DNA from: Methylotenera sp.
GTDB taxonomy: Bacteria > Pseudomonadota > Gammaproteobacteria > Burkholderiales > Methylophilaceae
Assembly (NCBI GenBank): GCA_021732405.1
Contig: JAKFVB010000063.1
Coordinates: 1-34,769 of the forward strand
DNA length: 34,769 bases
Direction of reading: 5' to 3'
The notes under the pieces were generated by a model. The model saw only the letters and a program-made list of their open reading frames with translations, did not search any database and was not told the DNA's origin. The translations under genes and the position numbers were made by a program. Shown here piece by piece: positions 1-34,769 of the stretch (position 1 is the stretch's first letter; each line of letters begins with the position of its first letter).

Positions 1-90
1 AATGAAATTAAAGATGTATTAGCAACTAAAGGCTTAACATTAGGTATGAAATTAGAAAACTGGCCGCCAGTTGGTCTAGAAAAAGCGTAA
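1..90 (+). CDS. rpoA: RNA polymerase alpha subunit, C-terminal tail (partial)
   Basis: Only the last 29 codons and the stop are present; the gene begins before the window. The frame reads NEIKDVLATKGLTLGMKLEN and then WPPVGLEKA, which is the end of the alpha C-terminal domain, including the GMKLENWPP segment typical of beta- and gammaproteobacterial RpoA. It is followed after 42 bases by rplQ, the standard end of the alpha operon. Identification rests on the motif plus this gene order. Confidence 0.93.
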   Translation, partial: NEIKDVLATKGLTLGMKLENWPPVGLEKA

Positions 91-121
91 TTAAGCTTAC
101 GCTTAATATTTAAAGAAACTT

Positions 122-127
122 AAGGAG
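122..127 (+). promoter_or_regulatory. Ribosome binding site of rplQ
   Basis: AAGGAG lies five bases before the ATG at 133 and fixes that start. Confidence 0.85.
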
Positions 128-132
128 TTACT

Positions 133-522
133 ATGCGTCACGGTAATAGCAATCGTAAATTAAATCGTACTAGCAGCCATCGCGCCGCTATGTTCCGCAA
201 CATGTCAGTATCTTTGTTACGTCATGAAATCATCAGAACGACTTTGCCTAAAGCAAAAGAGTTACGTAAATTTGCGGAGCCATTGATTACATTAGGTAAA
301 GATGCGACTTTAGCAAACCGTCGTTTAGCTTTTAGCCGTCTACGTGATCGCGATATTGTTGGTAAATTGTTTGGTGAGTTGGGTCCACGTTATGTTGCAC
401 GTAACGGCGGCTATCTGCGTATCCTAAAATGCGGTTTCCGTAATGGCGACAATGCACCTATGGCCTTGGTTGAGTTGGTGGATCGTCCAGATACATCATC
501 TGAAGCAGTTTCTGCCGAATAA
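133..522 (+). CDS. rplQ: 50S ribosomal protein L17
   Basis: This is a large-subunit ribosomal protein near the peptide exit tunnel. The 129-residue product starts [17 protein letters not shown], the hallmark L17 N-terminus, and contains [21 protein letters not shown] and the [20 protein letters not shown] region, both highly conserved. Its length is normal for a proteobacterial L17. It directly follows rpoA and is followed by an intrinsic terminator, so it is the last gene of the alpha operon. Confidence 0.98.
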
Positions 523-546
523 ATAAGGTTAAGTTACACTAAAAAA

Positions 547-569
547 GCCAGCTTTTTGCTGGCTTTTTT
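547..569 (+). terminator. Intrinsic terminator after rplQ
   Basis: A 6-bp GC stem GCCAGC/GCTGGC (547-552, 558-563) with a T5 loop is followed by six T (564-569) and preceded by six A. The A and T tracts can pair, so it may also stop the convergent minus-strand gene that ends at 575. Confidence 0.9.
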
Positions 570-574
570 GTCTT

Positions 575-811
575 TTAATTCCTTAAGAATATAACAATAT
601 CATCAGCGTTAAATGGCCAATTCAATTCAGCTTTCGTGTCATTGCGTTGCAGTACTGGAATGCGTAAGCCATATAGACTTAATAGCTCAGCATCGTCAAT
701 TATTTCAATAATAGTAAAAGATTCAACCCCCAAATTGACTAGCAATTGTTGTGCTTGATCACACAAATGACAATATGCGGTGCTGAATAAATACAGGTTT
801 ATAGTAGACAT
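575..811 (-). CDS. Glutaredoxin-like (DUF836 type) thioredoxin-fold protein
   Basis: This is a small protein of 78 residues with a thioredoxin-like fold. The start MSTINLYLFSTAYCHLC gives a first beta strand followed by a C14-x-x-C17 redox motif. A later IPVL segment supplies the cis-proline typical of the fold. It is probably a cytoplasmic thiol-disulfide protein, but its substrate is unknown. An ATG at 865 would add 18 residues that do not fit the fold, so I prefer the ATG at 811. It is convergent with rplQ. It resembles the short glutaredoxin family found widely in betaproteobacteria. Family confidence is good and the specific function is open. Confidence 0.8.
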   Translation of the reverse strand: MSTINLYLFSTAYCHLCDQAQQLLVNLGVESFTIIEIIDDAELLSLYGLRIPVLQRNDTKAELNWPFNADDIVIFLRN

Positions 812-949
812 CAATATTTCATCAATCGAACGAGATGAATGCGTATTTAAGCATGCATTTCGCATTAATTAGCGATTAAAAACAGCCTATGCCTGTAGAA
901 AATAAATCATAATAACGGATAACGCTAGTAACGAGTGCTAAGGTTTTGC

Positions 950-2398
950 ATGACCAACAAACAAGAAGTAAAAGATACCTCTAAAGAAAGCTTGGGCGAA
1001 AGCTTAAAGCAAGTAATCGCTTTGCTTGATAAGCATAAGCTGGTGGAGAATCTTGTACATAAGCAAGATATGCCTAAGCATGATTTGGTTGAATTGCTGG
1101 TACATAAGCAAAACTTAAATGAATTACAGAAAAAGTTAGATGTTTTACATCCAGCCGATGTTGCTTATATTTTAGAAGCGTTGCCATTAGAAGAACGTCT
1201 AAAAGTCTGGGAGCTTGTAAAAGCCGAGCGTGACGGCGAAATTTTACTGGAAGTGTCGGATTCCGTTCGGCAGAGCCTTATTGCAGACATGGATTCTGAT
1301 GAGCTGCTTGCTGCCGCAGAACAATTAGATACAGATGAGTTAGCAGACTTAGCGCCTGATTTGCCAAAAGACGTGTTGCAAGATTTGATGGACAGTCTGG
1401 ATTCGCAAAATCGTGAACGCTTGCAATCTACACTTTCTTATCCCGATGATGCCGTCGGCGCATTAATGGATTTTGATATTGTATCAATTAGAGAAGACAT
1501 CACTTTAGAAGTCGCTTTACGCTATCTGCGCCGTTTAAGTAATTTGCCAGATCATACTGATAAAATATTTGTGGTAGATAGACACGATATTTTGCTGGGC
1601 GTGTTGCCATTAAAAACCATGGTGGTGAATGATTTAGATGCCAATGTTGCCGATGTAATGATTGCCGATGCTGTTGTGTTTCATCCAGAAGACATTGCCG
1701 ATGAAGCTGCCAGCGCGTTTGAGCGTTATGACTTAGTGACCGCACCAGTGGTAGACCAAAATAATAAGCTGGTTGGCCGCATCACGGTAGATGCGGTAAT
1801 GGACTATATTCGTGATGAATCAAACGCCGATATGCTATCAATGGCGGGTTTGCGTGAGGAGGAAGATTTCTTTGCGTCAGTTTGGAAATCGGTACAAAAC
1901 CGCTGGGCATGGTTGGCTATTAACTTAATCACTGCCATCATCGCCTCTCGCGTGATTGGTTTGTTTGAAAACTCAATAGAGAGAATAGTCGCACTGGCTG
2001 CACTGATGCCGATTGTGGCAGGTATTGGTGGAAACTCTGGTAATCAAACCACGACCATGATTGTGCGTGGTTTAGCGTTGGGCCAAATCGCTTCGCATAA
2101 TATGCAGTCGCTGATTAAAAAAGAATTAGGCGTCGCTTTACTGAATGGTTTGGTGTGGGGTAGTGTGCTTGGATTGATTGCCTACATATTGTATGGAAAC
2201 TATCATTTAGGTTTGGTGATGATGTCAGCCATGACACTTAACTTGTTATTGGCCGCAATTATGGGTGTGACGATTCCACTAGTCATGAATCGCTTTGGGC
2301 GAGATCCCGCAGTAGGCTCCAGTGTGCTGATTACAGCGATGACCGATAGCGGTGGCTTTTTTATATTCTTAGGCTTGGCAACAATTTTCTTGTTGTAA
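950..2398 (+). CDS. mgtE: Magnesium transporter MgtE
   Basis: This is an inner-membrane Mg2+ channel/transporter with cytosolic Mg2+-sensing domains. The order is an acidic superhelical N domain (about residues 40-140, ending SYPDDAVGALMDFD), two CBS domains (about 145-270, including ITVDAVMDYI), then five membrane segments from about residue 300. The pore signature GIGGNSGNQTTTMIVRGLA is at about 358-376. At 482 residues it is slightly long because of a charged N-terminal extension. I chose ATG 950 over GTG 935 because TAAGG at 939-943 is correctly spaced for it. No Mg2+ riboswitch is visible in the short upstream gap. The channel gene follows after 16 bases, so the two are probably co-transcribed. 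Confidence 0.95.
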   Translation: MTNKQEVKDTSKESLGESLKQVIALLDKHKLVENLVHKQDMPKHDLVELLVHKQNLNELQKKLDVLHPADVAYILEALPLEERLKVWELVKAERDGEILLEVSDSVRQSLIADMDSDELLAAAEQLDTDELADLAPDLPKDVLQDLMDSLDSQNRERLQSTLSYPDDAVGALMDFDIVSIREDITLEVALRYLRRLSNLPDHTDKIFVVDRHDILLGVLPLKTMVVNDLDANVADVMIADAVVFHPEDIADEAASAFERYDLVTAPVVDQNNKLVGRITVDAVMDYIRDESNADMLSMAGLREEEDFFASVWKSVQNRWAWLAINLITAIIASRVIGLFENSIERIVALAALMPIVAGIGGNSGNQTTTMIVRGLALGQIASHNMQSLIKKELGVALLNGLVWGSVLGLIAYILYGNYHLGLVMMSAMTLNLLLAAIMGVTIPLVMNRFGRDPAVGSSVLITAMTDSGGFFIFLGLATIFLL

Positions 2399-2414
2399 CT
2401 AAATAACTGTCAAT

Positions 2415-3716
2415 ATGAACATGAACAACGAAATTTTTCTGGTTTGGCAAGAAACGATACAAGATATTTCTACACCAGCGGCACTATGGCAACTGGGCAT
2501 TATTGTTATCGCTGCAAGTGTTGCCTGGTTAATTAATGGTGCCCTGCGCGGTTATGTGATGCGCAGCGCGCCAGAAAATTGGCGCTTGGGTATTGGTAGT
2601 ATCAATCGCGTTTTATTTCCGCTATCGACTTTAATCATCATATTAATTGGCAAAGCAATCCTCACCCATTGGCAACATACCAGCATGTTGCATTTGGCCA
2701 GCAGATTGCTGATTGCTATGGCGGTCATTCGCCTAATTGTCTATGGCATTCGCTACATTATTTCACCAGGCGGCTTGCTTAAAACGCTAGAAAATACAAT
2801 ATCTGCGTTGATTTGGCTGATATTAGCATTGCATTTAAGCGGCTTATTGCCAGAAATTATTCAAACCTTAAAAGATGTTGAATTTAATATAGGCAAAACA
2901 AACGTTAATTTATTGGTTATTTTGCAAGCACTGCTCACTATCTTTGCAACTATATTTGTCGCACTTTGGATTAGTCGAGTGATGGAAAATAAGCTGATGC
3001 ATGCAACACATATTAATATGAATATGCGTGTTGTGATGAGCAAGGTGCTCAGAATTGCATTGATGTTTATCGCGATTATGATTGGCTTATCAGCAGCTGG
3101 GCTTGATTTAACTTTGCTCTCTGTGTTTGGTGGTGCCTTAGGTGTAGGGCTGGGTTTTGGTTTGCAACGCATCGCCAGTAATTACGTCAGCGGTTTTATT
3201 TTGTTATTAGATAAATCGATGCAAATTGGTGATATTGTAACGGTGGAAGATAAACATTATGGCGTTATTACCGATTTACGTACGCGGTATTTAGTCTTAA
3301 AAAAACTTGATGGCACACAAGTGATTGTGCCAAACGAATTGCTGATTATTAATTCAGTGATTAATCATTCATTTACCGATCGTAACAGCAGGGTACTTTT
3401 GGATGTGCAAGTGGCCTATGAAAGTGATTTAGAGTTAGTGTTGAATCTCATGAAAAAAGTAGCACAAGAAAACGCCAGAGTTTTAGTAACGCCCGAGCCA
3501 GTGGCAACCATTAAGGCTTTTGCTGAGAGTGGAGTCGACATGAATCTATCAATTTGGATTGCAGATCCAGAAAATGGGCAATTAGCATTAAAATCAGAAA
3601 TTTATTTAGCTTTGTGGAAAGCATTTAAGCAACATGGCATTTCCATCCCATTTCCTCAGCGTGAGCTTCGTATGCTGAACGCAATTGCGCCTGAAAATAC
3701 GGTTGATAAAAATTAG
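2415..3716 (+). CDS. MscS-family mechanosensitive ion channel
   Basis: This inner-membrane channel of 433 residues probably acts in osmotic-shock protection. Several hydrophobic segments (about 24-40, 65-82, 95-112, 130-145, 165-185, 210-230) precede the MscS pore helix and beta domain. The Gly/Ala-rich pore region FGGALGVGLGFGLQRIASNY is at about 238-257, followed by SGFILLLDKSMQIGDIVTVE and the downstream beta domain (GVITDLRTRYLVLKKLDGT). The extra N-terminal helices make it larger than E. coli MscS (286 residues). ATG 2415 and ATG 2421 are both possible and neither has a clear ribosome site. It is followed by a strong terminator. Confidence 0.9.
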   Translation: MNMNNEIFLVWQETIQDISTPAALWQLGIIVIAASVAWLINGALRGYVMRSAPENWRLGIGSINRVLFPLSTLIIILIGKAILTHWQHTSMLHLASRLLIAMAVIRLIVYGIRYIISPGGLLKTLENTISALIWLILALHLSGLLPEIIQTLKDVEFNIGKTNVNLLVILQALLTIFATIFVALWISRVMENKLMHATHINMNMRVVMSKVLRIALMFIAIMIGLSAAGLDLTLLSVFGGALGVGLGFGLQRIASNYVSGFILLLDKSMQIGDIVTVEDKHYGVITDLRTRYLVLKKLDGTQVIVPNELLIINSVINHSFTDRNSRVLLDVQVAYESDLELVLNLMKKVAQENARVLVTPEPVATIKAFAESGVDMNLSIWIADPENGQLALKSEIYLALWKAFKQHGISIPFPQRELRMLNAIAPENTVDKN

Positions 3717-3744
3717 CTTCAAAAAACAAGTTAAGTCGGATAAT

Positions 3745-3771
3745 AAAAAAGCCCGCAATTGCGGGCTTTTT
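3745..3771. terminator. Bidirectional intrinsic terminator
   Basis: GCCCGC-AATT-GCGGGC (3751-3766) is a perfect palindrome flanked by six A on the left and five T on the right. It can end the mscS-family transcript on the plus strand and the rpmB-rpmG transcript on the minus strand. Confidence 0.92.
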
Positions 3772-3800
3772 ACTTAAGTAACTAACATTAATGAATTAAA

Positions 3801-3956
3801 TTACTTAAGTTTTGTTTCTTTATAAATTACATGTTTACGTACCACAGGATCAAATTTTTTGATTTCCATTTTTTCTGGCATGGTACGTTTATTTTTAGTG
3901 GTGGTATAGAAATGACCTGTACCAGCACTTGATTCTAATTTAATTTTTTCGCGCAT
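3801..3956 (-). CDS. rpmG: 50S ribosomal protein L33
   Basis: This is a small large-subunit ribosomal protein of 51 residues. The minus strand reads [20 protein letters not shown], then [20 protein letters not shown] and [11 protein letters not shown], which matches proteobacterial L33 along its whole length. It lacks the paired cysteine motifs, so it is the zinc-free form. It follows rpmB by 37 bases, the usual order, and ends 30 bases before the bidirectional terminator. Confidence 0.97.
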
Positions 3957-3993
3957 TTTATGTTTTCCTTAATTGGCTAATAACAATTAGCGC

Positions 3994-4230
3994 TTAGATT
4001 TTTTCGCCGTTAGCGCGTAATTTTGCCAACACAGAATCAATGCCGTTTTTATCGATTGTACGCAAAGCTGCATTGGTAATGCGCATGCTTACCCAACGAT
4101 TTTCAGATTCAACCCAAAATTTGCGGTTTTGCAAATTAGGTAAAAAACGACGTTTTGTTTTGTTTTGTGCGTGAGAAACATTGTTGCCCACCATTGGCTT
4201 TTTGCCAGTTACCATACATACACGTGCCAT
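3994..4230 (-). CDS. rpmB: 50S ribosomal protein L28
   Basis: This is a ribosomal protein of 78 residues. The N-terminus [20 protein letters not shown] and the segment [19 protein letters not shown] are diagnostic for L28. The ATG at 4230 is preceded by AAAGGG at suitable distance; an upstream in-frame ATG (4320) would add 30 residues with no ribosomal similarity. It forms the rpmB-rpmG pair, which sits next to dut/coaBC/radC in many proteobacteria. Confidence 0.97.
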
Positions 4231-4390
4231 AATAAACCCTTTAAACAAGGCATTTAGCCTTAAATACTGTGCTTTTTTAGAAAGACCGCAATTATAGTAT
4301 GAAAGCTTGAATTTATTCAAGCTAAATGTCAGTTTTTTATCTATTAAATACGTGTATTTTAATGTTTAGACATTTTCAAATTACGCACGA

Positions 4391-4843
4391 TTAGTGCTTA
4401 CCGGTACTACCAAAGCAGCCATCACCACGATCACTCACAGTGAATTCGTCCACAATATGAAATTCTGCTTGCACTACTGGCACAATGACTAATTGTGCAA
4501 TGCGCTCCATTGGATTTAATATAAAGGACTCTTTGCTGCGGTTCCAGCAAGAGACCAATAATTGTCCTTGATAATCTGAATCAATTAAACCAACCAAATT
4601 GCCCAACACAATGCCGTGCTTATGACCTAAACCTGAACGTGGCAAAATCAATGCAGCGTAATAAGTATTGTCAATATGAATCGCCATACCAGTCGGAATC
4701 ATGATAGTTTCGTTTGGTTGAATCGTCTGAATATGCTCAATACACGCACGCAAATCAAGCCCTGCGGAACCTGGAGTCGCATAAGTTGGCATCATATGGT
4801 GTAAGCGGCTATCAAGAATTTTTAAATCGACTGAGATTGACAT
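4391..4843 (-). CDS. dut: dUTP diphosphatase (dUTPase)
   Basis: This enzyme hydrolyses dUTP to dUMP and pyrophosphate, keeping uracil out of DNA and feeding dTMP synthesis. All five trimeric dUTPase motifs are present: GSAGLDLRA (I, about 22-30), [10 protein letters not shown] (II, about 72-81), [15 protein letters not shown] (III, about 84-98), [10 protein letters not shown] (IV, about 117-126) and the C-terminal [10 protein letters not shown] (V, about 138-147). The length of 150 residues is normal. In many proteobacteria dut directly follows coaBC; here a TonB-dependent receptor separates them. Confidence 0.97.
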
Positions 4844-4927
4844 GGCTATTGTAGTGTTGACGAAAGCTCATATTAAACACTAAATGCGGATTAAAATCAC
4901 TAAGCAAATAATGCAGCTTAAAATAGT

Positions 4928-4957
4928 GTTAACTCAGCTAAAGTGAGCTGAGTTAAC
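4928..4957 (-). terminator. Strong hairpin downstream of the TonB receptor gene
   Basis: A perfect 12-bp stem GTTAACTCAGCT/AGCTGAGTTAAC with a six-base loop lies 31 bases past the receptor stop codon. The following run on the minus strand is only ACACTATTTT, so the U-tract is weak. It probably acts as a terminator or a 3'-end stabiliser. Confidence 0.6.
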
Positions 4958-4987
4958 CGTTAAAACGAACCGAATTATTTAGGCGAA

Positions 4988-7111
4988 TTAAAATTTATAA
5001 CGGGCACTTAAACCCACTAAATAATTTCTGTCTGCGCCAGGTTCAAAAAATAATGCATTACCATCGTTAACGCGAACAGAGCCGATATATTCTTTAGCAA
5101 ACAGATTCTCTACGCGAACGTATTCTCTAAAACTCCAATTTGCTAACGATTGCTCAAAGCCAGCACGTACATTAAAAATGGTGTAAGAAGGCGCTGTATC
5201 CACATTTCTATCATTGACATAAACTTTACTGTTATGACGGCCCTCAAGTGCCACATTGAAGCCTAGTGCATCGTATTTCCAAGCCACTTCACCATAAATC
5301 TGGCTGCGATAAGTGCCAGGAATTCTATTGCCAGATTGAATTGTTCCGAAGTCTGAATCAAATTTAGCATTTAAAAGAGAATAGGAAAAATAAGTGGAAA
5401 TGCCGTAATTAAAATCAGAGTCTACCGAAAGCTCAGCACCTGTCCGTTTTGTATCATTTGCATTAATGAATGTTGAACGACCAGCGATTGTTTGATTGGT
5501 GATAATTTCATTTTTGGTGGTGATTCTGAAAAGCGTCAGATTAAGTTGTGTGTTATCGGCGATAAAACTTTTTAGCCCGACCTCGAAGTTGTTACTCTCT
5601 GCCGCGTCCAAAGATAGATTTGGCCTGCTCGCAACGCCCATCGCAACACTATCAAATGCTGCCTCAATAAAAGTAGGTGTTTCAAACCCCTTACCAAAAT
5701 TGGTATATAGGTTAAGTGTCGGGGTGACTTTCCATATTGCACCGATGACGGGTGTGGTTTTTTGATATTCAACAGAGCCGCTATTATTACCATTTAGCGT
5801 CAGCAGGCCATCGTTTACTTCTAATTTTACTTTGGTGTGACGCGCACCCGCATGAATATCTACACTGTCAGTAATGCCTAATTTAGCCTGAACATATTGA
5901 TCAAAATTACTGGCAATATTTTCTTCTCTACGATTAAGTACATTCACTGGATTACCATTTTGCAGAATATTCGTATCTAGACGATCATCGGTTTGTTTTC
6001 CGTACGTAAGGCCTAAACTAATGTTATACGGCATTTTACCTAGCGCGCCGTTGTTATCCCAACGTGCATCCATGCCATAAAATTCCCGTTCAATTTCACT
6101 TAAACGCGCGTTGGTTGTTGCGCGTGTGATAGCAGTAGGCGTTGTCGTTAAAATCTGTGCGTTGCTGCGAGTGCCAACATAAGGAATTAAAGAAATTTTA
6201 TTATTTTCATTAAACGCGTGCTCTAAATTAAAGCCAATTTGCGCGTGGTCTCTTTTAACGCTGGTATTGGCGAAAATTGCAGCTGGCACAACTGATTCAC
6301 GCGTGCTGCTGTTGAATGCCCTAGCTCTATCAAGACCGATAGGATCTTGTGCTTTTTGGTCAAACCAGTTCACCAAAGTCGTTAATTTAGTATCTGCGCT
6401 GATATTAAATTTAAATTTAGCGGTCGCCTGTTGTTTATCGCTCTCGCTGTTATCGCGGTAGCCATCACTCTCAAAATTAGAAAAGTTGAGCAAATATTCT
6501 ACGCCATCAGCATCACCCGCAGCTTCTAGTATTTGGCGTGTGGTGTTATAGCTGCCAAACATAACGGTTGCGCCCACTTCTGGTGTTTTAGGGGCGTTTT
6601 CAGTAAATAGCTGAATCACACCACCAGATGAGTTGCCATAAAGTGCAGAAAATGGCCCACGCAATACTTCAATGCTTCTAATTGCAGATAAATCGACCAC
6701 GCCCGGTTGGCCTTGCCCATCTGGCATGGTTAATGGAATGCCATCTACATAGACACGCACGCCACGCACACCAAAACTAGAGCGCGAGCCAAAACCGCGA
6801 CTTGAAATTTGTGGGTCTTGCGCAGATTGTGTACGGTTTTGCGCGGTGATGCCTGGAATACGAATTAAGCTTTCAGATAACGTCATTTGTAATTGACCTG
6901 CCTGAATATCTTCTTGATTCACCACGTCAATCGCAATGGGTAAATCAAAACTATTTTGTTCAAACCGTGTGCCAGTAACTACGATTGGCGACATGGTTGT
7001 GATGTCTGTAGAATTTTCAGCAGAAAAACTTGGTTGTGAGTAGGAGCATGTCGCTAAAATAGCCAGCGGCAGTAATTTAAGTTGAAATGAAGCGTGCGAT
7101 TGAGCGGGCAT
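4988..7111 (-). CDS. TonB-dependent outer-membrane receptor, YncD/PqqU-like
   Basis: This is an outer-membrane active transporter of 707 residues. It has a signal peptide ending near SQPSFSAENS, a TonB-box-like DITTMSPIVVTGTR, a plug domain (about 45-165) and a 22-strand barrel ending in aromatic F (YLVGLSARYKF). The plug segments SESLIRIPGI, ISSRGFGSRSSFGVRGVRVY, VDGIPLTMPDGQGQP and VLRGPFSALYGNSSGGV closely resemble E. coli YncD as I remember it. YncD has been reported to take up pyrroloquinoline quinone and renamed PqqU. The PQQ assignment here is an inference; iron-chelate or metallophore uptake cannot be excluded. It has its own gap on both sides and sits between dut and coaBC. Confidence 0.9.
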   Translation of the reverse strand: MPAQSHASFQLKLLPLAILATCSYSQPSFSAENSTDITTMSPIVVTGTRFEQNSFDLPIAIDVVNQEDIQAGQLQMTLSESLIRIPGITAQNRTQSAQDPQISSRGFGSRSSFGVRGVRVYVDGIPLTMPDGQGQPGVVDLSAIRSIEVLRGPFSALYGNSSGGVIQLFTENAPKTPEVGATVMFGSYNTTRQILEAAGDADGVEYLLNFSNFESDGYRDNSESDKQQATAKFKFNISADTKLTTLVNWFDQKAQDPIGLDRARAFNSSTRESVVPAAIFANTSVKRDHAQIGFNLEHAFNENNKISLIPYVGTRSNAQILTTTPTAITRATTNARLSEIEREFYGMDARWDNNGALGKMPYNISLGLTYGKQTDDRLDTNILQNGNPVNVLNRREENIASNFDQYVQAKLGITDSVDIHAGARHTKVKLEVNDGLLTLNGNNSGSVEYQKTTPVIGAIWKVTPTLNLYTNFGKGFETPTFIEAAFDSVAMGVASRPNLSLDAAESNNFEVGLKSFIADNTQLNLTLFRITTKNEIITNQTIAGRSTFINANDTKRTGAELSVDSDFNYGISTYFSYSLLNAKFDSDFGTIQSGNRIPGTYRSQIYGEVAWKYDALGFNVALEGRHNSKVYVNDRNVDTAPSYTIFNVRAGFEQSLANWSFREYVRVENLFAKEYIGSVRVNDGNALFFEPGADRNYLVGLSARYKF

Positions 7112-7226
7112 AATTGAATCTTAAAGAGATGAGTGAAAAGTAAAGCCGAATCATAGGGATAAACGCCGATATATGCATCAGCATTTTCATGAATTTATAT
7201 GAGATTTACTGGGTGTTTTATTTGAC

Positions 7227-7262
7227 TATCGTTAAGCCTGACTTTAAACAGACTTAACGATA
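7227..7262 (-). terminator. Hairpin between coaBC and the TonB receptor gene
   Basis: The arms TATCGTTAAGCCTG (7227-7240) and CAGACTTAACGATA (7249-7262) pair over 14 positions on the minus-strand RNA, with one G-U, around an 8-base loop. It starts 18 bases after the coaBC stop. There is no U-run after it, so it may be a weak terminator, an mRNA 3' stabiliser or an operator-like inverted repeat. Confidence 0.5.
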
Positions 7263-7280
7263 TTGAGTACAGAAAAAGCG

Positions 7281-8471
7281 TTAAGACAAGGTTGCTATAT
7301 GCGTTGATGCAATGTGCATTAATATAAGTCGAGCAACTTCAATTTTTGGTGCACGCGGCAATGCGTGCGTGCCATCTTCATCAATTAATGTCACTTGATT
7401 ATCATCGCTGCCTAACGCACTTATCGCTTCGTTGGCGATAATTAATGGCAGCTTTTTGGCGATGCGTTTTTGGCTGGCGTATTCAATTAAGTTTTCACTT
7501 TCTGCCGCAAAACCGACACAAAATGGCGGGCTAGGTAAACTGGCGACATCTGCCAGAATATCTTTGGTTTTGGTGAGTTGTAATGTAAGCGAATGCTCAC
7601 TTTTTTTGATTTTTTTGGTGCTTGTTTCAATAGGCGCATAGTCAGCCACCGCAGCAACGCCAATAAAGATATCTTGCATGGCAATATTTTTCATCACTGC
7701 CTGATACATATTATCTGCACTGGTTGCAATAATATTAAACACATTAGGCGGTGGATTAATGCTGGTTGCGCCGCTAATTAACGTGACAGTCGCACCCATA
7801 TCTGCGGCAACTTTTGCTAAAGCGTAACCCATTTTGCCTGAGCTTAAATTGGTAATCGCACGCACAGGGTCAATCATCTCTAATGTTGCGCCTGAGGTAA
7901 TTAATATGCGTTTGCCTGACAATAATTTCGGGGTAAAAAATGCGTTAAGTTCAGCGAGCAATTGCTCGGCTTCTAACATGCGGCCTAAGCCTATTTCGCC
8001 GCAGGCTTGTTCACCAGAATCGGGGCCTAAAATCGTTATTCCGTCAGCAATTAATTGTGCATTATTACGCTGTGTTGCATGATTTTCCCACATTTGCTTG
8101 TTCATGGCGGGCGCGACCAAAAGTGGGCAATCTCTCGCTAAACACAAAGTAGAAAGCAAATCATCGGCACGACCATGTACCAACTTAGCTAAAAAATCTG
8201 CACTGGCAGGCGCGATTAAAATCGCATCTGCTTGGCGGCTTAACTCAATATGTGGCATGCCATTAGCAATGGATGAATCCCACATGCCAGTAAAAACTGG
8301 CTTGCCAGACAAGGCTTGCATCGTGACTGGCGTAATAAATTGGCAAGCGGCTTCTGTCATCACCACTTGTACGTCAACACCGGCTTTTACCAACAAGCGT
8401 ACCAATTCCGCCGCTTTATACGCCGCAATGCCGCCAGTAATCCCTAGCACCACTTTTTTATTTGTCATCAT
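7281..8471 (-). CDS. coaBC: Bifunctional phosphopantothenoylcysteine decarboxylase / phosphopantothenate-cysteine ligase
   Basis: This enzyme catalyses two consecutive steps of coenzyme A synthesis: CTP-dependent joining of cysteine to 4'-phosphopantothenate, then FMN-dependent decarboxylation. The N-terminal flavoprotein half starts KKVVLGITGGIAAYKAAELV and carries APAMNKQMW (about 118-126). The C-terminal ligase half starts near residue 185 and contains GATLEMIDPVRAITNLSSGK, VGFAAES and LPLIIANEAISALGSDDNQV. The 396-residue length is typical of fused Dfp proteins. The start is ATG 8471 or the next ATG at 8468. It is divergent from the metalloprotease-like gene. Confidence 0.96.
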   Translation of the reverse strand: MMTNKKVVLGITGGIAAYKAAELVRLLVKAGVDVQVVMTEAACQFITPVTMQALSGKPVFTGMWDSSIANGMPHIELSRQADAILIAPASADFLAKLVHGRADDLLSTLCLARDCPLLVAPAMNKQMWENHATQRNNAQLIADGITILGPDSGEQACGEIGLGRMLEAEQLLAELNAFFTPKLLSGKRILITSGATLEMIDPVRAITNLSSGKMGYALAKVAADMGATVTLISGATSINPPPNVFNIIATSADNMYQAVMKNIAMQDIFIGVAAVADYAPIETSTKKIKKSEHSLTLQLTKTKDILADVASLPSPPFCVGFAAESENLIEYASQKRIAKKLPLIIANEAISALGSDDNQVTLIDEDGTHALPRAPKIEVARLILMHIASTHIATLS

Positions 8472-8569
8472 GGTGCAATTTTATATCAAAGGCTGTGCAA
8501 TTGCGATGTGCGCAATTATTTGCCGAGTTATTGCTGATAAACTGTTAAAAAATAAATCATGAGACTGTT

Positions 8570-9349
8570 ATGTGGAAAAAATTCAGAATTTTTATTTTGC
8601 TGATTATTTTAGGCACAGTGATTCAACAGAGTTTTCTGGATAAGGCTGATTTAGACTGGAAAGACAATTTTTATGTGGTGGTATATCCCATTAATGCAGA
8701 TGCTGGAAATCCAGAATCTGCTTCAGAAGTAAGCGCTTACATCAAAACACTCACGCGCGATGACTTTGAGCCAATTGCCGCATACTTTGCAACAGAGGGT
8801 GCGCGTTACAATTTAGGGCTGCGTCGGCCTGTAGAAGTGCAGTTAGGCGATGTTATACAAGAAACGCCCGCTGCACCGCCAACGAATGGCAATGTGTTGA
8901 GTACGATTATCTGGAGTTTAAAGTTTAGATTATTTGCATTCAACAATAGCCCAAAAGTGGACGTAAAGCCGGATATTAAGCTTTACTTACTTTACTATAA
9001 TCCAAAAACTCACCCAGTTTTAAGCCATTCAACCGCGTTAAATAAAGGCCGTATCGGACGAGTTAACCTATTTGGTGATGCAAAATATGCCAAGAAAAAT
9101 TTGGTGATTATAGCGCACGAGTTGTTGCATACGCTCACTGCCACAGACAAGTATGATTTAAATACAACTTTGCCGATTTTTCCTGATGGATTCGCCGAGC
9201 CAGATAAACAACCACTTTATCCGCAAGATTCTGCCGAATTAATGGGTGGAAGAGTGCCGCTAAGTGAGTCAAAAGCAGGCATTCCAACTAGTCTTGCGCA
9301 AACGTTAATTGGGCCTAAAACTGCGCAAGAAATAGGCTGGCTACAATAA
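8570..9349 (+). CDS. Membrane-anchored putative zinc metalloprotease (metzincin-like motif)
   Basis: I do not recognise a named family. The protein has 259 residues. An N-terminal membrane segment (about 6-20, FRIFILLIILGTVIQ) with basic residues before it suggests a periplasmic protein anchored to the inner membrane. HELLHTLTATD at 183-193 supplies HExxH plus Asp where metzincins place the third ligand (HExxHxxGxxH/D); the usual Gly is Thr. About 30 residues on, SAELMGG (221-227) could be a Met-turn. A peptidase role is therefore inferred, with unknown substrate. It lies between coaBC (divergent) and radC (same strand, 30 bases), which suggests co-transcription with radC but not a shared function. 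Confidence 0.75.
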   Translation: MWKKFRIFILLIILGTVIQQSFLDKADLDWKDNFYVVVYPINADAGNPESASEVSAYIKTLTRDDFEPIAAYFATEGARYNLGLRRPVEVQLGDVIQETPAAPPTNGNVLSTIIWSLKFRLFAFNNSPKVDVKPDIKLYLLYYNPKTHPVLSHSTALNKGRIGRVNLFGDAKYAKKNLVIIAHELLHTLTATDKYDLNTTLPIFPDGFAEPDKQPLYPQDSAELMGGRVPLSESKAGIPTSLAQTLIGPKTAQEIGWLQ

Positions 9350-9379
9350 TTGGAATAAAAATAATAGGGCAGACTTGAT

Positions 9380-10054
9380 ATGGCAATAAGAGATTGGCCA
9401 GCAGCAGAGCGGCCGCGCGAAAAATTGATGGAGCTAGGTGCAGAAGCTTTATCTGATGCTGAATTACTGGCGATATTTTTACGTGTGGGCGTCGTAGGCA
9501 AAAGCGCAGTGGATTTAGCGCGCGATTTGTTAACGCAATTTGGCAGCTTAAATGCAATATTTAGTGCAAATGAGCAGGCATTAAGCCAAGTGCACGGCAT
9601 AGGCAGCAGTAAATATGTGCAATTACAAGCCATATTTGAGATGAGCAGGCGTGCATTAAGCGAGCAATTACAGCAAAAAGATGTGTTTGAATCGCCGCAA
9701 CAAGTGCACGATTATTTGTGTTTAAAGCTGGGTAGCCTAAGTCGCGAAGTATTTTTGGTGCTGTTTTTGGATGCACAGAATCGTCTGCAAGCCAGTGAGG
9801 AAATGTTCAGCGGCACCTTAATGCAAACCAGTGTTTATCCACGCGAGGTGGTAAAACGTGCAATGTATCATAATTCGGCAGCGGTAATTTTTGCGCATAA
9901 CCATCCTTCCGGCATAGCAAAACAGAGTCAGGCCGATGAGTTAATCACTAAACAATTGAAGCAGGCCTTGGCACTGGTGGATGTGAAAGTGCTGGACCAT
10001 TTTATTGTTGCAGGTAATCAGACGATGTCTTTTGTAGAGCGTGGATTACTTTGA
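9380..10054 (+). CDS. radC: RadC-family JAB/JAMM protein
   Basis: The product has 224 residues. It begins with a UPF0758 N-terminal helical region ([20 protein letters not shown]) and a helix-hairpin-helix-like stretch ([12 protein letters not shown], about 73-84). A JAMM metal-binding motif follows: HNHPSG (174-179) with the downstream Asp in SQAD. Fold and metal motif predict a metal-dependent hydrolase, but the cellular role remains unsettled in the family and the old DNA-repair name is doubtful. AGGG about 11 bases before ATG 9380 supports the start. It belongs to the radC-coaBC-dut neighbourhood. Confidence 0.93.
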
Positions 10055-10235
10055 GTGAAGCGTTATTCATCAATAAACAATTATTCATATCAGTTTCACA
10101 ACAAAGTTGCATCATCCTCATGGTAAGGATGTTTGATAAGTAAAATATATCAAATAAATAAATACAATTAAATTTTATATTAATCTTTATTTGTGTATGA
10201 TTCTCCTTAACGTCAAACAATGCATTAAATTGTTC

Positions 10236-10264
10236 TGACAACCTATGTTTCAAACTCTATTTTT
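10236..10264 (+). promoter_or_regulatory. Possible sigma-70 promoter of the peroxiredoxin gene
   Basis: CTGACA (10236-10241), a 17-base spacer and TATTTT (10259-10264) match the -35 and -10 consensus at 5/6 and 4/6. The rest of the 233-base gap after radC is AT-rich and shows nothing else I can name. Confidence 0.35.
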
Positions 10265-10287
10265 TAAACTGTAAAAAGGAAGCAATA

Positions 10288-10809
10288 ATGATTGTAAATG
10301 TACCAAGCGTAACTTTTAAAACTCGCGTGCGTGATGAAAGCATTGGTGGTGAAAATCCATTCCGTTGGCAAGATGTCACAACAGCTGACATTTTTAAAGG
10401 CAAAAAAGTAGTGATTGTGGCACTTCCAGGCGCTTTCACACCAACTTGCTCAAGCACACACTTACCTGGCTACGAAGCTAAATTTGCTGAATTTAAAGCT
10501 GCTGGTGTAGATGATATCTACTGCTTAAGCGTAAACGATGCATTTGTGATGTTCCAATGGGGCAAAAACTTAGGCGTTAAAAACGTAAAAATGTTGCCAG
10601 ACGGTAACGGTGATTTCACACGCGGCATGGGCATGTTAGTGCAAAAATACAACCTTGGTTTTGGTGATCGCTCATGGCGCTATTCAATGCTTGTGGAAGA
10701 TGGTGAAGTGAAACAAATGTTTGTTGAACCAGGTAAAGACGACAACTTTGGTGCAGACCCATTTGAAGTATCTGATGCGGACACCATGTTGAATTATTTG
10801 AAAAAATAA
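10288..10809 (+). CDS. Prx5-type peroxiredoxin
   Basis: This cytoplasmic thiol peroxidase reduces H2O2 and organic hydroperoxides. [16 protein letters not shown] places the peroxidatic cysteine at residue 54, and [27 protein letters not shown] and [12 protein letters not shown] are standard for the AhpE/Prx5 branch that often uses glutathione/glutaredoxin as reductant. A second cysteine lies at 79. There is no fused glutaredoxin domain. Its 173 residues are slightly more than the usual 160. AAGGA at 10276-10280 supports ATG 10288. It is followed by a terminator and then by glutathione reductase on the same strand, which fits a glutathione-linked peroxidase. Confidence 0.93.
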
Positions 10810-10829
10810 TTGAATGAGCATGCAAAATG

Positions 10830-10856
10830 GGCGATGTGATGCACATCGCCTTTTTT
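10830..10856 (+). terminator. Intrinsic terminator after the peroxiredoxin gene
   Basis: A 9-bp stem GGCGATGTG/CACATCGCC with loop ATG is followed by six T (10851-10856). It separates the peroxiredoxin gene from gor, so gor needs some read-through or its own promoter in the 50 bases that remain. Confidence 0.92.
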
Positions 10857-10906
10857 GTTTGATTACTTAACCCAATTTTTAAGCCGAATTACTAAAGAGA
10901 AAACAA

Positions 10907-12289
10907 TTGTCTACTTACACACCTACCACTCAATACGATTATGATTTATTTGTCATAGGCGCAGGCTCTGGCGGCGTTCGCGCAGCCCGCATGGCGGCTG
11001 GCTTGGGCGCAAAAGTGGCCATTGCTGAAGACCGTTATTTTGGCGGCACATGCGTAAACGTTGGCTGCGTGCCTAAAAAATTATACGTATATGCCTCACA
11101 ATTTTCTGAGAGTTTTGCGGCTGCAGCTGGCTTTGGCTGGAAAGTAGGCGATTCAGCTTTTACTTGGGCGAACTTGGTGGCCAGTAAAGATAAAGAAATC
11201 AATCGCTTACAAAATGTATACGATAAATTATTGCGTGATAGCCATGTGGCCGTGGTGAATGGTCGCGCGACAATAAGCGATGCGCATACTGTAAAAGTGG
11301 GTAATGACACTTACACCGCAGAACGTATTTTAGTCGCAACTGGCGGCTGGCCATTTGTGCCAGACGTTGAGGGCAGCGAACATATTGTGACCTCAAACGA
11401 AATTTTTAACTTACCGACTTTACCAAAACAAATGGTAATTGTGGGCGGCGGCTATATTGCGGTGGAGTTTGCAGGCATTTTGCACGGCTTGGGTGTTGAC
11501 GTGACGATTTTTGAGCGCGGCGACAAAGTATTGCGCGGTTTTGATGAGGATATTCGCGACTTTTTAATCGCTGAGATGACCAAAAAAGGTATTAAATTTA
11601 TGTTTAATACCAGCGTAGATAAAATTAATCTGGACTGTGAAGGCTTAACGGTGCACACCACCAAAGGCGAAACGGTGGCTGCTGAATTGGTGATGTATGC
11701 CACTGGTCGCGTGCCAAATAGCAAAAATTTAGGCCTTGAAGCAATCGGTGTTAAATTGGACGCAGTAGGCGCGATTAAGGTGAACGACGATTATCAAACC
11801 AATGTGCCTTCTATTTATGCTTTGGGCGATGTGACTAATCGCGTGAATTTGACGCCTGTAGCCACATCCGAAGGCATGGCCTTGGTGAATAAATTATATT
11901 CTATCCACTACAAAAAAGTGGATTACGACAATATTCCGACTGCTGTATTCAGCCAGCCTAGCATTGGTACTGTGGGTTTAACCGAGCAACAAGCGTTGGC
12001 AGCCTATCCGGCAGATATTGATATTTACAAAGCTGATTTCAAACCAATGAAAAACACATTATCGGGTAGTAGCGAGCGTACATTGATGAAAATGATCGTG
12101 GTACGCAGCACCGATAAAGTGGTTGGTATGCACATGGTTGGTCCAGATGCAGGTGAGATTATTCAAGGCTTTGCGGTAGCGATTCGTGCAGGCGCAACAA
12201 AAGCAGTATTTGATAGTACGATTGGCATTCATCCAACTGCTGCTGAAGAATTTGTGACGATGCGTAAACCTGCTGTTTCACACCAGTAA
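10907..12289 (+). CDS. gor: Glutathione-disulfide reductase
   Basis: This FAD- and NADPH-dependent enzyme returns oxidised glutathione to GSH. The 460-residue protein has an FAD-binding GAGSGGVRAAR (18-28), the redox disulfide GGTCVNVGCVPKK (Cys49/Cys54), an NADPH-binding VGGGYIAVEFAGI (about 179-191), the second FAD motif YALGDVTNRVNLTPVA, and the dimer-interface HPTAAEE that supplies the active-site His442/Glu447 pair. The reading frame opens with TTG at 10907, preceded by AAAGAGA at 10894-10900; no ATG occurs near the required N-terminus, so this is a TTG start. Glutathione rather than dihydrolipoamide or trypanothione is the preferred substrate from overall likeness. Confidence 0.93.
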   Translation: MSTYTPTTQYDYDLFVIGAGSGGVRAARMAAGLGAKVAIAEDRYFGGTCVNVGCVPKKLYVYASQFSESFAAAAGFGWKVGDSAFTWANLVASKDKEINRLQNVYDKLLRDSHVAVVNGRATISDAHTVKVGNDTYTAERILVATGGWPFVPDVEGSEHIVTSNEIFNLPTLPKQMVIVGGGYIAVEFAGILHGLGVDVTIFERGDKVLRGFDEDIRDFLIAEMTKKGIKFMFNTSVDKINLDCEGLTVHTTKGETVAAELVMYATGRVPNSKNLGLEAIGVKLDAVGAIKVNDDYQTNVPSIYALGDVTNRVNLTPVATSEGMALVNKLYSIHYKKVDYDNIPTAVFSQPSIGTVGLTEQQALAAYPADIDIYKADFKPMKNTLSGSSERTLMKMIVVRSTDKVVGMHMVGPDAGEIIQGFAVAIRAGATKAVFDSTIGIHPTAAEEFVTMRKPAVSHQ

Positions 12290-12308
12290 ATTTTTGGCAA
12301 AAATAAAG

Positions 12309-12336
12309 GGTTAACTATTCACGAAAATTAGTTACC
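12309..12336 (-). terminator. Possible terminator at the end of the nitrate cluster
   Basis: On the minus strand GGTAACTA and TAGTTAACC pair with one bulge, and the sequence continues CTTTATTTTTG. The stem overlaps the last codons of the small secreted-protein gene. It is weak by stem strength but well placed for the end of the long minus-strand transcript. Confidence 0.35.
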
Positions 12337-12666
12337 AAAACCTTTGCCGCTGCGTGAACCTGTTTGATAATCTTTATCGCCTGGCAAAATGCAGCGGCCA
12401 AAGCCGAAAAAAGTGCCTTGACTGCCGGGTGGACAATTTGCGACTGGGTCTAATTTAATCGCAATTTCTTTTGCGGCAGCGGCCTTTTGCACATTAACAA
12501 ACTCCCACTTGCCATCGGCATGCAAAATTACTTTTTCGCCTGTATTTGTGAGCGCTTCAATGTCTGGGTGAACATCAGCCGCGTATGCGTTAGATGCGCT
12601 ACAGAATAGGCTAATCAGCAATAGTGAAATGACTGAAATATCGCTTTTAAAGACATTTTTAAACAT
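12328..12666 (-). CDS. Small secreted protein of unknown function at the end of the nitrate operon
   Basis: The product has 112 residues. A signal peptide is clear: a basic start MFKNVFK, a hydrophobic core VISLLLISLFC and a cleavage site near AYA-AD. The mature part has TNTGEKVILHADGKWEFV, a short segment resembling periplasmic domains that read 'DG-W-Y/F', and a Cys pair (CPPGSQGTFFGFGRC). No catalytic motif is visible. GGAGA just before ATG 12666 fixes the start, since the upstream in-frame TTG overlaps this ribosome site. It lies 78 bases after nasA on the same strand. A link to nitrate metabolism is only positional. Confidence 0.75.
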   Translation of the reverse strand: MFKNVFKSDISVISLLLISLFCSASNAYAADVHPDIEALTNTGEKVILHADGKWEFVNVQKAAAAKEIAIKLDPVANCPPGSQGTFFGFGRCILPGDKDYQTGSRSGKGFGN

Positions 12667-12701
12667 AATTTTCTCCAAGCAAATGTGACGTTAAAATTTA
12701 C

Positions 12702-12768
12702 CGTGCATTTGCGTTTTTAGATTTATTCGTGCATTTGCACTTACTTAGAATTTACCGTGCATTTGCAC
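12702..12768. repeat. Three copies of CGTGCATTTGC around the nasA stop codon
   Basis: CGTGCATTTGC occurs at 12702-12712, 12728-12738 and 12756-12766. The last two extend to the near-palindrome GTGCATTTGCAC. The third copy encodes the last residues of NasA (VQMHGKF). The first and third also share the flanking AATTTAC, so part of the 3' end of nasA seems to have been duplicated. Confidence 0.8.
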
Positions 12769-15468
12769 TAGTTTTTTCAATTCAGGTACGCACGATCCAC
12801 ACTCTGTGCCACATTTTAATTTGTTTTGCAAAGTAAGCAAATCGGCACCCATTTCAATATTGTCGATAATCTCATTTTGCGATACATCTAAGCAGTTGCA
12901 TACAATCTTACCGCGACCTCTTTGACCTGTTGGCGGCGCAACAACAGGTGCAAGCGCCCAGCGGCGTAGTTCATCGCTAAAACTGCCGCTAGACATCACG
13001 TCTTTTAACCAATCGGCTGCCAGTGTTTCGCCCATTAAGCGTACACCAGTTACCTGGTCATTTTCAACCAAAATGCGTTTGCTAATGCCGCGTTTTGCGT
13101 CATTGTAATTGAGCAAAGGCATATCGTCGGTCATGCTCAGAATAGTATCGATTTGTTCAACTAGACCGCTTTCTGGTGCTTCCGTATGTGCAGCGCGCAA
13201 TATCAGCATGCCAATACCATGATCTGATTCGCGGCCAAATAAACCGCAGCTCGCATAAGTAAAGTGCGGTAACAAAGTACGGATTTTTTGCAGCATATTC
13301 AAATCGTTCACAGCACGCATCACCGTCATGCACCATGGTAATTCTAATTTCTCAATTTTAATCGCCGTATGTTTTAGTTCTGGTTGCTTAGAAGTTTTAT
13401 CAAAATTAGGCGGCATTAAGGCATTAACACCCAAGCCATGCATAAACTGGCTGCCCCAATGCATGGCGATAAACGTTTGCGATGGTTGCACATCAGTCGA
13501 AGCTTGCACAGGTAACACAAGGCTGCCACGCTTATTTTGCACTTTAACAATATCGCCATTTTTAATGCTGCGGCGCATCATATCGTCCGCATTCATTTGA
13601 ATGGCAGGTTCTTCAACATGGTTAAACAACTGCGCAGTTGTGCCTGTGCGGCTCATGCCGTGCCATTGGTCGCGTAAACGGCCCGTGAGTAAATGCAGCG
13701 GGTGGCGGGCGTCAGTTTTATCCGCGGTACCTTTGTAAACTGCATTGGAAAATTGCGCTTTTCCATCTGGTTTTTCAAAAACGCCATCTGCGTAAAGCCT
13801 TGCCAAACCTTGTGTTTCACCTGTTTTAAATGGCCATTGTTGCGGGCCATTTTCATTTAACAAGGCATAGCTTAAACCAGTAATATCTAAATCGCGGCCA
13901 CGTGTGGATTCGCGGTGTTCGTTAAAAATATCTTCTGCGCTATTAAAAGCAAAAAGGTGTGATTGCTTAGTATCGTTTTTGGCTAAACGCTTTTCTAAAC
14001 GCTGTGCAAAATCGACCATAATCGCCCAATCGTGTTTGGCTTCAGCAGGTGGTGGCACAGCAGGATTTACACGCGTAATACGGCGCTCAGAATTGGTCAC
14101 CGTGCCTTCTTTTTCGCCCCAAGTGCTGGCTGGCAATAGCACATCGGCATAGGCACAAGTGTCAGTATTGCTGTAAGCGTCCTGCACCACAACCAATTCT
14201 GCGGTGTTTAAAGCGTTAAGTACGTTGTTTAAATCAGGCATGGAATGCGCAGGATTGGTGCAGGCAATCCAAATCGCTTTGATTTCACCTGCTTTTACTG
14301 CATCAAACATTTCAATTGCCGTTTTGCCTGCGGTTTCGGGAACAGAATCGATGCCCCATAATTTGGCAACTTCTGCGCGGTGTTCAGCATTATTCAAATC
14401 GCGATGACCAGATAGCAAATTGGCCATACCGCCCACTTCGCGGCCACCCATAGCATTGGGCTGACCAGTCAGTGAGAACGGACCAGCGCCTTTTTTGCCG
14501 ATTTGACCTGTAGCCAGATGCAGATTAATCAGCGCCGCATTTTTATCGGTACCATGAATGCTTTGGTTTAAGCCCATGCAATACATGCTTAATGTTGGCC
14601 CAGCACCAAACCACTTGGCGGCTTGAATAATATCCGATTGCTTGATGCCGCAAATATCGGCCACCATTTTTGGTGTGTATTCGCGCAAGGTTTCTTTTAG
14701 TTCATCAAAGCCATTGGTATGTGCGTTAATAAAGGCCATATCCAGCAGGCCTTCCCACAGCATCACATGCAATAAGCCATTAAATAAAGCGACATCGGTA
14801 CCAGGTAAGATGGCCAAATGCAAATCGGCAGAACGCGCGGTATCGGTTTTGCGCGGGTCAACCACTACAATTTTTAAGTCAGGATTCTTGGCCTTGGCGT
14901 CTTCAATGCGCCTGAAAATGATCGGGTGCGCAAATGCGGTATTGCTGCCTGCAATAAACAGGCAATTGGTATGGTCAATGTCTTCATAGCACGCGGGTGG
15001 CGAGTCTGCGCCTAATGTGGTTTTGTAGCCTGCAACGGCAGAGCTCATGCATAAACGCGAGTTGGTATCTACGTTGTTGGTGCCAATTAAGCCTTTGGCG
15101 AGCTTGTTAAAGACATAATAATCTTCAGTTAACAGTTGGCCAGAGATATAAAACGCGACCGAATCAGGACCATGTTTTTCGATAATTTGAGCAAATTTTT
15201 CGGTTAAGTAATCCAGCGATTCATCCCAAGAAACACGTTTTCGCGGCGCTTCACGGCTCAAGCGCATTTCTGGGTACAACAGGCGATTATCCAGTTTTGC
15301 CGTTAAATGCAGCGTTGCGCCCTTGGTGCACAGGCGTCCAAAATTGGCTGGGTGCTCAGTATCACCTTTCACATCAATGATTTTGTCATTTTGTGAGTGA
15401 ATGATTACTCCGCAGCCAACGCCGCAGTAGCAACAAGTACTTTTAGTTTGTTTAATTAAAGCGTCCAA
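12745..15468 (-). CDS. nasA: Assimilatory nitrate reductase catalytic subunit
   Basis: This cytoplasmic molybdoenzyme reduces nitrate to nitrite. Numbering from the TTG at 15468 gives 907 residues. The N-terminal [4Fe-4S] motif uses Cys12, 15, 19 and 47 (CCYCGVGC, GRLCTKG). TNSRLCMS places the likely Mo-ligand Cys at 140. The molybdopterin-binding middle contains TGQPNAMGGREVGG, and the C-terminal dinucleotide-binding domain starts near TGRLRDQWHGMSRTG. The last 55 residues form a BFD-like [2Fe-2S] domain (CNC near 857-859, CGTECGSC near 886-893). This layout matches Klebsiella/Pseudomonas-type NasA. The start is uncertain: no ATG is available between the nirD stop and the Fe-S motif, and an earlier TTG at 15540 lies inside nirD. 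No NasB/NasC-type reductase gene is nearby. Confidence 0.93.
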   Translation of the reverse strand: MDALIKQTKSTCCYCGVGCGVIIHSQNDKIIDVKGDTEHPANFGRLCTKGATLHLTAKLDNRLLYPEMRLSREAPRKRVSWDESLDYLTEKFAQIIEKHGPDSVAFYISGQLLTEDYYVFNKLAKGLIGTNNVDTNSRLCMSSAVAGYKTTLGADSPPACYEDIDHTNCLFIAGSNTAFAHPIIFRRIEDAKAKNPDLKIVVVDPRKTDTARSADLHLAILPGTDVALFNGLLHVMLWEGLLDMAFINAHTNGFDELKETLREYTPKMVADICGIKQSDIIQAAKWFGAGPTLSMYCMGLNQSIHGTDKNAALINLHLATGQIGKKGAGPFSLTGQPNAMGGREVGGMANLLSGHRDLNNAEHRAEVAKLWGIDSVPETAGKTAIEMFDAVKAGEIKAIWIACTNPAHSMPDLNNVLNALNTAELVVVQDAYSNTDTCAYADVLLPASTWGEKEGTVTNSERRITRVNPAVPPPAEAKHDWAIMVDFAQRLEKRLAKNDTKQSHLFAFNSAEDIFNEHRESTRGRDLDITGLSYALLNENGPQQWPFKTGETQGLARLYADGVFEKPDGKAQFSNAVYKGTADKTDARHPLHLLTGRLRDQWHGMSRTGTTAQLFNHVEEPAIQMNADDMMRRSIKNGDIVKVQNKRGSLVLPVQASTDVQPSQTFIAMHWGSQFMHGLGVNALMPPNFDKTSKQPELKHTAIKIEKLELPWCMTVMRAVNDLNMLQKIRTLLPHFTYASCGLFGRESDHGIGMLILRAAHTEAPESGLVEQIDTILSMTDDMPLLNYNDAKRGISKRILVENDQVTGVRLMGETLAADWLKDVMSSGSFSDELRRWALAPVVAPPTGQRGRGKIVCNCLDVSQNEIIDNIEMGADLLTLQNKLKCGTECGSCVPELKKLVQMHGKF

Positions 15469-15482
15469 TTTGCTGGTCTTTA

Positions 15483-15815
15483 TTACTTGTCTTTTAATTC
15501 CAAATACACAATGCCATCTTCTACTTTGGTATTGTAGCAAGCGGTTTCACCCACATCTGGCTCTTCAGCTTTACCATCGACCAAGCTGATTTTCCACGAA
15601 TGCAGCGGACAAGCGACTTTATCGCCATATACAATGCCTTGCGATAAAGGCCCAGCTTTATGCGGACAGCTATTGTTAATGGCAAAAATGCGGTCATCTT
15701 CAGTGCGGAATACGCCAATATCAAACACTTTTTGTTCGCTATCTTTGGTGCGCACAACGCGCGCGCCTAATTTAGGAATTTCATCAAACGGCGCTACTTT
15801 TACCCAATTGCTCAT
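15483..15815 (-). CDS. nirD: NADH nitrite reductase small subunit (Rieske-like)
   Basis: This partner of NirB in the six-electron reduction of nitrite to ammonium has 110 residues with a Rieske fold. CPH (Cys50, His52) and CPLH (Cys69, His72) keep all four cluster ligands, so this copy should bind a [2Fe-2S] cluster, unlike E. coli NirD, which lacks them. GGGG about eight bases before ATG 15815 supports the start. It lies between the kinase/phosphatase gene and nasA, and is separated from nirB by three genes. Confidence 0.94.
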   Translation of the reverse strand: MSNWVKVAPFDEIPKLGARVVRTKDSEQKVFDIGVFRTEDDRIFAINNSCPHKAGPLSQGIVYGDKVACPLHSWKISLVDGKAEEPDVGETACYNTKVEDGIVYLELKDK

Positions 15816-15885
15816 CTTGTGACCCCAATACTTAACATAAAAATTTGGTTAACTTTTGCATGTGAATACTTTAAGTAACCAATAC

Positions 15886-17580
15886 TTAGCTGACTAATAA
15901 TAAATAAATCAATAATATATTGATTATAAAAGAAAAAATAGCAATCCATTGCCATTTAACTAATCTGGCGCGCGCGATTAACGGCGTGCGTGCAGGCGCT
16001 AACAACGGCTTGAGCTCGCCATGCTCTAATGCTAACAACATTTCTTCAGCTGTTTCAAAGCGCAATTTAGGCTCACGCGCAATGGCTTTAAGAATGATAT
16101 TTTCTAACCAATAGGGAATATCTGGCCTGTAGCGCGTTAGCGGCGTTGGCGCGCCAAATTTAGGATGTTGAAACGGTTCAACTTCGCCATACGGATATTT
16201 GCGCGTGAGCAAGTGATACAGCGTAACGCCTGCGGCATAAATATCGCTCTGCGCATTTGCCACTACACCATCAAACAATTCGGGTGCCATAAAACTGGGT
16301 GTGCCAGGATTTTGCGTTGCGCCAATCATTTCGGCACCTGTACTTAACGCTACGCCAAGGTCTAAAATACGTAAACGTTGGTCGCTGGCTTGATGAATAT
16401 TCGCAGGCTTGATATCGCGATGAATGATACTGAGGCGATGCAACGCGCCGATGCCGCGCAAGATATCCATGCCGATTTTGGCGGTGCCGGCTACCGTAAA
16501 ATAATGGCCATTGTCTAAACGCTGTTGCAAAGTAGCGCCCTCATGCCAGCTCATCACAAAGTAGAGTTTGCTGCGATTTTCGAGCGATAAGGTGAGCACT
16601 TGCGGTACGTATTGCGACACGACGCGCTTGCCTAGCCATTCTTCGTTGAGCAGGCCGTTACAGCTTTCAATGTCATTGGCTAGTGCAGGTTGCAATGTTT
16701 TTAGTACAAATAGCTGTTTAGTGCTGTTTTGACGTACTTTATACAGAAGACTCGCGCGTGATTCATGCAAAATATCTTCAACGGTAAAATCATCAATCGA
16801 TTCGTTGATGGATAATTTATGAGGCAACGCTAAATGTTTTGCACCTGCGATGCGCTCACTTAATGTATCTGCGCCCAGTTGCGTGATTTTAATGACAATA
16901 GCAGTTGAATTATCTGCACTTTGCTGCTGTATAGCGGTTTTAGTGAGGTGCTCGGCAATCATCTGCACGTTATTGAATTTTTTTAAGCCTTCATGAATGG
17001 CTTTTTCGCCCAGTGTTTCCCATACGCCATCTGTCATTAATGCAAAAATATCGCCTACTTTTAGCGCGCCATCCGCTAAATCGACTGCTAAATGCGCATC
17101 TAAACCAACCGCACGTTTTAAAACATGGCGCATATCTGGCCTATCCCAAACGTGGTCGGTGGTGAGTTGGGTTAACACATTATCGCGCAGCAAATAAATA
17201 CGTGTATCGCCCACATGCGCTAGGTAATAACGTTGTCCGCGCAATATCAGCAATGAAAGCGTTGTCGCCATGCCAGCTAAATCGCGATTAGCGTTGGCTT
17301 GCGAAATCAGCCAGCGATTGGCGGCGGTTATCACTTTATCTAGCGCGGTAGATGGCTCCCAAGTATCAGGTGTGGCGTAATAATCGGTTGAGATATTGCG
17401 AACTGTCATCTCTGATGCTTCACCTCCGCCCGCGTTGCCACTCACGCCATCGGCCACTGCAATCAACGAACCCTTGATGCTAAGTTGCTCATTGATGGGC
17501 GTTACCACACCCACGTAATCTTCATTACGTTGGCGTGGGCCAGTCAGGCTGGATTGACCTATTTCAAATTTAAGTGACAT
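15886..17580 (-). CDS. Fused PP2C phosphatase and Ser/Thr protein kinase with C-terminal membrane anchor
   Basis: The 564-residue protein joins opposing activities. The PP2C half (1-235) keeps the metal motifs RNED (18-21), DGVSG (44-48), GDTR (124-127), TDGVWE (183-188) and DNST (223-226). The Hanks-type kinase half (about 262-525) has the likely ATP lysine in FVLK (294), HRDIKPAN (387-394), DLG (407-409) in place of DFG, and MAPE (431-434). The glycine-rich loop is degenerate (ILHESRASLLYKV). One membrane helix (545-563) ends the chain, placing both domains in the cytosol. Similar genes sit in the nitrate clusters of other proteobacteria, for example beside nirB in Pseudomonas aeruginosa as I recall. 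A control role on nitrate uptake or reduction is inferred; targets are unknown. Confidence 0.92.
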   Translation of the reverse strand: MSLKFEIGQSSLTGPRQRNEDYVGVVTPINEQLSIKGSLIAVADGVSGNAGGGEASEMTVRNISTDYYATPDTWEPSTALDKVITAANRWLISQANANRDLAGMATTLSLLILRGQRYYLAHVGDTRIYLLRDNVLTQLTTDHVWDRPDMRHVLKRAVGLDAHLAVDLADGALKVGDIFALMTDGVWETLGEKAIHEGLKKFNNVQMIAEHLTKTAIQQQSADNSTAIVIKITQLGADTLSERIAGAKHLALPHKLSINESIDDFTVEDILHESRASLLYKVRQNSTKQLFVLKTLQPALANDIESCNGLLNEEWLGKRVVSQYVPQVLTLSLENRSKLYFVMSWHEGATLQQRLDNGHYFTVAGTAKIGMDILRGIGALHRLSIIHRDIKPANIHQASDQRLRILDLGVALSTGAEMIGATQNPGTPSFMAPELFDGVVANAQSDIYAAGVTLYHLLTRKYPYGEVEPFQHPKFGAPTPLTRYRPDIPYWLENIILKAIAREPKLRFETAEEMLLALEHGELKPLLAPARTPLIARARLVKWQWIAIFSFIINILLIYLLLVS

Positions 17581-17596
17581 CTAAAACGTGCAAGCA

Positions 17597-17758
17597 TTAT
17601 GGTTTGGATTTAAACCAAAACCAGCCATTCAAACTCAAGAAAATAAATAATCCAATATCTAAAATCGGCCAGTATTTTGGATTATTTAAAAATACGCCGA
17701 ATACAATCAAACTCGCGCAAGCAAAAGAAATTAAACACATCAGGATTTTGAAAGGCAT
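17597..17758 (-). CDS. Small two-helix membrane protein between narK and the kinase
   Basis: The product has 53 residues. From ATG 17758, preceded by AGGG at nine bases, it reads MPFKILMCLISFACASLIVF and is almost entirely two hydrophobic helices (about 3-22 and 29-47), ending in basic FWFKSKP. There is no known motif. It is packed 16 bases before the kinase/phosphatase gene and 36 bases after narK, all on one strand, so it is likely translated as part of the operon. It could be an accessory subunit of the permease or of the membrane-tailed kinase; this is positional inference only. Confidence 0.6.
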   Translation of the reverse strand: MPFKILMCLISFACASLIVFGVFLNNPKYWPILDIGLFIFLSLNGWFWFKSKP

Positions 17759-17794
17759 GATACTTAACCCTAAAAATGGATGAAAAATCCTCAA

Positions 17795-19006
17795 TTATAC
17801 TTTGGCGGCTGTATTAACAGCGCTGCCCCAAGTGGTTCTCCAGCGGGTTTTTACACCGCTTAAGCCAATCATCGCCAATAAAGCTAGGCCTGCAAAAATC
17901 AAAATGCCAATTTGGTAATTACCCGTTGCCTGTTTAATATAGCCCAAACTCGCCGCCAAATAGAAGCCGCCAACGCCGCCTGCCATGCCGACCAAACCGG
18001 TCATCACGCCAATTTCTTTGCGGAAACGTTGCGGCACCAATTGGAAAACCGCGCCATTGCCCATGCCTAACGCAGCCATCACTGGAATAATAATCGCCAG
18101 TGCTAATACATAAGTAGGCTGGCCAAAGCTCATAATTACTAATAGCACGGCCGCAATCGCGTACATGGTGAGCAGGGTGCGGATACCGCCTATGCGGTCG
18201 GCAATCATGCCGCCAATTGGGCGCACCAATGAGCCTGCAAATACGCAAGCCGCAGTACAGTAGCCAGCAACCACAGGACCAAGACTGTATAAATCGTTAA
18301 AATAAATGGTCAGTGATGATGCCAAGCCAACAAAACCGCCAAAAGTCACACTGTAAAAAAACATAAACCACCAAGCGTCTTTATCTTTTAATATCGCCAT
18401 GTATTGGCTTAGCGATTTTGCAGCGGGTGTTTCTGGGCTATCTTTGGCAAAAATTAAATAGATAGCGAAGGCAATACCGAGTGGAATTAACGCTAAACCA
18501 AACACGTTATTCCAGCCGTAGGCCACCGCCAAGCTTGGCGCAAATAAAGCGGCAAATACAGTGCCAGAGTTACCTGCACCTGCAATACCTAAAGCAGTAC
18601 CTTGGTGCTCTGGCGGATACCAGCGTGATGCAAGCGGCAATGCAACCGCAAATGCCGCGCCCGCAAAGCCTAAGCCAATGCCGAGCATAAGTGTATGTTG
18701 AAAGGTTTGCAAACCGTGTAACCAAGCGGTTAACAAGCTCGCAATCACAATAATTTGACCAATCGTACCTGCATTTTTTGGTTTGATTTGGTCAACCAGC
18801 ACGCCCATCACAATACGCAGTAGCGCACCAGCTAATACTGGGGTTGCAACCATTAATCCCTTTTGTGACGGGCTTAGGTTTAAATCAGTCGCCATCTGTA
18901 CTGCAAGTGGGCCCAATAATACCCACACCATAAAGCTTAAATCGAAATATAAAAACGAGGATAATAATGTTGGTGTGTGACCAGCTTTCCAAAAACTGCT
19001 TTTCAT
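17795..19006 (-). CDS. narK: Nitrate/nitrite transporter of the MFS NarK/NasA type
   Basis: This inner-membrane permease of 403 residues has about 12 hydrophobic segments. The two nitrate-signature regions typical of the NNP family are readable: GFAGAAFAVALPLASRWYPP with GTALGIAGAGNSGT (about 110-150) and GMGNGAVFQLVPQRFRKEIG with GLVGMAGGVGGF (about 310-350). RIVMGVLVDQIKPKNAG is the MFS loop 2-3 motif. It probably imports nitrate, possibly exchanging nitrite. GGGAGT before ATG 19006 is a good ribosome site. It follows nirB and is the second nitrate importer encoded in this cluster. Confidence 0.93.
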   Translation of the reverse strand: MKSSFWKAGHTPTLLSSFLYFDLSFMVWVLLGPLAVQMATDLNLSPSQKGLMVATPVLAGALLRIVMGVLVDQIKPKNAGTIGQIIVIASLLTAWLHGLQTFQHTLMLGIGLGFAGAAFAVALPLASRWYPPEHQGTALGIAGAGNSGTVFAALFAPSLAVAYGWNNVFGLALIPLGIAFAIYLIFAKDSPETPAAKSLSQYMAILKDKDAWWFMFFYSVTFGGFVGLASSLTIYFNDLYSLGPVVAGYCTAACVFAGSLVRPIGGMIADRIGGIRTLLTMYAIAAVLLVIMSFGQPTYVLALAIIIPVMAALGMGNGAVFQLVPQRFRKEIGVMTGLVGMAGGVGGFYLAASLGYIKQATGNYQIGILIFAGLALLAMIGLSGVKTRWRTTWGSAVNTAAKV

Positions 19007-19063
19007 GAGAACTCCCTATTTTATCTATTCATTATTTTGATTGTTATTGATTTGTTCAGGCTA

Positions 19064-19100
19064 GCTAATCACCCAATGTTGCATTTTTTGAGTAATTAGC
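19064..19100 (-). other. Intercistronic hairpin between nirB and narK
   Basis: GCTAATTACTC and GGGTGATTAGC pair over 11 positions on the minus-strand RNA, with three G-U pairs and a 15-base loop. No U-run follows. It could stabilise the nirB 3' end or partly attenuate downstream genes. Confidence 0.4.
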
Positions 19101-19127
19101 AAGGCCCAACTTAGCAAAGGTAAAGTT

Positions 19128-21584
19128 TTAAACGGTAATCGTTTCAAACTCTTTATGTTGCTCGCGTTTTTGCACGCGTTCAGACCAAGGCTCAACCGCG
19201 CCTTGCAAGGCAAACAATAGGCGTTCGTACGCAGCTTTACGGCCTTCATGATCTTCTAGCACACGTTGTTTCACATACTCCAAACCAACGCGTTCAATCC
19301 AATGTACAGTGCGGTCTAGGTAACGCGCTTCTTCGCGGTAGATTTGAATAAATGCGCCTGAGTATTCCAGCACTTCATCAGATGTTTTGACTTTGCATAA
19401 AAATTGCGCCACTTCGGTTTTAATACCGCCGTTGCCACCAACGTAAATCTCCCAGCCAGAATCCACGCCGATAATACCCACGTCTTTAATACCAGATTCC
19501 GCACAATTTCTTGGGCAGCCCGATACGGCAAACTTAACCTTGTGCGGTGCCCACATATGGTCAAACGCTTTTTCGATATCAATACCCATTTGTGTGGAAT
19601 TTTGTGTACCAAAACGGCAGAATTCAGAACCCACACAAGTTTTAACGGTACGAATACCTTTGGCATAAGCGTAGCCAGAAGGCATATCTAAGTCTTTCCA
19701 CATGCCAACTAAGTCTTCTTTTTTTACGCCTAACAAATCAATACGCTGGCCGCCAGTTACTTTCACCATTGGCACCGCATATTTATCCGCTACATCGGCA
19801 ATCTTGCGTAATTGGTCAGGCGTAGTTACGCCGCCATACATACGCGGGATGACTGAATATGTGCCGTCTTTTTGAATGTTGGCATGCACGCGTTCGTTAA
19901 TAAAGCGCGATTGTGGGTCATCCACTGCCTCATGCGGCCAACTAGAAAGCAAGTAGTAGTTCAGTGCAGGGCGGCAAGTTGCGCAACCGTTAGGAGTGCG
20001 CCAAGACATGCCTTTCATGGCATCTGGAATATTCAAGTATTTGTGTGTGCGAATTTCTGCTCGCACTTCTTCATGATTTTTATCGGAACAACCACATATC
20101 GCTTTGCTGGTGGACGGTGGTGCATAACCGCCGCCTAAAGTAGACGCTAAAATTTGTTCAACCAAGCCCACGCAACTGCCGCAGCTAGAGCCTGCTTTAG
20201 TTTGTTTTTTAACATCATCAATCGTAAACAAACCTTGGTCTTGAATCGCTTTAACAATCGTACCTTTGCAAACGCCGTTACAGCCGCATACTTCCATTTC
20301 GTTAGTCATTGCGGCGGCTTTGTCTTGGCCTTGATGACCAGTATTGCCTAAGCTATCTTGACCAAACATCAAAGAATCGCGGATTTCATGAATCGGTTTT
20401 GAGTCGCGTAGCATTTGGAAATACCATGCACCGTCTGCGGTGTCGCCATAAAGCACGCTGCCAATGATTTTGTCATTTTTGATAACGAGCTTTTTGTAAA
20501 CCCCGCCAACTGCGTCGTGTAAAACAATTTCTTCGCGTTCTTCATCCGCCGCTTCAATTGGGCTTCTAAAGTCGCCAGCACTAAATAAATCAATGCCCGT
20601 TACTTTTAATTTGGTTGAAGTAACCGAGCCTTTATAAGACCCAATACCAAAGTTGGCTAAATGCGTGGCGCAGACTTTTGCCATTTCAAATAAGGGTGCA
20701 ACTAAGCCATATGAAATGCCGCGATGCGCAACGCATTCGCCCACCGCATACACGCGCGGGTCGTAGGTTTGCATGGTGTCATTCACCACAATGCCTTTGT
20801 TACAGTAGATGCCAGCCGATTCTGCTAGCGCAAAGTTTGGGCGAATCCCCACAGCCATTACCACTAAATCTGCAGGTATTTGCGTGCCATCTGTAAAGTG
20901 AATTGCGCTAACGCGACCTGATTTTCCATCAGTACTGTCACCTGTCAGTTCTTTGGTATTTTGTTTTAATTGAAACTTAAGGCCTTTAGCCTCTAAGCTT
21001 TTTTGCAGCATTTTGCCTGCAGTTTTATCTAATTGTCTTTCTAACAGCCATTCATTACGATGAATAACGGTGACATCCATTCCTTGAATTTTCAAGCCAT
21101 TTGCAGCTTCAAGTCCAAGCAAGCCGCCACCAATAATAACGGCATGTTTGTGGGTTTTTGCCGCATCAATCATGTCATTGGTATCTTTAATGTCGCGGTA
21201 ACCAATCACGCCATTTAAATCGGCACCAGCAATTGGTAGCATAAATGGTTTTGAACCCGTTGATAGCAAGAGGCGATCATACTCAGCGCTTGAGCCATCT
21301 TCTGCATAAACAACACGGTTTTTACGATCGATTTTATTAATTCGTGCACTAGTATAGAGCGTGATATGGTTTTCTGCGTACCATTCGCGCGTGTTTAAAA
21401 TAATGTCATTAATGGTTTGCTCATTAGCTAAAACAGGCGAAAGCATAATGCGATTATAGTTGGTGTAAGGCTCATCGCCGAACACGGTAATATCATAAAT
21501 GTCAGGCGCGATTTTTAGCAGTTCTTCTACTACACGCATGCCAGCCATGCCATTACCAACCACCACTAATTTCATTTTTTGCAT
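19128..21584 (-). CDS. nirB: NAD(P)H nitrite reductase large subunit
   Basis: This cytoplasmic siroheme enzyme reduces nitrite to ammonium. The 818 residues show, in order, an FAD/NAD(P) reductase (FAD motif VVVGNGMAGMRVVEEL at 7-22; NAD motif VIIGGGLLGLEAA at 149-161; YAVGEC at 279-284), a BFD-like [2Fe-2S] domain (Cys433, 435, 468, 471), a second short Cys-rich domain (CGC 497-499, CATC 534-537), a ferredoxin-like half, and the siroheme/[4Fe-4S] domain with Cys650, 656, 690 and 694 (TCVGSEFCRFG, SGCPRNCAESG). It is complete and of normal length. Its own sigma-54 promoter and NtrC-like sites lie just upstream, so nirB probably starts a second transcript within the cluster. Confidence 0.97.
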   Translation of the reverse strand: MQKMKLVVVGNGMAGMRVVEELLKIAPDIYDITVFGDEPYTNYNRIMLSPVLANEQTINDIILNTREWYAENHITLYTSARINKIDRKNRVVYAEDGSSAEYDRLLLSTGSKPFMLPIAGADLNGVIGYRDIKDTNDMIDAAKTHKHAVIIGGGLLGLEAANGLKIQGMDVTVIHRNEWLLERQLDKTAGKMLQKSLEAKGLKFQLKQNTKELTGDSTDGKSGRVSAIHFTDGTQIPADLVVMAVGIRPNFALAESAGIYCNKGIVVNDTMQTYDPRVYAVGECVAHRGISYGLVAPLFEMAKVCATHLANFGIGSYKGSVTSTKLKVTGIDLFSAGDFRSPIEAADEEREEIVLHDAVGGVYKKLVIKNDKIIGSVLYGDTADGAWYFQMLRDSKPIHEIRDSLMFGQDSLGNTGHQGQDKAAAMTNEMEVCGCNGVCKGTIVKAIQDQGLFTIDDVKKQTKAGSSCGSCVGLVEQILASTLGGGYAPPSTSKAICGCSDKNHEEVRAEIRTHKYLNIPDAMKGMSWRTPNGCATCRPALNYYLLSSWPHEAVDDPQSRFINERVHANIQKDGTYSVIPRMYGGVTTPDQLRKIADVADKYAVPMVKVTGGQRIDLLGVKKEDLVGMWKDLDMPSGYAYAKGIRTVKTCVGSEFCRFGTQNSTQMGIDIEKAFDHMWAPHKVKFAVSGCPRNCAESGIKDVGIIGVDSGWEIYVGGNGGIKTEVAQFLCKVKTSDEVLEYSGAFIQIYREEARYLDRTVHWIERVGLEYVKQRVLEDHEGRKAAYERLLFALQGAVEPWSERVQKREQHKEFETITV

Positions 21585-21638
21585 AATTTTTTTACTTAAT
21601 ATAGATGAGTGCGGATTTTTAATTAACCCCGTTTTACA

Positions 21639-21654
21639 GGCAATTTATATGCCA
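21639..21654 (-). promoter_or_regulatory. Sigma-54 promoter of nirB
   Basis: The minus strand reads TGGCATATAAATTGCC, an excellent match to TGGCAC-N5-TTGCW with the required GG-N10-GC spacing. The predicted start is near 21628, giving a leader of about 43 bases before nirB. Confidence 0.78.
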
Positions 21655-21732
21655 ATAAAAAACATGTTTAAATACATTGGCTTGCTAAACTTAATGCCGT
21701 TTTATGCACAAAATAAGCGCATAAACTGTGAG

Positions 21733-21762
21733 CGCACCGTTTAGGTGAACTAAAACGGTGCG
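21733..21762 (-). promoter_or_regulatory. Two overlapping NtrC-like sites upstream of nirB
   Basis: CGCACCGTTTAGGTGAA (21733-21749) matches 10 of 12 fixed bases of TGCACC-N5-GGTGCA, and TGAACTAAAACGGTGCG (21746-21762) matches 9 of 12. Their centres lie about 113 and 126 bp upstream of the predicted sigma-54 start, a normal enhancer distance. The outer arms also form a 10-bp inverted repeat CGCACCGTTT/AAACGGTGCG. Confidence 0.62.
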
Positions 21763-21786
21763 TGATTATTACATCAGGATATGCAA

Positions 21787-23193
21787 TTAAAATGTATACA
21801 TTGCCGTTAACCACAGTTTGTCACTATCGCGAATACGAGCTGCTTGAGAGGTGGTAGCAGTGGCTTGATACTGGTCACTTTCTTTGTAATTACCATATTC
21901 TAATTTAGCCCAAAGATGACTGTTAACATTGTAAGTGACTGATGCGTTCCATTCTTTACCATAGGTGTCACCGCTGGTGCGCGCGCCGCCGCCTACTGTA
22001 TTAAAATCTTCATCTGAGTTAATGATGTGATAATCAGCAAAAAACAGAAAATCGCCATATTTGTAGGTGGCCGTTAAAAATGTATCGGCGATACCCGATC
22101 TCGGTGTGACCAAGAAGCGATCGACCCAACCTTGGAATAGGTGATTGGTGCCATACGGTGTTTGAAAGGCAAACTCATTATCGTTGCTGGATAGCACTTC
22201 GTGATCGAGACGAATGCTGAAGTTATCGATACCCACGCCGCCGCCTAGCTTGGCATAATGCGCATCAATACGGCTATCGCCATCTGCATAATCAGTCTGT
22301 TTGGCGTATTCTGCAGAGTATAAAGCGCGCAAATTAGGGTTAAATGGATGCACACCATCTAAACGGATACCAATCGTTTTGTTGGATTGGTCTGCGGTTA
22401 AGTTTGGCCGTCCGTTATTGTTCAATGTGCCTGCACCAAACCATCCATTACCAAAACCTAAATCGTCAAAATTTGAAAGGTAACCATAACCCACCAAATA
22501 TTCAGTAGGAGAGATGCGATACTTAACATTTAATATTTCCAAATCACCATCACGTTGCGAAGTGGTAATCTGCGTCACTTGTTCATAATGCGCCAAAAAC
22601 ACTTCAGTATCAGGAATCGATTTATTCAGAATAGAAACACCATCAAACACTTGCATCACTTGCCTAAATCCAATATCACCAATAAAGCGAGAGTTATCTA
22701 AAATAGTCTGTTGGCGGCCTAAACGCACACGTGTATTCTTAATGCCAGTCCAGTCCACATACAATTGATTAATATCAAAATGGTTAGGGTCAACAATGAC
22801 GGCATAACGTGCTTTATCAATCTCTGTTCTGTTATCTTTGCGGTCATTAAAGTTGTCAACAAATTTAGTCACGCCGATTAGTTGGCCAGCAAAGCTAAAG
22901 TTATGAAATGGCGCAGTTTGCCAACCCACCAAGCTACGAAGCGTTACGCCCTCAGCATCCCTAAGTTCTCTGTTGGCTACAGGTGCAGCGGCTAATCCGT
23001 CCTGACTAACATGCTCATAACGTAATCTAAAATTGGTTAAATTTTTACCATCTTTAATGGCATCTAAGAATGTATATTCTTCTTCAAGCTCAAGTGCAGG
23101 CTCTTCTGCATAAGCGCTGCCAGCAAAGCTCGCTAGCGCCATGCACAAGTTAATGGTTAATGCGTTTAATTTAAACAAATGCGTCTTTTTCAT
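21787..23193 (-). CDS. Outer-membrane porin-like protein (alginate-export/OprD-like barrel) of the nitrate cluster
   Basis: The product has 468 residues. A signal peptide (MKKTHLFKLNALTINLCMAL, cleavage near AYA-EE) is followed by repeated amphipathic beta strands and a C-terminal aromatic strand LWLTAMYTF, typical of a barrel inserted by the BAM machinery. Segments such as RLGRQQTILDNSRFIGDIGF with FDGVSI resemble alginate-export-type porins. Sitting 49 bases after nrtD and before nirB, it may be a passive channel for nitrate when it is scarce. Specificity cannot be read from the sequence. I see no plug domain or TonB box, so it is not an energy-driven receptor. Confidence 0.85.
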   Translation of the reverse strand: MKKTHLFKLNALTINLCMALASFAGSAYAEEPALELEEEYTFLDAIKDGKNLTNFRLRYEHVSQDGLAAAPVANRELRDAEGVTLRSLVGWQTAPFHNFSFAGQLIGVTKFVDNFNDRKDNRTEIDKARYAVIVDPNHFDINQLYVDWTGIKNTRVRLGRQQTILDNSRFIGDIGFRQVMQVFDGVSILNKSIPDTEVFLAHYEQVTQITTSQRDGDLEILNVKYRISPTEYLVGYGYLSNFDDLGFGNGWFGAGTLNNNGRPNLTADQSNKTIGIRLDGVHPFNPNLRALYSAEYAKQTDYADGDSRIDAHYAKLGGGVGIDNFSIRLDHEVLSSNDNEFAFQTPYGTNHLFQGWVDRFLVTPRSGIADTFLTATYKYGDFLFFADYHIINSDEDFNTVGGGARTSGDTYGKEWNASVTYNVNSHLWAKLEYGNYKESDQYQATATTSQAARIRDSDKLWLTAMYTF

Positions 23194-23242
23194 CGTGGTT
23201 TTCTCTGTAAAAATGGATTAAAAAATGGGTTAACTTTTTGTG

Positions 23243-24091
23243 TTAAGCGACTTTTTTAGCATGACGTTCATATAAGAATTTCAATACTTCAGAGCGCAGG
23301 TGGTTGTATTGCACATTTTCGGCAAGCTCTAAGCGTTTGCGTGGATAAGGCAAATCGACCTCTAAAATCTCTCCGATGCCAGCACTGGGGCCATTGGTCA
23401 TCATCACGATTTTGTCTGATAGCAACACGGCTTCATCCACATCGTGCGTTACCATCACAGCGGTTGCGCCCGATTTTTGCATAATGCGCATCAACTCGTC
23501 TTGCAAGCCTGCACGGGTTAATGCATCCAGTGCACCAAACGGCTCATCCAGTAACAACACTTTAGGTTCCATTGCCAATGCTCTGGCAATGCCTACGCGT
23601 TGTTTCATACCGCCAGAAATTTCATTAGGACGTTTTTCAACCGCGTGGCTTAAGCCGACCAACTCTAGTGCTGCATAAGCGCGTGCTTCTTGCTGCACTT
23701 TGGTTTCACTGCCAAATACGCGCTCTACAGCTAAATACACGTTTTCGTAGCAACTTAACCATGGCAATAAAGAGTGATTTTGAAACACCACTGCACGTTC
23801 AGGGCCAGGCGCTGCGATTTCGCGCCCTGCACAAAATAAGTTGCCGGTAGTGGGTTGCAATAAGCCTGCAATCAAATTAAGTACTGTTGATTTGCCGCAG
23901 CCTGAGTGACCAATAATCGATACAAACTCACCTTGTGTGATACTTAAGTTAATGTTTTTAAGCGCTTCAAAAGTGCCTTTTTTGGTGACAAACTGCATAC
24001 CAACATCTTCAATATGGACATAACGTTCGGTTACTTTTGCTGTGTTATTGCTCAAAGCTGGCGTTGTAGCTTCATTTAAAATGGGGTTCAT
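23243..24091 (-). CDS. nrtD: Nitrate ABC transporter ATP-binding protein
   Basis: This ATPase of the nitrate importer has 282 residues. Walker A is GHSGCGKST (61-69), the signature is ISGGMKQRVGIARAL, Walker B is VLLLDEPFGALDALTR, and the switch histidine lies in VMVTHDVDEAVLLSDK. These are typical of the nitrate/sulfonate/taurine class. It lacks the NrtA-like C-terminal extension of cyanobacterial NrtC, so it is the plain NrtD-type subunit and would work as a homodimer. It is 28 bases after nrtB. Confidence 0.94.
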   Translation of the reverse strand: MNPILNEATTPALSNNTAKVTERYVHIEDVGMQFVTKKGTFEALKNINLSITQGEFVSIIGHSGCGKSTVLNLIAGLLQPTTGNLFCAGREIAAPGPERAVVFQNHSLLPWLSCYENVYLAVERVFGSETKVQQEARAYAALELVGLSHAVEKRPNEISGGMKQRVGIARALAMEPKVLLLDEPFGALDALTRAGLQDELMRIMQKSGATAVMVTHDVDEAVLLSDKIVMMTNGPSAGIGEILEVDLPYPRKRLELAENVQYNHLRSEVLKFLYERHAKKVA

Positions 24092-24119
24092 TTGATTTAT
24101 CCTTATTCGCTAATGAAAG

Positions 24120-25079
24120 TTATTCGTAGGCAAAACGTTTAGCCAGCATGGATAAGCCAAGTTCTAGCAATAAACCGATAATACCAACCACAAAAATAGC
24201 GATAATAATGTGCTCGTAATTGGAAGCGTTGTACTCATCCCATAGCCAAAAACCAATACCTGCGCCGCCGTTTAACATTTCTGCCGCTACAATCACCAAC
24301 CACGCAATACCAATCGATAAGCGCACGCCTGTCATCATGTAAGGCAACACATAAGGGAATGAAATTTTAGTGATGATTTTCCATTCGCTTAAATTCAGCA
24401 CTTTGGCCACGTTCATATAATCTTGTGGCACTTTGCTCACACCAACTGCGGTGTTAATCACCATTGGCCAAATGCTGGATATAAAAATAACCCAGATTGC
24501 TGCAGGGCCAGCCGCACCCATCACCAGCAAGCCCAAAGGTAACCAAGCCAAAGGCGACACTGGGCGCAAAATGCTAATCACTGGCGCTGTCATGCTAGAC
24601 ATAAACTCATAGCGGCCAATCATAAATCCCAGCGGAATACCGACCAGCGCCGCCAAGCCAAAGCCAAATGCAACCCGTTGTAGTGATGAAAGAATATTCC
24701 AGCCAATACCTTGGTCATCTAAACTATTTTGATGAAAAGGGTGTGAAAACAACTCAACGGCAGAATGCCATGTGCTGATTGGTCCTGGCAAAATCGGTTG
24801 CTGGTGCGAAAGCAAAGTCCAAATGCCTAAGAACATTAAAATGCCAAAGACAGGCGGTATAACGGCTTTAAAAAAATCAGTGATTTTTATCTGCATGGCG
24901 CTGGGTTGCGACTTTGCAGACTTCTGTGTTTTTTCAGCAGCTTTTTCAACGATCATTTGCATATGTGTATTGTCTTCGTTAGCCGCAAGCACGGTTTCTT
25001 TGACTATGCTTTCGGAACTGGTTTTTGCATCTTCTAATATCAGTTTTAAGTGCTCTTTATTGATACTGATTGCGCTCAT
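24120..25079 (-). CDS. nrtB: Nitrate ABC transporter permease
   Basis: This inner-membrane subunit of the nitrate importer has 319 residues. After a charged N-terminal extension of about 65 residues (longer than usual) come about six membrane segments. The cytoplasmic coupling loop is readable as NLSEWKIITKISFPYVLPYM (EAA-type loop, about 228-247). SPLAWLPLGLLVMGAAGPAA is typical of NrtB/SsuC/TauC permeases. AAGGAG before ATG 25079 fixes the start. A stem-loop separates it from nrtA. Confidence 0.93.
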   Translation of the reverse strand: MSAISINKEHLKLILEDAKTSSESIVKETVLAANEDNTHMQMIVEKAAEKTQKSAKSQPSAMQIKITDFFKAVIPPVFGILMFLGIWTLLSHQQPILPGPISTWHSAVELFSHPFHQNSLDDQGIGWNILSSLQRVAFGFGLAALVGIPLGFMIGRYEFMSSMTAPVISILRPVSPLAWLPLGLLVMGAAGPAAIWVIFISSIWPMVINTAVGVSKVPQDYMNVAKVLNLSEWKIITKISFPYVLPYMMTGVRLSIGIAWLVIVAAEMLNGGAGIGFWLWDEYNASNYEHIIIAIFVVGIIGLLLELGLSMLAKRFAYE

Positions 25080-25094
25080 GGTGAACTCCTTTTA

Positions 25095-25125
25095 CATACG
25101 TCATGCTTGATTCAAATGACGTATG
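25095..25125 (-). other. Intercistronic stem-loop between nrtA and nrtB
   Basis: A perfect 10-bp stem CATACGTCAT/ATGACGTATG with an 11-base loop lies just before the nrtB ribosome site. It has no U-run. Such hairpins after binding-protein genes often protect the upstream mRNA, so that more binding protein than permease is made. Confidence 0.6.
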
Positions 25126-25151
25126 CTTTAAATAGTTAATCTCAATATTGG

Positions 25152-26462
25152 CTAAGCTTTTACTTTAAAGCTGGCGGCGTAAGCGGCGGGGTTAGAGCCA
25201 TCCCACACCACGCCGTCCATTAATTTGCTGGAACGCATTTGGCTCTTAGGAATGCTGGTACCGGTTAAGCTTGCCGCTTCTGTATACAGCTTGATATCGT
25301 TGACTTTGTTGGCTATTGCCAAGTAGTCAGGATCCGCTTTTAATAGACCCCAGCGTTTATGCTGCGTTAAGAACCACATACCGTCAGATAGGTATGGGAA
25401 ATTCACGTAACCATCTTGATAGAATTTCATGTAATTCGGATCTTTCCATTTTTTGCCATTGCCATTGTCGTAGTCACCTACAAAACGGCCAGCAATCACA
25501 TCTTCTGATGTATTCACATACGCTTTAGCTGAGATAAGTTTGGCTACTTTTGCGCGGTTTTCAATCGCATCGATGTACTTACAAGCGTCTAAAATAGCGG
25601 CAATCATGGCGCGTGCAGTATTTGGATTTTTTTCAACGAACTCAGCAGTTGTACCTAATACTTTTTCTGGGTGATCCTGCCAAATATCTTGTGTAGTCGT
25701 CACCGTAAAGCCTACTTTATCGGCAATTGCACGTGCACCCCATGGTTCGCCAACACAATAGCCATCCATATTGCCGATACGCATATTGGCAACCATTTGC
25801 GGCGGCGGCACAACAATCGATTTAATATCGCTTACAGGGTTAATGCCGTTAGCAGCTAACCAGTAGTTAAGCCACATCGCATGTGTGCCAGTGGGGAAAG
25901 TGTTTGCAAAAGTAAAATCGCGATTTTCATTGGCCATCACGCGTTTAAGTGATTTGCCATCTTTAACGCCTTTGTCTTTTAATGCGGAAGAAAGTGTAAT
26001 CGCCTGACCGTTATGGTCTAGGTTCATCAACACTTTCATATCTTTTTGCTGACCGCCAATGCCCATTTGTACGCCGTAAATTAAGCCATATAAAACATGC
26101 GATGCATGTAACTCGCCATTCATGGTTTTATCGCGCACTGCTGCCCAAGAGGCTTGTTTAGCTGGAATAATTTTAATACCGTATTTTTTGTCAAAGCCCA
26201 TTTCGGCTGCCACCACAATCGGTGCGCAATCGGTCAATGGAATAAAACCGATTTTCACTTCTGTGATTTCAGGTGCGTCAGACCCTGCTGCATAAGCCAT
26301 ATTTTTAATCCCCGCTGGCATGATATTCAGTGCCGCTGCTGCGCCAAACGCACCTGCGATACTTTGTTTAAAAAACTGACGGCGACTGGCGTCTACTGAG
26401 CTACTCGTATCAATCGTGCTGCTGACTGAGTCGATGGTGTTGGTTTTATCTTGGTCTTGCAT
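25152..26462 (-). CDS. nrtA: Nitrate ABC transporter substrate-binding protein (Tat-exported)
   Basis: This periplasmic nitrate-binding protein has 436 residues. A twin-arginine signal SRRQFFK (26-32) plus a hydrophobic stretch ending near YAAGSDAPE indicates export by Tat. The mature part has VKIGFIPLTDCAPIVVAAEM, TFPTGTHAMWLNYWLAANGI and NMDGYCVGEPWG, hallmarks of NrtA/CmpA-type proteins. The signal peptide argues against this being NasS, a cytoplasmic relative that regulates NasT. AAAGGAA lies just before ATG 26462. It is the first gene after the antitermination leader. Confidence 0.94.
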   Translation of the reverse strand: MQDQDKTNTIDSVSSTIDTSSSVDASRRQFFKQSIAGAFGAAAALNIMPAGIKNMAYAAGSDAPEITEVKIGFIPLTDCAPIVVAAEMGFDKKYGIKIIPAKQASWAAVRDKTMNGELHASHVLYGLIYGVQMGIGGQQKDMKVLMNLDHNGQAITLSSALKDKGVKDGKSLKRVMANENRDFTFANTFPTGTHAMWLNYWLAANGINPVSDIKSIVVPPPQMVANMRIGNMDGYCVGEPWGARAIADKVGFTVTTTQDIWQDHPEKVLGTTAEFVEKNPNTARAMIAAILDACKYIDAIENRAKVAKLISAKAYVNTSEDVIAGRFVGDYDNGNGKKWKDPNYMKFYQDGYVNFPYLSDGMWFLTQHKRWGLLKADPDYLAIANKVNDIKLYTEAASLTGTSIPKSQMRSSKLMDGVVWDGSNPAAYAASFKVKA

Positions 26463-26547
26463 ATTTTTTCCTTTAACTCAAAGTGTTAAGTTTTTACTGA
26501 CAAAATTGCTATTTACAAAAGTGTGTATCTACAAAAATCTTACGCAT

Positions 26548-26595
26548 AAAAAAAGCGCCTTAACAACGAGGGGTTATCCTCATTACTAAGACGCC
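26548..26595 (-). terminator. Regulated intrinsic terminator in the nrtA leader
   Basis: On the minus-strand RNA, GGCGTCTTAGTAATGAGG pairs with CCTCGTTGTTAAGGCGCT over 18 positions, several of them G-U, around loop ATAACC. A run of seven T follows at 26554-26548. It lies upstream of nrtA with no open reading frame before it, so it should stop transcription unless antitermination occurs. Confidence 0.85.
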
Positions 26596-26619
26596 TTTGT
26601 CTTTACTTACAATTTATGT

Positions 26620-26639
26620 ATATGCCATCTTTGGCACAT
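26620..26639 (-). promoter_or_regulatory. ANTAR-type hairpin P2 in the nrtA leader
   Basis: The minus-strand RNA AUGUGCC-AAAGAU-GGCAUAU forms a 7-bp stem with a six-base loop. The loop has A at position 1 and G at position 4, the pattern known for ANTAR-protein RNA targets. It lies 24 bases before the terminator. Confidence 0.75.
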
Positions 26640-26651
26640 TTTTTTAAAAAT

Positions 26652-26678
26652 CTTGCATGCCCTCCATTGGGATGCAAG
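26652..26678 (-). promoter_or_regulatory. ANTAR-type hairpin P1 in the nrtA leader
   Basis: CTTGCAT-CCC and GGG-C-ATGCAAG pair (10 bp with one bulged base) around the six-base loop AATGGA, again with A1 and G4. It lies 12 bases before P2, giving the paired-hairpin arrangement bound by NasR/NasT/AmiR-type antiterminators. Confidence 0.78.
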
Positions 26679-26726
26679 CTTTACTACTTAATTAACTTCA
26701 ATAATCCGCGAACTTAAATCATTCGC

Positions 26727-27305
26727 TTAAACAATCAGCATTTTTGCCGCTTCAATTAACTGATGCGATAAATCGGCCAATTTCATATTCTTTTTCATCG
26801 CCATATTGCGCAATAAGGTATACGCTTCCTCTTCGTCAATCTGGCGTTGACGCATCATTAAGCCTTTTGCACGCTCAATTACTTTGCGCTCATCTAACTT
26901 AAGATTTGCCATATTGAGTTCAGCACGTAAATGGTTGAACTCTTCAAATCTTGCTACCGCAGCATCTATCACAGGTATTAGCCTTTCACTAGGAATATCA
27001 CCCACTACATAAGCGCTGACACCTGCTTGTGTAGCGATTTTAATTTTCTCTTTATCGCCATCGTGCGTAAACATCACAACGGGTCGCGAATCATTCATGC
27101 TCATCACACAGATATTCTCTAATGTGTCGCGACTTGGTGATTCAGTATCAATAATCACAATATCTGGTTTTATCTCACAGCATTTGGCTTCTAAATTCAC
27201 CGTATTTTCCAGATGTGCAACCACTTCAAACCCGTTATCAATCAGTGATTGCTTAAGCGGCTTGATGCGTTTTAAATCATTATCAATAATCATCACTTTC
27301 AGCAC
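26727..27305 (-). CDS. nasT: NasT-type ANTAR response regulator (RNA-binding antiterminator)
   Basis: This cytoplasmic antiterminator of nitrate assimilation has 192 residues from GTG 27305. The receiver-like domain (1-120) begins LKVMIIDND and has DIVIIDTESP at the usual phosphorylation-site position. A linking coiled helix leads to an ANTAR domain (about 135-190) with KVIERAKGLMMRQRQIDEEE and AYTLLRNMAMKKNMKLADL. Its likely target, two hairpins and a terminator, lies immediately downstream, before nrtA. The start is uncertain: TTG 27311, GTG 27305 and ATG 27293 are in frame; GTG gives the best match to the NasT N-terminus (MLKVMIID). No nasS lies next to it in this window. Confidence 0.93.
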   Translation of the reverse strand: MLKVMIIDNDLKRIKPLKQSLIDNGFEVVAHLENTVNLEAKCCEIKPDIVIIDTESPSRDTLENICVMSMNDSRPVVMFTHDGDKEKIKIATQAGVSAYVVGDIPSERLIPVIDAAVARFEEFNHLRAELNMANLKLDERKVIERAKGLMMRQRQIDEEEAYTLLRNMAMKKNMKLADLSHQLIEAAKMLIV

Positions 27306-27317
27306 AGTCAAACTGTT

Positions 27318-27333
27318 AGCAAATGCTATGCCA
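27318..27333 (-). promoter_or_regulatory. Sigma-54 promoter of nasT
   Basis: The minus strand reads TGGCATAGCATTTGCT, matching TGGCAC-N5-TTGCW with correct GG-N10-GC spacing. The predicted start, about 27307, is within a few bases of the nasT start codon. Confidence 0.75.
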
Positions 27334-27419
27334 TCTAGTATTTTTAATATAACAATATGATTTTAAAAGATTAATTTTAAAAATAGCTATTTTGGATTTT
27401 ACAAAGAGTGCCTAATGTA

Positions 27420-27436
27420 CGCACAAATAAGGTGCA
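27420..27436 (-). promoter_or_regulatory. NtrC-like site upstream of nasT
   Basis: CGCACAAATAAGGTGCA matches 10 of 12 fixed bases of TGCACC-N5-GGTGCA and keeps the core GCAC-N7-GTGC. Its centre is about 121 bp upstream of the predicted sigma-54 start, nearly the same distance as at nirB. GGTGCAAATGCACC (27431-27444) overlaps its right half. Confidence 0.6.
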
Positions 27437-27445
27437 AATGCACCG

Positions 27446-27478
27446 AGCTAGATTGCATTTAGCAAATGAAATCTAGCT
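27446..27478 (-). terminator. Strong hairpin downstream of the ABC exporter gene
   Basis: AGCTAGATTGCATTT (27446-27460) and AAATGAAATCTAGCT (27464-27478) pair at 14 of 15 positions with a 3-base loop. It lies 90 bases past the exporter stop and just upstream of the NtrC-like site. There is no U-run, so terminator function is uncertain; it may insulate nasT from exporter transcription. Confidence 0.5.
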
Positions 27479-27568
27479 AAAAACTTAACCCATTAAAAGT
27501 GTTTAAATTTTAAAATCTTAAATTAAGCGCGCTATTTATCAGCTTGAGTGAGTCGCTTTTTCTGATAT

Positions 27569-29377
27569 TCAGGCCAACTGCAATTGCGCCAATCTTGCAT
27601 ATAAGCCACCCTGTTCGCGCAATTGGGCAGGGCTACCGATTTCCACAATACGGCCATTTTCCAGCACGATAATGCGGTTGGCTTTTTGCACTGTGCTTAA
27701 TCGGTGCGCAATCATCAAGGTGGTGCGGCCTTGCATAGCTGCGTTTAGGCCTTGTTGCACCAATATTTCGCTTTCCGCATCCAGCGCGCTTGTTGCTTCA
27801 TCCAATAACAGAATAGGCGCATCTTTTAGCATGGCGCGGGCGATTGCGATGCGCTGGCGCTGGCCACCAGACAAGCGTGTGCCACGCTCACCTAAAAAGG
27901 TTTGGTAGCCTTCCGGTAATTTCTGGATAAATTCGTCTACTTGTGCGGCTTTGGCGGCCGCAAGTACTTCACTGTCAGAGGCGCTGGGTTTGCCATAGCG
28001 GATATTTTCCAGCGCATTGGCAGAAAAGATGACCGCATCTTGCGGGACGATGGCGATGCTGTCGCGCAGGCTTTTTAAGCTTAATGAGTCAATTGCTTGA
28101 TTATTAATAAGAATCTGGCCAGAGGTGATTTCATAAAAGCGTAATAAGCATTGAAATAAAGTAGTTTTCCCTGCGCCAGATGGGCCGACCAAAGCGATAG
28201 TTTCGCCTGCGGCAATCTCAAGGTTAATGCCATCTAAGGCCGCAATTTGCGGGCGAGATGGGTAATGAAACACCACATCTTTAAATACAATTCTGGCTTG
28301 TGTTGGGTTCACTAATACTTGTGCTGTTGCTGGCTCTTTAATCGCTACGTCAGAATGTAGCAATTCTAATAGCCGCTCAGTGGCGCCTGCCGCGCGCATC
28401 ACCTCGCCCCATACTTCTGCCATGGTGCCTACCGCGCCAGCCACCATCAGCGCATACAATACAAATGAAGCCAGTTCGCCGCCTGTCATTTCACCCGTAT
28501 TCACCTGCCTTGCGCCAATCCATAATACAAAAATAATAGTGCCCAATACGGCGGTCACCATCAAGATTGTCAGCGCTGAGCGCACTTTTACGCGCTTTAA
28601 GGCGGTGTTAAAGCTGATATCGGCGCTGGTTTTAAAACGTAGAATCTCTGCTTGCTCTTGTGTATACGATTGCACGGTAGGCATGGCATTCAATATTTCG
28701 CCTGCCATCGCGCTGCTATCCGCAATGCGGTCTTGCGATTCGCGTGATAGTTTTTTGACTTTTCGGCCAATCATGATGATGGGCAAAATCAGCAATAGCA
28801 TTAAGCCGATATTAAGTGAGAACAAATAAAGGTTGGTTACCGCCAGCATCACCATGCCACCGATAAATTGAAACGCGCTACGCAGCCCCATTGAAATAGA
28901 ACTGCCGACCACGGTTTGAATCAATGTGGTATCACCTGTTAAACGTGATAATACTTCACCAGTTTGCGTAGTTTCAAAAAACTGTGGGCTTTGCGTCATC
29001 ACGCGCGCGTAAACCGCACTGCGCAAATCAGCGGTAACGCGCTCACCCACCCACGAAATATTGTAATAGCGCAGCGCAATCATCAGCGCCCAAAAAGCCG
29101 CCAGCGCAAACATCACCAGAAAATGCCCGTTAAGGCTTAAATTCGCTAATAGGCCATGACTAGGTTTTGCAGCGCTTGTGTTGCTGATAAAGCCAAAATC
29201 AATTAAATCGCGAAACGCTAGCGGCACCAGTAATAAAGTAGCCGAGCCTAAACACAGCAGCACAAATGCCAATAAAACGCGCGCGCGATAGGGTTTTAAA
29301 AAAGGAATTAAATTGGCTAGTGGCGATAGCTTTTTAGAAGAATTGTTTTTAGGTGGATTTTGAGCGGCAGTTTGCAT
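27569..29377 (-). CDS. ABC exporter, fused permease and ATPase (MsbA/BmrA type)
   Basis: This inner-membrane half-transporter of 602 residues works as a homodimer. About six membrane helices occupy residues 30-320, including the family loop VTADLRSAVYARVMTQSPQF. The C-terminal ATPase has Walker A GPSGAGKTT (about 398-406), signature LSGGQRQRIAIARAM, Walker B ILLLDEATSALDAESE and the switch His in IAHRLSTV. Lipid A or other lipid export, or drug efflux, are all possible; the sequence does not decide. It is divergent from cstA and not clearly part of the nitrate cluster. Confidence 0.92.
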   Translation of the reverse strand: MQTAAQNPPKNNSSKKLSPLANLIPFLKPYRARVLLAFVLLCLGSATLLLVPLAFRDLIDFGFISNTSAAKPSHGLLANLSLNGHFLVMFALAAFWALMIALRYYNISWVGERVTADLRSAVYARVMTQSPQFFETTQTGEVLSRLTGDTTLIQTVVGSSISMGLRSAFQFIGGMVMLAVTNLYLFSLNIGLMLLLILPIIMIGRKVKKLSRESQDRIADSSAMAGEILNAMPTVQSYTQEQAEILRFKTSADISFNTALKRVKVRSALTILMVTAVLGTIIFVLWIGARQVNTGEMTGGELASFVLYALMVAGAVGTMAEVWGEVMRAAGATERLLELLHSDVAIKEPATAQVLVNPTQARIVFKDVVFHYPSRPQIAALDGINLEIAAGETIALVGPSGAGKTTLFQCLLRFYEITSGQILINNQAIDSLSLKSLRDSIAIVPQDAVIFSANALENIRYGKPSASDSEVLAAAKAAQVDEFIQKLPEGYQTFLGERGTRLSGGQRQRIAIARAMLKDAPILLLDEATSALDAESEILVQQGLNAAMQGRTTLMIAHRLSTVQKANRIIVLENGRIVEIGSPAQLREQGGLYARLAQLQLA

Positions 29378-29527
29378 GGGATTTCTGTTTAAAATGATGA
29401 GCTAGTGTAGCATTAGCAGCATAGATATGGAGTTTGATTGCCGCACTAGGTTCATGCAGCGTATGTGATTTATACTAGATAAAATACTAAATATTTATTT
29501 TCGGTCAATTATTCATCAGAAATAATC

Positions 29528-31597
29528 ATGCATAAAAACATCAAATTCATCCTCTGGATTTTAGTCGGTTTATTGGGCACATTTGCCTTAAGTACCATTG
29601 CATTGAATCGCGGCGAAAGCATCAACGCTTTGTGGTTAATCACCGCGGCGACCTGTATTTACGCCATCGCCTATCGTTTTTATGCAGCATGGATTGCGGC
29701 CAAAGTATTGGTGATAGATGAAACTCGCGCCACGCCTGCTGAACGATTAGATAATGGTCGCGATTTTATGCCCACTAATAAATGGGTGGTATTTGGCCAC
29801 CATTTTGCTGCAATCGCAGGGCCAGGTCCTTTAGTAGGCCCAACGCTTGCTGCGCAATTTGGCTACTTGCCTGGCACGTTATGGATACTGATAGGTGCCG
29901 TATTGGGCGGCGCGGTGCAAGATATGGTGACGTTGTTTTTCTCTACCAGAAGAAATGGCCGCAGTTTAGGTCAAATGGCGCGTGATGAAATCGGTGTCAT
30001 TGGCGGTACAGCCGCGCTAATCGGTACGTTTTTAATCATGATTATCTTAATTGCCGTGCTGGGCTTGGTGGTTGTAAACGCCATGAAACATAGCCCGTGG
30101 GCAACATCCACCGTGGCGGCAACCATACCGATTGCCATGCTAATCGGCCTTTACATGCGCCATATTCGCCCAGGCCGCGTGATGGAAGCATCCGCGATTG
30201 GCGTCATTTTGTTGCTGCTGAGTGTGTTTGCAGGCGGCTGGATAGACCACAACGAAACCTTGCGTGTGTATTTTGATCATGATGGCTTGCCCTTAGCGTT
30301 TGCCATTATTGTGTACGGCTTTGCCGCCGCAGTTTTGCCTGTATGGCTGTTGCTGGCGCCGCGCGATTATTTATCGACTTACATGAAGCTAGGCACGGTG
30401 ATTTTGTTGGCGGTTGCTATTGTCATTTTGCGACCCGATATCCATATGCCAGCCATCACCCAATTTACCGATGGCACAGGCCCTATTTTTGGTGGCAAGC
30501 TGTTTCCGTTTGTATTTATCACCATCGCTTGCGGGGCGATTTCTGGCTTTCATGCGCTGATTGCATCGGGTACAACGCCCAAGCTTTTAGCTAATGAGCG
30601 TGATATTCGCATGATAGGTTACGGCGCCATGTTGCTAGAAAGCTTTGTAGCGATTATGGCGATGATTGCCGCAACGGTATTAGAGCCTGGCGTGTTTTTT
30701 GCCATTAATAGCCCAGCAGGCGTGGTGGGCAAAGAAGCCATTGATGCTGTTGCCAAAATTAATAGCTGGGGTTTTGCGGTATCGGTAGAGCAAATGAATC
30801 AACTGGCAAAAGATATGGGCGAGAGTAGCCTATTTGCCCGCACAGGCGGCGCACCTAGCTTGGCGGTGGGCATGGCCAGCATTTTTGGCAATGCGTTCGG
30901 CAAAGGTTTGTTGGCGCTGTGGTACCACTTTGCCATTATGTTTGAGGCGATTTTTATCTTAACCACGCTTGACGCAGGCACCCGCGTTGGCCGCTTTATG
31001 CTGCAAGATATGCTGGGCAACTTTAATAAAAAACTGGGTGAAACTTCTTACACACCGTCTGTCATATTCACTAGTAGCTTAGTGGTGGCGGGTTGGGGGT
31101 ACTTTTTATATATCGGCGTGATAGACCCTAACGGTGGCGTGAATATTTTGTGGCCCTTATTTGGTATTGCCAATCAAATGCTAGCCGCTATTGCGCTATG
31201 TGTGGCAACTGGTATTTTGGTTAAAAATGGTAAGCTGAAATACGCTTGGGTAACAGGTTTGCCATTGGCTTGGCTAATCGCCATCACCACTTCAGCGGCT
31301 TACCTGAAAGTATTCAGTGATGATATTAGGGTGGGTTTTTTTGCCGCCGCCAATGATTTAAGCACAAAACTAGCTGCTGGATTATTGCCGCCAGAGAAAG
31401 CCGCTGTTGCGCCACAGCTTATTTTTAACCAACATTTAGATGCCTACTTAACCTTATTTTTTGTGGCAATGTTATGGATTGTGATGATGGATATGCTAAT
31501 AGTTTGCACGCGCCGTATAGCTGGTAAGCCTGTGTTGCCATGCACTGAAGTAGCGCATACGGAATCGCAACTCAACAACGCATGGGTAAGAGATTAA
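29528..31597 (+). CDS. cstA: Carbon starvation protein CstA-type transporter
   Basis: This large inner-membrane transporter has 689 residues and about 16-18 hydrophobic segments. The conserved N-terminal block VFGHHFAAIAGPGPLVGPTL followed by LGGAVQDMVTLFFSTRRNGR is diagnostic for the CstA/BtsT family, which includes pyruvate/proton importers and proteins tied to peptide use. Substrate here is unknown. ISGFHALIASGTTPKLLANE is also characteristic. No good ribosome site precedes ATG 29528. Its stop overlaps the next start (TAATG), so it is translationally coupled to ybdD, the usual partner gene. Confidence 0.93.
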   Translation: MHKNIKFILWILVGLLGTFALSTIALNRGESINALWLITAATCIYAIAYRFYAAWIAAKVLVIDETRATPAERLDNGRDFMPTNKWVVFGHHFAAIAGPGPLVGPTLAAQFGYLPGTLWILIGAVLGGAVQDMVTLFFSTRRNGRSLGQMARDEIGVIGGTAALIGTFLIMIILIAVLGLVVVNAMKHSPWATSTVAATIPIAMLIGLYMRHIRPGRVMEASAIGVILLLLSVFAGGWIDHNETLRVYFDHDGLPLAFAIIVYGFAAAVLPVWLLLAPRDYLSTYMKLGTVILLAVAIVILRPDIHMPAITQFTDGTGPIFGGKLFPFVFITIACGAISGFHALIASGTTPKLLANERDIRMIGYGAMLLESFVAIMAMIAATVLEPGVFFAINSPAGVVGKEAIDAVAKINSWGFAVSVEQMNQLAKDMGESSLFARTGGAPSLAVGMASIFGNAFGKGLLALWYHFAIMFEAIFILTTLDAGTRVGRFMLQDMLGNFNKKLGETSYTPSVIFTSSLVVAGWGYFLYIGVIDPNGGVNILWPLFGIANQMLAAIALCVATGILVKNGKLKYAWVTGLPLAWLIAITTSAAYLKVFSDDIRVGFFAAANDLSTKLAAGLLPPEKAAVAPQLIFNQHLDAYLTLFFVAMLWIVMMDMLIVCTRRIAGKPVLPCTEVAHTESQLNNAWVRD

Positions 31598-31803
31598 TGT
31601 TAAAAAAACTAATCCTAAAAAAATTACGTCATTGTTGGCATTTAATTCAGCAGCTTTCTGGCGATTCCGCCTATGCGCAATATTTGCAGCACCACGCCGA
31701 TTTTCATGCAAGCAGCGTTGATGCGCCAGCTGCTTTATCACGCAAAGATTTTTACAAGTTATGGCAAGACCAAAAATGGACAGGGATTAAACGGTGCTGC
31801 TAA
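31597..31803 (+). CDS. ybdD: YbdD/YjiX family protein (DUF466)
   Basis: This small protein of 68 residues is commonly encoded next to cstA/btsT. MLKKLILKKLRHCWHLIQQL followed by SGDSAYAQYLQHH, LSRKDFYKLWQDQK and the terminal RCC match the family, in which the C-terminal Cys pair is conserved. ATG 31597 shares one base with the cstA stop. A longer in-frame start at 31582 would lie inside cstA and is less likely. The family is usually taken to support CstA-type transporters, but the mechanism is not established. Confidence 0.9.
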   Translation: MLKKLILKKLRHCWHLIQQLSGDSAYAQYLQHHADFHASSVDAPAALSRKDFYKLWQDQKWTGIKRCC

Positions 31804-32075
31804 CTAAAACTTCAGAAGTTAACCCATTAAGTGAAGCAGATATTTCACGCGTGATTGAAATGGCTTGGGAGGATCGTACCCCGTTTGAGGTGATTGAAGT
31901 GCAGTTTGGGTTGAATCAAGATGGTGTGATTAAGTTAATGCGCAAAAATCTGAAATTAAATTCGTTTAAATTATGGCGCGAACGCACACATGGCCAAACA
32001 ACTAAGCATTTAAAACTGCGCGGTGATGATGTTGTCAGGCATCAATCAAAACAACATAACAAGTTATATCGATAA
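31794..32075 (+). CDS. TIGR03643/DUF2805 family protein
   Basis: The product has 93 residues. LSEADISRVIEMAWEDRTPF, EVIEVQFGLNQDGVIKLMR and FKLWRERTHGQTTKH follow the pattern of the TIGR03643 (DUF2805) family, whose function is unknown. The segment from about 17 to 50 could form a helix-turn-helix, suggesting nucleic-acid contact, but this is inference. It starts with GTG at 31794, overlapping the last ten bases of ybdD in another frame, with AGGGA upstream at 31781-31785. The cstA-ybdD-DUF2805 trio therefore forms one coupled operon. Confidence 0.85.
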   Translation: MLLTKTSEVNPLSEADISRVIEMAWEDRTPFEVIEVQFGLNQDGVIKLMRKNLKLNSFKLWRERTHGQTTKHLKLRGDDVVRHQSKQHNKLYR

Positions 32076-32090
32076 TCAATACTGACAGAT

Positions 32091-32270
32091 TTAAATGCGC
32101 TGATAAATCTTATCAATTTGCATTTCGTCTGATTCATTCGGCTTATAAAAGTCATGCTCTGTTACATCAATTTCAGATCGCTTTCTATCAATCTTGATGG
32201 GTTGATATTCCGCAATCGTGTAGCTAAATTCGGGCTCTTTTTTAAATAAACGTTCAAATAATTTTTTCAT
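32091..32270 (-). CDS. Small hypothetical charged protein
   Basis: The product has 59 residues from ATG 32270 (an in-frame ATG at 32285 would add five). It begins with a basic amphipathic stretch MKKLFERLFKKEPEFSYTIA, followed by a very charged, probably disordered tail rich in Asp, Glu and Lys. No signal peptide or known motif is visible, and no clear ribosome site precedes it. It is convergent with the DUF2805 gene. It could be a real small gene or a chance frame; I cannot name a family. Confidence 0.4.
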   Translation of the reverse strand: MKKLFERLFKKEPEFSYTIAEYQPIKIDRKRSEIDVTEHDFYKPNESDEMQIDKIYQRI

Positions 32271-32363
32271 AATATGTCGATTCAAAACTTTAAGTTAATT
32301 GATGCTGGTATCTATACAGCAATCAATATGCCAAAGTTTTAAGTCAAAATATTTTGTTTAACG

Positions 32364-32417
32364 CATTGATTTAATTAATTAAATTTTAGTAAAGATGCTA
32401 AATTTTTTAAATCAATG
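32364..32417. repeat. Perfect 11-bp inverted repeat between the small gene and lgt
   Basis: CATTGATTTAA (32364-32374) and TTAAATCAATG (32407-32417) are exact inverted copies 32 bases apart in an AT-rich gap. They lie downstream of lgt and upstream of the small gene at 32270. They could be part of a promoter region, an operator or an AT-rich structure. Confidence 0.45.
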
Positions 32418-32461
32418 TTGTAATTTGATGATTAATGTTAAATTTTCATCAAAATAAGAGG

Positions 32462-33262
32462 TTAAGTTTTCGTGTTAAATCGGCCAGATTTTGCTTTAAT
32501 CCACATCCAAATTCCGACTAAAACCATGGGTAAACTTAACCATTGCCCCATGCTTAAACCCAGCTGTAATAAACCTAAATAATCATCGGGCTCGCGTGTA
32601 AATTCTACTAAAAAGCGAAAGCTGCCGTAGCCCACTAAAAATAGTGCAGATATGGCGCCAATAGCACGTTCTTTGCGCGAAAACCACCATAGCAAACAAA
32701 ATAACAAAACGCCTTCCAGCGCAAATTCGTAAAGCTGTGAAGGGTGGCGGGCAATAAAATCTACTTGTGGAAAAATCATACCAAAATTGGCGTGCGTTTC
32801 ACGTCCCCACAATTCGCCATTAATAAAATTGCCCATACGTCCAGCGCCTAACCCAATCGGTACTAATGGCGCGACAAAATCCATGATTTTCAACCAAGGC
32901 TGCGGGTATTTTCGTGTGAAAAAAAACATGGCAATCAGCACCCCCAAAAAGCCGCCATGAAAGCTCATGCCGCCTTGCCACACTTTAAATATATCGAGCG
33001 GATGTTGCATAAAACTACTGAATTGATAAAACAATACGTAGCCGATACGGCCACCTAAAATGACGCCCAACGCACCATAAAACAAGGCGTCATCAATCAT
33101 TTGATTATTCCAATTAAACCAAGGCTTGTGTTTGACTTGGTAGCGACCTAAGCCTAGAAATGCTAAAAAACCAATCAGATACATTAAACCATACCAATGA
33201 ATGCCGAAACTGTCGGTGATTGAGAGTGCAATAGGGTCAATTTTGGGGTACGTGAATATCAT
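32462..33262 (-). CDS. lgt: Prolipoprotein diacylglyceryl transferase
   Basis: This inner-membrane enzyme moves a diacylglyceryl group from phosphatidylglycerol to the lipobox cysteine of prolipoproteins, the first step of lipoprotein maturation. The 266-residue protein has about seven membrane helices. [11 protein letters not shown] near the start, [22 protein letters not shown] and the signature [16 protein letters not shown] (about 141-156) are diagnostic, as is RHPSQLYEF. Length is normal. AGG about eight bases before ATG 33262 serves as a weak ribosome site. It is divergent from the PAS-GGDEF gene. Confidence 0.97.
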
Positions 33263-33356
33263 AAAAAACCTGACTATCTAGGGATTATGTTAATTTATAA
33301 TTTGTGTTAAGGTTCGTTGCAAACTTATTTTTATAGAACAATATTCTAAGACTCAA

Positions 33357-33410
33357 CAAGATTTCAAGATTTTACAAGTTTTCAAGACTTAACAAGTTCT
33401 AAAGTGTAAA
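33357..33410. repeat. Decayed 18-bp tandem repeat upstream of the PAS-GGDEF gene
   Basis: CAAGATTTCAAGATTTTA (33357-33374), CAAGTTTTCAAGACTTAA (33375-33392) and CAAGTTCTAAAGTGTAAA (33393-33410) line up with a fixed 18-base period; the first two agree at 15 of 18 positions and the third is poorer. CAAG recurs at alternating 8- and 10-base steps. Just upstream lies a small inverted repeat TAGAA-N5-TTCTA (33334-33348). Confidence 0.6.
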
Positions 33411-33425
33411 GGTAAAAACAAAAAT

Positions 33426-34769
33426 ATGGTTGAGCGATCAATAAATACACTATTGGTATCTGAAGCCGATAGTTTAACCGCTACTGCGGCATTGGTAACA
33501 GATTTTATACCCCTATTAACAGCAGTATTTAATGATTCAACTGATTGTGTCGGCATTTACTCCATTAATAGTACGCTGGTTTTTGCGAATCAGACTCTAC
33601 TTAAAACCTTAGATTGTTCAATAGAAGAGGCTCAATTAAGTCATCCTAAACTGTTAAATCGCCTCGAATCCTATCAACAAGCACTCATCAATACCTTAAG
33701 CACGGGCGAGTCAGCTACGTTTTTGTTGGAATGTCATCCCTCTACCATACAGCGCCCTGTGCACGATTTAATATCGATGACTGCAATTAAAAATCAGCAA
33801 AAAATGATAGTGGGTGTGATTGTCGTTGGCCGCGATTTAAGCGATTACAGGCAAAGTCAATATCAAGAACTCGCGCAAAAAGAGCGTTATCAGCGTGCCT
33901 TAATTGATAACTTCCCTTTTATGGTGTGGCTAAAAGACATGGATAGCCGTTTCTTGGCGATTAATCATGCTTTTGCGGCATTAATTGGTGTGACTTACCC
34001 TGAAGAAGCTATCGGAAAAAACGATTATGATTACTTTCCCAAAAAGGCAGCAGATATTTATACCGCTTTTGACCGCGAAGTGTTGTTGACAGGCGAATCT
34101 AAAGTCATGGTGGAATCGATTCAAGGTGATGGTGGCAAACCGCGCTGGGCAGAGGTGTATAAATCTCCTGTGTTAATAGATGGCGTAGCCGTTGGCACAG
34201 TTGGTTTTGCGCGCGACATGTCAGAAATACAAAAACTGTATGCTGAGGCCTCTAAAAGTAAATCAGACTATGTTTCTTTGATTGAAAATTTACCGTTAGC
34301 CATTATTCGCTATAACTTGGATTGTAAGCGTGTTTTTATTAATGACTACTGCGTGCGTATTTTTGGAGAGCCAGCAGAACCTTTAATTGGTAAAACGCCA
34401 ACTGAATATTGGTATGCCACTGCAACTGGTATGAAACCGCAAGAGTTTGAAGCGCGACTAAAAATGGTGATGCAAACTGGGCAGATTGACACCTTTGAAT
34501 TTAATTGCAAATTAAATGGCAAAGAGATTGTTTACTTAATGCGTTTTGTGCCAGAGTTTGATGCCAATAAAAAAGTCACTGGTGCGCTGGCATTAGCTAA
34601 CGATATGACGGCGGTAAGTGAATATCGCAATCAAATTGAATATATGGCGTATCACGATAGCTTAACCAACTTGCCCAACCGCGCGAAATTTAATATGCGC
34701 ATTACCGCTGCAATGGAACATGCAAAGCGTGAACAAAGTTGCTTAGGTTTGCTGATGATTGATTTAGAC
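33426..34769 (+). CDS. Multi-PAS GGDEF signalling protein (partial, cut by window end)
   Basis: 448 codons are open from ATG 33426 to the end of the window with no stop. Three PAS-like sensor regions follow one another: about 40-145, 160-275 (LIDNFPFMVWLKDMDSRFLA) and 280-395 (LIENLPLAIIRYNLDCKRVF). The start of a GGDEF domain follows at about 408 (YHDSLTNLPNRAKFN), and the visible end LLMIDLD carries the metal-binding Asp. The protein has no membrane segment so far, so it is probably a cytosolic sensor. Whether the GGDEF site is intact, and whether an EAL domain follows, lies beyond the window. The three sensors suggest control of cyclic-di-GMP by redox or a small ligand. Confidence 0.88.
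   Translation, partial: MVERSINTLLVSEADSLTATAALVTDFIPLLTAVFNDSTDCVGIYSINSTLVFANQTLLKTLDCSIEEAQLSHPKLLNRLESYQQALINTLSTGESATFLLECHPSTIQRPVHDLISMTAIKNQQKMIVGVIVVGRDLSDYRQSQYQELAQKERYQRALIDNFPFMVWLKDMDSRFLAINHAFAALIGVTYPEEAIGKNDYDYFPKKAADIYTAFDREVLLTGESKVMVESIQGDGGKPRWAEVYKSPVLIDGVAVGTVGFARDMSEIQKLYAEASKSKSDYVSLIENLPLAIIRYNLDCKRVFINDYCVRIFGEPAEPLIGKTPTEYWYATATGMKPQEFEARLKMVMQTGQIDTFEFNCKLNGKEIVYLMRFVPEFDANKKVTGALALANDMTAVSEYRNQIEYMAYHDSLTNLPNRAKFNMRITAAMEHAKREQSCLGLLMIDLD

Follow-up and report, generated by a model that had tools for sequence, protein, structure and literature searches.

Organization of the nitrate cluster

The window, i.e., the whole 34,769-nucleotide stretch of DNA analyzed here (Methylotenera sp., contig JAKFVB010000063.1), belongs to a Methylotenera-like genome of 2.27 Mb and carries a nitrate cluster on a single strand, the order of transcription being nasT, nrtABC, a porin gene, nirB, narK, a gene for a phosphatase–kinase fusion (15886–17580, minus strand; labeled KIN throughout), nirD and nasC. 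The neighbors of KIN were identified by Pfam/NCBIfam, and the features are as follows, all on the minus strand:

12745–15540, minus, nasC-type assimilatory nitrate reductase (molybdopterin); 512 bits to the NasC model, whose cut-off of 1100 is not reached
15483–15815, minus, nirD, nitrite reductase small subunit (TIGR02378, over the cut-off)
15886–17580, minus, KIN, PP2C phosphatase and Ser/Thr kinase fusion with a C-terminal hydrophobic helix, 564 aa (Pfam, AlphaFold2 model, hydropathy)
15892–15966, minus, KIN C-terminal hydrophobic helix, residues 539–563, probable tail anchor (AlphaFold2 model, hydropathy)
16015–16818, minus, KIN kinase half, residues ~255–522, with K294/E313/D389/N394/D407 conserved, DLG and no glycine-rich loop (Pfam, alignment, structure match)
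16876–17580, minus, KIN PP2C half, residues ~1–235, metal-binding aspartates conserved (Pfam, alignment, structure match)
17597–17758, minus, small ORF in the narK–KIN gap, 53 aa, two hydrophobic segments, its stop 16 nt before the KIN start (ORF listing)
17795–19006, minus, narK, NarK-family MFS transporter, 403 aa, partner gene upstream of KIN (Pfam/NCBIfam)
19128–21584, minus, nirB, assimilatory nitrite reductase large subunit (TIGR02374, 932 bits, over the cut-off)
23243–26462, minus, nitrate ABC transporter: nrtA 25152–26462, nrtB 24120–25079, nrtC 23243–24091 (Pfam/NCBIfam)
26552–26597, minus, strong terminator-like hairpin, 20-pair stem and T run, in the leader before nrtA
26727–27311, minus, nasT-like ANTAR response regulator (PF03861 and PF00072)

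Profile matches to NarK, NirB, NirD and a NasC-like protein bear out a preliminary description, made from the sequence alone, which had placed the fusion among nitrate permease, nitrite reductase and nitrate reductase genes; the narK product scores 286 bits, below the NCBIfam cut-off of 311.7. As in the arrangement described for ppkB of Pseudomonas, narK precedes KIN on the same strand, here with 214 nt between them, and the 53-aa ORF lying inside this gap has a counterpart in a single other genome, near-identical to the window (according to the ORF listing of 18 of the 22 close loci). The listed TTG start of nasC overlaps nirD, and its true start is probably located further downstream. ANTAR regulators act by antitermination, and the hairpin between nasT and nrtA fits such an expectation, which possibly makes it a candidate target of NasT antitermination; a search against Rfam gave zero matches in the window. 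The closest named relative among the best 80 of the 565 confirmed loci is Methylotenera versatilis (93% identity over KIN).

Domain architecture of KIN and conservation of its two enzyme halves

KIN is encoded by a single, open and intact frame (564 codons, ATG start), and the fusion is not a chance frame, because the initial search found full-length relatives (55–99% identity) in 21 of 60 further genomes, with one of the 21 having internal stops. Its N-terminal half belongs to the PP2C/PPM family by profile score (PF13672, 48.7 bits versus a cut-off of 24; PF00481/PF13672 matches fall between residues 12 and 193 in the Pfam scan), by fold, and by its metal-binding aspartates, D21, D44, D125, D184 and D223 all being in place, just as the preliminary description had read them. 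The other half is a member of the Hanks-type kinase superfamily (PF00069 at residues 277–466, 106.9 bits versus a cut-off of 31.7) and has the catalytic Lys, Glu, HRD-Asp, Asn and the Asp of the DFG position: K294, E313, HRDIKPAN at 387–394, DLG at 407–409 and GTPSFMAPE at 426–434. The HRD and APE motifs, the DLG in place of DFG and the lack of a glycine-rich loop had likewise been reported beforehand and were all seen again; where the canonical GxGxxG ATP-binding loop would be expected, KIN of the window reads LHESRASLLYK, with zero glycines. The single C-terminal helix of the preliminary description is also found, since the hydropathy maximum (19 residues, Kyte–Doolittle 2.69) starts at residue 546 and runs to the C-terminus at 564, while a helix is predicted at 539–563, i.e., a lone hydrophobic helix at the extreme C-terminus, as is characteristic of tail anchors.

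The AlphaFold2 model of KIN has a mean pLDDT of 84, and re-alignment of its Foldseek matches (VIA-align) gave Z values of about 31 for the PP2C half and 30.3 for the kinase half versus PknB. The cyanobacterial tPphA, which had come up as the top Foldseek match of the phosphatase half, was rejected as a special match, as its Z of 31.0 ties with those of the general PP2C enzymes PppA (31.2) and PstP (30.4). PknB/Stk1 and their separate phosphatases PstP/Stp1 share both folds with KIN and are among its best structural matches; KIN differs from them, however, in being a single chain, in lacking the glycine-rich loop, in having no PASTA repeats (Pfam scan, E 0.001) and no outer sensor domain that could be found, and in its sub-cut-off NCBIfam scores (134.7 bits of the 450 needed for the Stk1/PknB PASTA kinase model NF033483, and 144.1 of the 230 needed for the Stp1/IreP phosphatase model NF033484).

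An alignment of 137 KIN proteins (an even class-wide sample plus the window) contains 108 copies paired with a transporter gene, namely 9 paired with a short NarK (window included), 74 with a long NarK and 25 with an FNT transporter. K294, E313, D389, N394 and D407 are invariant in all 108, window included, and the five PP2C aspartates are retained across the same copies, bar one D21E; several catalytic or metal residues are lost in three copies (L273, L275 and L276), for none of which was a transporter gene found nearby. Both halves are therefore under strong constraint where a transporter adjoins. The C-terminal hydrophobic helix (a Kyte–Doolittle peak at most 40 residues from the end, the median being 1–2 residues after the peak) is present in 9/9 short-NarK, 73/74 long-NarK and 25/25 FNT copies. 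The absence of the glycine-rich loop is a family trait, none of the 137 copies having more than one glycine at residues 271–281; long-NarK and FNT copies most often read H-x-S-x-R-S/T there, and a glycine at position 274 is retained in 7 of the 9 short-NarK copies. DLG is the rule in the subfamily of the window itself (8/9 short-NarK copies), whereas DFG prevails elsewhere (63/74 long-NarK and 23/25 FNT copies). Arg388 is replaced by Gln in 50 of the 74 long-NarK and 24 of the 25 FNT copies, and Lys391 by Arg in 24 of the 25 FNT copies, whose catalytic loop mostly reads HQDLRP; with the glycine-rich loop absent throughout and Arg in place of Lys391 in these copies, kinase efficiency is uncertain.

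Transporter genes next to KIN

Two partly overlapping sets of loci were surveyed, in which "directly" downstream stands for a gap of −700 to 750 nt between stop-to-stop frames on the same strand. The named set, a biased one consisting of the best 80 of the 565 confirmed relatives, contains 82 KIN copies, 63 of which lie directly behind a NarK (MFS) gene, 10 directly behind an FNT gene (PF01226) and 9 behind neither. For the even sample, 369 genomes were drawn evenly from the class; KIN is present in 124 of them, and flanks of up to 4 kb on each side were taken for 136 of the 147 matches. Among these 136 copies, 82 sit behind NarK (74 of the long type and 8 of the short type seen in the window), 25 behind FNT, 7 are cut upstream by a contig end and 22 are arranged otherwise, so that, of the 129 copies whose upstream flank is long enough to tell, 107 directly follow a nitrate/nitrite transporter gene. 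As a control, a same-strand NarK/FNT gene directly after KIN was found in 0 of the 129 copies (a different 129) with room downstream. The assimilatory reductase genes behave differently: a same-strand nirB/nasC gene is the immediate neighbor of KIN in 12 of the 129 copies with downstream room, always on the downstream side, and nirB or nasC lies anywhere within the flanks (up to ~4 kb, shorter where a contig ends) in 57 of the 136.

The loci breaking the pattern are varied. In the named set, narK is upstream and on the other strand in L066 and L069, a reverse-transcriptase gene separates narK from KIN in L067, L068 and L086 start at a contig end, and NarK/FNT was not found in L062, L071, L075 and L081. 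The 22 copies of the even sample that have upstream room and lack a direct transporter partner include three with an overlapping or more distant upstream narK (L149, L168, L231), two with a divergent FNT gene (L218, L230), one with narK beyond the reverse-transcriptase gene (L251, the same contig as L067) and two with narK close by but differently oriented (L261, L269). Three more, which together make up a subclade (L270, L271, L274), lie in ethanolamine/amine operons that also encode an APC permease, immediately upstream of KIN in L274 only. NarK/FNT is absent from the flanks, whose genes were identified in part, in 11 of the 129 (L159, L209, L235, L248, L253, L254, L255, L268, L273, L275 and L276).

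Genome-level co-occurrence

Across the 369 genomes, KIN was found in 124, NarK in 144 (TIGR00886, E 1e-50), FNT in 61 (PF01226, E 1e-30) and NirB in 180 (TIGR02374, E 1e-100), these being counts of genomes that ignore shared ancestry. The preliminary description had staked its idea on co-occurrence with nitrate genes, and the idea survives this check, with NirB present in 120 and NarK or FNT in 119 of the 124 KIN genomes; two (G159 and G213) of the five KIN genomes apparently devoid of NarK/FNT do have NarK directly upstream of KIN. Of the NirB genomes, 145 also have NarK/FNT and 35 have neither transporter; KIN is present in 117 of the former and 3 of the latter. Splitting the NarK/FNT genomes by NirB likewise gives KIN in 117 of the 145 with NirB versus 2 of the 29 without. 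Because KIN is rare when either is missing, it marks genomes having both NirB and a secondary transporter. By presence, the reductase and the transporter are thus equally tied to KIN, and position alone separates them. The NirB genomes lacking NarK/FNT presumably use the ABC transporter NrtABC, which is not supported as a KIN partner, KIN being found in just those 3 of 35.

Kinase lineages and transporter types

NarK (MFS) and FNT are unrelated folds, and the kinases paired with them fall into matching lineages. A FastTree phylogeny of the 137 KIN proteins accounts for the three partner types with two changes across the labeled rows, which is the minimum; once unassigned and truncated rows are scored as separate groups, 4 changes are required for the FNT label and 24 for all labels together (shuffled mean 57.7). 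An IQ-TREE phylogeny of 61 paired copies placed the FNT-paired kinases in one group in 200/200 bootstrap trees (100/99) and the short-NarK-paired ones in another (100/100), with a warning that long branches meet at L258, a long-NarK row. Eighteen genomes have two fetched KIN copies; 12 of these contain one NarK and one FNT pair, none has both copies behind one type, and the remaining 6 each have one copy that is truncated or has no assigned partner. Where both pairs occur (the 12 genomes), each copy groups with same-transporter kinases from elsewhere rather than with its genome mate, and in two loci (L087, Marinobacter nitratireducens, and L106) the two copies even lie close together, one behind FNT and the other behind NarK.

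Candidate target sites

Thr11 of FNT and Thr residues in the NarK tails can be put forward as candidate phosphosites from the sequences. Position 11, in the N-terminal segment of FNT, is Ser/Thr in 33 of the 36 paired proteins versus 3 of 8 unpaired ones of the near subfamily (Fisher p 0.002), an enrichment that is suggestive only, as the site was chosen from several and the eight comparators were picked after the scores had been seen (18 of 20 unpaired regions were recognized and the 10 more distant ones left out), several of them coming from KIN-bearing genomes (e.g., G416 and G424). For NarK, a comparison drawing on 16 further regions, 14 of which had a recognizable NarK-like frame, found no phosphosite separating paired from unpaired proteins: the conserved tail Ser/Thr are common to both, and both tail motifs, RWRTTWG in the short type and PDGT/PDGS in the long type, are shared by unpaired relatives. 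Cyanobacteria phosphorylate PII at Ser49. Both PII proteins found in the window genome read YRGAEY (Ala49/Tyr51), and PII was rejected as a KIN substrate because Ala49 replaces Ser49 in both.

Discussion

As the KIN gene usually follows a nitrate/nitrite transporter gene of either of two unrelated types, the transporter is the likely thing being switched. We therefore favor, as reasonably probable, a reading in which KIN serves specifically to regulate the secondary nitrate/nitrite transporter encoded before it, here NarK, and would act as a phosphorylation switch. The preliminary description had spoken of a phosphorylation switch acting on a transporter, a reductase or NasT; its first option gains from the 107 of 129 direct upstream neighbors, its second loses from the reductase genes adjoining in 12 of 129, and the locus context thereby points to the transporter. 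In such a scheme, KIN would be made together with the transporter and anchored to the inner membrane through its C-terminal helix, probably close to the transporter, and its kinase and phosphatase halves would presumably both face the cytoplasm. If both halves are catalytically active, KIN might reversibly phosphorylate cytoplasm-facing Ser/Thr residues of the transporter, or of a gating partner bound to it, whereby nitrate/nitrite uptake could be turned down or up fast, e.g., on the arrival of ammonium or the build-up of nitrite. That KIN has no outer domain suggests that the signal would be cytoplasmic or relayed through the transporter itself.

Were the target instead the assimilatory nitrite/nitrate reductase (NirB, NirD, NasC), with the transporter gene being merely a frequent operon neighbor, the near-universal presence of NirB in KIN genomes would be accounted for, as would nirB, nirD and nasC surrounding KIN in the window and the minority of copies directly followed by nirB/nasC. 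We nevertheless regard this as unlikely: reductase genes are in the flanks of only 57 of the 136 copies and of only 3 of the 25 FNT-paired ones (3/18 when at least 3.5 kb is available on both sides), KIN is nearly absent from genomes having nirB without NarK/FNT, nirB is on the opposite strand in L051, L052, L057 and L059 while the narK–KIN order is kept, and the kinase clades track the transporter type. As a constant partner, the reductase is therefore weaker than the transporter by position and equal to it by presence.

Another conceivable target is a nitrogen regulator, be it PII/GlnK, NasT or glutamine synthetase, with the transporter affected only indirectly, and the top Foldseek match of the phosphatase half, tPphA, points that way. 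The cyanobacterial PP2C acting on PII is, we assume, PphA. Dephosphorylation of PII by a cyanobacterial PP2C is recorded in a reference title in PMC1262709. Yet tPphA ties with PppA and PstP, both PII proteins of the window genome have Ala49, and a NasT-like gene was not detected in the locus DNA of FNT-paired loci such as L093, L095, L097 and L107, all of which leaves the regulator an improbable target. About equally improbable, in our judgment, is that the kinase half is catalytically weak or dead and that KIN works on the transporter through its phosphatase half or as a scaffold; the glycine-poor loop stretch of all 137 copies and the Gln and Arg replacements at positions 388 and 391 speak for it, but the five catalytic residues are invariant in every transporter-paired copy, and a dead domain should drift, as it does in the transporter-less L273, L275 and L276.

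The enzyme families to which KIN belongs are known, and its setting is known in part. A P. aeruginosa protein, gi|9947763, is presumably the same as PA1782. A PP2C–kinase fusion of Pseudomonas was printed in 2005 with this entry (PMC1262709, BMC Genomics, where a P. putida fusion is named too) and called uncharacterized; that class shares with KIN an N-terminal PP2C joined to a Ser/Thr kinase, although the portion of the paper available gives it no transporter or nitrate link, unlike KIN. The 2013 genome paper of Pseudomonas sp. UW4 (PMC3596284) has the order nasST-nasA-ppkB-nasDEC-cobA and hints, by analogy with cited plant and yeast work, at transporter phosphorylation by PpkB, and a table in PMC6954232 lists PA1781 nirB, PA1782 ppkB and PA1783 nasA consecutively. 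Genes neighboring PA1782 are strongly down in ntrB and ntrC mutants (PMC7214821, PA1782 being outside the rows shown), PA1782 is placed among signal transduction genes in PMC4412052, and the nitrate genes of Methylophilus are described without this kinase in the accessible part of PMC8399692. PpkB thus resembles KIN in lying directly downstream of a NarK-family transporter gene, nasA, in a nitrate assimilation cluster, but the accessible text describes nothing beyond its kinase and makes no mention of a phosphatase half, of pairing with FNT, of the pattern of one copy per transporter type or of the wide distribution; the likeness was drawn from gene order and description. Neither a functional study of the fusion nor a mention of the FNT pairing was found in the parts of the open-access literature available, most subscription papers lying outside it. 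The "little-described control layer" of the preliminary description is therefore a fair phrase, though the layer is not an untouched one, the fusion having been printed in 2005 and ppkB behind nasA in 2013; the new part is the transporter rule holding across two unrelated folds with matched kinase lineages.

In plants, the PP2C phosphatase acting with NRT1.1 is ABI2. A kinase sets nitrate transporter activity both there (NRT1.1 with CIPK kinases) and in Hansenula (Ynt1 with Npr1), as cited in the part of PMC3596284 available; these systems differ from KIN in having other transporters and in keeping kinase and phosphatase as separate proteins, which makes the likeness an analogy only.

More tentatively, and with somewhat less than even confidence, KIN could be viewed as a portable, self-contained phosphorylation switch for bacterial nitrogen-source transporters, one lineage of which was handed from NarK to FNT and a small subclade to the amine (APC) permeases of ethanolamine operons, each copy being specialized for its own transporter, with nitrate/nitrite uptake controlled post-translationally by a kinase and a phosphatase in one molecule. 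If the dedicated regulator we favor does exist, kinase–phosphatase control of nitrate/nitrite uptake would be widespread, the gene being present in a third of the class genomes sampled (124/369), and would complement, at the post-translational level, the transcriptional control already known for NasS-NasT and NtrC; it would also have implications for how methylotrophs and marine bacteria retain nitrogen and release nitrite. An uncharacterized bacterial kinase family would thereby gain a named substrate candidate that is testable in two unrelated transporter folds, and genomes having both versions, such as that of Marinobacter nitratireducens, provide internal controls.

Catalytic residues across the KIN copies

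Lys391 of KIN, the PP2C phosphatase and Ser/Thr kinase fusion of the window, belongs to the catalytic loop HRDIKPAN (387-394) and occupies a position near the transferred phosphate, and this residue is replaced by Arg in 24 of the 25 copies found directly downstream of a gene for the formate/nitrite channel FNT in the class-wide sample, a clade-specific change in which HQDLRP mostly takes the place of HRDLKP (e.g., in loci L203 and L151). Several catalytic and metal-binding residues are gone from both halves of the L273, L275 and L276 copies, which have no transporter neighbour.

Gene neighbourhoods of KIN

A subclade of KIN (L270, L271 and L274) is found within ethanolamine/amine operons, alongside genes for EutC, copper amine oxidase or aldehyde dehydrogenase. 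These operons also encode an amino-acid permease of the APC type, which may represent a third type of transporter. An HDOD-domain protein gene lies directly 3' of KIN at two gammaproteobacterial loci (L071, 3632-4588; L073, 2843-3730), and a separate second protein kinase gene directly 5' of it in L255 (406-1812). The narK-KIN pair (narK encoding a NarK-family MFS transporter) is also present in L044, titled as a Bordetella parapertussis MAG, a title that appears unreliable; its KIN is 57% identical to that of the window.

The interval between narK and KIN in the window contains:

17597-17758, (-): 53-aa ORF with two hydrophobic segments, its stop 16 nt 5' of the KIN start

Within the set of close loci inspected, the near-identical genome L002 is the only other one with this ORF. 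A reverse-transcriptase gene, possibly of a group II intron, separates narK from KIN in L067 (8071-9822) and L251 (2071-3822), which are one contig.

Other features of the window and its genome

The leader between nasT and nrtA contains:

26552-26597, (-): long terminator-like hairpin, with a T run

This hairpin, for which Rfam gave no match, may be a NasT antitermination site. Elsewhere in the window's own genome (contig C14, 19550-20934, (-)), a PP2C match (30% identity to KIN) adjoins a kinase match (25%) with internal stops.
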